A DNA stretch of 64,000 nt from Tupaia tana. Lineage: Eukaryota > Chordata > Mammalia > Scandentia > Tupaiidae. Both the position numbers and the translations under genes were made by a program. This document shows positions 1 to 64,000 of this stretch, in pieces (position 1 is the stretch's first letter; every line of letters begins with the position of its first letter). Under the pieces are notes generated by a model that was not told the DNA's origin, made no database searches, and saw only the letters and a program-made list of their open reading frames with translations. The stretch spans positions 81,292,059 through 81,356,058 of the forward strand of contig JAKSZU010000016.1 of assembly GCA_026018925.1 (NCBI GenBank), in the 5' to 3' direction.

Positions 1-45
1 TTTGGGAGTTCAGCATCTTAACCAGTAAGCCACCTGCTGAGTCCC
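1..45 (-). mobile_element. tRNA-derived SINE head, cut by window edge
   Basis: Reverse complement of the SINE 5' head (the stretch ending CCACCTGCTGA). The rest of the copy lies outside the window. Divergent, type B-like. Confidence 0.6.
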
Positions 46-839
46 CTTCCCCAGTTTCTAACACAGGATCCTAACAGGCAGGGATGACACGTGAAGGCAA
101 TAATGCAATGCACTCTGGGTTTAGGGACAAACAAGAGCAGAAGTCTGAGATGTGAGCTATTGCCTTTGTCATAATTCAGCCCTGAGAAAGTTAGAATTGT
201 GCTAAAGAGCTTCACTTCAAACAGAATGCCAGGGGGGAAGACATGGATGGATTACAGAGCTCAGATGCCTTATCCTAAAGAAATTCACATCTGGTCCCAT
301 ATTGGTATTACTGGCACTGTCCACCAGGAACTGTTTACTCGCCGTTCTCCATCTCATTTCTGAAAGGCTTGGAATTTAAACCTGGCAGCAACGCTTGGTC
401 TGACGAGATCCCGGGGTCACCTGAACTTTGGGTGGGCTCTCATCCTCCGCCTCTCTTCCCCTCTGCAGCTACCCCAGGTCTGTGCTCCTGCTTAGTCGCC
501 AGCCAAGGAAATCTCTCCCTCGGGGCTCCCAAAGTGTCCTTCCCTGGACTTGCGTACCCTGCGCTGAGGGTTCCACTCACTGCCACCCACTCACCGTATC
601 CAGTGTGAGCACTCATTGTAGAGGCTGGTTCTAATTTGGGGGGAATCTCAATTCCCCACCATAAACTTCCACAAGTCTGGTCTTAAGGACCACGGCCTTT
701 GTTAAAGCCATCTTTGCCAAAAGCCACACGCTCTGAGCTAGGACTCTAATGTTACTAGCACAGTGATGAACCCTACGACCAAGGGCAAGGGGCAAGCGGA
801 CCAGCAGAGGAGCTGGAATCTCACTGACGTGTGAGATCA
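46..839. other. unique DNA, no feature recognised
   Basis: No repeat family or splice-flanked open frame was recognised. The short open frames here have no recognisable protein similarity. Confidence 0.5.
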
Positions 840-1185
840 AAAGCAGTCGAACTCGTACGAACAGAGTAAAACTGTAGTTACCAGAGGCTATGGGGGCTGA
901 GGGGGTGGGAGATGTTGGCCAAAGGACAAAATTCAGCTGGATGAGAAGGGCAAGTCCAAGAGTTCATTGCGCGTCACAGTGGCCGCAGATAATGACAATA
1001 TATTGCGTACTTGGGCACTGTCATGAGAGGTATTTAGAGCCACGATGGAATGCTAAGTATGGGAGATGATAACATACATTCATTGGCTAGATTCAGCCAT
1101 TTCACAACACGTACATATATCAAAATACCCTGTTCCCATCACAAATGCCATTTTATTTGTCAATTAAAAAGAAAAAGGTTTGAAG
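840..1185 (+). mobile_element. L1 3' UTR fragment
   Basis: The block from GTAGTTACCAGAGGCT through ACATATATCAAAATACC matches the conserved 3' UTR layout of old mammalian L1 (L1MA/L1MB type). It ends in an A-rich stretch near 1165-1180. No ORF2 sequence is attached, so this is a strongly 5'-truncated copy. Confidence 0.75.
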
Positions 1186-1404
1186 TAGATTTCTAAAGAA
1201 ATTGTACCCTTAAAATTGGCTAGTACATGATACATTTCTCTTTAATAATAATAGATGTATATTGTTCCATCATTTTAAAAAAGAGGAAGTGGAAAGTGGA
1301 GTTAGAAATTACTCAGCGAGGTTGCAGTCAGCACCTCTCTGGTTACCAGGTGACCTTAGCTTCTGCTCCTTCCTCCAAGTGTCCTTCATTTTCTTTCTGC
1401 AAAT

Positions 1405-1650
1405 CCGTCACCCCTTTATCTCCTTGGTAAGAAACTGCCAACTCACAGCTTCCAAGTTCCCATGGAGAAGCAATCACAGAGTACGAGCGTCACTACTTCC
1501 CCATTATAACATCCCAGACAAAATCTGATGGGTCCAGCTTGGGTCATGTGCCCATCTCTGGTCCAATCAGCTATGACCGAGAGTCTGCCATCATGGAATA
1601 AAAAGATGGCCACCCATGCAGACCACACAAACACCTGTTCCCATTAAAGA
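1405..1650. mobile_element. old interspersed repeat, family unassigned
   Basis: The segment around GGTCCAGCTTGGGTCATGTG followed by CCAATCAGC resembles a widespread old mammalian LTR or DNA-transposon repeat. I could not name the family. Ends are approximate. Confidence 0.4.
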
Positions 1651-3395
1651 CAAGCTGTGGCCTGAGTCACTGCCTCAGAAACGATCAGTAGCAACCACAG
1701 CAGCCAGCAGCAGCCCAGCCCAGAAGCCTGCCTTGGGTCACCTTTATCCTTAGAAGGTGGCCATAAGTTATTTATACTCCGTAAACCTAGCCTTCCTGGC
1801 CTTCTCAGACTTTCTGTCTCATTTAGCGTCCACTTCGGGTTCCCGGCTGTTTGGTCTGGCACAGAGCACAGAATCCTCAGGAGCCACTCTCCCAGATTCA
1901 TGTTACAGCCCACTCCGCTGCCTACATAGCCTACGGCAAGATGACCATGGCTTCCCAACTAGACGTTCAGTGACAGCGCCCACCGCCCCAGAAACATCCA
2001 TTTACATAGTTCATTGAGGGGCTATTTCTAATTTATTCACTTATACAAAAATATATTTAAATGACCTGCAAATTACCTTATATACTAAGTAACTTACTTG
2101 CATGAATAGATATTACGAAGTCAGAGCAGCTAGCTAGATCTGGCACCTGGGCTCACCAATGTCCGGTGACCCACCAGGAGAGAGTGGTCTTGTGAAAACT
2201 CACCATTACACTTTTATGAAATCAAAATTTCCTTACACACATCCCACCAGGCCATCACCTCCATATGGTAAAAAGGAGGGTTTCTCACAGGCCCAGTTCA
2301 CAGCTGCATATGGCCAAAGCCCCGTTGAGGGGAAGGTCATCTGTCACCTGAGCCATCTGATTTGTCTACACCCCAGACCACCCAAGGCAGCTGCCCCGAC
2401 AGCCAGCCAGATCTCAGACTCTACAGAGCAGCCCCTGCTCCTACCCCTTGGAGAGTAAACACCAAGAGCCCAGCTGCCTCTCCCCAGCTGGGCTAGGAAA
2501 GCAATTAATTTGGCACCTCTTAAATCCCTGAGCTCTGGGAAGGAAGGTACTTAGGGCTGTCACCACAGTCAGGGAGGGAAGAGGCAGCTGTGCTTCTGCA
2601 GTGAGGGAGGAAGCTGGATCCATTAGCGCTCGCAGCTGAGAGCAGAAGGTCTTTTTAAAAGCCACCAGTACCATTTCAAGTCCACCTGAGGGTCATGAGG
2701 GACGGTGAGCTGGCCCAGAAACACCAGCCTGAAGGAGGAAGGCCAGACCATCCACCCCCGACCCCTACTGGAAACAACGCCCCCTGCAGGAGGGTTCTCC
2801 ATCACTACCCTTCTCCAAGGACACCAGGCACCCTCCTCCAAGAGGAAGCTGAGAGGTGCCCGGCAAGGGCCAGGAGGGAGTTCAAGCGCACAGAGGCGAC
2901 AAGGCAAACCCTCCTGCCCCCAGCCAAGAGCCTGTGGGGCCGGGGGCCTGCAGATCTCACTGCCAACTGCTCATCCCCACCACGCCCAAGGCTGAGCCTA
3001 CAGGTCGGCACCCCGCCTGATCCCAGCACATCCTCCGAAGGAGCCTGTAAGGGAAGCCCAGTGTCAAACCTCACTTATAGGTGAGGGTGGTGGGGGATAG
3101 GGGAGGGGCGTGGCTTGCCAACTGTCACACAAATCATGAAGAATCGAGAGCCTGCCCTTCCCCACTACCGGGAAAGTAAGGGGGATGCTCAGGAAACCAG
3201 CCAGCCTTGCCAGTCCTCACACAGTTCTAGGGTCTCGGTGCTGCCCCCCTCTGGCAGAGAACAGCAGGACAGGCATTCCGCGAATTCATCCATTGCCCCG
3301 CTAAGATGAAAAGACGTTTTCTAGCCTCTTAAAGGGCAGATGAGGTCTGGCCCAAAAGAACACAGGGCTAAGGAGCCACGCTCCCCAGAGTTCGA
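1651..3395. other. unique, moderately GC-rich DNA
   Basis: No mobile element is clear apart from a weak MIR-like tract near 3095-3160. Two overlapping open frames at 2695-3084 lack family motifs, and the composition alone explains them. Confidence 0.45.
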
Positions 3396-3397
3396 TC

Positions 3398-3548
3398 CCT
3401 GCAAAGTACCTTGGGAGAACCACGTAAGCTCTCTGAGCTTCCTGTTCTCCCTTGTAGAACAGCGCCAGTAATAACCTCTACCTCCTAGGCAGGTCAGGAC
3501 GATGGAGTGAAATGAGGAGTGCCAAAAGCTTGGCACAAGCCTGGCTAC
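3398..3548 (+). mobile_element. MIR SINE relic
   Basis: The order CCTTGGGAGAACCACGTAAG, CTCTCTGAGCTTCCTGTTCT, TAATAACCTCTACCTCCTAG, then AGCTTGGCACA follows the MIR core and 3' part with typical old divergence. Confidence 0.75.
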
Positions 3549-3647
3549 TGGACAGTCCATAGGTGGCATTCTCATCACCACAGCGATCAGCACCCCAAAG
3601 TTCCAACAGTCTGACGACATCCTCTGCAGGATCCAGTTACTCGGCAT

Positions 3648-3746
3648 GTGTCAAGCACTTAGTGAATACCCACTAAGTGCCAGTCGGTGATGCCAATACA
3701 GCACACAACCCCCGCCCAGCTCACGATGTGGTGGGAGAGACAGGAA
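3648..3746 (-). mobile_element. L2 3'-end relic
   Basis: The stretch with CACTAAGTGCCAGTCGGTGATGCC and GTGGTGGGAGAGACAGGAACAG is the reverse complement of the L2 3' end. It ends where the next SINE inserted. Confidence 0.55.
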
Positions 3747-3756
3747 CAGTAGCAAC

Positions 3757-3999
3757 ATGGGGGCTGCCGGGTGGCATGGTAGTTAATGGCACTGGACTCC
3801 CACGTGGCCGACAGCCATTCGAGTCCCAGACCTGGCAGCTTGCTTCCTCACTTTCCCTTTCTTTCTCTCTCTCTCTCTCTTCTCTCCCCCACTCTTGCTC
3901 TCACTCTCACTCTCTAGCTCTGTCCTTCTCTGGTCAAATTAAAATAAATAAAGTTCAATAAAGTAATTCTTTAAAAATGAAAAAAAAAAAAAAAAAAAC
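3757..3999 (+). mobile_element. SINE type B
   Basis: Head GGCTGCCGGGTGGCATGG, B-box region ATTCGAGTCCC, a CT-rich middle (3856-3915), AAATTAAAATAAATA tail and a 19-nt A run. TSD of 10 bp (CAG[T/C]AGCAAC) at 3747-3756 and 4000-4009. Confidence 0.85.
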
Positions 4000-4009
4000 C
4001 AGCAGCAAC

Positions 4010-4469
4010 AAAGCCTTCTTGTCTCGTGTCTCCTCATCTAACTGCACAAGTGAAATAGAGAACTGAAGAAGATGATGAAGTCGGCGTCCCCTGTGCCTTC
4101 AAGGATGGTGAAAACTGCAGCCCCCACCTCTCTCCCTTTCTAATATGAACCCTAAAAGACCTCAGATCTTTACCTCTGTCTCACATCACAAGCCTTAGGC
4201 TTCAACCAATCCTTGCAATAAACAATCTACCCAACAAAGGAACCAAAAAGCTAATCTCTGCGATATACTGTGAATTCCTTTGACTAGTAAAAAATAGAAA
4301 GAGCCCAACAAAGAAAATTCAAAACAGGTGAACTGGCAATTTAAAGAAAGACAACCGAAGAGGTAAGAAGTGTGTAATAACCAGCCTTAGAAGATGGTGA
4401 GGGAAGAGACACTTTCGCCTCCCCCAGCGAGCACGCAGATCGAGGAAGCTTTCCTGGTGGCACTTGGGC
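4010..4469. other. unique DNA
   Basis: AT-rich to mixed composition with no recognised repeat or gene. Confidence 0.4.
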
Positions 4470-4693
4470 GGCATTGAGCAAACTGAAGTGGTGCATGCCC
4501 TTTGATCCAGCAAAGTGGTCCTCTTGGAATCTATCCATGGGAAGATTCAAACAAGTGAACAAAGCTGCCCTTCCACTGTGACTCATTAGAACCTCATGTG
4601 TAAGAGCGAGCAGTCTCAGAGTCTGCCGACAGTACCCCGGTAAGGTAAGACACACTGCATCCGTTCACACAATGCGATACTGCGGGCTGTTAC
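4470..4693 (+). mobile_element. L1 ORF2 3'-end relic
   Basis: Contains the degenerate L1 sequence around TTGATCCAGCAAAGTGG and GGAATCTATCC, then CACAATGCGATACTGCGGGC, which correspond to the end of ORF2 in old L1M families. Its downstream end was the target site for the SINE pair that follows. Confidence 0.55.
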
Positions 4694-4705
4694 AAACTGA
4701 GTTAA

Positions 4706-4970
4706 GGGTTGGGACCAGCAGTTGGCATAATGACTATGTTGCTGGACTCCCATGTAGTCAACCACAGTTCGAGTCCTGGATCCAGTGGCTTAAACTCACC
4801 CCGGGCACATGTGCATGCGTGCCCAAGATCCTGAGAGGAGAATGGAGAAGAGATCGTGGCATGGTCATCCCCCTAGGGGGTAATTTCTTACTTTCTGTCT
4901 GTCTGTCTCTGTCTTTCTGGTGAGCGCACGTGTCCTATAGCAAAAACCTCTCCAAAAAGAAAAATAAAAG
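4706..4970 (+). mobile_element. SINE type A
   Basis: Full head and body ending AAAACCTCTCC(A)n. The TSD AAA[C/T]TGAGTTAA lies at 4694-4705 and 4971-4982. A third TSD copy follows the next SINE. Confidence 0.9.
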
Positions 4971-4983
4971 AAATTGAGTTAAT

Positions 4984-5236
4984 GGTCCAGCATGTGGTGG
5001 GGTGGTTAAGGTACTAGACTCCCACATGGCTGACCATAGTCAGAGTCCTAGATCCGGCAACTTGAACTCACACTGGGCACATGTGCATGCATGCCCCATA
5101 TCCCAAGAGGATGGAGGAGAAGGGATTACAGCATGACTATCCCCCGGGCAGTAATTTCTCACTTTCTCTCTGAAGAACATGTGCACCCTATGGAAAAACC
5201 TAAAAGTAAATAAATAAATAAAAAAAAGATAAGTTA
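4984..5236 (+). mobile_element. SINE type A, second insertion at the same site
   Basis: Starts GGTCCAGCATGTGG directly after the previous SINE's TSD and ends in (TAAA)n. It is followed by AAACTGAGTTAA at 5237-5248, so the same target sequence flanks both SINEs. Confidence 0.85.
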
Positions 5237-5273
5237 AAACTGAGTTAACTCTGAAGGGGGGAAAAAAGCCTAT

Positions 5274-5440
5274 AAGGGACTTCAAAAAGTTAGAAAAACG
5301 AAATCAAGGTGTTCTGGTTTTGTTTTTGTTTTTCTGGTGCAAAAAAAAAAAAAAAAAAAGAAAGAAAAAGAAAAAGGAAAAGAAAAATCCATGCCTAATT
5401 TTTTATAGTACAGATTTTCCATGAACTTCTTAAAGACCCA
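5274..5440. mobile_element. palindromic mariner-type MITE relic
   Basis: Ends GGGACTTCAAAAAGTT and AACTTCTTAAAGACCC are imperfect inverted repeats. The interior holds GTGCAAAAAA and TTTTCCATGAAC blocks shared with the element at 50283-50404. An A-rich run at 5341-5392 has expanded inside it. Confidence 0.55.
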
Positions 5441-5829
5441 TCATAATTTGTGAGTAGGAAAAACCAACTGCAGAATGACATGGGTAACACTAGTCCGTGT
5501 GTGTGCGTTTGTTATCACCCAGAGAAACATCTACAAAGTCCGTATACCAAATGGTTAAAACTGGTTACCTCTGAGGAGCCAAGGGCTAGAATTTAGTGCA
5601 GAAAAATAGGGGAGCTTTCATTTCTACTTCCCGTGGGACGTTTTGGTTTCTCGTTAAACATCACGCCCAGGCTCCCTACGCAGCCTCAGCCTACGGGTGG
5701 TGTCTGCCAGAGCGTGCTCTCAGAACAGGGCCAATGTTGCTGAATTGTTTTTTTTAATGTTTACAAATTAATATGCGGCACTCTTAGGTGGAAAAAAATT
5801 ACAACTCAATAAGTTTACTAAGAATCACT
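5441..5829. other. unique or unassigned old repeat DNA
   Basis: Some resemblance to old repeat 3' ends near 5550-5640 (GGTTACCTCTGAGGAG), but no family could be assigned. Confidence 0.35.
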
Positions 5830-5900
5830 GAACAATTAAACGGGGTGAATTTTATGGTATATAATTATTCCTCAGAAAAGAGATTCTGATTTCTTTACAA
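5830..5900 (+). mobile_element. L1 3'-terminal relic
   Basis: GGGGTGAATTTTATGGTATA followed by ATTCCTCAG matches the 3' terminus of L1ME-type elements. Confidence 0.5.
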
Positions 5901-5924
5901 AGAAAAGGGAATTGCATTCTTGCT

Positions 5925-6035
5925 CAATAGTCAACAATATTTTTTGAGCAACCACTGTGTGTTAGGTGCTCTTCGAGGGAATTGCCAAGAACAATGAGTA
6001 AGACCGACATGACCCTACCCCTCAAGAGGCTTACA
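5925..6035 (-). mobile_element. L2 3'-end relic
   Basis: TTGAGCAACCACTGTGTGTT, AGGTGCTCTTCGAGGGA and CCTACCCCTCAAGAGGCTTA follow the reverse complement of the L2 3' end. Confidence 0.65.
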
Positions 6036-6042
6036 GGGGAAG

Positions 6043-6140
6043 GTGTGCATTACAACGCCCCCAGGGGCGACTTCTCACCTTCCCTCTATCTATCCAGCAA
6101 ACGCATGCACCCTCTGGCAAAAACCTGGAAAATAAAAAAC
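6043..6140 (+). mobile_element. SINE, 5'-truncated
   Basis: Only the 3' body remains: CCCCCAGGGGCGACTTCTCAC, then GCAAACGCATGCACCCTC and GGCAAAAACC. Head and promoter boxes are missing. Confidence 0.7.
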
Positions 6141-6159
6141 TTCTATTAGAATATCTTCT

Positions 6160-6542
6160 TTTTTTTTTTTTTTTTCAAGCTGCTGGGCCAGGATTCAACC
6201 CGTGGTCTGCCATATGGAATCCAACTTGCTTAACCATAGGTTCAGGGGCTGACCCTGTCTTCCTTTTTTTTTTTTTTTTTTTTTTGGAGAGGTTTTTTGC
6301 TATAGGGCGCATGCGCTCACCAGACAGACAGAGAGACACAGAAAGACAGAAAGCGAGAAATCACCCCCCAGGGGGGATGGTCACGCTGCAATCCCTTCTC
6401 CTCCATTCTCCTCTCGGGATCTTGGGCACGCACGCACACGCGCCGGTATGAGTTTTTTTAAGCCACCGGGTCCGGGACGCGAACCGCAGTCAACTATGTG
6501 GGAGTCCAGCGACATAGCCATTACGCTAACTGCTGGTTCCCT
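6160..6542 (-). mobile_element. composite (dimeric) SINE
   Basis: Read on the minus strand, a full young type A unit (6542 to about 6264) is followed through an A run by a second, short unit that has only the tRNA-like head (about 6258 to 6178) and its own A tail. A single TSD, AGAATATCTTCT, flanks the whole block at 6148-6159 and 6543-6554. Either a dimer moved as one, or a second SINE landed in the first one's A tail. Confidence 0.8.
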
Positions 6543-6554
6543 AGAATATCTTCT

Positions 6555-6717
6555 ATCTGCAGTCTCGGATATATGCTGTGTAGTCGGAGACCGTGTACCT
6601 TTCGAAGCGCCTGGTATAAGCAGATCACAGAACCTGGCCCTCCAGGACCTAAGAGGCAGAGGTAACAGCAACATCTGACTCCCGTGAGGCACTTCTCGGG
6701 CCAGCTCCTCGGCACAT
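6555..6717. other. unique DNA
   Basis: Short single-copy interval with no recognised element. Confidence 0.4.
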
Positions 6718-6925
6718 GGCAACACACTGCTCAACGGAGCTGAATCCTACATGGGGACCATGGCCTGAATCCCCAGCAGGTCAAATGGAAACATGCCAGG
6801 CACATGCGTGTGAGTGCGCAGGAGCGGACGGGCTGGAAGCGTGGAGGAGGAGGGTGGTGGCACAGCCAGACTCCGTGGAGGGGGCTCCTCTCTCTCCCTC
6901 TCTCACTCAGTCTCACATGAAGAAA
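6718..6925 (+). mobile_element. SINE type C
   Basis: Head with CACTGCTCAACGGAGCTGAATCC, body GGCACATGCGTGTGAGTG and CCAGACTCCGTGGAGG, then a CT-rich end. More diverged than the type A copies. Confidence 0.65.
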
Positions 6926-8494
6926 AGGGGCAAAGCACCTCTCAGTTTCCAGCCTTCCCCTCCAACCCCGACCCAGCTCTGCATGAATCAATGCGTCGCC
7001 TTGTGCCACCACTGCTTGTGAGCCGAGGAGACAAACACGCCGAAGGTCACGCAGCTGAGCCAGGAATAAAATCATGTCCCGTAGATGTCACCAGGCACCT
7101 TGTGGTGACATGCCGAGTGTGTGTCTCGGGCAGCAAGTCTGGGAAAGGTCACATGAACAGGAAGCCCCGGCAAGTTCAGAGGGGAAGGACGGGGCAGGGT
7201 GGGTGATGTCTGTCCCAGAGGCAGCTAAAAGAGACATCCGTCCTAAACCACAGCACGTGAAGGACCTCCATGCTAGACTTTTGATATCTCCTCCCAACAG
7301 ATTCTAACGGAGCCGCAAAGACCCACGGGCAGTACTGAAAGCGAGATGTTTCATCGTCGCGTTGCTAGACCGCGTTGTCTGCGCCATGCCATTGCCTGAC
7401 TCGTTCTCCTGGACCCTCTTGTCCCCCCGCACAGAGACCTGCGTTGCACTGCGCGTGTCCATCGCGTGTACATGTGCGTGCTGAGACTTTAATTTGTCGA
7501 GCATGCGCCTTTGAATTGTGCCACAGCTTTTTCCATCTACTTTGGAGTTATTTCTTCCCTTCCTGGACCTCCCCCTTCTCCTTCTCACCCTCTGCCTCTT
7601 CCTGTGGCCTGGAGGGCCCTGGAGAAGGGGAGCTACCTACACCCTGGGCTTTGTCTCAGGAGTGAACTGGGCCCCTGCACTCCTGGGCACTCACAGGGCT
7701 CCAGTGAGTGGAGCCTCCCCATGGTTTGACACGGGGCTCTGTCAAACCAAGAGGAGGCAGAAAAGGTCGCCTGAGTGAAGGGCAGTTGTCTCACATGGAT
7801 AGACTCAGGGGTCGGGGCACACTGCCTGGGAAGGCCAGGCAGGAAGGATTTAGACTGTGGGACTTCCTGGTCTCTGGGTCAGCTACTCCACTCTGCTACC
7901 ACCACGAGGCCAGGCCTTATAGGACACGCAAGCGACAGCATGGCTTGTTCCCGCTACTGTGTTCACAAAACACGGCCTCGAAACAGGTCTGGCTCACAGA
8001 CCATGGTGTGCCCTCCCCTGTGTTTAACGATTGATTCTACTTTTCTACTATGGTTTTTGATTAAAGAGCATTTGCTCCTACTGGTGACTGGGAAACGAGA
8101 AGTGATGGGGCTGGTTGGTTTACACTCACATGGAGATCAGACCATCTCTAAAGACTGTGGTCATGGAGAGACAGTGCACGTAAGTGAGACCAGAATGACC
8201 TCAGTGAGAACGTCACGGCACCTCACGTTAGTCCAATTAAATAACCACAGTGTGACGGCCCCCCTCCTGCGGGTATTCTCAATTACTGAATTTCAGCACA
8301 TCTAAAGACTCCATCAGATTTTAAATGCTGTATTATTTTAGGAACCACTAAAAAAGATAAAGTACTGACGATTAACTATGACATGTCACCCTGATTTGAG
8401 AGAGAAAGAGATGAAAATGCAAAGGAAAAAATATATCTTAGAATTCATGAACTAAGGCATATTCTCTTTTGACTAACACAAATTTTATGACCTA
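6926..8494. other. unique DNA, mixed GC
   Basis: A weak MIR-like tract (GAAGGTCACGCAGCTGAGCC, near 7030-7085) is the only repeat suspected. Many open frames overlap here on both strands without any domain signature, so no gene is called. Confidence 0.4.
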
Positions 8495-8935
8495 GGATTG
8501 CTACTCCTTCAACAGCTTTCCTGAAATATAATTCACACACCGCACAATTCACCTACTGAAGGTGTAAGTAAAATGAGCTTCATTGTGGTCTCAGAGTTGC
8601 ACAACCGTCACCACAGTCAATGGTAGGACATGGTCCTCACCCCAGACAGACACCCCACACCCGTCAGCCATCCTCCTCCATTCCCCCAGGCCCTCCAAAC
8701 CTACTAGTCGCCCTTCTGCCCGTTAACTGAAGAATGAGTAAACAAAAGAGGTACGTTGACACAGCAGCGTAATATTCAGCCACAGAAGGAAACGAAATGC
8801 TAATGAACGTTCCGACACGGATGAACCTAGAAAGCAGGACATGGAGTGAAAGAAGCAGACACGGAAGGTCACACACCATATGGCTCCATTTATTCAAAAT
8901 GTCCAGGACACATGTCTTTTACGGACCCAACCCCA
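8495..8935 (-). mobile_element. L1 insertion with inverted 5' part
   Basis: 8495 to about 8722 is the reverse complement of an old L1 3' UTR (CTGAAATATAATTCACACAC, GAGTTGCACAACCGTCACC). From about 8725 the sequence switches to forward L1, covering the end of ORF2 and the start of the 3' UTR (GTAATATTCAGCC, ATGAACCTAGAAAGCA). This head-to-head layout is typical of twin priming. Confidence 0.65.
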
Positions 8936-9128
8936 ACTAGTTTCTGCAGTGAACAACAGCTACTGAGTCACAATAGCATACACAGCAGTTATTGGTGTTC
9001 AACGTGAGAATCAGACTATAGACAGAGAAGACAGATGCTATCATAAATGTGGACAATGTGAAAATGGTGAGAAGTCAGGGTGGGAGGGGCTACAGGAGGG
9101 AAGGAGAAGAGAGCTAGAAAGGCATGGA
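8936..9128. other. unassigned DNA beside L1
   Basis: May be the continuation of the inverted L1 segment (GGTGAGAAGTCAGGGTGGGA), but too diverged to call. Confidence 0.35.
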
Positions 9129-9143
9129 GAGACATTCATCTCT

Positions 9144-9405
9144 CCTTTTCTTAAAGGTTTTTGCCATAGGGCATGGACACTCGCTAGAGAGACGAAGAGA
9201 GACAGTGAGAGGGAAAATGAGACTCGCCCCCCAGGACTGTGCCATGCCACAGTCCCGTCTTCTCCTCCATTCTCTTCCTGGGGTTTTGGGCACATGGGCC
9301 AGCATGCCCGCCTGGCATGAGTTTCAGCCACTGGGTCTGGGACTTGAACCACAATCGACCAAACGGGAGTCCAGAACCTTAACCACCACACCATCGGCTG
9401 GCCCT
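9144..9405 (-). mobile_element. SINE type A
   Basis: Complete copy ending in the reversed head CATCGGCTGGCCCT. The 15-bp TSD GAGACATTCATCTCT is exact at 9129-9143 and 9406-9420. Confidence 0.9.
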
Positions 9406-9484
9406 GAGACATTCATCTCTTTATCTCATGTAGTACAAGAGTCAAGAAATACTGCCCAGAGCTGATTAATCCAGAAGCAGAGTG

Positions 9485-9748
9485 TGGTCCAGCTGGCAGC
9501 GTGGTTAAGGCAGCTGGATCCCACATGGACAACTGTACAGTTCAAGTCCCAGACCTGGCAACTTAAAAAATACACTAGGCGTATTTTCTGCATCTGTGCC
9601 CAAAATCCCAAGAGGAAAATGGAGAAGAGATTGCAGCATGGTCATCACCCCTGCTGGGTGCTGTCTCGCTGGCCCCCTCTCTAATTCTCTCCATTGAGTG
9701 CAACATCCTATAGCAAACGTTAAATAAAAATAATTTTAAAAGAGGAAG
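9485..9748 (+). mobile_element. SINE type A, older
   Basis: Head GTCCAGCTGGCAGCGTGG, A-rich tail (TTAAATAAAAATAATTTTAA). TSD AGCAGAGTG at 9476-9484 and 9749-9757. Confidence 0.8.
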
Positions 9749-9823
9749 AGCAGAGTGTTATGTCTCAATCTCAAGCTATAAAATTAATCACTGGAAGAAA
9801 TAAAGATAAAAATGGGCATAGGA

Positions 9824-10045
9824 AGGCCAGCTTCACAGCGCGGTGGTAACGCACTGCTCAAGAAAAGCTGAAGCCCCCGTGGCTGTCCAAATTCCTGACC
9901 TGGTCACCTGAGAGACGCCGACACACACGAATGCCCAGGAGCCAACGGGCGGAGGGAAGGGCTGCAGTGTGAGTGGACTCTAGAGGGGGCCCCTGCACAT
10001 GCACACGCACATGCACATGCACACGCACACGCACACGCACGCAGA
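9824..10045 (+). mobile_element. SINE type C with CA/CG-rich tail
   Basis: Head AGCGCGGTGGTAACGCACTG followed by CTCAAGAAAAGCTG marks type C. The 3' end merges into a CACGCA/CATGCA microsatellite (9995-10042). Confidence 0.65.
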
Positions 10046-10283
10046 GTAAGGATGCTTTCCTTGGGACAGGGGAGCCGCGTCGGAGGACAGCGCGTGCGCT
10101 TGCGTGCAGCCTTCCCTTAGATGCTGCTTCCTCTCGTTCATGGCTCAAAGTCTCACCTAATTCTCAGTCACGGCATAAGGTGCAGGGGCTCAAGAAAACT
10201 TTCTCAAGAGATAAAGAAACAGAAGTGCTTTTATCTTTGTGGATTCAGACCCACAGACCGAGCGAGAACAGGGGTGTCAGGGC

Positions 10284-10335
10284 CCACACCATCAGCTGGC
10301 CCTGAGACATTCATCTCTTTATCTCGTGTAGTACA
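10284..10335. repeat. 52-bp duplicate of 9386-9437
   Basis: Matches 9386-9437 at about 50 of 52 positions. The duplicated piece runs across the end of the 9144-9405 SINE, its TSD and flanking unique DNA, so it is a copied genomic segment and not an independent SINE insertion. Confidence 0.85.
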
Positions 10336-10345
10336 CAGCACGAGG

Positions 10346-10462
10346 CTGTGGAGGCCTGGGTTCAGCTCCCAGACAACCTACCCCCGCGCGGTGGTGCACG
10401 CCTGTGATCCCAGCCACTGGGAGGTGGGTCGAGGGCCATGTGAGGAGACCTTGTCAAAAAGA
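10346..10462 (+). mobile_element. 7SL/Alu-like SINE relic
   Basis: GCGCGGTGGTGCACGCCTGT followed by GATCCCAGCC is close to the 7SL-derived Alu/FLAM start. It is followed at distance by GGAGACCTTGTC as in the 7SL right part. It is preceded by GGTTCAGCTCCCAG. Confidence 0.6.
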
Positions 10463-11339
10463 CCTCTCTCCCCCCGTCATTCTCTATCCCCCCTGCCTCT
10501 CTGCCTTGGCCTCACTCATGAAAATGAAAACAAACAGGTGGGCGTGTTAAAGGTCGTTTCTAAGGAGTGAAATGCTGAGTGGAGAAAGACAGGGATGGAG
10601 GATATTTTTGTAACAAGAGAAAACAAAGTACAGGGCAGTTCTACACATTTCATATCTAATGCATATCAAATATGTAACAGTGTATGAAGAAAACACCTTC
10701 TATAATGACATAGTCTAACTACTTAATAATGTACTGCATGCTATCATTACATATATTTACACTTGTGTATATGTAGACATTTATTATTTTCTCTTTAAAT
10801 TTTACAAGTTTTTCTGACTTTTTAAAGTTCCCTGGTAAGAGCAAATGCCCCTGGGAGGATAAAAACCTGTGTTGTCATTAATACCGAAAAGTGGTCTTCT
10901 TCAAGAGGAGCCAAGGAGAAAGCAGAGACTGGCAGAAGTCACAGACACAAGAAGGCGGCGGCGAATTCCACGCTGCAGGGCTCCCGAGGCTTTTCAGTTA
11001 AGGCTGGTCCTGGATTGGGGCTGACCTTACCTTTGTTTATAACCAGAGACCTAGAAATAGGTCCCGATTCAAATACCTCCCCTATCTTAGGGCTTGGCAC
11101 CAGAGGGTGAGGAGCCATTCCCACTTGAGGGCTGCGGAGGCCTTTTTGATGGAAGAGAAGAATTTGTAGACCCCGTGAGGAACAGGAGGGGCACCCAGGC
11201 AAGCCACCCTGTGAGTTGATAGCACCACGCTGCCAGGTGGCTGTCTCTTCAGTGGCTTCTGAAAGGCCACCACCTCAGCCTTTGAGACCCTGGCAGACTG
11301 CAGGAATAGCCCCTGAGGCCATCTGCCTTTGTAGTTTCC
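10463..11339. other. unique DNA, AT-rich then mixed
   Basis: 10560-10830 is AT-rich and may be an unrecognised old repeat. 10930-11280 is single copy. No gene signal. Confidence 0.4.
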
Positions 11340-11792
11340 CTCACTGAGAGACGGAGTCTATTTCTCCAGCACTTGATAAAAGTCAAGTGACTATCTTTGG
11401 TCAATGGGATGTCAACAGACATGATGTTTCTAAAGGCTTAAAAAGAGTTTATGTGATTGGGCCCTGCCATCACCATGAGAAGGACATGCCTAGGCTAGCT
11501 CACTGGTTCCAGAACAGCTGGGGAGACTGGTACAATCTCTCAAATGAACCACCAGCCAAGCCCCATCTATTGGATCATTGGAAAAATCATGACATGCTTT
11601 TCTATGCAAAAATGTGTCATGACTTTTCCAGTGACCCAACAGGTTCTCTCACCCCCATCTGATCTTCAGACACATAAACAAGCTAGCCATGATCAGCTGG
11701 CCCTCAGCTGATAACACAGTTCAGGAGAACAAAATAACTATTAAGTTTTACAGTCATTTGTTACACAGCAATTCTGTAGCATTTGCTGACAG
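11340..11792 (+). mobile_element. MaLR-type LTR relic
   Basis: GGTCAATGGGATGTCAACAG, CCATCACCATGAGAAGGACA and the end TTGTTACACAGCAATTCTG follow the layout of MLT1-type solo LTRs of the ERVL-MaLR class. It shares the ATCACCATGAGAA block with the relic at 57175-57510. No internal retroviral region is attached. Confidence 0.7.
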
Positions 11793-12018
11793 ATACAAAG
11801 TCCAACGGGTATAAAATGTATGACAACAATCTGGTGAAGAATAAAGTTTTGCTCATCATTTGCAAGCCTACCTGGGCTTGGCCATTCCAAACCAACAGAT
11901 TAAATAACAAATGTCTAAGTCCCACTCCAGGCCCACCCCCTCTAGAGGAATGCACACAGGTTAATGAGCATAAATACCTGACTGCAATGCATGGGTTTAC
12001 CTCCTTGTCCTTCTACTT

Positions 12019-12045
12019 AGTCGTAGCTAAGCAATGGCTACGACT
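12019..12045. repeat. small inverted repeat
   Basis: AGTCGTAGC at 12019-12027 and GCTACGACT at 12037-12045 form a 9-bp perfect stem with a 9-nt loop. Confidence 0.6.
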
Positions 12046-12348
12046 GATATTTATGCTCGCCCCACCCAATTTGTATGTTGAAATTCTGACCCCCAAGTTG
12101 ACAGTATTTGAAAGCTGGGCCTTTCAGAGGTGACTAGGTCATGAGGATGGCACCTTCATGAACGAGATCAATGCCCTAAAAAAGGAGGCCCCAGGAAGCT
12201 CTTCTACCGTGTGAGGACACATCAAGAAAGCACCATCTAGGAACCAGAAGACAGGCCCTCACCGGGCACCAAAGCTACCTTAATCTGGGACTTCGGCATC
12301 CAGAACTGTGAGAGATGCAGAGTTTTGTTATAGCCGCCCACATGGACA
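12040..12348 (+). mobile_element. MaLR-type LTR relic (MST/MLT1-like)
   Basis: TTTGTATGTTGAAATTCTGA, GGTGACTAGGTCATGAGGAT, GTGAGGACACATCAAGAAAG and CAGAACTGTGAGAGATGCAG occur in the order seen in MST/MLT1 LTRs. A solo LTR relic without internal genes. Confidence 0.85.
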
Positions 12349-12361
12349 AGGCAGCACCCCT

Positions 12362-12485
12362 GGCCAAGTCAGGGATCCTTTGTGAACCTCGGTTTCCGTT
12401 TACAAGTGGAAGTAATCACGGAGCCTACTCCAGAGGTTTATGAGAATAAAATAATTATGTAAAACTTTTCGCATACTGCCAGGCT
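12362..12485 (+). mobile_element. MIR relic
   Basis: GGCCAAGTCAGGGATCC, GAACCTCGGTTTCCGTTTAC, GTTTATGAGAATAAAATAA and ATACTGCCAGG align in order with MIR. Confidence 0.65.
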
Positions 12486-13933
12486 AAATTTCAGCTGCCG
12501 TTTATATTAAACAACATTGATGAGGTAGCTTAGGCAAAGATGGATTCATCAGAGATGTTCAGAAGCACCCCTGGAAGCAAACGGCAGGGGGAGCGGTTGG
12601 GGTACACGGGAGCTGATTCAGGGCCTGGCGAACCCGGAGTCAAGGCAGTGTGTTCCCACATCTCCACGTGGGATTCCCAGCTCCACCTGGATTCCCGGAT
12701 GTGAAGATCTGTTGGCCAGTTAGAATCAGGTGGCCACTCCTAGGCCAGTCAGCCGTCCCCAGAAGGTGGACTTCAGTGACTCACTGGAGGCTCAGCAGGG
12801 TCCTGGAACCAGCAAGGGCTGGACTAGATCTGGGCAGACCTGGGGCTCAGTGGGCCTCAAAAATGTGTTTTTCTAGACGCAGCTCTGCACCTGTGCATGG
12901 GACATCAGCAACTCTCCGCCACGGAAACCGAGTTTCCCCTGAAGGCGATGGGCCGTGATAACGAAAGAGAGACTGGGCGGCTTGGACGACGGCAGTGGGA
13001 GCCCAGGATCACGGTGCTGGCAGGCTAGGTTCCTTCTGAAGTCGGAGCTTCTCTTTGGCTTGCCCACACCCTCCTTTTGTGTGTTTGCACCGCGTCCCCA
13101 GGGTCTCTGTGTCCAGACCTCCTCTTCTTAAAAACACCCCAATTAGGCTGGATGAGGGCTTCCCTGGGGCCTCAGTTTAACTGAGCCACACTTTCCGAGC
13201 ACCATGTCCAAATACAGTCACGTCCAGGGTCCCGGAGCTGAGGGCTTCCACAGGTGACTTTGGAGGGGGCTCCATTAGCTGACAGATCACACGGCCCCTG
13301 GTGCTCGGGCTCCTAAACAAGGAGCCTCCTGTGGTTTAGGCTCTCGAATCCCTGGCAGGGCCTTCTCTCCTGAAATCCCCAACACCCTCAGGGTTCTCCC
13401 TATCCTTAGAAGCACTCAGAGGAACAAGATGCGAACCTGGGAAGGATAAAGCCATTGCCACGTCTACTCCCAAGCACCTCCCAGCCACTTAGGAAGAACC
13501 AGGCGGCTTCGGAAGAGGCGTTCCACCGCGAATGAGGCTACGGTGGCATTATGAGGGTGAGAAGAGGAGAATTAGCTTTTTGGATTTTATTTTCATTTGG
13601 TCTTAATGAGGTAAGAGACTCTCATTCTGCAAAGTAGGGCAGCTCGCTGCTGAGGCCAGGGATTCGGGTAGGGGTGCTGCTCGATTCTGTTCCCAAAATT
13701 AGGAAGCTGCGGCCCTCGGCATGGAGTGGGGGTGGGGTGCTCGCCCGCCAGACTCCCAGGGTCCTATTGCAGGCGTTTCTCTCCGAGGGCTAAAATTAAG
13801 CGAGCAGCTGCAAGTTAGCGGTTGCACGTCTCAAAGCCAGGCCATGTCAGGACTTGAATTAAAGCATTGACTGTGCTTTCAATTGGACCCAGCGAGACGA
13901 CTGAGACTGAGCGTGCAGCCGATTTTAAACTTG
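12486..13933. other. unique DNA with possible conserved non-coding segments
   Basis: Single-copy DNA. Two AT-richer stretches with homeodomain-like TAAT motifs (about 13560-13640 and 13785-13885, the latter holding AAAATTAAGCGAGCAGCTGC) stand out from GC-rich surroundings. No gene is recognised. Confidence 0.35.
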
Positions 13934-14085
13934 GGTCCCAGAGGCAGTGGCCCTCAAACTTTGGGGTGCTTCAGAATCCCCTGAGAAACATTTGGGACCT
14001 ACAGATTCCTAGGCTTCACCCTCAGGGGTGCAGGTTCTGCAAAGGAGGGCAGTGCAGGGACCCGGGACAAAGTCCAATTTGGCAG
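13934..14085 (+). mobile_element. MER5A-type (hAT-Charlie) relic
   Basis: GGCCCTCAAACTTTGGGGTG followed by CTTCAGAATCCCCTGAGAAA and CCTAGGCTTCACCCTCAGGG follows the MER5A consensus order. A small non-autonomous DNA transposon without coding capacity. Confidence 0.7.
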
Positions 14086-14179
14086 AGGGGGGCAGAGTCT
14101 TGCCCATTTCTCAAGTCCTCGCAGTATTTGATAACAGGGTCCCTCACCCAGACTTCTGGGCTCTTTGGATGCACATTTT

Positions 14180-14397
14180 TAAAATGTATTTATTTCCTTC
14201 TTCCATGAGCAAGAGTCAGAGAGAGAGAGGCAGACACCCCCAACAGGGTCCTGATGCAAGTCACGCCAGCCTGAGCCAGTCCCGGGCCTCAGGCACACAA
14301 GTGCCAGTGTATGCAGGGATCTGCAGACACGAACCCGGACCCGGACCACAGGGTCAGCTCGCAGCACATCGCTGCACCACAGTCCAGCCCCTGATGA
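14180..14397 (-). mobile_element. SINE type D
   Basis: Reverse copy beginning with the TTTATTTCCTTCTTCCATGA tail, then CACCCCCAACAGGGTCCTGA and a tRNA-like head near 14345-14395 (ACATCGCTGCACCACAGTCC). Confidence 0.7.
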
Positions 14398-14709
14398 AAC
14401 TGTATTGCATGACCACCGAGAACTGCCATTCCACTGTTTCTAAGCAAGTCACAGGTCACCTCCTGGGTCAAGACTCCCAACCCCAGCCCTGCTCTACTCT
14501 GACTTCACACGCACTCCCCTCCGTCACACTGCCTGCCCATGTCCCTGAACCAGACGTCTGCCATCCAGGGCAGAGGCACGAGCTCTGCTCACAGACGTAG
14601 CGTCCCAGTCCCAGCATGGTGTCTGGCACACAGCCCTGGCCCAACACTGGCTAAACCAAGGGACCGATGGTCTCGAGTCCATACCGAGCTCTCAGCTGAG
14701 ATGTGCTCT
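14398..14709. other. unique DNA
   Basis: Nothing recognised between two type D SINEs. Confidence 0.35.
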
Positions 14710-14936
14710 TTAAGCTTATTTATTCGTTTCCTCCATGAGAAGGACAGAGAGAGAGCGGCGCTCCCGACAGGATGGGTGGGCCGGATCACAACTGCACGCA
14801 CACACACGTGCACACACACCCGCCAGTGCACAGGTCAGGGGGCCCCGAGGCATAAGCCAGGCCCTTCCCACGTGGTCCAGCTGGGTTACCATGCACCACC
14901 ACCTGGCCGCTCTGCTGAGACGAGACGGCACGCTGA
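14710..14936 (-). mobile_element. SINE type D
   Basis: Same orientation as the copy 300 bp upstream: TATTTATTCGTTTCCTCCAT, CGGCGCTCCCGACAGGATGG, a CA-rich expansion (14790-14825) and the head end CACCACCTGGCCGCTCTGC. Confidence 0.7.
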
Positions 14937-15504
14937 CCATTCAGACATCCGACACTGAAACGGAGAAGCAGAACGTGCCCACTGGGCAGGCCGCTTCCTG
15001 ACCCCGTCCCCCCCGTCAGCCCCTCATCTCCAGACATCACCATCTTCAAGGCTCCAGTCTTTGAATTAACAGAGGCTGTTTAAAATGTCTGTCTTTTTAC
15101 CGAAAACAGATAACCTCTGCTAAATAAAGATGCCTACAGACCTCGGATGAGTCAGAGCCCTCTGAACTCTAGCCGGGGAGCGTGAGGAAAGTCTGCTGCC
15201 CGTGTCCAGTGCTACGCAGTTCAGAAGGCACCGAGGGCCCGCCACTGCGGGTGAAGGAATGCACGTTCTCGCGAAGTTCCTGTGATCTCTCTCCACCCTC
15301 ACGTCTACGAATGGGCTCTAGTGGTGGACAGGGGCTTAGACATGTCTTATTTTTTGCTGATAAGACCTTGGTATAACTCTTTCTGAGTCTGTTTGGTGGA
15401 GAGAATTACCTGACGCCGATACATATGCCAAGATTACTAAGTATGAGACTGCCCATATTCCATCTGAGTTTATGTTATCCCTGGACCCTGCAGGTCCAAC
15501 CACA
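14937..15504. other. unique DNA
   Basis: No repeat or gene recognised. Confidence 0.4.
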
Positions 15505-15602
15505 GGAGGAAGGTGAGTTTTAATCCACTAGATCCAGGACTCAAACTGTAGTCAGCCATGTGGGAGTCTGATGACATAACCACTACGCCATCTGCTGGCC
15601 CC
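15505..15602 (-). mobile_element. SINE head fragment
   Basis: Reverse head only (CCAGGACTCAAACTG, GTCAGCCATGTGGGAGTC, CGCCATCTGCTGGCCCC). It abuts the 5' side of the mariner relic. Confidence 0.7.
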
Positions 15603-15711
15603 ACTTGCTGTTTATTTTATATATATTTTTAGACTATGGAAATTATGTTAGAACAAAAGCAAATTCAAGTAGTTTTCTTGAGTTCAAAATGTGTTGTGGA
15701 AAAAAAAAAAT

Positions 15712-15973
15712 GGGAACCAGCAGTTAGCGTAATGGCTATGTCGCTGGACTCCCACATAGTCGACCGCGGTTCGCGTCCCGGACCCGGTGGCTTAAAATTC
15801 ACGTCGGGCGCATGTGCGTGCGTGCCCAAGATCCCGAGAGGAGAATGGAGGAGAAGGGATAGCAGCGTGACCATCCCCCCTGGGGGGTGATTTCTCGCTT
15901 TCTGTCTCTATGTCTCTCTCTGTCTGTCTGGCGAGCGCACACGCCCTATAGCAAAAATCTCTCAAAAAAAAAA
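15712..15973 (+). mobile_element. SINE type A, young, inside mariner
   Basis: Intact body with CpG-rich B box GGTTCGCGTCC. TSD AAAATGTGTTGTG at 15686-15698 and 15974-15986. An extra A-rich stretch (15701-15710) lies between the 5' TSD and the head. Confidence 0.95.
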
Positions 15974-16700
15974 AAAATGTGTTGTGAAGACAACTCACTA
16001 CACTGACAGCACAGTGGCCTGGGGATGGCTAACAGAGGTACTGAGCAGTGAGGATGCAAGAAGCTTTGCAAAGGAGACAAGAGCCTTGGAGGTGATCGTG
16101 GTGGCAGGCCACCAGAAGTTGAAAATGACCAACTAAGAGCAATAATGGAGGCTGATCCTCTTACAACTCCGGGAGAAGTTGCCGAAGAACTCAGCATCAC
16201 CATTCTATGGTCACCCGCATCGGAAGCACATTGGAAAGATGAAAAAGCTCCATTGGTGGGTGCCTCAGGAGCTAACCAAAAAAATTTTTTAATTGTCATT
16301 TTGAAGTGTTGCCTTCTTATATTCTACACAAAAATGATGAATCGTTTCTTGACTGGACGGTGACGTGACAAAAAGTGGATTTTATACAGTAACTGGTAAT
16401 GATCAGCTTGTTGTTGGACCAAAAAGAAGCCCCAAAGTACTTCCCAAAGCCAAACTTGCACCCCCAAAAAAGGTTATGGTCACTGTTGGGTGGGGTCTGA
16501 TGCACTCCAGCTTTCTGAATCCCAGCGAAACCACTGCATATGAGAAGGGTACTGAGCCAATCTATGAGGTGCACCAAAATCCGCAACGCCTGCAGCCAGC
16601 AGTGGTCGACAGAGAGGGCCTACCTCTCCACAATGCCCAGCCTCACGTCAACACCAGCACTTCGGAAGCTGAATGAACTGGGCTGCAAAGTTTGCCTCGC

Positions 16701-16968
16701 CCGCCATATTCACCTGCCCTCACCAGCCACGTTCACCGGCCCCACACCCGCCACATTCACCGGCCCCACACCTGCCACGTTCACCTGCCCCCGCCCGCCA
16801 CGTTCACCTGCCCCCACCCGCCATGTTCACCTGCCCCCGCCCGCCACGTTCACCTGCCCCCACCCGCCACGTTCACCGCCACGTTCACCTGCCCCCGCCC
16901 GCCACGTTCACCTGCCCCCGCCCGCCACGTTCACCTGCCCCCACCCGCCATGTTCACCTGCCCTCACC
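16701..16968 (+). repeat. 23-bp minisatellite born from the mariner PPYSPDL codons
   Basis: Twelve TTCAC anchors occur at 16709, 16732, 16756, 16780, 16803, 16826, 16849, 16872, 16884, 16907, 16930 and 16953. Spacing is 23 or 24 bp except one 12-bp partial unit. The unit is a CG-rich CCCGCCACGTTCACCTGCC form of the codons that encode PPYSP in the transposase. The first and last units both keep the CACCTGCCCTCACCA edge expected of the single ancestral copy. Confidence 0.95.
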
Positions 16969-17234
16969 AACCAACTACCACTTTCAAGCATCTCGACCGC
17001 CGTCTGCAGAGAAAGTGCTTCCACCCCAGCAGGATGCAGAAGATGCTTTCCAAGGGTTCGCAGGATCCCAAAGCACAAATTTTTATGCTACAAGAATAAA
17101 CAAACTTATTTCTTGTTGCGTTGATCATAATGGTTCCTATTTTGATTAACAAAGATATGCTTGAGCCTAGTTATAATGATTTAAAAGTCACGGTCTGAAA
17201 CTACCATTGCTTTTGCAAGGACCTGCTAGATACA

Positions 17235-17960
17235 ACGTGACACAGCACTCAGCTCCCAAGTATTTATCCTAAAGAAATCAGAGCGTGTGTCTATACAGAA
17301 GCCTGAGTGCGGATGTGTACAGCAGTTCTGTTTCCAGTTAGCAGTAACTACAGACACACCCAAACATCCAGGGGTGACTAGACAAGCAGACTGCGCAGCC
17401 ACACCATGGAAGGCTTCTCTCAGCCAAGAGGGACGAGGTAAGTCATGTGACCGCCCGTATGCACCTCCGGGGCATCATGCTGAGGGAAGTGGCTAGTCTG
17501 AAGAGGTGGCATCCTAGAAGGCTTTACTCATATGGCATTCTTGAAAAGACAAAGCTACAGGAACAGTAATGGGGCCAGCAGGTGGCATGGTGGTTAAGGG
17601 CGCTGGACTCCCACATGACCGACCATGGTTTGAGCCCCAGACCTGGTGGCTTGCTTTCTCACTTTCTCTCTCTCTTTCTCTGTTTCTCTCTGAGCAAATT
17701 AAAATAGATAGATAGATAGATAAAGTTAAAAAAAAAAAAAGAAAGTAAATGGGAGAGTTGGGGTGGTGGCCACAGAGGGCTCTCGCAGGGAGCTCCACGG
17801 GCCCTGGTGCTGTCTGTGCCCCGGCTGTGGAAGTGGATGCACAAATCTGTGCGTGTGTTGACATTCACAGAACTACCCCGAAAATGTCCTCTCGCTGCAT
17901 GTTAATGTTAAATGAAATTACGAATGCACGTGGTGGCGATTTTACCAGCTGGACTAAATT
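17235..17960 (+). mobile_element. L1 ORF2-end and 3' UTR relic, SINE-split
   Basis: AAGTATTTATCCTAAAGAAA, CACACCCAAACATCCAGGGG and CATCATGCTGAGGGAAGTGG align with the ORF2 end of L1ME-type elements. The 3' part resumes after the SINE at 17571-17740. Confidence 0.65.
17571..17740 (+). mobile_element. SINE type B
   Basis: GGGGCCAGCAGGTGGCATGG head, CT-rich middle, AAATTAAAATAGATAGA tail with a (GATA)n expansion and an A run. Short-body architecture without the long type A body. Confidence 0.85.
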
Positions 17961-18413
17961 CCATTTTCACGCTGCAGTGCAGGAAGGGGAGCTTGTCCAG
18001 TAAAAGCAAGTGCAGATGCAACAAATCAAGCGAGTCTCGTGTCCACGCGTGGAGAAGTAGCAGGGGAGGGGAAGGGAGGAGAGGGAGGGAAGAGGACAGA
18101 GGGGAGAGTATGCAGGAGAAAGGGGAAAAGGTGTCGACCAGCACTCCTCCAGTTTCAGTGACGGAAGTCGCCTGCTCAGATGAAGGTTCTGACAGGGTCT
18201 AGGCAGGGCTGGGATGCTGGTGCTGCCAACGCTGCTGGCCAAGGCTTACCGTGAGGAGCCGGGTCCTGGCAGAGGGGCTGGCAGTCATTTAGCAGAGGGA
18301 CATGACAATAAAAGGGACGTGGGCATCTCATGGGGGACAGCATAAGTCCCACTGAGAAATCCACTAAGTGCTGGACACACATGACATGATGTGTCAGTAA
18401 TAATAATGCATTA
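17961..18413. other. unique DNA with a purine-rich tract
   Basis: 18058-18132 is a GGA/GGGA-rich strand-asymmetric tract. The remainder is single copy. Confidence 0.45.
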
Positions 18414-18414
18414 T

Positions 18415-18681
18415 GGGGGCAGCAGGTGGTGTAGGGGTTAAGGTGCCGGACTCCCATATGGCCAACCGCGGTTCAAGTCCCAGACCTGACAGCTTTAAAA
18501 TCACATTGGTGGCATGTACATGCATGACCAAAGTCCCAACAGGAGAATGGAAGAGAGGGGACTGTGGCATGATCATCCTCCCTGGGAAGGGTGATTTCTC
18601 ACCTTCCCTCTCTGTCTCTGTCTCTCTCCCCAGTGAGAACATGCATCCTATAGCAAATAAATAAATAAATAAATAAATAAA
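18415..18681 (+). mobile_element. SINE type A
   Basis: Complete copy, B box GGTTCAAGTCC, ending CCTATAGC followed by (AAAT)n at 18653-18681. Confidence 0.85.
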
Positions 18682-19384
18682 ATAACTCAGTATTACCAGC
18701 ACTGGAAAACTTGGTGCCTACTCAGGGGTTTGGATACACCCAGCCCCAGCACAAATCCACGGTCCCTGTCATGGCCGCACCAGCCGCACATTATCCCCAG
18801 TCTACACCACAGAGCCCGGACGAGGGACAGATTTCCCAGACCCACGGCAAGGCCAAAAAAGAACACTTTTTGTTGAAGATCATTCAGAAAGTGTGCTGGC
18901 TTTTGGAGCCCAGCTTGGCTTATTAACATACAAATAAGCGAGCTGTAGTTCTCAGGCTTCTAGCACATCCATGCTAATGAAGCCGTTGCTTTAAAAGTCC
19001 ATCTCCTCTGAAATGTCTAATTAATCTGATGCTCGGAAGGTGCACAGAACAATGCGTCTGCCTGCGCCTGGGCGCCTGGCGGGGCAGAGAGAATGAGGCT
19101 AGGCTGAGACTGCCGGGGCAAGGCTACGGGACGCGAGGAAGGCGCAGAGGCAAGGGTCGTTGCAGCGGTTTTTAGCAAACTGCAGGCCGTGATCCATCCA
19201 TGGGTCCTGAAATAAATGTGTGGGGCCATGGCCAGCAACTATTCTTTGATCAAATGGAAGAAAACAGGAGGCGGAGGAGGAAGGAAGGGAAGAGCGTGCC
19301 TACAGCAGGGAAGTACCGAGGGGAGGGCACGCACTACGTACTCCTATGTGTGGCGCAGTTGTATGGCACCACACGTGATAGCAC
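18682..19384. other. unique DNA with candidate conserved non-coding segment
   Basis: About 18880-19045 is AT-rich and free of repeats with several TAAT/ATTA motifs (GGCTTATTAACATACAAATA, TGTCTAATTAATCTGATG). No exon is seen. Confidence 0.35.
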
Positions 19385-19590
19385 TTGCCACACATTTCAA
19401 GCATTTTGAGAACACTAAACCATTTGATCCTTATAAGACAGGTGTACCTACTGCATTTCAGGTGAAGAAACTGAGGCGCAGAAAGGAAGAACGACTTGCC
19501 CAAGGACATACATCGGGTGCGTGGGGCATCAAGTCTGCCTGACTTCAAAGTCCAGACCCCCATGCACAACTCTAGGTCCTAGGGACCTCA
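19385..19590 (-). mobile_element. MIR relic
   Basis: TTTGATCCTTATAAGACAGG, GGTGAAGAAACTGAGGCGC, CGACTTGCCCAAGGACATAC and AAGTCTGCCTGACTTCAAAG give a nearly full-length MIR in reverse. Confidence 0.85.
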
Positions 19591-20325
19591 GACTCTGAGG
19601 ACAAAATGACTCCTGTCCATGCCAGAATAATAACAGCTGGTGACAACTGCCACCTTGGGGGAGTGCGTGCTGCTCTGCTAAGGGTCTCTGCACTCACACT
19701 GAGCTGTCACGACCAGTGGGGGAGGGGAGGCACTATGGACCTCTCCATCTTCCGGCTTGTGCACTTGGACTCAGCTAAGCTTACCCCGCTGAGAAGTGAG
19801 AGGGTCGGGGAAGGTGTCCTGAGCACTGCAGGATCCCAGCTGATCCCTGAAGGATGAGAACGATTTGGAGGCTCAGGTGTCCCCCCGCACATAAGCTCCA
19901 AGAGAGCAGACAGGCCTGCGCGCGCGTCCTCCGCTCTGTGAGCCCTTCAAGCTGCTTGGAGACCCAGCCTTACTGGGGGCACTGCGGATGCCTCCCAAGA
20001 CAGGACCGATGCCACCAGGAGGCATTCACAGCCCCTCCGGGGGCACGTCTCAGGGCTCAGGCCTTAGGACTACCCCTCCCCAATCCCAGGTCCACGCACA
20101 TGCATAAGCGAATACACTTCTGCTGTCCCCAGCCCCTGGAGCACACAGTTAGGAATGAATTTGACAGAAAATTCAAAGAACTGCCCCAACCTTCTACCCT
20201 CTCGGACTGCTTCTACTGCTTCTGGTTTCTTTACTATTATTATTTTTTTTTCTCAGAAGCTCCCACAGATGGAGGGAACCCAAAAGGCTCTTTATTAAGA
20301 GACAAACAAAATCCAGAAAATAGAG
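19591..20325. other. unique DNA
   Basis: A possible L2 scrap near 19885-19950 (CATAAGCTCCAAGAGAGCAG). No gene is recognised. Confidence 0.4.
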
Positions 20326-20327
20326 CT

Positions 20328-20475
20328 TGAGCTCTAGAATCAGACACCCTGGCGTTCAGGTCCCATTCGTCCTCGGAGGCCTTAGGCCACGTGCTTTACC
20401 CCTGTGCTCCTCAGCATCTTCCCCTGTAAGACGGGGATATCTGGGACCCACTGCAGATGGCAGAGATGGAGGTGA
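20328..20475 (+). mobile_element. MIR relic
   Basis: TCTAGAATCAGACACCCTGG, GGCCACGTGCTTTACCCCTG and CTGTAAGACGGGGATATCTG follow the MIR plus-strand order. Confidence 0.75.
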
Positions 20476-20795
20476 GAGTGCAAAGTCCAAAGGGACGGGC
20501 CAGAGTGGCAGGAGGGGCCATTCTGTGGGGTGAGAGCCCCTGCTCTGCTCCACAGAGGCCACACTGGGTGAAATCAGGCCCAGACCCTCTTCCCCGACTC
20601 TGGTCACATGCAGAACCAACTCGTGTGCGTTCTCTCCTAAGGCTCAAGACCCAGGTTAACCTTCACCCCAAAGTACCATCAGTGGACCCAGGTAGAGAGG
20701 AGGGGCGCAGACAAGTCAGCCACCATTTCTGTAATCTGTTACACAAGAACAGACTACCCCAGTCACTGGTGGTTTAAATAAAACACATATGATCA
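20476..20795. other. unique DNA
   Basis: Nothing recognised. Confidence 0.4.
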
Positions 20796-21035
20796 ACGAC
20801 AGTAGGTGGTATGCTGATTAAGGTGCTGGATCCCACGTGGATAACTCCATAGGTTTGAGTCCCAGACACAGTGGCGTGAAAAATATGCTGGGCACATATG
20901 TGTGCGTGCCCAAAATCCTGAGAGGAGAATGGAGGAGAAGAGACTGTGGGTCATCCCCCAGGGAGTAAATTCTCACTTTACCCCACTCTCTCTCTCTCCC
21001 TATCTCTCTCTGATGAGCACACGCACCTTGGGGAA
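20796..21035 (+). mobile_element. SINE type A, diverged
   Basis: GACAGTAGGTGGTATGCTGATT head, AGGTTTGAGTCCCAG B-box region, body with GTGCGTGCCCAAAATCC, degraded 3' end CACCTTGGGGAAAAAAA. Confidence 0.8.
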
Positions 21036-21487
21036 AAAAATATCTGTTATTTCTCATGCTTTTAGCCAGTGTGCACCAACCCATGGCAATTGTGCTCCCC
21101 ACCTCCTAAGCCCCCAAGAACCCTTCTTCAAGTCCATCTGTTCCCTGGGAGCTGATGTGCAGTGACCTCCAAATCGTTCTCCTCCTTCCGGGGACGTCGC
21201 GCACCATCTGCTGACCCCTGCGGGAGGCGTTACTGGCGTCCCATTAGAGACACCATGGATCTGCTCGAGGCCCTACAATGCACAGGACAGCACCCGCAAC
21301 GACAGGGAGCCCAACCCCAATGGCACTAGGCCCAAGGTTGAGAAACTGGGCCCAACAAAAATGCACTCAGTCCCCAATGCCTGAACGAAAATAAATATGG
21401 TCTCTCTGAGACCAAGGAAGACTGAACCGGCAGCAGCAGCTAAACTGGAAGCATCTGACCTGAGACATACCGGTCTTCAGTAAATCG
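21036..21487. other. unique DNA
   Basis: No recognised element. A 113-bp segment that recurs downstream starts at its right edge. Confidence 0.4.
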
Positions 21488-21600
21488 AGTCTTCGGAGAG
21501 TCTTGTTCTTAGACCTATGGTTTTCTGTTTTGGACTTCTGATAAACTCTAGAAAAGCACTAAACATGCTTAACACAGCCTTTCCTCCTCCTGCCTAACTG
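21488..21600 (+). repeat. copy 1 of a 113-bp local duplicate
   Basis: Starts AGTCTTCGGAGAGTCTTG. About 90 percent identical to 22372-22485, including ACTAAACATGCTTAACACAG. Direct orientation, about 885 bp apart. Confidence 0.85.
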
Positions 21601-21828
21601 TCCTGAGCTCTGGCAGGCAGCAGCCCACAGCAGCAGGAAGGGCAGGCATGGGACAACACCAATGACATCGTAGTGACTCTGCTCACACATCCCAGAGCCC
21701 GGCATGTCCAGGGCTTCCTGGCCACTTCCTCAAGCCCAATCCCCTCTATCCAAGGCTTGAGGCTGCAGCTTATGGCCAGAGAGAGCCAGGAGAGCCAGGA
21801 GACCCCCACACACAGCCTCTAAGCCTCT

Positions 21829-21830
<2 letters not shown>
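21601..21830. other. unique DNA
   Basis: Nothing recognised. Confidence 0.35.
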
Positions 21831-21831
<1 letters not shown>

Positions 21832-21885
<54 letters not shown>

Positions 21886-22134
21886 AGAGGTTTTTGCTAT
21901 AGGGCACATGTGCTTGCCAGAGAGACAGAGAGAGACAGAGAGACCAAAAGCAAGAAATCACCCCCCAAGGGGATGGCCACGCCACAATCCCTTCTCCTCC
22001 ATTCTCCTCTTGGAATCTTGGTCACGCATGCACACGTACCTGGCGTGAGTTTAAGCTACCAGGTCCAGGACTCTAATCGCAGTCGACTACGTGGGACTTC
22101 AGTGACACAGCCATTACGTTAACTGCTGGTCCCT
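21832..22134 (-). mobile_element. SINE type A with a 54-nt poly-T (A tail)
   Basis: An unbroken T run at 21831-21884 is the A tail in reverse, followed by an intact body and head. Imperfect TSD AGCCTCTTCT/AGCTCTTCT near 21822-21831 and 22139-22147. The uninterrupted tail suggests a recent insertion. Confidence 0.85.
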
Positions 22135-22371
22135 CCAAAGCTCTTCTTGATAGTCATGTGAGGCAGTTCCTGAGGACACACCTGTCCAAAACGACCATTT
22201 CTCTCTCCTTTCCACAGGCAGAGTCAGAAAGAAGGCATGTTGGGGGACCTCTCCTGAGAGCCATTGCACAAACTCTGTAGCAAAAAAGATGCCAGGTCTG
22301 GGGTCTATAAGATGCAATGAATTTTATGGAGACTCTTGAGTCTTCTAAAAGACTTCTAAGAAAAATAAAAT

Positions 22372-22485
22372 AGTCTTCGGAGGGTCTTGTTCTTAGACCT
22401 ATGGTTTTCTGTTCTGGACTTCTGGTAAACTCCATAAAAGCACTAAACATGCTTAACACAGCTTCTCCTGCCCCTGCCTAAATGT
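22372..22485 (+). repeat. copy 2 of the 113-bp local duplicate
   Basis: See copy at 21488-21600. Differences are mostly single substitutions (for example TTCTGATAAACTC versus TTCTGGTAAACTC). Confidence 0.85.
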
Positions 22486-22489
22486 TGGA

Positions 22490-22665
22490 AGCTCCCCATC
22501 CTTCCCAGCCAGTGCCTTTGCCTAAAAATACACCCTTGCCCGTTTCTAGCTCATCCCGTCTTATCCTTCAAGACACAGTTCAGTCATCACCTCCTCCAGA
22601 AATCCTCCTCTGAACTGCAAGAATTGGCTAAGTGATCTCTCCTGGGCCCCCATAAGGTGGTCTTT
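22490..22665 (+). mobile_element. L2 relic
   Basis: CCAGTGCCTTTGCCT, CTTCAAGACACAGTTCAGTC and CCTCCAGAAATCCTCCTCTG match the L2 region before the 3' end. Confidence 0.7.
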
Positions 22666-22724
22666 ATGTGTACACCTATGCACGTAAGCACCTGTTCACA
22701 CTTAAGGCACACCCATGCACCTGT

Positions 22725-23150
22725 GCACCTACGGTAAAGAGAGGCCACTGCCCCGTGTTCACTAAACCCCACTTGCTGGGCAACCTGGGGACACAGTCAA
22801 ACTATCTTTCCCAGCCTCTCTTGCAGGAAGGTATTCCACGTGATGACCTCCGGCTAGCGAAAGGTGGAGAGAAGTGATGAGGCCCCCTGCAGCGATGACC
22901 CGTGAGGTTCCACGCTACCCTCCAGGCTCACTCCTCACAGCTGGGAGGATACCAAGACTCCAGCAGAGAACATGAAGGCCCTGAATTGACGTAAGCACAG
23001 AATGGAAAGATCCTGGATCCCTGAAGGACTCCGTGGAAAACCATCCAACCAGTACTCGCCACGCTGCCAGGCAGACGACAAGTAAACGGCTATGTGGATT
23101 ACTGAGACTTCCACGTTATCCCAGCCACTAGGGCGACTTTCCCGACCCTA
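22725..23150 (+). mobile_element. old LTR-type repeat, family unassigned
   Basis: TTTCCCAGCCTCTCTTGCAG, CACGTGATGACCTCCGGC and GGAAAGATCCTGGATCCCTG follow the order of a widespread mammalian solo LTR. I am not sure which one. Confidence 0.5.
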
Positions 23151-23199
23151 TACAATAACCCTGCCTTTGAATTTAACATATGACACTGAAATGGTAGGT

Positions 23200-23302
23200 C
23201 TTCTCCACCAGGCGGGGGACGCCTTGAGGACAAGGTCCACGCAGCCTGGCTTGCCCTCCAGCATCCAGCGCAAAGCCTGAGCTGATACTCAAAAAGGGTC
23301 CC
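23200..23302 (+). mobile_element. L2 3'-end relic
   Basis: GGGACGCCTTGAGGACAAGG, CCAGCGCAAAGCCTGAG and GATACTCAAAAAGG match the L2 3' end. Confidence 0.5.
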
Positions 23303-24126
23303 TGGAGGGCTCCTCGGACTCCCCGATCGAAGAGTGGCTTCGAGAGGGAAAAACAGCCCTGAAGTGGTGGTGGTTGGAGATGAAGGAGACGAGCCCACTG
23401 GGGAAGGGCTGTGAGCCAGAGACAAGTGGAGGGCAGCCTCCGAGGGCGGCGAGTCACTGGGGAGGCTGCCGCTTCGTGCCAACTATAGCAGAGGCCACTC
23501 TCAGCTCCAAAAGGTCGCTCAGTGTCCTCGCCATGTGGCCCCCTTCCGCTCCGGCCAGCAACAGTGGGTCAAGTCCTTATGCTTCGAATCTCTGACCTAC
23601 TCTTCGGTAAGCAGAGAAAACGCCATGCTTTTACAGGACTCACGAGACCAGATCAGGCCCACTTGGAAATCTTCCTGCGTTAAGGTCAGCTGATTTGGGA
23701 GCTTAATTACATATGCAAAATCCCTTTACAATGGGAGCTAGGTGCATGTCTGAATAACAGAGAAGGCACGTGTACATGAGGGCAGGGAGTCTTGCAGGAC
23801 CATCTCAAAATTTTGTCTGGCACAAGGAACTCTGGCCTCCATATGATAAGTTTTCCTTTTTGACTTGCGTAAAAGTAAAAGCAAATAGGTTGCTGTTACT
23901 TCCATTTCAACACTTCCAACCAGTTCAAAGAGTGAAAGGAGGGGCCAGGCTCGATTACACTGAGCGGGCAAATTCAGGAGCACAGGCTAGATTACGTACC
24001 AGGAGGGAAAAGCATCTGGTGCGAGCGCCTTTGCCGGAATCCACCACATATCCATGTGAATGCCTGAGCACACACCGCTCTTCCATACCATGCTGAAGGC
24101 TTCCCCGGGAAGCCCTCCTTCCCTCT
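23303..24126. other. unique DNA
   Basis: Single-copy. One AT-rich tract near 23685-23730 (GGAGCTTAATTACATATGCA) could be conserved non-coding. No gene is called. Confidence 0.4.
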
Positions 24127-24690
24127 TAAAAAGAACATGTAGAGGGACCAGCAGATGGCATAATGGCTACATCGCTGGACTCCCATGCAGTTGACCATGG
24201 TTCAAGTCCTGACCCGGTGAATTGAACTCACGCTGGGCATGTGTGCGCATGTCCAAATTCCCAAAAGGAGAATAGAGGACAAGAGATTGTGCATGACCAT
24301 CCTCCCTGGGGGTTATTTCATGTTTTCTCTCTTTCTCTGTCGCTCCAGGTGAGCACATGCACCCATAGCAAAAATCTCTCTCAAAAAAAAAAAAGAAAGA
24401 AAGAAAGAAAGAAAAGAAAAAGAAAAAAGAAAGAAAAAGAAAAAAAGAAAAAAGCATATGTAGAGGTAGAAAGGAGAATGGAGGTTGCCAGGCGCTGGGA
24501 GAAGGGAAGAGTGGGGAGTTACTGCTAACGGAGTTTCTGAGGATGGGGAGAAAAACTGTGGAAATAATGCACAACAGCATGAAGGTACTGACCACCACTG
24601 CATTGAACACTTGAAAGGGTCCAAATGGCAAGTTTTACGTTTTACACACACACACACACACCACTACAACTTTTTAAAGCTTAAAAAGAG
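24127..24690 (+). mobile_element. L1 3' UTR relic, SINE-split
   Basis: After the SINE the sequence continues GGAGGTTGCCAGGCGCTGGG, GAGTTACTGCTAACGGAG, GAACACTTGAAAGGGTCC and AAGTTTTACGTTTTACACAC, the 3' UTR order of L1ME-type elements. It ends in a (CA)n at 24640-24661. Confidence 0.7.
24145..24451 (+). mobile_element. SINE type A with GAAA-rich tail
   Basis: GGGACCAGCAGATGGCATAA head. The A tail has evolved into an (A/GAAA)n tract at 24381-24452. TSD CATGTAGAG at 24136-24144, with CATATGTAGAG at 24455-24465. Confidence 0.85.
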
Positions 24691-24807
24691 AGAGAGGAAA
24701 GCAATGTGATGCCTGACAAAAAGCAGAACTGAGCACTAACGTTTTTTGTGAGCAGCGATCAGGGTTCGAGGCACCCCCAGGACTGCGTTTTCATTCACTC
24801 CCCCAAC

Positions 24808-25420
24808 AGGGCTGTGGGGTAGATGTTTCTGTCAGGATTCTCCCAAGAGACAGAACTGGTAGAGAGAGATGAGAGGGACTTCGAGGGTAATTGGTCCCTC
24901 GACTGTCAGGCAGGGAAGTTCCACGACAGGCGGTCTGCATGATGGAGAACCAGGAGCCTGGTTCAGCCCAAGTCCAAAGGCCTCAGAACCAAGGAGGCTG
25001 ACGGCGTAACTCCAGTCTGAGGTGGAAGGCCTAGGAAGCTCACTGGTGTGAGTCCCAAGCAGGGTCGTCCTGGGAGAGTGAATTCACTCTGACTCTGTCT
25101 TTGTGCGCCTTCAGTCCCCGGCAGACTGGAGAGGGTCCACCCACATCACGGGCAGACCTTTCCCACTCGGCCTGCTGACTCGCGCTCCAATCTCCACCAG
25201 AAATACTTTCCCAGACACAGCGGGGACAGCCCAGCCTCCAACCAAACACCACGCCAGCAGGGCTTCCCTTCCCACTGCTGAGGGATAGACAAAGTGCCTG
25301 TTGAGCGCTGAGAATAATTCATACAACGGCCAAGAAGAAACAGGACTTCGCCAGCTGTCCGGGGATCCCCTGGTTTGTCAAGCTGACCTCCAGAATTAGC
25401 TGTCCCGGCGGGTGTTGTTA
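24808..25420. mobile_element. old interspersed repeat, family unassigned
   Basis: TGTCAGGATTCTCCCAAGAG plus ACAGAACTGGTAG at the left, CACCCACATCACGGGCAGAC in the middle, and TTTGTCAAGCTGACCTCCAG plus AATTAGCTGTCC at the right follow the layout of a common mammalian medium-reiterated (LTR-like) element. Confidence 0.55.
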
Positions 25421-25510
25421 TTGCAGATTCTGCAGGTGAGGGACACGAAGCTAAGTTGAGGCAACGGCCGAAGGGCGCCCAGTCAGTGCTGGCTGGTGGA
25501 ATGAGAACTC
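25420..25510 (-). mobile_element. possible MIR scrap
   Basis: AAGCTAAGTTGAGGCAACGG and CCAGTCAGTGCTGGCTGGTG loosely match the reverse MIR core. Confidence 0.35.
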
Positions 25511-25602
25511 GAGTGCACTGGACATTGGGGTGAGGGAGACCCCCATGGTGTTGGAGCACACCTTTGGAAGGCTGAGCCCAAGCTTCTCTATGGCAACGGT
25601 TA

Positions 25603-25985
25603 TGGTTTGAATGTGCCCCCCAAGTGCACACATGGAAATCTGCTGTGCCATTACAGTGCTGAGTGGGTGGAGACTGGATGGGATCATGGTACGGAAAGGA
25701 GGGCCTTCGGGGGTGATTGGGATTGGAGGAGGTCAGCAGGGTGGGCCCCATGGTGGACTCCTGGTAGCTTTATAGGAATATCAGATACATGGACCCAGAC
25801 ACACAAGCTCTTGCCATGCAGTGCCCTGGGCCTCCTTGGGACTCGGCAGACAGATTCCCTATCAAATGAAGACCCTCACCAGATGTGGCCTTGAACCTCC
25901 AAAACCATGAGCTAAACAAACTTCTCAACTTCATAGACCACCCTGTTGAGGTATTCCATGATTACACAATAGAGAGTGGACTGAG
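25603..25985 (+). mobile_element. MaLR-type LTR relic
   Basis: GGTTATGGTTTGAATGTGCC at the start, GGGGTGATTGGGATTGGAGG in the middle, AACCTCCAAAACCATGAGCT and ACAATAGAGAGTGGACTGAG at the end match the MST/MLT1 LTR class. No internal region. Confidence 0.8.
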
Positions 25986-26228
25986 ACACCACCCAGCGCC
26001 ACCCGGTCAGCAGGGACTGCCCACGTCCTGGGAAGCTCGCTGGGCACTGGTACCCACAGTGGTTAAACAAACACACACTGGGCCGTCACGCTGTACAGGC
26101 AGGACACCAAACTGAGGCAAGTGTCCCAAAGTAGTGGGTAAGGTTCCCAATGAGGCATAGATCTCACCCTAGCCTAGTGAGTCAGAAAAAGCACCCTGAA
26201 GGAAGTTACGCTTCGTTCGGGATGTAAA
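25986..26228. other. unique DNA
   Basis: Nothing recognised. Confidence 0.35.
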
Positions 26229-26243
26229 GAATAAGAAGGCGTG

Positions 26244-26497
26244 GGACCAGCAGTTAGCGTAATGGCTATGTCGCTGAACTCCCATGTAGCTGACCATGGT
26301 TCGAGTCCCAGACCCGGTGGCTTAAACTCACGCCAGGCACGTGTGTGTGCGTGCCCAAGATCCCAAGAGGAGAACAGAGGAGAAGGGATTGTGGCATGGC
26401 CATCCCTCCTGGGGGGTGATTTCTCGCTTTCTATCTCTCTGTCTCTCTCTTTCTGGCAAGTGTACGCGCCCTATAGCAAAAACCTCTCCAAACAAAA
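26244..26497 (+). mobile_element. SINE type A
   Basis: Intact copy with B box GGTTCGAGTCC. TSD GAATAAGA[A/T]GGCGTG at 26229-26243 and 26498-26512. Confidence 0.95.
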
Positions 26498-26512
26498 GAA
26501 TAAGATGGCGTG

Positions 26513-27775
26513 AACTGGGTAGAGAGGGAAAAGCGAGAGATTTCAGGCAAAGGCTCCATGGTGAGGACAGGGTACCATTTGCTGTAGAAGCTGAAGGCAG
26601 CCAAGTGTGGTTGGAGCAGAGAGAACAAGGGAAAGGTAGGGCACCCTCTGAAGGGCAGAGCAGGGGAATCCACAGAGCAGGGAGTGAGACCCAGAGGCCA
26701 GCGGTGCTTGTCACAAACATGCTCCTCGTCCACCACCAGGAGACTCCAGACTCAGGCCCACGAGTGTGGGTGGTGGCCTCCCTCATCCCTGGCTCCGGGG
26801 TGCTTCTGCAGGTTCAGGATGATGCGAGGGCAGAGTGACAGACACCCCGGAGTGCCAGCCCTGCCTGTCCTCTGCAGGGAGGAGCAAGCGCCCTCTGCCC
26901 AGCCACAGGGAGGAACGCGCAGGATGAGCGCACAGTTGTCCTCCTGGTGATCTTACAGAGAGCACGCGCCGAAAGCAAATTAAACAGCCTTAAATTAAGT
27001 GCCTACAAAAGCACTCACTGTACTTAACAAACAGGGTCCCTGCTAAACAAACATCAGGCCTAACTGGGACTCATCCCACTACTGCTGGGCCCCTGATGCA
27101 GGGTCGGGGGACGGGTCATCCCAGAGCAGAGCACCTGCAGGAACAGCTTGGGGTGCGGTCGCACACGCCATCCCGGAGCTGCTCCCAGAAACGCCAGTCA
27201 TTTTGACTCATGGGAACTGAGGAGAATCCCAGCAGCGCCCTCGACGGTGCGGCGCGGAGCCCGGAAGACAGGGACTCTCAGCACACCCTCTGTCTCCGCT
27301 TAACCCCAGCGGCCACGCGGCCTGTGCGGCAGCAATGGAACTTGAACATGGAAGTGCTAATCCTGACTGAGGCATTTCACCTGGACAGGCGGGGCTTCCT
27401 CCTCTTCCCGTAGCAGGTGAGCCTCGTCCAGTGTCCCTGTCCAGGGTCTGCCCCCGGGACACCAAGCCCTTGGTCCCTCGGCCTGAGAGCTGGCCAGCCT
27501 TATCTGTGCGTTTCGTGTGACACATTTTCCAGATGCTTCTGGCATGATTTCTGAGGCTCGAGAACCAAAATGAATTGCTAAGGCGGACAGACCAATCCCT
27601 CTGCACAACTGGCATGAGTCTCGCCGAGGCCCACTGTGCCACTGCCAGGGCCACAGACTAACTTTCGTGGCCTCTGGGCACATCTCCATGAGCTCATTTC
27701 TTCCATTTAAAAAAATAATAAAAATTACATGTTTAACTATGTTGCTATAAAAATGACTATATCATTAATGTACAT
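26513..27775. other. unique DNA
   Basis: Single-copy, moderately GC-rich. A short AT-rich tract at 26965-27020 (CAGCCTTAAATTAAGTGCC) and another at 27700-27775. Open frames of 100-165 codons occur on both strands without domain motifs. Confidence 0.4.
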
Positions 27776-28023
27776 GTTTTTCGAGATTTTTGCTATAGGG
27801 CTCGTGCACTCACCAGAGAGAGAGACAGAAGCAGAGAGACAGAAAGTGAGAAATCGGCGCCCAGGGGATGGCCACGCCACAACCGCTTCTCCTCCATTTT
27901 CCTGTCAGGCTTTAGGGCACGCACACACACGCGCCCGCTGTGCGTTTTAAGCTACCAGAAGACTCAAACTGCAGTCGACTGCACGGGAGTCCAGCAACGT
28001 AACCTGTGTGCTCTCTGCTGGCC
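27776..28023 (-). mobile_element. SINE type A
   Basis: Reverse copy, diverged head (CTCTCTGCTGGCC). A small deletion removes part of the loop before the B box. Confidence 0.75.
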
Positions 28024-28108
28024 TGTCACTACCAAACATTTAAAATGTTCCCTTGACCTTCAAGTTCATTATCCTCTCAACATCTTCTGCTTTTAAAAGA
28101 AATGACAG

Positions 28109-28343
28109 TGGGCCAGCAGGTGGTGTCGTGGTTAAGGTGCTGGACTCCCAGGTGGCCGAATCCCACATCCAGAAGGCTTGGAAGCCACTCCAGGCACATG
28201 TGTGTGCATGCCCAAAATCCCAGAACAATGGGGGAGAAGGAATTGCAGCCGGCCATCTCCCCAGGGGGTGATTTCTCACTTTCCCTCTCACTGTCTCTGT
28301 CCAACAAGCTCACATGCTGTATAGCAAATACCTTACAAAAGAA
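28109..28343 (+). mobile_element. SINE type A, internal deletion
   Basis: Head GGCCAGCAGGTGGTGTCG. The B-box region is missing (GGCCGAATCCCACATCC). TSD AAAAGAAATGACAG at 28095-28108 and 28344-28357. Confidence 0.85.
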
Positions 28344-28368
28344 AAAAGAAATGACAGCACGTGGGTGG

Positions 28369-28491
28369 GCCTGGGTGCCATGTCGGTAGGCCCAAGGGCC
28401 ATGTCAGTTGGCCTGGGCGCCATGCCAGTGAGCCCGGGCACTATGTCGGTGGCCTGGGCACGTGTTCCTGGGCCTGGACACCATGTCCAGG
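28369..28491 (+). repeat. 21-bp minisatellite, about six units
   Basis: Units start GCC(T/C)(G/A)GG at 28369, 28390, 28411, 28432, 28452 and 28472, with an internal CCATGTCGGT motif. The first units are exactly 21 bp, so one frame reads a seven-residue repeat (GLGAMSV, GPRAMSV, GLGAMPV). No flanking coding evidence. Confidence 0.85.
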
Positions 28492-30232
28492 GTGCTGTGT
28501 TCACTGTGCCCGGGGGAGGGCCCGGCCCTCTGCCTCCCCCCCCAGATGCCAGGGAGCAGGGCAGGAAGGGCTCGAGCACCTCCAGAGGCAGAGCCTACCC
28601 CTGTCCTGGGCGCGAGGCTTCCTGCTTCCCCCACAGCCTTCCCAGGACCCCCAAGTTGCAGCACCCCACATTTTCCTGACAACAGCTGCATATCCACCCC
28701 AAGGCCAGTTTCCCCTGGGTCGGCAGGACCCACATTCTAAATTCCGACTGTCCAAGCCTGGACCCCAACCGCACCCCGTTCCTACCACAGCACGGCCGGG
28801 CCCCCACCAGGGTCAGGTTCCCTGTGGGTAAGGAGGTAACACCAGAGCCGCCGGCCAGGCTGCCGCCAAGACCCATGACGGTTAGTCCCGGCTATGCAGT
28901 TGTTACTGTTAGTACTAGAGTTTGTCGTTGCTGTCGCGGTCATGGACCCTCCGGAGAATCTGATGGGAGCTCCAGCTGTACTCAGAAAGGGGACACACAT
29001 AAAACGTCCCACATAGCTCAGAGGAACTCAGACTGCCACCACCCACCTCAGCCCCCAAACCAACCGTGAGCCCCATGGAACCCCAGGCCCCCAGATGAAG
29101 GCCACATTCAGCCCCGCTGGTTCGGCAGGAAGGGACCTGGTGAATAAACCCAACCAGGACTCCTTTCCAGGTAAATCTCCCCAAGAATCGGGGGTGGCAT
29201 GGAGGCTAGGCGTCACGTTGCCATGGGGACAGTCACACCCAGGGCAGCCCTGTCACCCAGTCTTTGCTCCCCTCATTAGCTGCTATGACTTGGGGCCATC
29301 ACAGGAGACACCAGAGACGGGGTATTGGAGCCCCCTCAGGGGCCCGTGCACTGTGACAGGTGGGTGACAGGCCCGGGTTCAACAGCAGCACATGACCTCA
29401 ACCAGTTAGCACCCCTGCCCAGGCCTCTGCTCCCCATCTCTGAAGTAGAGATCAGGGCAACTGCCACAGGGAGCTGGGCGGCCAGAATGGAGCAGCCTGT
29501 GGAAGGCCACCAGCGCAGCGCCTGCACGAAGCAGAAGCACGTCTTGTCACTGGGCCGGCCATTCTCCCTGGCGTGCTTGAGGGAAAGCCACTAAATGTCA
29601 TTAAATGAATAACCGCCTGCTGCTCCCCAGGCCGGAGACTAACAGAGCCCCCGTGTGAGCGGGGAAGATCAGCCATCCGGTCTAGTTCTGCGGCGCCTAC
29701 ACTGCCCTCTCCACCCAGGGACCCTACGGAGCTTGCTGCAGGCCCTCGCAGGAGCTCAGTGCCAGCCACTGGAAAGGACGACTGTCTCTCTCTGGGATGC
29801 CCCAGCACGCCTAGGCAAATCCAACATGTCCGCAGCATGTCACGAGAGTCAGGTGCCAGTTTGGAGAAAACCCGTCCTGAGTCTCCACGCCCTGGGGGAC
29901 AACTGCCCATATGTTCCGCGATGTGCTTCCAAGGCGTCCTCCTCCCACCCCAAGTCGGTTCACTGGCCACGTGTGCCCACGTGTAATCAGAGCGTCCTAA
30001 ATACACGATCCCCATGGGAACAGTCCGCCTGGCTGTGTGTGAGCAGTGAGGCAAACTGGCCCTGCGTGTACCGCCCGTGGGGCGCTATTCCTCTGTCCCT
30101 GACACTCACTGAGGGCCTTCGAGGTCCCAGAGCCCTGGGAAACCCCTGGGAAATTCAGGAGTTAACAGAGCGTGGAGTGCCTTCCCGGGCTCAGTCTCCT
30201 GCGGGGCACATGTGCGCAGATCAGTAAAGGAG
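28492..30232. other. unique GC-rich DNA
   Basis: Single-copy with a probable MIR scrap at 29345-29465 (CATGACCTCAACCAGTTAGC, CCCATCTCTGAAGTAGAG). Overlapping long frames on both strands look compositional. No CpG island is apparent. Confidence 0.45.
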
Positions 30233-30392
30233 GGTAAGGGGCCCCGGGTCACCAAATACCCTGTCACAAAGCACCATGGTAAGGGGCCCGCAGGTCACAA
30301 AGCGCCATGGTAAGAGCCCCGTGGGTCACCAAATACCGTGTCACAAAGCACCACGGTAAGGGGCCCACCGGTCACAAAGCACCATGTTAAGG
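30233..30392 (+). repeat. higher-order tandem repeat, alternating 45 and 31 bp
   Basis: GGTAAG-type unit starts at 30233, 30278, 30309, 30355 and 30385 give spacings of 45, 31, 46 and about 31 bp. The long unit carries GGTCACCAAATACC(C/G)TGTCACAAAG and the short unit GGTCACAAAGC. The pair of about 76 bp is repeated twice. Confidence 0.9.
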
Positions 30393-31670
30393 GCAAGTGG
30401 GAGTCCACAGGGGCCCACACTGAACCACTTCCCATGGTGGGTGACAGGGGCTTACCAAAGCCTCGTCTCAACTGGGAGCCCAGAGAGGCAAACGGTACCT
30501 GCAATCACTCCCTGGAAAGGGTGTGGCATGTGCCCCCTCCTGAAAAATCAATGCAAACCTCAGTTCCTAGAAGGCACAGAAAGACAGAGGATGGCACAGC
30601 CAGAGAACGTCTCCGACCTGGCCAGGTGCTTCTGTTCAGACGTTGTCACCAGGCTAAGCACCAGCCTCCTGCGCCCGGCGCTGGTGACCTGGGGACTGCA
30701 CACAGCAGTGTACAGATGTGGCTCTGCCCACATCTCCGGCCCCGCCAACAGAACAGTAACAGGAAGACCTGCTCGCTCCCCCACAGCCACTATCCAGGGG
30801 GGAGCAGGGCTCGGGGTGCCCAGAAACGTGCCCCAGCTCACTGCCGGAAAATGCTCACGCCGGGCCTCACAGCCTGCCCGGTTCCACACCCTGCACGCTG
30901 GGTCCACGCCTTCCCAGATCAGGGGCACCCTGGGAGGGGTGAGGGCAGAGCTGACTCAGAGGAGAAAAATCAGAGAAGCACATCCCCAGCCAAAGCCTCA
31001 CAGGTCTGCAGGCCCCTGTCAGCTTAAAGTAAGCCGAGAGCCAGCAGCTCATCTCAGAGGACCAGAAAAAGCAGCTGTCACCCCAGTTTAAACCTGCAAA
31101 TGTCCCCAGGAAAGATGCCCACGCCACCCCTAAGGATATCGAGCAGGGATTCATGGTGCCGGGCCAGGGGAACTGTGGCTGGAGTGCCTGCCTCCACGCA
31201 GATGCCACGGTCTCACCAGAATGCTCCTCTCACGTTCGCTACTTAATAAAATCACCCCTTTGTATGATAATCATTAAAACAGCATTAACAAGTCATCATT
31301 AAAATGACGCTGACAAATCTTAGGTGGCTGAGAGAGCAAAACTGAGTGACGAGGCATCAAAACCTCCAGGGAAACTTCAGGACGAGCTCACCCTGACGTG
31401 ACCGATGGTGCGTCGGCTCTAGGTTCTATCTTATTCCGTGTGAGAGAAGGGCCACCCCGCCCACGAGTGCTGTGTCAGCCATAGGTATAGCTAGGAAAAA
31501 TAATCCAGAGAGGGACGGAGAGACTGCGTGACACCCTATGCAAGACTTCCGGTTCACAGACATCCCAAAGTGCATGCATTTACCATCTCCTGAAAACCCA
31601 CCAAAATGCTACTGAAAAGGGTCAAGAAGCCATCAACTCGGAAGAGCAAAGAGAAAGACAGAGGAATCCT

Positions 31671-31672
<2 letters not shown>
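30393..31672. other. unique DNA, GC-rich then AT-rich
   Basis: 30393-31215 is GC-rich with two overlapping frames above 225 codons on the plus strand but no recognisable domain. 31225-31330 is AT-rich with ATTA motifs (GATAATCATTAAAACAGC) and may be conserved non-coding. Confidence 0.4.
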
Positions 31673-31707
<35 letters not shown>

Positions 31708-31973
31708 AGAGTTGTTTTTTTTGGTTTTTGATTTTTTTTTTTTTGCTAAAGGGCACGTGCGCACTCCAGAAAGAGACAGACAGACAGAAAGCAAGAAATC
31801 ACCCCCTCAGGGGGGATGGCCACGCCACAATCCCTTCTCCTCCATTCTCTCAGGATCTTGGGCACACACGCACACGTGCCCGGCATGAGTTTAAGCCACT
31901 GAGTCTGGGACTCGAACCACAGTTAACTACATGGGAGTCCAGCGACATACCATTACGCCAACTGCTGGTCCCC
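31673..31973 (-). mobile_element. SINE type A
   Basis: Starts with two T runs (31674-31706 and 31730-31744) separated by a GT-rich stretch. TSD AGAGGAATCCTCT at 31660-31672 and 31974-31986. Confidence 0.9.
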
Positions 31974-32068
31974 AGAGGAATCCTCTTTAAAGACAGATTT
32001 TCACAAGTTCTGGGAGCACAACTGAAGAAGTAGTAGAACGAAGCAGGACATAGAAAACCCCACCCAGG

Positions 32069-32396
32069 TGGACAGCAGGTGGCATGGCGGCTAATGCCAC
32101 TTCCACAAGGCCAACCACAGTACAAGTCCTGGATATTGTGGCTTGAAAGATCACATCAGGGGCATGTGAATGTGTGCTCTAAATCCCAGGAGAACAGAGG
32201 AGAAGGAACTCCAGCATGGCCATCCCCGTGGGAGATGATTTCTCACTTTCCCTCTCACTGTCTCTCTGTCTCTCTCCAGTGATGGCACACGCCTTATAGA
32301 AAGGAGGAGGGAAGGGAGGGGAAGAAAGGGAAGGGGAGGGAAGGTGAGGGGAGGGGAGGGGAGACGAAGGGAGGGGAGGGAAGGGAGAAAGAAAAT
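32069..32396 (+). mobile_element. SINE type A with GGGGA-rich tail
   Basis: Head ACAGCAGGTGGCATGG. The tail after CCTTATAG has expanded into (GGGAA/GGGGA)n at 32303-32390. TSD CCCACCCAGG at 32059-32068 and 32397-32406. Confidence 0.9.
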
Positions 32397-32457
32397 CCCA
32401 CCCAGGACAACATGAGAGTCAAGGAAGATGCCAATCCACCTCCAGGAACCCAAGAAA

Positions 32458-32675
32458 GGGCCAGCACTGTGAGGTCACAGTAATGAACTGCTCAAGAGAA
32501 GCTGGATCCCACATTGCAACTGTGGTTCAAATCCCTGGCCAGGTCAGCCTGAGACATGCTAGGCACACACTTGAGTGCCCGAGATCCAATAGAGGATCCA
32601 ATGGAGGAAGGAGGTGGGATGTGACCAGATCCTGTGGAGACTGCTCTTCTTTCTCTCTCCCTCTCTCTCCTTAAA
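32458..32675 (+). mobile_element. SINE type C
   Basis: The clearest type C copy: GGGCCAGCACTGTGAGGTC, GTAATGAACTGCTCAAGAG, GGTTCAAATCC (B box), GAGACATGCTAGGCAC, GACCAGATCCTGTGGAG, then a CT-rich end. Confidence 0.8.
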
Positions 32676-32710
32676 GTCCCCTCATCTTGGCTCTGAAAAG
32701 AACAATATTT

Positions 32711-32962
32711 TTAAAATTCTGACAGCGGGTACATAAGCTCACAGGAGAGACTGGGGGAGGGGGAGCAGTAAGACGCACCCCCCCATGGAACATGCTCATG
32801 CCAACCCTTCCCCTCCATCTCTCCCTCCTTTCAGGATTTTGGGCACACACGCACATGCATCAGACATTGTTTCTCAAGCTGCCGGGTCTAGAACTTGAAC
32901 CATGCCATCAGTCACGTGGGATCCCACTGCCTTGACCACCATGCCACTGGTGGGCCACAAGG
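32711..32962 (-). mobile_element. SINE type A, older
   Basis: Reverse copy with head end CCATGCCACTGGTGGGCC. TSD ACAATATTT at 32702-32710 and 32963-32971. Confidence 0.8.
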
Positions 32963-32971
32963 ACAATATTT

Positions 32972-34487
32972 ATTTTAGCCAGTATAATGTAACTATTTCT
33001 TGATTTTATTAAATATAGTAAAAATCACTTCCTGAAGCTGAGAGAAGATGGGATTGAAGTGGGTTAAACTGTATCTACTATAGCCACAAACTTAGTAACA
33101 GCTGCAACCCTGCAATTGAGAACGGGCAATGCATGCACATGGTCTTGGCCTTCCTGACCACTGAGGGCTTGAGGAAGTAAGAGTCATTACCAACCGGGAG
33201 ACCAAACGCTGACAGTGTTTCTTTTTCACTAAAGTCTTTCAGTTCTACTGTTTTGTCCAAGTGAGGATGATCACTTTCAATTACATGTGCTTTGAGACCC
33301 TACGGCACGTGTATGTGTGCACGTGTGTGCGTAATTCCCTGTGCATGAGGTCAGGTCCATGCTGGTAAATGCACCCAAACATTGGCAACACCCGACACTG
33401 TTAACAGCACCTGCAGAAAACGGTGGAGCAGGAGGGGAAGAGGTAAGGGAGGCTTTGTTTTTCTTCTTACTACTCTGCTGTTTTAATTTTAAAGTTGCCA
33501 CAAGCATGTATTACTTTGGTGATTTTATTTTAAATGTAGGGAGGGCAAGACACAGGAGTCCAGAAGGTACCAGGCCAGAGGGTGAGATGCAGATTCAAGA
33601 GAAGGAAGAAAAAGATCTGCACTCTGGGGTCCCCAGAAATTCCACTGCTTTACACACAGAAATGGCACTTGACTAATGCCACTCCAAACCCTGGAAGCAT
33701 AAAATGTAGGAAAAGCAATGACAATGACTAGCCTGGGGATCCGCCAGCTGAAATTTAATAAGCAAGTGACCATGTCCATTGGGAGCCCCAGGAACAGTCG
33801 GCTTTTTTTTTCTTTTTCTTTTTCTTTTTTTTTTTTTTTTTTTTTTTTTTGTAGTTGCTTTTATTTTTTTTCCACTGAGAAGCTTAGGTGGAAGTGAAGA
33901 TACTAATTTCATATTTCTGCTCCAACCAGCCAACAGAGATTGCCAAGGCTGTGCTGAGATACCAGCCATGGGGAAGGCAAGAAAAGCACCACCCCCAGTG
34001 GCTGCTGGTTCTCGAAATGATTCTTCTCGCTTTCCACCAAATTATCTGAGCAAACCCTGGTGATCACAGAGAATAGGGAGGAGGTTCAAGCCTGTTCCAG
34101 CCGGCAGCGATCTGAGGCTTCGCCCCGTGGTCTTGCAGGGAACGGAGCAGATGGGGCAGCTGCAGACACAGAGCACAGAGGGAACACGCACACAGGCAGG
34201 GCAGGCAGACGGGGCAGCTTTCTCCAAAACGGCCTCACCTCCCTCTGCCAAGCAGTGCTGGGAACCTAACTCAATATTCTATGACAAATCTCTGATCATC
34301 AGAATTCTCTAAGACCCCTCCCCTGGGAAAGGAAGTCTCTAGAAGACTGGCAGGAGCTCGTATCGAAATAAGCAAAGGTTCAGAAACTTATCTGCTGAGC
34401 ATTCTAAAACCTAAGGGTAACGCCACTTAAAACCTTCAATGGCCACTCACCGCCGAGAGACTGCATGAACCAGACCGGCACCGTGGG
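32972..34487. other. unique DNA with a T-rich tract
   Basis: 33803-33851 is a T-rich run that may be the reversed tail of an unrecognised insertion. GC-poor 33440-33540 is unassigned. No gene is seen. Confidence 0.4.
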
Positions 34488-34609
34488 CAGCAGAAGCACT
34501 GCTTATCACTTACTGCATGCTGAGCCTTGTTCTAGGCACTCTGCAGACACTAACTCAGTCATATTTCACAACAGCCCTGGAAGGGGAGCACCATTACTGT
34601 CCTCGTTTT

Positions 34610-34660
<51 letters not shown>

Positions 34661-34735
34661 GAGAGAAGGAAGAGGAGGAGGAGTAAGGGAGGGAGGGAGG
34701 GAGCAAGACAAAGAGTCACAGAGAGGTTATGTAAT
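34488..34735 (-). mobile_element. MIR relic expanded by a (GA)n tract
   Basis: TTACTGCATGCTGAGCCTTG, CACAACAGCCCTGGAAGGGG and CCTCGTTTTACAAAG are reverse MIR. The sequence resumes as GTCACAGAGAGGTTATGTAA after a GA-rich microsatellite (34612-34700) lying where the MIR reads GATGAGGAAAC. Confidence 0.75.
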
Positions 34736-34950
34736 TTTTGCTATAAGGCCTATGCACTCACCAGAGAAAAAAGAGAGAGAGAGGAAGAAAGCACCCCCAA
34801 AGGGGAATGGCCACACTGCAACTCCTTTTTCTCCATCCTCCTCTTGGGGTTTGGGGCACACATACATGTGTAGTATGTTTGTCAAGCCACTGAATCCAGG
34901 ACTTGAACTACATGCTTGACCATGTAGGATCCAGCTGCCTTAACTTCGTT
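34736..34950 (-). mobile_element. SINE type A, head truncated
   Basis: Starts TTTTTGCTATAAGGCC. The B-box region survives (GGACTTGAACTACATG), but the last bases of the head are lost at CTGCCTTAACTTCG. Confidence 0.7.
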
Positions 34951-34984
34951 CAAACTTGGCACATCCTGACCCTGGATAACCTCT

Positions 34985-35860
34985 CCATCCTATCCATACC
35001 TCAAACACTCCTTCCCTCCTGCTCACGCCCCAGACCTTACAGGCATCGTGACGATCCTTTATGACCCTGCCGCCCACAGCCGATCTGTGAGAAAACCCCA
35101 CCTGCGACATCCACCTTCACAGACGAATTCCAGAGCCCCACACGGCTCACGTTCTCCACGGTCCACACCACTGTGACCTCTTCCTGGATCACTGCAGCAG
35201 CCTCCTGTGACTCCCCTGTTCACCGCCCTGTCACCCACACTTTGCTTAGCCCCAAAGTGGGAGCCAAGTAATGCCACTCATGGGCCAGCCAGTGGCGTGG
35301 TGGTGAAGGCCCTGGATCCCACATGGCCAATGCACGTTTCGAGTCCCAGACCTGGTGGCTTGAAACACATGCCAGGTGTGTGTGCATGTCCAGAATCCCA
35401 AGAGGTGAATGGAAGAGAAGGGAGTGCTGTCTCACCTTCTCTCTCCGTCTCTGTGGCAAGCACATGTGCCCCAGAGCAGAATGAAAACAACGCGCCACTC
35501 ACCTGTCGGACCTCTCCATGGCGAAGTCCTTTCAATGGCTACGAGGCCCCCTTACCACAACCCTCTCCTCAGTCCCCAGGTCAGCCACACCAGCCCGCTG
35601 CTCTTGCTGAAGACGGCAGCTCCTGCCCCAGGGCCTTCGCAACTGCTGCTCCTGCTCCTGGAATGCTCTCTGCCCAGCATCTGCGCACCTCACTCTCGTC
35701 TCCTTCAGAAACCACCCTCTCAGCCCTGACACCCTATTGAAATCGAAACCCTCATCCCTGCCACCGACTTTTATCCTTGGTTTATTTTTCTCGAGAGTAC
35801 CTAGAATAGACCCTGGCACCGACAAGGGGCCTAATAAATGTATCTGCAGTTGATGCACGA
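34985..35860 (+). mobile_element. long L2 relic, SINE-split
   Basis: ACTGCAGCAGCCTCCTGTGA before the SINE, then CCAGGGCCTTCGCAACTGC, CTGGAATGCTCTCTGCCCAG and TACCTAGAATAGACCCTGGC ending with CCTAATAAATGTATCTG. This is the ordered 3' third of L2. The left edge is approximate. Confidence 0.75.
35281..35493 (+). mobile_element. SINE type A, short body
   Basis: GGGCCAGCCAGTGGCGTGG head. The body lacks the CATCCCCC block. TSD GCCACTCA at 35273-35280 and 35494-35501. Confidence 0.8.
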
Positions 35861-36929
35861 ACAGAGCGCCATTCTAACAGCAGGCCCACGCTGGTTATGG
35901 TGCTAACGGGCCACTGAGAACAGGTGACCAAATTATGCACATTTCTTCACTCCAAGAATACAAAGATCTTTTAATGATTTCCTAAATTTACTTGATCTCG
36001 AACTCTTTCAGGTTAGTGTTTCTTGGAAAATTCTAGGCTTTGCAGATTCAGGGGTACCTAGCTGGGTGAAAAAAGGGAGAGGGGAATAACTCTGGCAAGG
36101 GAAGGCAACTATTCCGTCTGTATGCCCGCTCCAACTCACTGAGTCTTTGAGCGCTGCATGGACAGGATCCTGAAGATCTGGCCAGGATGGGGCTGGGATC
36201 AATTAGCGATGCCTGCGTCGGGCAGAGAGGGAGGGGAGAGCATACACTGCTTGCCCTCCCTGAGCAAGGACTTTCCTGACAAGCCCAGAAGGCTTCATCT
36301 GCACATCACCTTGCTGCTGCATCTATGGGTCTTCTTGGTTCTTCTGAGACCTTTATTTTAACAAAAAAAGAATTTCAAAAGGAATATCTCCCAAGGGCAA
36401 GACATGTGGAGGAGTAACATTCAATAAAATCTCACAGATCCCCACACCAGGCTTCCGAAAGCCACTTTGTTTTCTGACCAATAGAGTCAAATGCAGTCTT
36501 TAAGGAAGTCAAGGCAACAGCTAAAGAGAGAGTTGAAGAGAAAAACAGTCTCCATTGTTTACCGCCAGGCCTCCCCTCGGTCATGCCCCGTCACCATACG
36601 TGGCTCCCTCTGGGAAGACAGGAAGTAGGTATTTTAGAGACGCCATGGGAGGAATTCCTGCCAAGACTTTGCAGTCACAAAAGCCGGCGTGGCAGCAGGT
36701 TCTCTCTGCAGTGTGAGGAGCCCCCACTTCTGTGGTGACGCCCAGCAGTTAGCGTGGACCCCACACAGGCCCCAAACCCGTCATACCCCGCCCTGTCCTA
36801 GGCTCACCTGCCCAAACCAGCACTCTGTAAGGGCCCAGTTCAGACTCCTCCACACAGGGCAACCACCCCTCGATCCCAGCCCAAGAAGCACCGAAAAAAA
36901 AAGCACCCAGGAAAAGTCAGTGCTCTGAG
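35861..36929. other. unique DNA
   Basis: Single-copy with an AT-rich segment at 36350-36500. No gene is recognised. Confidence 0.4.
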
Positions 36930-37092
36930 GCTGACCCACACGGAAGGTTCCAGGTTTGCATCTCGAGATCTCCCTATGCGTGCCACACACCTGCCCATGA
37001 TCCAGGCTGGGGCTGGGACCCTGTTAGGGGGTGCTGTCCATCTGCCTCTCTCTGTCTCTTTCTCCTGGGAGAAGTAAATAATTTTGTTAAAC
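36930..37092 (+). mobile_element. SINE type D, 5'-truncated
   Basis: CACACGGAAGGTTCCAGGTT, GGGACCCTGTTAGGGGGTGC and AGAAGTAAATAATTTTG give the type D order without the A box. Confidence 0.65.
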
Positions 37093-37269
37093 CTCCTAAG
37101 GAAAAATCCTACCAGTGAAAAGCAAAATCCCCTGAAACAATAAGCAAAAGACAAAGAATTGAAAAATAAGTAAACGACACAAGTGGGCAAGCTTCCTGAA
37201 GCAAGAGCTGGATGGCCAATAACTTCATAAAGAGGCTCAAGCTCACAGAAATAGGGCCATGCAAACAGA

Positions 37270-37522
37270 AACATTTCTCTGCAGTGTCTGTGAAAATCCC
37301 TTCATCTCGCTACCTCCCACCAGCTCTCCAGGTCTCTGCTGAAGGCCCTCCTCCCCCAAGGCACCGTTTCCTTCACAGCTCTCATCACTATGACAGGTTT
37401 ACTTGTGTGTGGTAAGAGCTTGCTTTTGGTCTTCCTGCTAGCACATGTCTGATGTGTCCATGCTCTGCCCCAGGACTTGAGCACACATCTGCAATAGCAG
37501 GAGCTTAATAAACATTTGCTTA
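37270..37522 (+). mobile_element. L2 relic
   Basis: CCAGGTCTCTGCTGAAGGCC, GCACCGTTTCCTTCACAGC and AGGAGCTTAATAAACATTTG end a plus-strand L2. Confidence 0.75.
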
Positions 37523-38984
37523 AAAAATGAACACATGAGTCAATGAAAGCAGCAGTTTTTCTCTGCAGCCCTGGGACAGGACTCCGTGTCCATGTAGGGA
37601 TCACTAAAAGCCTCAACCTCCCTAAAGGGCAGTGGGCAGCATGCACGGTTGCATCCTTCCGTATGCACACTCCCCTGCCTGGGCCCAAAAAGTGGGCCCT
37701 GGGGCTGCTCCGAGCCGGACACACCCACCCAGAGGTAAACGCGGGGGAGTTACTAACACCTGTCCACAGAACTACCACCAGGAGCCTCCTGATTTAATGT
37801 CTCTAAAAATTGCAGCAGAGGATGCTACCGATGTGTAAATTCTCCCAAAACTTAAGCCTTTAAATTCTACTGCACAGGGGCTGTCAGAAAGCAATATTTT
37901 GTGAGCTACAGATTCCAATAAAACTCACTGTGAGATGATGAAGCCTTCCTCGGTAGCCTAAGGGTTGATATATGAATAATCTGCCAGCATTATGCCGTGT
38001 CACTTAAATGTTCCTTTGGAGATTTGTCAGAAGAAAATTTAAGTAAAATTAAAGTTCAAATGGAAATGAAAAATTAAGTTATGATCAAAGCTATAATCTC
38101 ATATTGGATTTTTTTTTAACCATAGAAAAAAATTCCATTTAAGATTTCCTGTTTTGTATTTATGGATCCAAATGGAGGTATTCCCACTGTGCCTTGTTTC
38201 AAAGGTTGTTATGCAGGGTTCGGGCCTCCCCCTTATTTAGATGCTGAATCTAGCTCCAGGGGGAAAATGGCATCTTGCCTTCTATAGGCAATCCAATTTT
38301 AATCATTTTTGCTTTATTGGAATTTTCATAGGAGTCCAGGTACAAGAGATTCAGAATTAATCCAAGTCATAAACAAAGCAAAAAAGGGGAGAGGAAAGGA
38401 GTGAATGATAATTCGACACCTAAACGGCAAGGATCCTTTTCCCTAAAACATTCATCCTGGCAGGGGAAGAGGAAGGGACCGAAGCAGTGACTGGAACTAA
38501 GTCCCTCTGAGTCAGAAGCTCTGAAGTTTACTAAAATATGAGCATCTGTGTTTTCTCCAGGGTTTCAGACTATTCCCTGCCTCCTAGCAGACTGCGAGAG
38601 GCAGCTATGATGGAGAAAGAGGTGACAGCAAGCAGAAGTCTGGAAGCCCCTAGAGAGACACAGAGCTTGACCACAGAGCTGAAGTGCATATTCCCGAAGA
38701 CTAGCATTTACTGCAGACCAAGCCACGTGTGGCCTCTCTGCAAATAATCCCATGCCAGAGCAGCTCGGGTGCTACAGCCTGACAGCGAATCCCAGGGAGC
38801 ACAGGGGCAATATCCAGTGTGCCCTGTGCCGTAGAGACCCATCAATACCATGATGATCACAGTAGCAAAACTAGTGAAGCATCCGCTCCAGTCAAGACCA
38901 GCAGCCTCTCTGAGTCTTATTCTAAGGCAACTTTATCCCTAAGTCAAAAATAATAAACATCAAGTCCATCCACGGTAGCACACA
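37523..38984. other. unique DNA with the best conserved non-coding candidate
   Basis: 37835-38345 is a 500-bp repeat-free AT-rich stretch with TAAT and CTTTGTTT-like motifs (TTGTTTCAAAGGTTGTTATG, CAATTTTAATCATTTTTGC). Surrounding DNA is repeat-free too. No open frame explains it. Confidence 0.4.
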
Positions 38985-39132
38985 GTGACTGACGCTGCTA
39001 TTTGGAAGGCTGAGGTCACACAGGAGCCCTGAGTTCAATTCCCAGCCCCCCCAAAAGCCAGGTGTGGTGGCACATGCTTGTAGTCCCAGTTACTTGGGAG
39101 ACTAAGGCAGGAGAATTGTGACATAAGTGAGA
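38985..39132 (+). mobile_element. 7SL/Alu-like dimeric relic
   Basis: Two 7SL-like arms are joined by a C- and A-rich linker (CCAGCCCCCCCAAAAGCC): a worn left arm (GGTAGCACACAGTGACTGAC, TTTGGAAGGCTGAGG) and a clearer right arm (AGGTGTGGTGGCACATGCTT, TACTTGGGAGACTAAGGCAG). Confidence 0.6.
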
Positions 39133-39223
39133 TTCTGATTAAAATAATAATACTAGAGATCATTTCTTGCTTAAAATTTTCTTTAGAAACCAAAAGAATA
39201 CACCATACATCCCTAAAAGATCT

Positions 39224-39245
39224 TTTATATATGTGTGTGTGTATG

Positions 39246-39294
<49 letters not shown>

Positions 39295-39300
39295 CTATAT
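39224..39300. repeat. (TG/TATA)n microsatellite
   Basis: TGTG/TATG followed by a long TA run and CACACA, forming a self-complementary tract at the left edge of the L1 nest. Confidence 0.9.
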
Positions 39301-39488
39301 AATGTAGTAAAGGAGAAATGGAAGAACAAATAGCAGAATACAAGAAAAAAATTAAACTTAAAATATAGTTAAACTTGACTAGATTAATAATTACATTAAA
39401 TGTAAATGACCTAAACAATCTATGTGCAAGGCATAGATTGACAGATTGAAGGAAAAAGGCAAAATTATTGATAAGAAACACCTAAAAC

Positions 39489-39723
39489 TTCTTTTAAGTT
39501 TATGTATTCATTCCTTCTATGACACAGAAAGACAGGGAGAGGGAGGAAGAGAGAGATAGGCACCCCCAACAGGGTCTTTATATCATAATCCTACCCCAGC
39601 TTCAGTCAGCCAGATCACAAGCACACACACACGTACCTGAGACCTCAGCACACGACACAGGAACACCCCATATTATTCATCATCATGGAGCATCGCATTA
39701 CTGTTGTACCACCACGCTAGCCA
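39489..39723 (-). mobile_element. SINE type D
   Basis: TTTATGTATTCATTCCTTCT tail, GGCACCCCCAACAGGGTC body, head end TTGTACCACCACGCTAGCC. Inserted in the old L1. Confidence 0.8.
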
Positions 39724-40373
39724 AGAAACACAATTTTAATATCAATATATTTTCTATCTATTTTATTTTCTATCTCTTTAAACTGAAATGGATAGAAAAA
39801 GTTATAACATGCCAACCCTGAGCATTAGAGAGCTGATGTGACATGCATGATATAGACAAACAGACCTCAAGACAACAAGTATTACTGGAGACAGAAGTGG
39901 TGATTTCATAATGAAAAAGGGGTCAATTTATAAACTAGACAAAATAATCCTAAATATATATGTTGAACCTAATAATAGAACTTCAAAAGATATACAGCAA
40001 TAATTAAATGAACTAAAAGATAATTAGACAAATTAACCAATCATATAGGAAGATTTTTAACACACCATTCTATGCACTTGATTAATAATAAAAAGTCAAA
40101 AATGAAACATAGAATTTGAACAATATAATCAACCAACTTGACCTACTTGGTATTTATAGTACAGCAGACCCAAAAACTATGGAATACACTTTTTTTTTTT
40201 CAGTGCCCATGGAACATTCACTAGGACAAAACATGTGTTGCTGTTCTACAAAGCTCATCTCATCAAACTTGGAAGAATTAAATAAAAAACATTATTACTC
40301 TGACAACAGCATTTAATTAGAAATTAATTTTTAAAAACTCATCTAGAAATAACCAAATATTTAGACATTAAAC

Positions 40374-40419
40374 AATGCATTTCTAAATACCTCATGAATG
40401 CATTTCTAAATACCTCATG
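40374..40419 (+). repeat. 23-bp tandem duplication
   Basis: AATGCATTTCTAAATACCTC plus ATG occurs twice, back to back and identical, inside the L1 ORF2 relic. Confidence 0.9.
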
Positions 40420-40601
40420 GGTCAAAGATAAAATTATTGAACTATATGAAAACCAAAAGAATTGTGAAATTTGTGATATGAAAGTAAAGCATATCACATA
40501 GCCTAGGTATCACATTAAATGCCTATATTAGAGAATAAGAAAGGTTTTAAAGAAATGATATAAACTATGACCTTAAGAAACTACATAAAGAAGGAGAAGA
40601 A

Positions 40602-40870
40602 GACTGAGTCCGCCATGAGAGCTGAGATGTAGTGATTTCAGAGATAAGGCAATGAAGATGCTCGGCTGAGAATTTACTCTGGCAAACAGAGAGGACAGGC
40701 CAGAAAAAGACAGTCTGCCATAGACCTGAGATATAGTGATTTCAGCGATAAGGCAACAAAGATGTTCCGCTGAGAATTTACTCTGGCCAGAAGACTGACG
40801 TGAGAGAGAGCGTGCCCGGGGCAGTTAGCCAGAAGTCGACTGAGTCCGCCGTGATGAGCTGAGAGAAAGC
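40602..40870 (+). repeat. 5' region with repeated modules
   Basis: The block from CTGAGAT(G/A)TAGTGATTTC to GAGAATTTACTCTGGC occurs at 40622-40683 and 40726-40788, 104 bp apart. GACTGAGTCCGCC occurs at 40602-40614 and near 40838-40850. This resembles the monomer-type promoters of some L1 lineages. Confidence 0.75.
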
Positions 40871-40928
40871 GTGATTTCCCCTATCTCTCTGTCTCTCTCT
40901 GTCTGTCTGGCGAGCGCACGCGCCCTAT
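40871..40928 (+). other. SINE-like segment in the half-L1 5' region
   Basis: From GTGATTTC, through the CTCTCTGTCTCTCTCTGTCT block and GTCTGGCGAGCGCACG, to CGCCCTAT this equals the 3' body of young type A SINEs (compare 45000-45060 and 60325-60385) apart from a short gap. It stops just before the AGCAAAAACCTC end of the SINE. Confidence 0.85.
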
Positions 40929-41159
40929 TTTGCCCCGCGGACTTTTTGTTTTTTAAAATTAACAAATATTTTGTTTACTTGCTCTTTCTGTTTTCTCTTT
41001 TTTTCTTTCTCTCTTTCTCTGTTTTCTTATCCTTTTTCTTTTACCTCATCACTTTACTGCTCAGCCTCCACCCACTGAGTATCTAGACAGTCTAAGTGAA
41101 AAATTGCCAAAATCAGAATACTATTTGGGTCCTCATATTCCTCAACTCCCACTGAATCT

Positions 41160-42165
41160 GTGACTCAAAGGGAGAAAAATGCAACACCAAAGAGTTTGCA
41201 GACCACATCTTCCTATGCACCTCTGATCACTCAGATTGATCTTCTAGAAATTAGGAAGAAACAAATGACCCATCAGAAGACCAGAAATCATTACAGGGCA
41301 CAAGAAATATGTGAAACCAAGAAAATACCTCACCCCCAAGGGAAAAAGAATAACTCCTCTTCATCCACAGACAGTACAAGGGAACTCATGGAAATGTCTA
41401 ATAAAGAATTTAGAGTATTCATAGTGACAAAACTAACAGAGATGGAAGAGGACAGAGACAATGAACACCAGAAGAAAAAATCTGATGAGTTCCAGGAGGT
41501 AAGGAAGTTCTTGCAAGAGCTGAAAGAGAAAATACATGCCATAAATAAAGAATCAAATGGAATTGTTGGTGATGAAGGCTATAAAACAGGAAGTCAAAAC
41601 CTCGTTTGAAAATATTAAAAGCAGATTAGAGCATACAGAAAATCGAATCTCAGATGTAGAAGACAGGATTGCTGGACTAGTAAAATCCACCATGAAGACT
41701 GAGAAAATAGCCCAAACAAAATGAGAATAATATACGAGAAATACTAGATACCGTTAAATGTCCAAGCATTCAGATAATCGGTATCACAGAAGGTGAAGAG
41801 ACTAATAAGGGCATTGATAATCTATTCCATGAAATCCTGAAAGAAAATTTCCCAAACCTAGAGAGGCATTCAAAGATCCAGACCCAAGAAATACAAAGGA
41901 TCCCAAGTAGGATCAACCCAAGATCTTCTCCAAGACACATTAAAGCCAGAATGACCAAAACCACAAAGACAAGATACTCAGACTGGCAAGAGAGAAACGT
42001 CAAGTTACCTACAAAGGATATCCCATCAGGCTAATAGCAAACCTCTCGTCAGAAACAATGTGAGCGGGGACCAGCAGGTGGCGTGGTGGTTAAGGTGCTG
42101 GCCACTCCCACATGGCTGATAGCGGTTCGAGTCCCGGACCTGGTGGCTTTCTCCCTTTCTCCCTT

Positions 42166-42202
<37 letters not shown>

Positions 42203-42480
42203 CTCTCTGGTCAAATTAAAATTAAATGAATGAATAAATAAAGTTAAATAAATAATAATTAAAAAAAACAATGTGAGCAAGGAGAAAATGGGAAAATATA
42301 TCCAAAGTGTTAAGTGAGAAACAATTTTAACCAAGAATACTATATCTGGCAAGATTATCCTTCATATAAGAAGAGAAGACAAGAACATTCTCAGGAAACA
42401 AAACCTGAAAGAATTTACCAACAACAGACCAGCTCTCCAAGAAGTTTTGAAGACAGTGCTATCCCAGGAAAACTAAAGTC
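41160..42480 (+). pseudogene. L1 ORF1-like gene of the half-L1 element, broken
   Basis: L1 ORF1p is an RNA-binding trimeric chaperone of the L1 particle. Here codons from 41160 stay open for 150 residues: a low-complexity serine/lysine-rich N-terminus, then a heptad-rich coiled-coil stretch (EFRVFIVTKLTEMEED, FQEVRKFLQELKEKIH). A frameshift near 41595 moves the coil to another frame (SFENIKSRLEHTENRISDVE). The RRM-like core at about 41755-41980 reads LFHEILKENFPNLE and IQTQEIQRIPSR, hallmark ORF1 words. A type B SINE (42066-42265) splits the C-terminal domain, which resumes with NQEYYIWQDYPS and ends with KSDTQK. Stops and shifts make it non-coding now. The start codon is uncertain. Confidence 0.8.
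42066..42265 (+). mobile_element. SINE type B
   Basis: GGGGACCAGCAGGTGGCGTG head, B box GGTTCGAGTCC, CT run, AAATTAAAATTAAATGAA tail. Exact 13-bp TSD AAACAATGTGAGC at 42053-42065 and 42266-42278. Confidence 0.95.
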
Positions 42481-42517
42481 AGACACACAGAAATAAGTGT
42501 TCTAAAACAGTTTAAAA

Positions 42518-42541
42518 AAAAAAAATATATAAAAAAAAAAC

Positions 42542-42574
<33 letters not shown>

Positions 42575-42657
42575 TATATATATACACACACATATATATA
42601 TATATACATATATATATACACACATACACATACATACATACACACACACACACACAG
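42518..42657. repeat. compound (TA)n/(CA)n microsatellite
   Basis: An A run, then alternating TATA and CACA blocks for about 140 bp within the half-L1 3' region. A second (CA)n sits at 43290-43306. Confidence 0.95.
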
Positions 42658-43583
42658 CCAGCTTAAGGCAGGGACAAGTCCAGAGTTGAATATTATCTTC
42701 CAGAATTTAAATGGAAAGATAGAACCACAACATAAGATAAGTACATGAGTTTGAACTGGTGAAATAGAATTTTATGACTTTTGACTAAAACATTACTGAC
42801 CTTCTATGCTTTGTTTTCCAGTGTTAAGGAGTTTTGTCTTCTCTCAAATTGTAGACAGGTCCATGTGCCTACTATTCAAACAGAATCCTAACCTGTTTCC
42901 TGGCTTTAAGTATTAAGCAAAATTCTCTTAACATTTTTTTATTTTGATTTATTAAAGCTAATACTGCCTTTCTTGAAATTAAAAACTGTATTTAAAAAAT
43001 ACCTAATTGGTAACCACAGTAAGCTATATAGCCTCAGCTATGTGCTATTTTATAAAATATTCATTCTACTACCAGAGTTTCATGCCTGAAGTCAACCTTT
43101 GTTCACAGATAAGTATATATCAGCTGAATTTACTATTGAAAGTATTTAGATTAATTAATATATCTTGGGAATCAATACAATGTGGGAAAGAATAAAGGAA
43201 TGGAAAACAACTGTAGATACCAGAGACAGGGTGAGAGGAGGATGGGAAATGGCAGAGGGTGAGAAATAGAAGGAAAAAAAATAAAATACACACACACACA
43301 CACACAATGGAAAATTATTTGTTGATGATCACATGTATGATTAAGCCACTTTACAATGTATTCTGGCTGGAAAATCACATTTGGTATGCTGTGGTGATGT
43401 TCAGTCAAATCACGTAAAATAAATAAATTAATTTTAAAAATTTTAATATAATAAAGAAACTAGATAAAGAAGAGTAAATGAAGTCCAAGTAATGAAAAAG
43501 AGAAAAATCAATGAAATAGTATATGAATAATAGAATCAAGCAAACCAAAAGCTGGTTCCTTAAAATAATGAATAAAGTCTATA

Positions 43584-44403
43584 AACAAGGTATTGGTTTG
43601 TCTATTGCTGCACGAGAAATCACCCCAAAACTCAGTGACTTCACAGTGACTGTTTGTTCCCTCATTGTTTCAGTGTGTTGGGAATCCAAGACCACGTAAG
43701 GGCTTCCGGCCCGCAGTCTGTTACCAGCCTGCAGTCGAGTTCGCAGCTGGAGCCGCAGTCATCCCAGGGAAATACAGGGAGGGGAAGCTCTGCCTGCAAA
43801 CGCACTACACAGTTGTAGGCAGGCTCTAGACACTTGGAAGCTATTGCCCTAAGGGTCTCAGTTTCTCGCTGGGTATGGGCCAGAGGCTTCCATCAGTTCC
43901 TGATTTGGCTTCTCCATGTGGGCAGCTGGCTTCCATCACAAGAGAAGAGAGAAAGAAAAGACGTACATGATAGACGCTGGAGTCTTTTTGTAAACTAATC
44001 TCTAAAGTGCTATCCCTGAGCCAGGTGTTGGGACGCAGTAATGTAACTGGACCTACGTGGAAAAGGTCCCAGGTTTGCATTCCAGGAACCCCCAGAGCAC
44101 ACTACATGTACCATGTGCCTGCCTTGGCCCAGGCAAGCTGAGACTGGGGGAGGATCGTGGCAAGAAAACCCTGTCGGAGGGTGCCTGTCCCTCTGATTCC
44201 CTGCCTCTCTCTCCGTATCTCTCGTGGAATAAGTAAATAAACTTTTATTAAAATAACATCCCATCACTTTCTTTATTCCATTCATTAAAAGTGAGTTGCT
44301 AGATTTAGGTCAGACTCAGGGAGGGGATTACACAAGAATGTGAATAACAAGAACAAAGACAACTGGAAGCCACGTTAGAGGCTGCCTACCACACAGAAAC
44401 CTA
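43584..44403 (+). mobile_element. old interspersed repeat inserted in L1, family unassigned
   Basis: TTGGTTTGTCTATTGCTGCA, TCACCCCAAAACTCAGTGAC, GGGTCTCAGTTTCTCGCTGG, CTTCTCCATGTGGGCAGCTG, then (after a SINE) CATCCCATCACTTTC, GGGGATTACACAAGAATGTG and AGAGGCTGCCTACCACACAG. This order is a common mammalian repeat, probably LTR or DNA-transposon class, which I cannot name with certainty. Confidence 0.7.
44017..44252 (+). mobile_element. SINE type D
   Basis: Plus-strand reference copy for type D: TGAGCCAGGTGTTGGGACGC, GGTCCCAGGTTTGCATTCC, AAAACCCTGTCGGAGGGTGC, GGAATAAGTAAATAAAC. It is nested in the unassigned repeat. Confidence 0.8.
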
Positions 44404-44428
44404 GCAAAAATGACCAAGAAAATGAGAG

Positions 44429-44659
44429 AGAGCCAGCAGCTGATGTGAAGGTTAAGGTGCTGGATCTCACATGGCCAACAGCATGGTTCAAGTCCCAGAC
44501 CTAGTCGCTTGAAAAACATGCCAGGCATGTGTGCATGTATGCCTAAAATCCCAAGAGGAGAATGGAGAAGGGATTACAGGGTGGCCACCCCCCTGGGGTG
44601 CTTTCTCTCTCTTTCTCTCCCCCATCCCAAGTGGTACACATACTCTATAGCAAAACTAA
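44429..44659 (+). mobile_element. SINE type A, older
   Basis: AGAGCCAGCAGCTGATGTGA head, GGTTCAAGTCCCAG B box, ends CTCTATAGCAAAAC. Confidence 0.8.
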
Positions 44660-44822
44660 AAGAGAAACAGAAAATACAAATTATCAATATCAGAAATTAA
44701 AGACAGGACATCACTAGAAAAGATAATGAGATAAAATGAATAACGGTTTGTCAATAAATTTAAAAACCTAAGTGAAATGGACAAATTCCTTGAGAGACAC
44801 ACAATATCAAAACTCAAAAGGA

Positions 44823-45088
44823 TGGGACCAGCAGTTAGCGTCATGGCTATGTCACTGGACTCCCACGTAGTCGACCGCGGTTCGCGTCCCGGACCCGGTG
44901 GCTTAAACTCACGCCGGGCGCGTGTGCGTGCGTGCCCAAGATCCCGAGAGGAGAATGGAGGAGAAGGGATTGCGGCGTGGCCATCCCCCCTGGGGGGTGA
45001 TTTCCTGCTTTCTGTCTCCCTGTCTCTCTCTGTCTGTCTGGCGAGCGCACGCGCCCTATAGCGAAAACCTCTCAAAAAAAAAAAAAAA
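44823..45088 (+). mobile_element. SINE type A, youngest-looking copy
   Basis: CpG sites are largely kept (GACCGCGGTTCGCGTCC, GCCGGGCGCGTGTGCGTGC, GGCGAGCGCACGCGCCC). TSD AAAACTCAAAAGGA at 44809-44822 and 45089-45102, with an A tail near 20 nt. Confidence 0.95.
44836..44889 (+). promoter_or_regulatory. internal pol III promoter boxes of the young SINE
   Basis: A-box-like TAGCGTCATGG at 44836-44846 and B-box-like GGTTCGCGTCC at 44879-44889. Spacing is tRNA-like. The B box has C where tRNA B boxes usually have A (GGTTCGANTCC). Assignment rests on consensus only. Confidence 0.65.
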
Positions 45089-45131
45089 AAAACTCAAAAG
45101 GAAAGAAAAAAATAGGGGAAAAAATAGCCCT

Positions 45132-45395
45132 GAGGACCAACAATTAGCATAACAGCTATGTCGCTGAACTCCTATGTAGTCGACCGCAGTTCGAGTCCCG
45201 GACCCAGTGGCTTAAACTCACGCCCAGCGTGTGTGCATGTGTGCCCAAGATCCTGAGAGGAGAATGGAGGAGAAGGGATTGCAACATGGCCATCCCGCTG
45301 GGGGTGATTTCTCGCTTTCTATCTCTCTGTCTCTCTCTGTCTTTCTGGCGAGCGCACGCGCCCTATAGCAAAAACCTCTCCCCTCCAAAAAAAAT
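45132..45395 (+). mobile_element. SINE type A
   Basis: GGACCAACAATTAGCATAAC head, B box AGTTCGAGTCC. TSD ATAGCCCT at 45124-45131 and 45396-45403. Lies 40 bp from the preceding SINE, same strand. Confidence 0.9.
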
Positions 45396-45541
45396 ATAGC
45401 CCTAAAGCTATTAAACAAACTTCATTTGTAATTTAGTATTTCCCCACAAAGAAAAGCCCAGACTCAAATATGTTCAGTAGTAAATTTTACAAAACTAAGA
45501 AAAAATATTACCCAAAATTTTCAAAAAATAAAGAGAACACT

Positions 45542-45724
45542 TCTTTTTTAAAGAATTATTTTATTTAACTTTATTATTTATTTATCATTTATTTATTTTA
45601 ATTTGACCAGAGAGGGATAGAGATAGAAAAAACGAGAAAGCAAGCCACCAGGTCCAGGAATCAAACTGCGGTTGGCCACATGGGAGTCCAGTGCCCTTAA
45701 CCACCACGCCACCTGCTGGCCCCA
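45542..45724 (-). mobile_element. SINE type B
   Basis: TTTATTTTAATTTGACCAGA tail, head end CGCCACCTGCTGGCCCC. TSD AGAGAACA[C/T]T at 45532-45541 and 45725-45734. Confidence 0.9.
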
Positions 45725-45763
45725 AGAGAACATTCCAATTCATAAGACCAGAACATACACTTA

Positions 45764-45766
<3 letters not shown>

Positions 45767-45802
<36 letters not shown>
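45767..45802. repeat. (CA)n microsatellite
   Basis: About 18 uninterrupted CA units within the L1 relic. Confidence 0.95.
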
Positions 45803-45804
<2 letters not shown>

Positions 45805-46919
45805 AATAGTCTTTACAAAATTGATGTGAAAAAAAAAAGGTTAAAAAAAATTGCAAATAAAGTCCAGCAATATATAAAAAGTACGATACGACATAACCAA
45901 GTGAGAGATATCTCGGGCAAGTAGGATTGGCTCAGCATTCAAAAAGCAATTAGAGTTAATTCAACATATTTTTAAAAAGGAGAAAAATCTTATGATTTCA
46001 TCAATAGATACAGGAAATATATTTGATAAAATGCAACATGCATTCGTGGTTTTCCTTAAGTTTTCAGTAAACTCAGAAGGAAACTTCCTCAGTCTGACAA
46101 AGGGTGTCTATTTTAAAAATCTATCGCTAACATCTTTAATGATAAAACATTGAATATTTTACCCTCAAGATAAGGAATAAGACAAAGATATCTAGTAACA
46201 CCACTTCCACTCAAAATTTTACTGTAATTATGCCATTAGTGAAGGAAGTCAGAAAAAATAAATAAAAGGCATTAAGATTACAGAAGAGAGAAGTAGATAT
46301 ATCATGTATTTTCTGTGTACATAGAAAACTGTATTAGATCTATGAAAAGCCCACCAAATTAATAAGCTAGCAATAGTCCTAGATTTAATTTCAATATATA
46401 AATGTCATCTAAATATTATACACTATCAATGAACAACTGGAAAACAAAACTTGAAATCACATCATTAAAAATAGTATCAAAAGACAACAAAAAACTAGTA
46501 ATAAATTCAAAAGAAAGAGTTACAATATCTCCATGCTGAAAATTACTTGAAGAAGACCTAAATAAGTGGATAGACATAACTTGTTCATAGATTGTAAGAT
46601 TCAATATTGTTACATCAGCTCTCATCCAAATTGATCTACAGACTCAATGCAATCCCGAACACAATCTCGACAGAGTCGCTTGTAAGTATGATTCTAAAAT
46701 TTATATGGAAATGTGAGCAATCTAGAATAGCCAAAGCAAATTTTTGAAAAGGGAGAACAAAGTTGGAAGACTTAGACTACTTGATTTTAAAACTCAATAT
46801 AAAGCCATAGTACTTAAGATAGTATGGCATTGGCATAAAGATTGACAAAATAAATGAGAAAGTTCAGAAATACACTCACTCAGTTGACAAAGGTGACAAA
46901 TCAATTCAGTAAGGAGAGA

Positions 46920-47428
46920 AGGGCCAGCCCTGTAGCACAGTGAGTAAGCACTGTGCATTGGGAGCAAGATCCTACATGGCTGACCACAGTTCAAATCCCA
47001 GTCCCAGGGGCTTAAGAAACATCTTGAGCGGGAACCAGCAGTTAGTGTAATGGCTATGTCGCTGGACTCCCACGTAGTCGACCGTGGTTCACATCTCGGA
47101 CCCGGTGGCTTAAAACTCACACCGGGCACGTGTGCGTGCATGCCCAAGATCCCGAGAGGAGAATGGAGGAGAAGGGATTGTGGTGTGACTACCCCTCTGG
47201 GGGGTGATTTCTTGCTTTCTATCTCTCTGTCTCTGTCTGGCAAGCACAAGCGCCCTATAGCGAAAACCTCTCCAAAAAAAAAAAACACGTTGAGCACATG
47301 TGTGCCGACAGCCCTGATAGGAAGGAAGAATGGAGGGGAAGGCTGGCAGCATGAAGATGGCCCATTGGGGGGTTCATTTTTGCATGCTCTCTCTCTGCCT
47401 ACCGCCCTCTGGCAATTAAAATAAAAAA
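46920..47428 (+). mobile_element. older SINE split by a young SINE
   Basis: GGGCCAGCCCTGTAGCACAG and CAGTGAGTAAGCACTGTGC form a head unlike type A. The body resumes at 47296 (ACATGTGTGCCGACAGCCC, GATGGCCCATTGGGGGGTTC) and ends GGCAATTAAAATAAAAAAG. Confidence 0.75.
47030..47284 (+). mobile_element. SINE type A, young, nested
   Basis: GGGAACCAGCAGTTAGTGTAA head, A tail of 12. TSD ACA[T/C][C/G]TTGAGC at 47019-47029 and 47285-47295. Confidence 0.9.
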
Positions 47429-47930
47429 GAGGACAACTAGCGATGAAACAACTGGATTCCATATGAAAATTTAAAACACTTTTAACTCTACTGCACACCA
47501 TACACAAAATTAATTTGAGGTGAATCAGAGACCTAAACACAAGTAGAAACCATGATATTTCTAGACAAAAACACAGGGGAGTCCTCATAACCTTGGGATA
47601 ACTGAAATTTCTCAAAACACAAAAAGCACTGACCAAAAGAAAAAAAAAATGATGAACTGGATTTCATCAAAATGTAAAACGTCTGCTCATCAGAAGTCTC
47701 CATTAGAAAATGTTTAGGCAAGGCCATGGACTGAAAGAAACACTTACAGTACATGCATTTGACAACAGTTATCCAGATATCAAAAAAAAGTAATCAAAAC
47801 AACTTAATTTAAAATGGACAAAGACTTGAACACAAACTTTCCAAAAGGAGATAGGCAAATAGCCCATCTGCACATGAAAGTCTCGACATCATTAACCACC
47901 AGGAAAATGCAAAGGAAAGACGTGATGAAG

Positions 47931-48068
47931 CCCAGCTGCAGTGGCGCGAGCAGGAGGCTGCTACTGGATCCCAGTCCAGCCTGCAAGAGGCCAGGTGTGT
48001 GGGGGCAGCTGTCACCCTCAGTAACCGAGAGGCTGCAGCAGGAGGATCCCAACATAGCGAGACCCTGT
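47931..48068 (+). mobile_element. 7SL/Alu-like relic
   Basis: Contains GGCCAGGTGTGTGGGGGCAG, GAGAGGCTGCAGCAGGAGGA and the Alu-like end CAACATAGCGAGACCCTGTC followed by an A run. Inserted in the L1 relic. Confidence 0.65.
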
Positions 48069-48830
48069 CAAAAATTTCGCTCTTTCTTTCCCTCCTTCCC
48101 TCCTGCTCCTCATTTTAAAAAGAAAATAGTGATTATATGCCATTTTTCACATTGATTTAAATATCTGCAATCAAAAATCTTGGCAAGAGCAGATGTTGGT
48201 GAGGTTGCAGAACCACAGGAACTCTCCCACACTGCTTGTGAGGATGGTACAATTACTTTGGGAAATGGCAAAACACACTTAAACACATTTCTCTATGACA
48301 CAGAAATTCTCCTATTTACCTAAGAAAATGAGAATATACGTTCACATAAAAAAAAAACGTAAATAATCATTTATAGAAGCCTTATTCATAGTAACCAAAA
48401 TTTGGAAACAAATATCCATCAATTAGCAGATAAATAAGCAAATTATGGACTATGACTTACTACTCATCAATAAAAAGTTAAAGAGGGAAGAACCATTGAT
48501 ATACACACCAAGAACCAACCTCTAAAACATGTTGTTCAGCAAAAAGAAAGTCAGACGCAAAGAAGTACATGTTAAGTGATTTCATTCATAGGAAGCTCTA
48601 AAAGGGGCAAATTTAATTTACGATGATGGAACTGAGAATAGCGTTTGCCCCTGAAAGGCAATAGGATTGTAACAGGGTCGTGAGAGAATTGTCCAGGGCA
48701 AGGAAGCATTCTAAATTTTGTTTGGCATAATGGTTATGTGGGTATATGCAATTGTCAGAACTAATCACACTGAATGCTCTTAAGGTCTGTGTATTTTATT
48801 ATACCCTTTTTTAAATCACATACTACACAG

Positions 48831-49552
48831 CTCCAGCCTTCTCAAACTCAGTCCAGCCTGCACTCTGCAGAATACTAAATTTTTCAACATCCTCAGTGTC
48901 ATTTTCACTTTCTTTCTGCCTCTTTCCTTTCTGAGTTTCTCCCAACAGCTAACCCCCAGAACACCACACAGTCTTCATGAATTCTTTCAAATCAGTTGTA
49001 TAAGACCAAAATCTCACAAATCAGTTTTTTTAAAAAATTACTCTGGGGCACTCTAAAAATACAAGTGCAATCATTTTAGATCTATTTACCCCAATGCTCC
49101 CCTCAGATTTGATCCTATTACTTCATCTCTCACTGCTGACATCAAAAAGGAGTTTCATACAGTGTATTATGTTCGAGCCATGTGGTATTTTTTTTAATCT
49201 AACATGTAGTCATTAGCAAATGTCACATGAAAATCCAGACATCCAGATTTTCTTAAACCATCAGTAGGTCTAGCAAACATCAATGGGTGTTAAAATGTGG
49301 CTACCTTCTTTCCAAAAGACAGTTGATCATTTTTTCTTACTTACATAAATTTATTTTTAAAGGACTTGCGGTTTACTGTAAAAACCAAATTGATGGCAAC
49401 ATAACAATGGTATTCAATTCTAGCTGGACAATGCTCCCTGTGGAAGAGTCTGGACTATACCCTGTTCTCCGTGCTTAAAACAAAGAAGACAAGATGTTAG
49501 AAACATATTAGCACCTAACAGACTTGACAGAGTCATAAAGATGGGAGAGAAC
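48831..49552. other. AT-rich DNA, no element recognised
   Basis: No gene, no named repeat. Several T/A runs. Confidence 0.4.
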
Positions 49553-49797
49553 TGGGCCAGCTCCATGGCTTGGTAGTTAAGGCAGCTGGATCCCATGTGG
49601 CCAATTATGCATTTCAAGTCTCAGGCCTGCCAGCTTGAGAAACACACTGAATGTGTGTGCAGGCAAAATCCTGACGAGGGTGAAATGGAAGAGAAGGGAT
49701 TGTGGCATGACCATCCACCATGGGGGGATGCTTTCTCCTCTCTCTCTTTCTCTCTCTGTCTCTCTCTCTCTCTGGCAAATGTACTTGCCCTCTAGCA

Positions 49798-49829
<32 letters not shown>

Positions 49830-49830
49830 A
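49553..49830 (+). mobile_element. SINE type A with (GA)n tail
   Basis: TGGGCCAGCTCCATGGCTTG head, B-box-like ATTTCAAGTCTC, body ending GCCCTCTAGCAAGAGAGAG and a GA microsatellite at 49797-49830. Confidence 0.8.
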
Positions 49831-49865
49831 TAACTTTATCACAATGTGACTTAAGTAGTATTATT

Positions 49866-50101
49866 TTGGGGCAAGGAGAGATTTTTTGCTATAGGGCACA
49901 TGAACCAGAGAGACAGTGAGAGATGAAGGAAGAGAAAGTGAGACATCACCCCCAGGGGGGATGGCCATGCCACAATCCCTTCTCCTTCATTCTCCATCAT
50001 CCACACACACACCAAATTTCAAGCTGCCAGGTCCAGGACTCAAGCCATGGTTGTCCCTGTGGAAGTCCATTGCCTTAACCACTATGCCACCTGCTGGCTC
50101 A
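49866..50101 (-). mobile_element. SINE type A
   Basis: Facing the preceding SINE (tail to tail, 35 bp apart). TSD GTGACTTAAGTAGTATTATT at 49846-49865 with a 3-bp-shorter copy at 50102-50118. Confidence 0.85.
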
Positions 50102-50282
50102 GTGACATAAGTATTATTTAATACAAGTCTGTGTAACACTTAAAATTAGCTCTTGGTCCACCCAAAATTTCTTTGCATGCAACCAATAACATTTGTCCCA
50201 AATTAAAAATCATTCACTTTAAGTCCACATTTCTCCTTGGAAGAGACAACCTATGGAATGGAAGGGGGAAAAAAAATAAGTG
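50102..50282. other. unique AT-rich DNA
   Basis: Nothing recognised. Confidence 0.35.
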
Positions 50283-50404
50283 ATCTTCAAAAAGTGTGTG
50301 GAAAATCCTATTATGAGAAAATGATGCATGGGTTTCAAATTTTATCTGCACCAAAATAAATTCATACTCTAATTATATTTTTCCATTAACTTTTCACAGT
50401 TCCC
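50283..50404. mobile_element. palindromic mariner-type MITE relic
   Basis: CTTCAAAAAGTGTGTGGAAA at one end and TTTTTCCATTAACTTTTCAC at the other are inverted repeats. The interior ATGCATGGGTTTCAAATTTT and GCACCAAAATAAA match the relic at 5274-5440. Confidence 0.65.
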
Positions 50405-50526
50405 TCACATTTGCAAACTATACATATGATATAGGGTTAGTCTCCAAAATATGTAAGGAACTCAACTCAATACTAAGAAAACAATCCAATTTAAAAATGG
50501 ACAAAGAATCTGAATAGACATTTCTC

Positions 50527-50572
50527 AAAAATAACCAACAGGCATATGAAAAAATAACCAACAGGCATATGA
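50527..50572 (+). repeat. 23-bp tandem duplication in L1
   Basis: ATAACCAACAGGCATATG with its A run occurs twice at a 23-bp spacing. Confidence 0.9.
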
Positions 50573-50639
50573 AAAAAATGCTCAGAATCACTAATAATCA
50601 AAGAAATACAAATTAAAACCAACTGTGTGAAAAGTCAGA

Positions 50640-50822
50640 TCTCACAAGGCAACACCAGTTTGAACTTCCAGTCCTGTCGACCTGAGACATACCAAGCAAG
50701 TGGATCTAAAGGGCTGGAGGACTGAAAGGAGGGGGTCATAGCGTGACCAGACCCTGTGGAAGGTACTCATATCACTCTCTCATGGATGTACACAATCTAT
50801 CAATGAATAAAGAAAATAAATT
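50640..50822 (+). mobile_element. SINE type C in L1
   Basis: CACCAGTTTGAACTTCCAGT, CGACCTGAGACATACCAAGC and GACCAGACCCTGTGGAAGG match type C. The L1 relic continues on both sides. Confidence 0.65.
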
Positions 50823-51195
50823 TCTAAAATACAGGATATCATCTTGTATCTGTTAGGATGGCCATTATCAAAAGGACAAAAGATAATGGGTATTGGCAAG
50901 GATGTGGAGTAAAGGGAACACTTGTGCAATGTTGGTGGAAATGTAAATTAGTACAGCCTTTATGGGAAACATAGGGAGGGGCATCAAAAATTGTAGGTGA
51001 AACTACCATGTGATCCAGCAGTCCCTCTATTGGGTATACACGCAAAGGAAATAAAATCGGTATGTCAAAAAGATAAGTGTATTATTCATAACAGCCAAGA
51101 TATGGGAATCAACCTAAGTGTCCCTCGATGGTGAATGGATTTTTAAAATATGGAATGCTATTCAGTCTTTATAAAGAAGGAAACCCTGCCAGGCA

Positions 51196-52042
51196 GGTAA
51201 GAAGGGGTTTCACAAAAGATGACCATCTGTCCTGGAGATAGCTTTAGGCTGAGGGCTGGTAACCAAGGGGACTTGTGTAATCCCCACCCTGTGAGCGTTC
51301 AGCAACTCCGATCTCAACACGTGCAGAAATTTTAGCCCCGCTTGGCTCTCAGCCGGCTGATGTGCTCATGGAGTCTCCAGCTCCAACACAGGAGTCCAAG
51401 GAAGCCCAGAGAGAAGTCATTTGGGAAGAAAAGTACTGATACTTTCCCTCGATGTATGAAGAGGCCAGTCATAAGATCACGCCTTAACCTCAGTCATGGG
51501 CCCAACAACTCTCCAGATTCCATTTGAAGCTCAATGTTCCACCTTCATAAAACACAAAGCTCTGCCCAGGTCAGGGTGAGACACCCCAGAGTCTACTTGA
51601 GGTGAAGGTGCTTTTGAAAACAACTTCAGCACGAATACCAAACCAGAATCACCCTGCTGACTCCCTCCAGATCAGGGTGGCTGATGCAGTGTTGGCACTC
51701 GAGAGTCTATTTGCATCAAGTTTTAATGGGAAATATGGTCACGTCACTCACAGGAAAACAAATCCCAGCCCACACTGGAGCTTCAGCTTAATAACCAGGC
51801 TGAGTGTTGGTGGAGGCTTCAGAGCAATATTAAAACCGAGAAAATCCGCAGTGAATCTCCCACTGACATTTCTGCCAAGTGAAGTGGGGGAGAACAGAGT
51901 GAGCTACTCCTTAACTTTGCCTGTTCTGCACAACGGGGGCCCAGCTGGCAATGCCAAACATAGTCATTGCTGGGGTCTTTCAAATAAAAGCTGAGAGTCA
52001 ACTGCCTTGCTTCAGCCACAGGACAGAAATGGGCTTAGCCCA
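51196..52042. other. unique DNA
   Basis: Single-copy. A 130-codon frame at 51602-51994 has no motif I recognise and no splice context, so it is not called as a gene. Confidence 0.4.
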
Positions 52043-52079
52043 TTTCACCACTACCATTAGATAAATGGTAGTGGTGAAA
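52043..52079. repeat. perfect 16-bp inverted repeat
   Basis: TTTCACCACTACCATT (52043-52058), loop AGATA, then AATGGTAGTGGTGAAA (52064-52079). A perfect hairpin in otherwise single-copy DNA. Confidence 0.95.
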
Positions 52080-52325
52080 ATCGAAACCAGCTTCACGCCC
52101 CCACAGCAATCTAGATTCTTTAATATACTTTGTTGGTGGCATTCCGAATTTCTCACAAAAGCAAATGGACATCTCTATGCAATGAATTAAGACAAAAAAT
52201 TAATAAGTGCAAGACACAGGGTAGGAGCGAGTTGTTGGCTGGGTAAGGACATTCTGCAAATGGCATTTGGAAGTCTAGACATCTTCATCACTGACCCAAG
52301 TACTGCCTCCAGGAGCCCCCCCAGT
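52080..52325. other. unique DNA
   Basis: Nothing recognised. Confidence 0.35.
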
Positions 52326-52985
52326 CACGCTGCAGGACTCACCTGGCAGCGTGTTCTGAGCTCGCTGCTCTCACCCAACCTTCCCGGCCCTCCAGTTCAC
52401 CCACATTAAGTGGCCAAGCCCCGTTGGTTTTATCTCCTAAATCTCTCTTGGATCCATTCAATGCCAGGCTGCTCTCCCGATGTCACCATGAGCCAAGCCA
52501 CCATCACCTCCAGCTATTAGCAAACATCTCCCAACTAGAGTTTCCCCTCCCTGTTACAATCTGTGCTCCACACACCCCACAGGAAAACTTCAGAAGGCAC
52601 ATCCAATCACATCACTCCTTCCCATGGCTCCCTACTGCTCTGTGGGACAAGAACTAGAAAAAGGCACCTTTACTGAGTGTGCTTGTCTCATTGCAACTTC
52701 ACAGCAACCCTTCACTCCACTAGTGGGGAAGCCGAGACCTGGAGCTGGGCAGCCACGTGGGGTCAGGGCTGTGAAGTTCCAGAGCCTTCACGGGAAACCC
52801 CACGTGATCCATCCCTCCTTCCTCAGCCTCACTTCCTGCAGCTCACTTGCCCTCCAGTTTCCCTCAAGTCTAATTTATCCCTTTCAACCTCAGTGTTCAC
52901 TGTGCTGTTCCTCACCCTGAAATGTCATTCCCTTACTTCTCTACCTGGTTCACCCAAACTCCCTTGAAAGTGTATCTCATCAAGG
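52326..52985 (+). mobile_element. L2 relic
   Basis: ATCTCTCTTGGATCCATTCA, GAGCCAAGCCACCATCACCT, CCTGTTACAATCTGTGCTCC, CAATCACATCACTCCTTCCC and later TGAAATGTCATTCCCTTACT follow L2 in order. 52655-52800 resembles a reverse MIR inserted in it. Confidence 0.75.
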
Positions 52986-53011
52986 AAGACTTGATTTTTT
53001 TAATGTAACAG

Positions 53012-53293
53012 GGATTTTTTTGTTGGTTTTTGTTTTTTGTTTTTTTTTTTCAGAGAGAGATTTTTGCTATAGGGCGTGAAAATCTTACCAAAGGGATAGA
53101 AAGTGAGAAATCACCCCTAGGGTTGTGCCTACACTGCAATCACTTCTCCTCCTTCGCATCTGTTCTCTCAGGATTTGGGGCACACACACACACATGCCTA
53201 GCATGAGTTCTAAGCCTCCAGGTCCAGGACTCGAACTGTGGTCGACTACGTGGGAGTCCAGCAACGTAGTCCATTATGCCATCTGCTGGTCCC
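53012..53293 (-). mobile_element. SINE type A
   Basis: T-rich start with GTTTTTG interruptions, head end TATGCCATCTGCTGGTCCC. TSD AATGTAACAG at 53002-53011 and 53294-53303. Confidence 0.9.
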
Positions 53294-53322
53294 AATGTAA
53301 CAGTTTTATTAAAATATGATTT

Positions 53323-53567
53323 GGGCCAGCCAGTGGCATGGTGGTTAAGGCAACTGGATCCCACATAGCCAGCTGCATGGTTCAAGTCCCAGACCCAGCA
53401 GCTTGAAAAACATGCCAGGCATGTGTGCATGTGCATAAAATACCAAGAGGGGATGGAGGAGGGGAATATAGGGCAGCTGTCCCCTCTAGATGGTGCCCAC
53501 CCCCTCCCCCCACTGCTCTCACTCTCACTCTCTTCCTCTCCAGTGAGCACACATGCTCTATAGCCAA
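53323..53567 (+). mobile_element. SINE type A, older
   Basis: GGGCCAGCCAGTGGCATGG head, GGTTCAAGTCCCAG B box, ends CTCTATAGCCAATTTGC. Confidence 0.8.
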
Positions 53568-53579
53568 TTTGCTTTTTTG

Positions 53580-53998
53580 TTAAAGGATTTTTTTATTATT
53601 TTAATTTATATTTAATCACATATATCTTTACAGTGTACAACATTGCTTTTTCCAGCACAAATACTATGCATATCATTCAAGACAAAGACATTACTATGTA
53701 CATCATCATAGCAAATAGCTTTTCACTTTTTGTCAATTAAATGTATTTTTCCTTCCCTTGTTCCTCTCCCTCCCTCCACTACCCACCCCGTATTACCCCC
53801 TCCTTACTATCTCTAGTATCTAAAGTTGTCCTCCCTGCTACGATACCTTCCAAACTTTCAGTTCCCACTATCTCCTACACTGTTGGTGGGAATGCAAATT
53901 AGTACAGCCATTTGGAGAATGATATGGAGAGTCCTCAGAACTAGAACTACCATATGACCCAGTAATTCCACTCCTAGGTGTTTACCCAAAGGGTAGAG
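53580..53998 (-). mobile_element. L1 insertion with inverted 5' part
   Basis: 53580 to about 53878 is the reverse complement of an L1 3' end (a T-rich start, then AGTGTACAACATTGCTTTTT). At about 53880 the strand flips to forward ORF2 end (CACTGTTGGTGGGAATGCAA, CTACCATATGACCCAGTAAT, GTTTACCCAAAGGG). Low divergence from the L1 consensus suggests a fairly young insertion. Confidence 0.8.
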
Positions 53999-54469
53999 AA
54001 AATTTTTAAAACATACACTTCATAATCCATACAATTCACTCATTCAAAGTGAACGATTCAGTGGCTTTTACCTTATTTGCAGAGTGGTACACTCATCACC
54101 ACAGTCCACTCAGAGCATGTCCATCACCCCAAGAACAAAACCTGATATCCATCATCACCCCTCGCCCCTTCCCCAGCCCCGGCAGCTACTCATCTTCCTT
54201 CTTTCTCTGTGGATTTGCCTGTTCCGGGCTTCTCATACCAGTGGAATAACATAGTATTCGTCTTTTTCACTCAAGACAATGTCTTCAAAGTTCATCTATG
54301 TAATAACATGTCAATGTTCAGTGCTTTTTTACTGCTGGATAATATTCCATTATATCATATTTATCCATTCTGATTATCTGTTCATTAGTTGATTGGATTT
54401 GGGGGCATTTGGGTTGTTTCTACCTTTTTTAAGTTTATATATTTATTTCCTAAAAAAGAAAATAAAGGG

Positions 54470-54608
54470 GGAACCAGCAGTTGGTGTAATGGCCATGTCC
54501 GCTGAACTCCCATGTAGTTGACCACAGTTCGAGTCCCAGATCCGGTGGCTTGCTTTCTGGATAATATATTCACCCTATAGCAAAAACCTCTCCAAGGAAA
54601 AGAGAGAC
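54470..54608 (+). mobile_element. SINE type A with large internal deletion
   Basis: GGGAACCAGCAGTTGGTGTAA head and CCCTATAGCAAAAACCTCTCC tail are joined after GGTGGCTTGCTTTCTGG. TSD AGAAAATAA(A)GGG at 54457-54469 and 54609-54620. Confidence 0.85.
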
Positions 54609-54647
54609 AGAAAATAAGGGAATGAGAGAGAAAGCAACTAAAGCAAC

Positions 54648-54780
54648 TTTTTTTTTTTACTATAGGGTATGTACGCTCACCAGACAGAAAGAGACAGAGA
54701 AACAGAAAGCAAGAAATCACCCCCCAGGGGAGATGGCCACACTGCAATCCCTTCTCCTCCATTCTCCTCTCAGGATCTTG

Positions 54781-54821
<41 letters not shown>

Positions 54822-54918
54822 CCAGTGTGAGTTTTAAATCACCGAGTCTGGGACTCGAACTGTGGTCAACTACGTGGGAGTCCAGTGACATAGCCATTAC
54901 GCTAACTGCTGGTCCCTG
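54648..54918 (-). mobile_element. SINE type A with (CA)n in its body
   Basis: TSD AAAGCAAC at 54640-54647 and 54919-54926. The GTGCGTGC part of the body has become a (CA)n run at 54784-54819. Confidence 0.9.
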
Positions 54919-54990
54919 AAAGCAACTCGTACTAGGGTCTTCACACCACAACCCTCCCACAAGCTCTGCAGCTAACCTGGCACATTGAGG

Positions 54991-55092
54991 CAGACCCGAG
55001 ATGTGAACCCAGAGCCTTCCCACATGGTGTCCGGCAGCACCCAGACCCGAGATGTGAACCCAGAGCCTTCCCACATGGTCTCCAGCAGCACC
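54991..55092 (+). repeat. 51-bp tandem duplication
   Basis: CAGACCCGAGATGTGAACCC begins units at 54991 and 55042 with about three mismatches between them. Confidence 0.9.
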
Positions 55093-55486
55093 CAGCAGCC
55101 CATCCTGCCTGCACCATCATGACCGGGCCTGTCTCCACTTTTTGGTGATTGTTATCAATGCTTTTATGAACTGTGTACAAGTTTTCACGTGGATATGCTT
55201 TCATTTCTCGTGGGAATATACCTAGGAGTGGGACTGCTGGGTCCTGTGTAATTCCAGGTCTACCCTTGGAGGAGCAGCAGGCTGCTTCTTGACGGCAGTG
55301 TGACCGAGTTTCCTCTCCCCATCCAGATATTCTCTTCACATCCTTTCTTTTCCTTTCAGAGCTGTTGACAGTGATCTGAGCAACTCTAGACTTGATGCTC
55401 ATTCCCCTACACCATCACTGTCCCACATCAATGATGCCACGTGCTTGTACGCTTTGTTGTAGCAACACTTTAAAAAGTAAACAAAA

Positions 55487-55744
55487 GGGAACCAGCAGTT
55501 AGCGTTATGGCTATGTCGCTGGACTCCCACGTAGTCGACTGCGGTTCGCGTCCTGGACCCCGTGGCTTAAAACTCACACCGGGCATGTGTGCGTGTGTGC
55601 CCAAGATCCCGAGAGGAGAATGGAGGAGAAGGGATTACGGCGTGACCGTCCCCCCTGGGGGGTGATTTCTCGCTTTCTGTCTCTATGTCTTTTTGTCTGT
55701 CTAGCGAGCGCACATGCCCTATAGCGAAAACCTCTCCAAAAAAA
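55487..55744 (+). mobile_element. SINE type A, young
   Basis: B box GGTTCGCGTCC. TSD AAAAAGTAAACAAAA at 55472-55486 and 55745-55759. Confidence 0.95.
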
Positions 55745-55759
55745 AAAAAGTAAACAAAA

Positions 55760-56014
55760 CAGGTGAAAGTAATTTTAACCAAATATATCCAAATGCCATT
55801 TCAATGTATATTAAGACTCTTTAAAATAGTAGCTAAATACATCACACTGTTTATTAATCCTTCAAATGCAGTGTGTATCTGACAGTCCCAGCACATGGCT
55901 GTTAGACATACCCTGCAAGTCCCCGACCGCCACGCGTGGTGAGCAGCCGCCTTCCCACACGGTGTGGGTCTGAACCAGCCCTCCTCCAAGGGCAGGACCA
56001 CGCCTGCTTTTTTG
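55760..56014. other. unique DNA
   Basis: Nothing recognised. Confidence 0.35.
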
Positions 56015-56095
56015 ACGGCATTCTCAGCTCTAGCACAGTGCCTGGGACATAACAGGCATCGTGGCTATTTGCAGAATACTGAGTAAGTGAATCCA
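56015..56095 (+). mobile_element. L2 3'-end relic
   Basis: GCACAGTGCCTGGGACATAA followed by CAGGCATCGTGGCTATTTGC matches the terminal L2 block. Confidence 0.65.
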
Positions 56096-56400
56096 CCCAA
56101 CTTGCACTGCAGTAAAATCACTTCTAAGATGCAACATCCACACATATCCATGTGGTCTTTTTTTTTTTTTTTTCCAGCAACTTGAATTTGTTAAGGGAAG
56201 AGGTGAGCTGCTGGGCATAATACCATGGGTTGCAAGGACCCTCCACTCTTTGAACAAACAGTATCTTTGCTGAAGCCAGACTGATCCAACACTATGAGTT
56301 TTTTCTTAGTGTGATTGTTCTATTTTATAATTCACCCAAAATGATCCACTTTGGAAGGGGGAAGTACCTGTCTGTGGAAGCCTACTAGTCTTTGGTTTTT
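56096..56400. other. unassigned DNA with a T run
   Basis: A T run at 56157-56174 may be a reversed A tail of an unrecognised insertion. Otherwise single copy. Confidence 0.35.
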
Positions 56401-56649
56401 CCTTGAGAGACATTTTTGCTATAGGACATGTGCACTTGCCAGAGAGATACAGAAAGAGAGAAATTACCCCCATCTGGGGGGGGGGGGGTTGGCCATCTGC
56501 AATCCCTTGTCCTCCGTTCTCCTCTCAGAATTTTGGGCACACACACACATGTGTCCAGTGTGAGTTTTAAGTCACTGGGTCCAGGACTCGAACCACAGTC
56601 GACCACGTGGATATTCAGCAATGTAACCATTATGCCATTTGCTGGTCCT
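56401..56649 (-). mobile_element. SINE type A
   Basis: Reverse copy with an 11-nt G run (56478-56488) in the palindromic CCCCCC/GGGGGG part of the body. Head end TATGCCATTTGCTGGTCC. Confidence 0.85.
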
Positions 56650-57170
56650 ACCTATTGGCCTATTGAATTTCCTCCTTTTCTTCAGAATGTTGACTAATAT
56701 CATTATAAAGGGAAATAGATCTAACAAGTGGGTTTTCCAGCCCCCATACATGCATACACAGGTACACATGCAAGTATGAATGCTCATGGGGCCAATAAAT
56801 CCAGCAACTTCCAAACAGCCAGTCATCTTTGCATTAAAAAATAACCATCAGCACGTAAAAGATGTACATAGTTAACCATTCTGACTCCCTGCAAAATTCA
56901 AATCTACAGCTGACTTGCTTCCTGGACTCTTGAAGCCAGCTTTGCCAAAATTACCCAGGAATGGAGTTGAGCACTCACTGCCTTTTGGAGACTCAGGATG
57001 AGGCATGTCAGCCATGGTCAATGTGGAGTTGGAAGACATAATTCCACACGGATCTGCAGGACAGCAATGCCCTGCCATGACCCCTTCCCTGTCATTCAGG
57101 TCCCTGCAGTCCAGCAGAAGCACTCAGGCACAGATGCATTAGACAAGTGGTTGTTGAATGTCATTGGTGG
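56650..57170. other. unique DNA
   Basis: Nothing recognised. Confidence 0.4.
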
Positions 57171-57174
57171 TTAG

Positions 57175-57510
57175 AGGCCTGTGCTCAATTAAGGTTCATC
57201 AATGAGCCCAATGCTTCATCTCTCCTCTATCCTAACCTTTCACCATACGTCCCCACCATTCCTCCAGCACTTGACATTGGGTTTAGTCCCGTTTTGCTTT
57301 TGCTAATGGAATTTAGTCTATCTGACACTAAGCTTGAAAAATCTGTGCTCAATTGTGCTTGCTCACTTTCGCCATCACCATGAGAACACACCTAGGCAGG
57401 CTGCTGCTCCTGGGCAAAGGTAAAAGACCCTCTATAGGGTCTGGCAGACCACTGAAATGGAGGTAGCTTGTTACACAGCATTTTGTTACACAGTAGCTAA
57501 CTGATACAAA
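57175..57510 (+). mobile_element. MaLR-type LTR relic
   Basis: GCCATCACCATGAGAACACA followed by CCTAGGCAGG and the end TTGTTACACAGTAGCTAACT match the relic at 11340-11792 and the MLT1 LTR end. Left edge uncertain. Confidence 0.6.
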
Positions 57511-57769
57511 GGTCTCTGTCCTTTATCTCTGTAGGCTTCAACCAATTTTGAACAGACAGATGGGGATCTTCCAATGCCTTTACTCATATGAAGCAGCTGG
57601 AGAGCTGGTTTGGCCCTGGCACTGTCAGTCACCTCCCCAGAAACCCATCCTCTCTTCTTTCTTGCTGACAGAACTCCTATTTTATTCAGCAATTGGACTA
57701 CCTTGTTTTTTAGGAAAAGTTGGTCCAGCCCCAGGGAATGAATTATGATTGGTCTAAGTGGAATGGGCA

Positions 57770-57985
57770 AACTAAAAACCAAGGGCCAAATCTGCCATCT
57801 GTTTCTGTAGTTTTATTGGAACAAACCCATTCATTTACGCATCGTCTATGGCTGCTTTCACACTATAACGACACAGCTGAGTGGATGCAATAGAGGTTGT
57901 CTGGATCAAAAAGCCTGAAAGATTACCATCAGGCCCTTTCCAGAAAAAGGTAGCCATTCGCTATCCTGGGGTTTAGATTCTCAGC
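57770..57985 (+). mobile_element. old MER-type interspersed repeat, family unassigned
   Basis: GTAGTTTTATTGGAACAAAC, CATTTACGCATCGTCTATGG, CTGCTTTCACACTATAACGA and GGCCCTTTCCAGAAAAAGGT follow a common mammalian medium-reiterated repeat in order. Confidence 0.7.
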
Positions 57986-59469
57986 TAATCACGTCAAACC
58001 TCCCTCTGCCAGTGACTGGTGTCTGTGGTTCTGCTCTGTTCTGTTTAGAAGGAGTCTGCCTCCTTCTCCAGGGCTGATGCGGGTGAGTGGTAGGATGCCG
58101 CCAGGGCTTTCTGGGAAACACTTTGATAAGGAAATGTGCGGGGCTGACCTGTGACCCTTCTGGGCAGCCTTTGGCTGTTATCACAGGAGGGCCTGACATC
58201 TGGGTCATGGCACATCCGTGACCAAGAGAGGAAGGCAAGAACATCTCAGAAAAACCAAATTAAAAAACCCACCACCTCGAGTTGGTCTTTCGGCAGTCTT
58301 GGGCAGGTCCTCTCTGGTCCGAGTAAGTGGGACAGTAAACCCCCATTGCTTCATCATGTGGTTTGTCACTTACTGCGTGATCGAAGTTGGAATGAGGCAC
58401 CCCCTCCCAGACCCTGACGTGGCCATTCAGTCACAGGCAGAAAGTAGAAGCAGAGAGCTGGAGACCGGCTAGATCTGCCAGAGGAAGGTCTTGCCTGAAC
58501 CACCCCAGAAACCTGGAGCCTATGCAGGGGCTGAAGGTAGGCCTGGGCGGAATTGCCCGTCCACTAACACGCGAACTACCCCGTGGTCAGTATCTCTCCA
58601 GTCTCGCTAGTAAGGTCGATTTCTTACCCTCACCAGTGAGGAGCAGGAAAGGGTGGAGAGATACAGGAGCTCCAATTCGCCCCCAGAGGACAAAGTGAGG
58701 CCAGAACTGCCTCCCTCTACGGGCCAAGAGGGGAGAATGGGGAGAGCACGGGCAGGAGAGATGCAGCCCCAGTGTGTTCCTTAGGGGGCCTTAGTCTGCG
58801 GAGCCAGGAGAAGCTGCATCTCTAGACGCAGGTTTAGGAATGGAAATGTGGAGTCACGTCTGCTCACATTCCCCTTCCCTCCAAACCAGAGGGAATGAAT
58901 TTCGCTCCTCCGTACCCAGGTGTAAGAAATGCCACATTCCTATTTCTGTAACTCCAGTTAAATCCGCTCTGAGTCCTCGAATACCTAGCAGGTGGAGAAC
59001 TCGATCCTGTCACCATCGGGACTCCTCTCCCCGAGCCACAGGCTTACGTAAGAATTCTGGGTTGACCTGCTGGTGGGAAGCCAGGCAGGAACAGGGTCGC
59101 TGGAGGCTGCCATCACTAGAGCTGCCCCTGATCTGTCAAGCCTGTTGGGTGGTCCACTGCAGGAAGACCCTCACAGGGTCAGTGCACCACCACGGGGCAC
59201 AGCCACAGGGACCTGCACCCCACATGTGATGCCCAAACGCCCTCTCCCAATCTCAGCTTCCTCTAGATTCAGCCACCCCAGCTGCTCACCTCTAAACACA
59301 GATGCCTGCCTCTCCATTGTTCCAAACCTTGGAGTTGACCCAGCCGAGTTCTCCGCCATGGTCCTCAGACACCACAGCACTTCATGTTCCTGATGCAAGG
59401 AACTTGACATCAGTGGAAGCCACGTTGTCCTCTCTTTGGGGTGCGATAAGAGCAGAAACTAGAGTCTCT
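57986..59469. other. unique DNA
   Basis: The longest repeat-poor interval in the right half. Open frames of 80-130 codons on both strands show no domain motif. Confidence 0.45.
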
Positions 59470-59560
59470 TGATCAAGTGCTGTGTTTACCTTGTTCACTT
59501 TTATACCCCCAGTGCCTAGTACACAGTAGGCACTTCTAAGGTTGGCACATAGGGGTGCTA
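59470..59560 (+). mobile_element. L2 3'-end relic
   Basis: TTTATACCCCCAGTGCCTAG then TACACAGTAGGCACTTC is the L2 terminal block. Confidence 0.7.
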
Positions 59561-60132
59561 TTAGTTTATGCAGAACTGAACTCTTGAGGTTGGAGCCATT
59601 AGCAGAAACCTGCCAAGCAACAAGATGGGATGGAAAACCAATCACCAAAAAAAAACACTCGAGCAATCACGGCTTTGAGCTCTGAACACACAGGGTACCA
59701 GCCCAACTTTGGGCAATTTTAATACAACAGCCATTTGCCTCCAAACAAATTGGCACCGGCTCCAGAAAGCTCCCTCCACCTCTTCAAGGAGCCAGTTCCT
59801 CCTCCTTTATGTGTGCAGTGCTCCTCCCCAGGTTGTAAAAGAGCAATATCCACCCCACTGCCGCCAGCCGAGGGCTGCAGCTGGGTGCCAAGAGCTTGAC
59901 AGTTTCAAGAGGACATTATATAGAAAAAAGCGAGAGAGCACCCACCCCAGCTGTGACAACCACCGCTTTCCGAGGCAGACCCCGTTGCGGACTCGTGTGC
60001 GCGTCGAGCACCTGGCAGTGCACTGGACTGCGGACGTTTAAGACACGTGAAGAAGAGCCCAGGTGCCCTGCAAAATAAAGCAGCACGAACTCAGAGCTCC
60101 CAGAGCAAGCCTCGAGGCAGGAGGTGAGTATG
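59561..60132. other. unique DNA
   Basis: Slightly CpG-richer at 59960-60025 but too short for a CpG island. No exon is identified. Confidence 0.4.
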
Positions 60133-60146
60133 AAAACAGAAGGCTG

Positions 60147-60420
60147 GGAACCAGCAGTTAGCGTAATGGCTATGTCGCTGGACTCCCACGTAGTCGACTG
60201 CGGTTCACGTCCCGGACCCGGTGGCTTAAAACTCACGCCGGGCGCGTGTGCGTGCGTGCCCAAGATCCCGAGAGGAGAATGGAGGAGAAGGGATTGCGGC
60301 GTGACCATCCCCCCTGGGGGGTGATTTCTCGCTTTCTATCTCTCTGTCTCTCTCTGTCTGTCTGGCGAGTGCATGCGCCCTATAGTGAAAAATCTCTCAA
60401 AAAAAAAAAAAAAAAAAAAA
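60147..60420 (+). mobile_element. SINE type A, young
   Basis: Nearly the same sequence as the copy at 44823. A tail of about 24 nt. TSD AAAACAGAAGGCTG at 60133-60146 and 60421-60434. Confidence 0.95.
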
Positions 60421-60434
60421 AAAACAGAAGGCTG

Positions 60435-60799
60435 AAGCCAAGAGCGAGCAGGCAGCAAGCTGCCCAACACCCACAAGGGTGACGTGACCTCTCTGTGTCC
60501 CCAGGTCTCTGACGAAGTCCACCAAACCCATCAGCGTGGGGTGCACATGGTTTATGCTTGCAGGAATCACAGAAGGCCATGACTCAGGTTGGTCCACAGC
60601 TGTGGGCTTCTGTACCAGGAGCTGAGGTGGTCGCAAGGTGCTGAGGCCTCCCGGTGCTCAGCAGAAACCCACTGCAGCCTCAGACATCCATGGAATCTGC
60701 AGGTCTCAGAGCCCGGCTCCGGAGGGGACACTTTGGTGTATCTCCCTGCTCCTGCCAACCGGGCTATGCCCAAGTGACTTCTTTCTCTTACGATTGTTA
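60435..60799. other. unique DNA
   Basis: Nothing recognised. Confidence 0.35.
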
Positions 60800-61167
60800 T
60801 TTCTCAGTGACAAATCACGATTGCATACATTTCTGGGGTACATTGCAGTGCTTTGATATATGTACACAAGGTGGAATATTAAATCAAGCTAATTAACGTA
60901 GCCATCACCTCGTTTTACCCATTGTTTTTGTGGTGAGACATTAAGACTTTTACTTTCTGAGTTATTTTGGAATACACAGCACATAATTATTTACTGTAGT
61001 GACCTTGCTGTGCAACAGACCTCGAAACTCAGACCCGGGAATCCCACTTCTAGATGTATGCCCAAAGGAACGGACATCAACACGCTGAAGGGGGTCTGCA
61101 CATTCTTCGCAACAGCCAAGATGTGGAATCGACCTAGTGTCCCTCAAGAGATGATTGGTAAGGAAAA

Positions 61168-61204
<37 letters not shown>

Positions 61205-61500
61205 CACGCATACACGCACATACACACACGCACACATGCACGCACACAATGGAATAATGTTCAGCCCTTTAAAAGAAGGAAATTCTGTCCTTTGCAACAA
61301 CGTGGATGAACATGGAGGATACTGTGTAAAGTCAAGTACACCAGACACAGAAAAGCACAAAACACATGATTTCACTTACCCGTGGAATCTGAAAAAGTTG
61401 AACTCACAGAGTTAGAGACTAGGAGGGCGGTTCCCAGGGGCTGGGGGATGCGGAGTGGTGGGTAAGGCTGTAAGTCACAGACGGACAGGAGGAACACCTT
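60800..61500 (-). mobile_element. L1 insertion with inverted 5' part
   Basis: 60800-61023 is reverse L1 3' UTR (TTGATATATGTACACAAGGT, ATCAAGCTAATTAACGTAGC, TAGTGACCTTGCTGTGCAAC). At about 61024 the strand flips to forward L1: ORF2 end (CAACAGCCAAGATGTGG, ACGTGGATGAACATGGAGGA) and early 3' UTR (GGCGGTTCCCAGGGGCTGGG), ending GACAGGAGGAAC, which is where the reverse part starts in L1 order. Confidence 0.85.
61168..61250. repeat. (TG)n-(CA)n compound microsatellite
   Basis: About 16 TG units followed by CA/CG-rich sequence. The two halves are complementary and could pair as a hairpin. It lies inside the inverted L1 segment where the L1 has TATATATACACAATGGAAT. Confidence 0.9.
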
Positions 61501-61689
61501 TTGAACAAGTTACTGAAACGCCTCTAAGTCCTCAGCAGCTCTTCAGCTCTGAAGCAGTCACGTTTTCTACCTTCCAGGGGTAGCACTGAGAGAGAAAGAT
61601 GGCGGGGACAGCCCTGCAGCACACACCTGACCCGTCGTCACCCCGACCTCTAGACCTCAGAGAATAGACAGGCCCACAGCCAGTGTGAA

Positions 61690-62000
61690 AGTGGCTATGA
61701 ACAGTGGGTTCCAAACCAGAATCAAAAGACAGAAAACAACGAGTGTTGGCAAGGGTGTGGAGAAACTGGAACCCTCTTACACTTATGCTAAGAATGTAAA
61801 ATGGTGCCGCTGCTGTGGGGACCAGTTGGGCAACCTCCAAGTGGTAACACACAGGGCTAGCATGACCCTCAGTAACCACACTCCTCAGTGCACAACCCAC
61901 CTGGGCTCTTCTAGCCTGCAGGAAACGACCTACAGGCACTCATCCTGTGTAACTGGCAGAGCCCCTTACATGTGCACACACGTGCACAACACACTCCTCC
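61690..62000 (+). mobile_element. L1 ORF2-end relic
   Basis: AGTGTTGGCAAGGGTGTGGA, GAAACTGGAACCCTCTTACA and GTGGGGACCAGTTGGGCAAC are late ORF2 of a different L1 copy, same strand. Confidence 0.65.
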
Positions 62001-62918
62001 CCTTCCTCTGATACCTGGAACACTCACCTTGACAACCTCCGTGTTCATCTGAGCTGAAATTAAGGTGATCAGCTTTCATGCCCATTGCTCCTCTCATGAC
62101 CCGGTTTTCTAAATTCCTGATGGAACTGTACCATGCAAGCAGTAGAGGCCAGTGTGATCGCTTTTACAAACTGAGCATGCTCATGCAACTAACAATGAGC
62201 TGAGTTTAAGAATCAGAGCGTCTCAGAATATCCCCAGGCCTCTTGCCAGTCTCTGCTTACCCCTGACGGCCACAGCCCCAGCTTGTTTGACCTCATATTG
62301 TCCTTTACCAAAGCAGCGATTATCAAATAGGGACAATGTCCCCACCTTTCCCCGGGGCATTTGTCAGTGTCAGGAGAATTCCGGTTGCCACAACTTGGGG
62401 ACAGGAGGGGTTACTGGTATCAAGCATGGAAAGGCCCAGAAGGCTGCTCTCAATATCCTGCCATGCATAGGGCAGCCCCCACCAACAAAGACCATCCCAC
62501 CGAAACATTGGGCATCGCAGCCAAGAGACCCTGATGGTGTACAGGGAATCACATGGCGTCGACTGTTTTGTGCTCCTGTCCACTTGGAGCTCTTTCATTC
62601 TGGTCATTTCATAGAAAACAGAACTGTCACTTGGAGTCAGGTAGAATCCAAAGCAAAGAAAATCCAGAGTTTCCCATAAGCTTGGTGCCTACAGAGCTAG
62701 GATTTTATTTCAATTCTTTGCCTCATTTTCAAGTGATTTTTCTTACAATTGCACTTGCTGGGCTCAAGACCCCAAGATCCCTGCAAAGCTGAGGTTCGCA
62801 TGGGAATTTTGCACACGCCTTCACAGTACACATTGTTATTTACATGCAAACATCCACCCACAGATGCACACACCTGGAAATGCACACACAACCAAAGACA
62901 CAGAGTAGACCTCGCCAT
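62001..62918. other. unique DNA
   Basis: Nothing recognised, apart from CA-rich runs near 62860-62890. Confidence 0.4.
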
Positions 62919-62934
62919 AAAAGCACAGCCAGAG

Positions 62935-63194
62935 GGACCAGCAGTTAGTGTAATGGCTATGTCGCTGGACTCCCATGTAGTCAACCGTGGTTCGCATCCT
63001 GGACCCGGTGGCTTAAAACTCACGCCGGGCGCGTGTGCGTGCATGCCCAAGGTCCTGAGAGGAGAATGGAGGAGAAGGGATTGCGGCGTGGCCATCCCCC
63101 CCGGGGGGTGATTTCTCGCTTTCTGTCTCTCTGTCTCTCTCTGTCTGTCTGGCGAGCGCACGTGCCCTATAGCATAAACCTCTCAAAAAAAAAA

Positions 63195-63225
<31 letters not shown>

Positions 63226-63234
63226 AAAGAAAAG
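62935..63234 (+). mobile_element. SINE type A with (GA)n tail
   Basis: GGGACCAGCAGTTAGTGTAA head. The A tail runs into (GA)n at 63203-63226. TSD AAAAGCACAGCCAGAG (16 bp, exact) at 62919-62934 and 63235-63250. Confidence 0.95.
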
Positions 63235-63250
63235 AAAAGCACAGCCAGAG

Positions 63251-64000
63251 AAGCAGAAACACACCCTCCATTCCAGGAGACATCTATTTGTCTAACTCAG
63301 CCTCCAGTGGTCAAGCTGTTGCTAAGCCCAGCTCTCCAAGTCTTCCGCCTCTAGGAAAGAGAGATGGATTTTTTCTTTACTCGAGAATATAGATTTAAAA
63401 AACAAACACTTCTGCATCTCAAAGCAGGCTCTACCTCCTGAGCTACACATATTGATCAGTATTTTATTGTCAATTTTCTTTTAGTTGAACTGGAGAAAAA
63501 TATAATCTAATTAAGTCCTTTCTGACAGTTGGGAATCAGTCACACTAAATCCAATTCTGTGTGTTTGCGTGATTAAGGTGTTTAATTTTGGGGGCAACGA
63601 AGCAAAATCATTGGCCGTGTTTTAATGTAATTAGTATGGAATCTATCTAAAGGGTTGAGCTACCACAGTGGCAGGGAGCTCATTCTAAAGTAAGAAGGTC
63701 CTTCTACCCCTAGGACTATGTCACGCTGGTTGTGGCTGCACCTTTTAAACAGAGCACTTGAGCAACGTTTCTTCTAGAGTTCACAGAATGTGGGGTAGAA
63801 AAGACTAAAATACTCCACCTCTTGGCTGAATTTCCATGACGAGGTATGAGAAGCTGACAGACTAATCTTGCCTCTGTAGATGTCCCACACTGTAGTTCTC
63901 TGAGCTAGTAATTCCAGAGTTTTCCTTCATAAACCAATAAAAAGGTATGCTTTTTCCTAATTTGGGAATCGATATAAAGTTGTCATCCTTTTTTATCGGG
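63251..64000. other. unique AT-rich DNA, candidate conserved non-coding segment
   Basis: 63440-63700 lacks repeats and carries clustered homeodomain-like ATTA/TAAT motifs (TATAATCTAATTAAGTCC, GTGATTAAGGTGTTTAATT, TTTAATGTAATTAGTATGG). No open frame explains it. Confidence 0.4.

What the first reader, a model, noticed from the sequence alone, without database searches (positions are those of the whole stretch)
16701..16968. A minisatellite that grew out of a transposase catalytic motif
Eleven full units of 23-24 bp plus one 12-bp partial unit sit exactly where a Hsmar1-like mariner encodes PPYSPDL, the motif holding the third catalytic aspartate. The unit is a variant of those codons, and both array edges still match the single ancestral copy (CACCTGCCCTCACCA). 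The source of the repeat, its birthplace and its unit can therefore all be read from one locus.
Basis: partly seen in the sequence, partly recalled or inferred. Interest (0 to 1): 0.85.

Follow-up and report, generated by a model that had tools for sequence, protein, structure and literature searches.

The report
Minisatellite born inside a dead mariner
In one dead copy of a jumping gene, a 23-letter piece was copied in tandem about twelve times, and since sibling copies keep the single original piece the birth of this repeat can be traced, though such births are already known to be common.

Summary
The array is real: 16701-16968 holds 11 full 23-24 bp units plus a 12-bp partial one. It lies in a decayed Hsmar1/SETMAR-like mariner, in register with the codons for PPYSPDL. 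All 39 other copies fetched (40 of 619 first-look candidates were scored, the window among them) carry one unit: site length 36-50 bp, window 286 bp. A two-unit pattern with up to 3 mismatches found 8 places in 2.95 Gb, all in this array. The array most likely grew in place.

One claim fails. PPYSPDL does not hold the third catalytic residue; that is the D of PTDY, five codons downstream and just outside the array.

Added here: both edges share two changes that probably preceded the first duplication. A short imperfect direct repeat lies 23 bp apart in the inferred precursor, but its statistics are weak. This copy has an AT-to-GC excess, strongest near the array, as GC-biased gene conversion would give; another copy without an array comes close.

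TE-derived minisatellites are a known class (at least 7,276 in human; PMC3389668). New member of a known kind.

The parts
15974..17217 (+). Decayed Hsmar1/SETMAR-like mariner copy (larger part of the transposase region to near the 3' end); host of the array. Ends approximate
   Evidence: blastn of the window against 39 other copies: left-hand hits begin from 15984; of the 8 farthest-reaching hits 6 end at 17217, one at 17224, one at 17236; coverage 30 at 17200 and 1 at 17225. SETMAR match of the family peptide
15702..15973 (+). tRNA-like SINE that appears to be inserted in the 5' part of the mariner, flanked by a probable target-site duplication (15686-15705 / 15974-15993, 85% alike)
   Evidence: repeats D3, D4 and I1; right boundary and SINE identity read by eye
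16690..16701 (+). Left single-copy flank (GTTTGCCTCGCC), corresponding to GTTTTGCCTCAT of the family
   Evidence: against the rows
16701..16968 (+). Minisatellite array: 11 full units of 23-24 bp plus a 12-bp partial unit; 72% G+C, C-rich on the + strand
16701..16725 (+). Left edge unit; the one unit that keeps the family's CCGCCATATTCACCTG
16865..16876 (+). 12-bp partial unit (start spacing 12 instead of 23): an 11-bp deletion or a 12-bp duplication inside the array
16946..16969 (+). Right edge unit, ending in CACCTGCCCTCACCA shared with the left edge
16973..16975 (+). AAC at the position of the third catalytic codon (family consensus GAC), just outside the array

Best explanation
A minisatellite born in place in one dead mariner copy. 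Steps: (1) the copy acquired changes in the PPYSPDL region (GACCTCTCACC to GCCCTCACC) [inferred, since both edges share them]; (2) a 23-bp stretch was tandemly duplicated, perhaps by replication slippage or unequal exchange between short imperfect direct repeats (GCCTCGCCCGCCA / CCCTCACCAACCA, 9 of 13 alike) that lie 23 bp apart in the inferred precursor [inferred, weak statistics]; (3) further duplication and exchange or conversion made and partly homogenised the array [several identical units shown, mechanism inferred]; (4) AT-to-GC changes accumulated in and beside it, as GC-biased gene conversion at a recombining repeat would produce [excess shown, cause inferred]. I propose no cellular function.
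For: Register and co-linearity with the mariner. One unit in 39 of 39 other fetched copies: site length 36-50 bp with 29 at 45, against 286 bp here; 0 of 39 site rows hold two TTCACCTG words. Two-unit pattern with up to 3 mismatches: 8 places in 2.95 Gb, all in this array; reversed control 0 and 0. Four of nine 23-bp units are identical to the consensus unit, while the left edge unit differs at 3 sites and alone keeps CATATT. Offset 23 scores best of offsets 15-39 for self-similarity of the inferred precursor. Private AT-to-GC against GC-to-AT changes outside the array: 35:13 here, 754:792 in the 39 others together (Fisher P 0.001); within 150 bp upstream and 92 bp downstream 11:0, farther off 24:13 (P 0.02). 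All 6 differences between the consensus motif and the commonest unit are AT to GC.
Against: The flanking repeat is not significant alone: in 4000 shuffles its score is reached at offset 23 in 2.9% but at some offset from 15 to 39 in 44%; with only the CT deletion put into the family consensus 7% and 80%; with the unaltered consensus 19% and 99%, and 23 ties with six other offsets. L006, a copy without an array, has nearly the same AT-to-GC bias (38:15), and the test was devised after looking at the data. The right edge unit is no more derived than one interior unit. Only 40 of 619 first-look candidates were scored.
Confidence: 0.9

Rival explanations
1. The array is an inherited feature of a mariner subfamily: the element already carried it when it inserted.
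For: Three of 39 other copies share the GCC codon seen at the array edges (L002, L006, L028), so a subfamily with that substitution is possible.
Against: Those three have one unit each; 0 of 39 site rows contain CCCTCACC or two TTCACCTG words; no two-unit array elsewhere.
Confidence: 0.03
2. A pre-existing minisatellite was copied into the mariner and its resemblance to the PPYSPDL codons is coincidence.
For: None found.
Against: No donor array found with up to 3 mismatches; the left edge unit equals the family motif over CCGCCATATTCACCTG and the flanks run on in register.
Confidence: 0.01
3. The array did grow in place, but the first duplication did not use the short flanking repeats: end joining of a staggered break or another homology-free error made it.
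For: The flanking similarity is weak by shuffling. Ahmed and Liang say that postulated mechanisms explain only 6% of TE-derived tandem repeats in human (PMC3389668, abstract passage).
Against: The best-scoring self-offset of the inferred precursor is exactly the period, 23.
Confidence: 0.45
4. The array has a function (regulatory element or coding repeat).
For: None found. The G-rich strand has GGGNGGGGG runs: 0 quadruplex matches with loops of 1-7, 15 overlapping ones with loops of 1-15.
Against: The site is 241 bp longer than the mode, not a multiple of 3; in four stretches folded, z-scores ran from -0.93 to 2.63, so no clear hairpin; the copy is decayed and probably SINE-interrupted.
Confidence: 0.03

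Closest known systems
TE-derived minisatellites of the human genome (Ahmed and Liang 2012, PMC3389668; abstract and other passages seen)
   Same: Tandem array whose unit is a piece of the transposable element it sits in; at least 7,276, 23% of minisatellites/satellites; expansion by local duplication of units
   Different: The terms 'mariner' and 'DNA transposon' do not occur in the held main text; here the single-unit precursor is visible in 39 sibling copies
Mouse Ms6-hm and Hm-2 within MaLR LTRs, and human minisatellites within Alu (listed in PMC9659126 and PMC6947457; table and passages seen)
   Same: Minisatellite grown inside a transposable element
   Different: Retroelements there; the transposase-coding part of a DNA transposon here
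Tc1/mariner links to tandem repeats listed in PMC9659126 (table and passages): Xenopus tropicalis miDNA4 within a Tc1-mariner MITE, Messor Mboumar inside satellite DNA, Bari1 clusters
   Same: Tandem repeats associated with Tc1/mariner elements
   Different: A repeat inside a MITE, a mariner inside a satellite, or tandem whole elements; not a short coding piece multiplied in one dead copy
Haber and Louis 1998 model of minisatellite origin (as told in PMC6947457, passages; the original not seen)
   Same: Unit lies between short direct repeats; slippage or unequal exchange makes the first duplication
   Different: Here the repeat is imperfect and statistically weak
Human Hsmar1 / SETMAR (Metnase) mariner
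   Same: Family site peptide matches SETMAR over residues 1-67 of the 68-residue query, E 3.9e-36
   Different: Family consensus has Asp where SETMAR has Asn; no Alu head in the window with up to 3 mismatches, so the host may not be a primate

Membership tests
Minisatellite | Head-to-tail array of units of about 10-100 bp | tested here: met
   23-24 bp units, 12 starts
Minisatellite | Variable length between individuals | not testable with these tools
   One assembly only
TE-derived tandem repeat | Unit similar to, and placed inside, a transposable element | tested here: met
TE-derived tandem repeat | Other copies of the element lack the array | tested here: met
   39 of 39 fetched copies; 40 of 619 first-look candidates were scored, the window included
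Haber-Louis type origin | Short direct repeats (5-10 bp) flanking the founding unit | tested here: inconclusive
   Exact 5-bp CCTCA at offset 23 only in the consensus with the CT deletion put in; 9 of 13 in the inferred precursor; shuffles reach the score in 2.9% at offset 23 and 44% at any of 25 offsets
Hsmar1-like mariner | Transposase similar to SETMAR and Mos1, 34 residues between second and third catalytic residues | tested here: met
   for the family site consensus, not the window copy itself; the label DD34D is recalled
Hsmar1-like mariner | Terminal inverted repeats and TA target site | not tested
   Only the approximate 3' limit of homology was seen

The most novel reading that the evidence does not exclude
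The array marks a recombination-active spot where GC-biased gene conversion rewrote both the unit and the adjoining transposon sequence. With single-unit siblings as outgroup, this locus would be a natural record of how conversion and duplication together make a minisatellite.
Probability: 0.3. Interest if true: 0.45.

Novelty: new member of a known kind. Interest (0 to 1): 0.3.

Why it matters
How the first duplication of a minisatellite starts is hard to study (PMC3389668, passages). A multicopy transposon gives many independent views of the sequence before duplication, so at this locus the precursor, the founding changes, the junction and the later GC drift can be looked at apart. It is a clean worked example rather than a new kind of object.

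Tried and rejected
A search for other duplicated copies (TATTCACCTG N6-30 TATTCACCTG, exact only, so diverged ones would be missed) gave one place, against two for the reversed control; it lies in a TG microsatellite, L049, by eye no mariner. Hairpin-driven expansion: four stretches folded, z-scores from -0.93 to 2.63, no clear hairpin. Primate host: no Alu head in the window with up to 3 mismatches; the species was not identified. Two paper searches for a mariner-derived minisatellite (651 papers hold at least 4 of 5 terms, 25 listed; 40 hold at least 3 of 5, 15 listed) showed no title that I recognised as one inside a mariner coding region; this covers only the open-licence library and what was listed. 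Of the papers named, only passages were seen. The searches were read as listings and gave nothing that I used.

A count of the whole mariner family (pattern CCAACYRACTACCACTTCTTCAAGCATCTC) did not complete.

Correction: an earlier count gave 10 of 13 for the flanking repeat; the answer shows 9 of 13.

Full report
Observation. The array is present as described. Twelve unit starts lie between 16702 and 16946 with spacings 23, 24, 24, 23, 23, 23, 23, 12, 23, 23, 23, and Tandem Repeats Finder reports a 23-bp period there. The 18-mer is expected 0.13 times by chance in the window with up to 3 mismatches; 12 were found. The edge word CACCTGCCCTCACCA occurs exactly twice, at 16711 and 16955.

Host element. 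The window's own genome is held: 2,948,224,869 bases in 1,198 contigs. A DNA search with 16581-17120 gave 56 matching stretches; 40 of 619 first-look candidates were scored, one of them the window itself, and I fetched the 39 others. Of these, 39 match to the right of the array (75-80% identity) and 37 to the left (67-77%); L014 and L040 have no left match, and some left matches stop short of the array. Inside the array, from 16750 to 16925, coverage by these copies is 0. The peptide read from the majority of the 39 copies matches human SETMAR over 67 residues (E 3.9e-36) and Mos1 (E about 5e-12), so this is an Hsmar1-like mariner. Homology in the window runs to about 17217. A SINE flanked by a probable 20-bp target duplication, 85% alike, appears to interrupt the copy at 15702-15973 (SINE read by eye).

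Birthplace and uniqueness. In the 39 other copies the interval from GTTTTGCC to TACCAC is 36-50 bases, 45 in 29 of them; in the window it is 286. None of the 39 site rows holds two TTCACCTG words. The two-unit array pattern, with up to 3 mismatches, is found at 8 places in the genome, all in this array, and 0 times for the reversed control. A search for exact two-unit versions of the ancestral motif gave one place, in a TG microsatellite, against two for the control.

Catalytic motif. In the family peptide the HDN aspartate is residue 9, the SPD aspartate residue 39 (29 between) and the PTDY aspartate residue 44 (34 between). Residue 44 aligns with Asn in SETMAR and with Asp in Mos1. SETMAR's catalytic motif is described as DDN610 (PMC4036204, passages); that this Asn is the one in PTNY is my inference from alignment and spacing, and the label DD34D is recalled. 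The catalytic codon therefore lies just downstream of the array. In the window it reads AAC; among the 39 others it is GAC in 17 and AAC in 16. The SPD codon, GAC in 24 of 39 and GCC in 3, is GCC at both array edges, so the array multiplies a version without that aspartate.

Order of events. The consensus reads GACCTCTCACC and both array edges read GCCCTCACC. None of the 39 other site rows contains CCCTCACC, though 3 (L002, L006, L028) contain GCCCTC. The simplest reading is that these changes came before the first duplication; spread by conversion inside the array is not excluded. The left edge unit alone keeps CATATT and differs from the consensus unit at 3 sites; four of the nine 23-bp units are identical to it; the right edge unit differs at 2 sites, the same two as one interior unit. 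So the left edge looks old and part of the interior homogenised, while the right edge unit is not more derived than the interior. The 12-bp unit can be an 11-bp deletion or a 12-bp duplication.

Founding duplication. In the inferred precursor, GCCTCGCCCGCCA and CCCTCACCAACCA (9 of 13 identical) lie 23 bp apart, and 23 scores best of offsets 15-39. With the family consensus changed only by the CT deletion there is an exact 5-bp repeat CCTCA at 23. This would fit the Haber and Louis model as told in PMC6947457 (passages). The statistics are weak: 4000 shuffles reach the score at offset 23 in 2.9% of cases for the precursor, 7% for the deletion-only string and 19% for the unaltered consensus, and at some offset in 44%, 80% and 99%. 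The match of offset to period is suggestive, no more.

GC drift. All six differences between the consensus motif and the commonest unit are AT to GC. Outside the array, private changes in this copy (base in at most 10% of the other copies, majority base in at least 60%) are 35 AT-to-GC against 13 GC-to-AT, while the 39 others total 754 to 792 (Fisher P 0.001); close to the array it is 11:0, farther 24:13 (P 0.02). This copy ranks first of 40, but L006, without an array, is close behind (38:15). An earlier count that did not ask for private changes and left out CpG contexts also put this copy first (53:27) and L006 second (36:19). GC-biased gene conversion is a reasonable cause; regional composition or subfamily differences are alternatives (flanking G+C 0.529 here; L007 at 0.538 shows no excess). 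The test was devised after looking at the data.

Known context. At least 7,276 human minisatellites or satellites, 23% of those counted, derive from transposable elements (PMC3389668, abstract and passages). Reviews list cases in Alu, B1 and MaLR LTRs, and Tc1/mariner cases of other shapes (PMC9659126 and PMC6947457, passages and tables). The kind is known; this is a well-resolved example in a mariner transposase region. Length variation, age and orthologues could not be tested.

Noticed in passing
15702-15973, about 17569-17735, and (reverse) 15513-15613: Three copies of a tRNA-like SINE lie in and beside this mariner (limits partly by eye); the one at 15702-15973 appears to have inserted into it.
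   Followed up: partly
28368-28459; 30246-30391; 54991-55095: Other short tandem arrays (21-, 77- and 51-bp periods) in the same window; their origins were not traced.
   Followed up: no
G000, mariner copies L002-L040: The genome gave 619 first-look candidates for this Hsmar1-like mariner, yet no Alu head was seen in the window; if the host is not a primate, the spread of Hsmar1-like elements deserves a look.
   Followed up: no
L006: A mariner copy without an array shows almost the same AT-to-GC excess (38:15) as the window copy.
   Followed up: no
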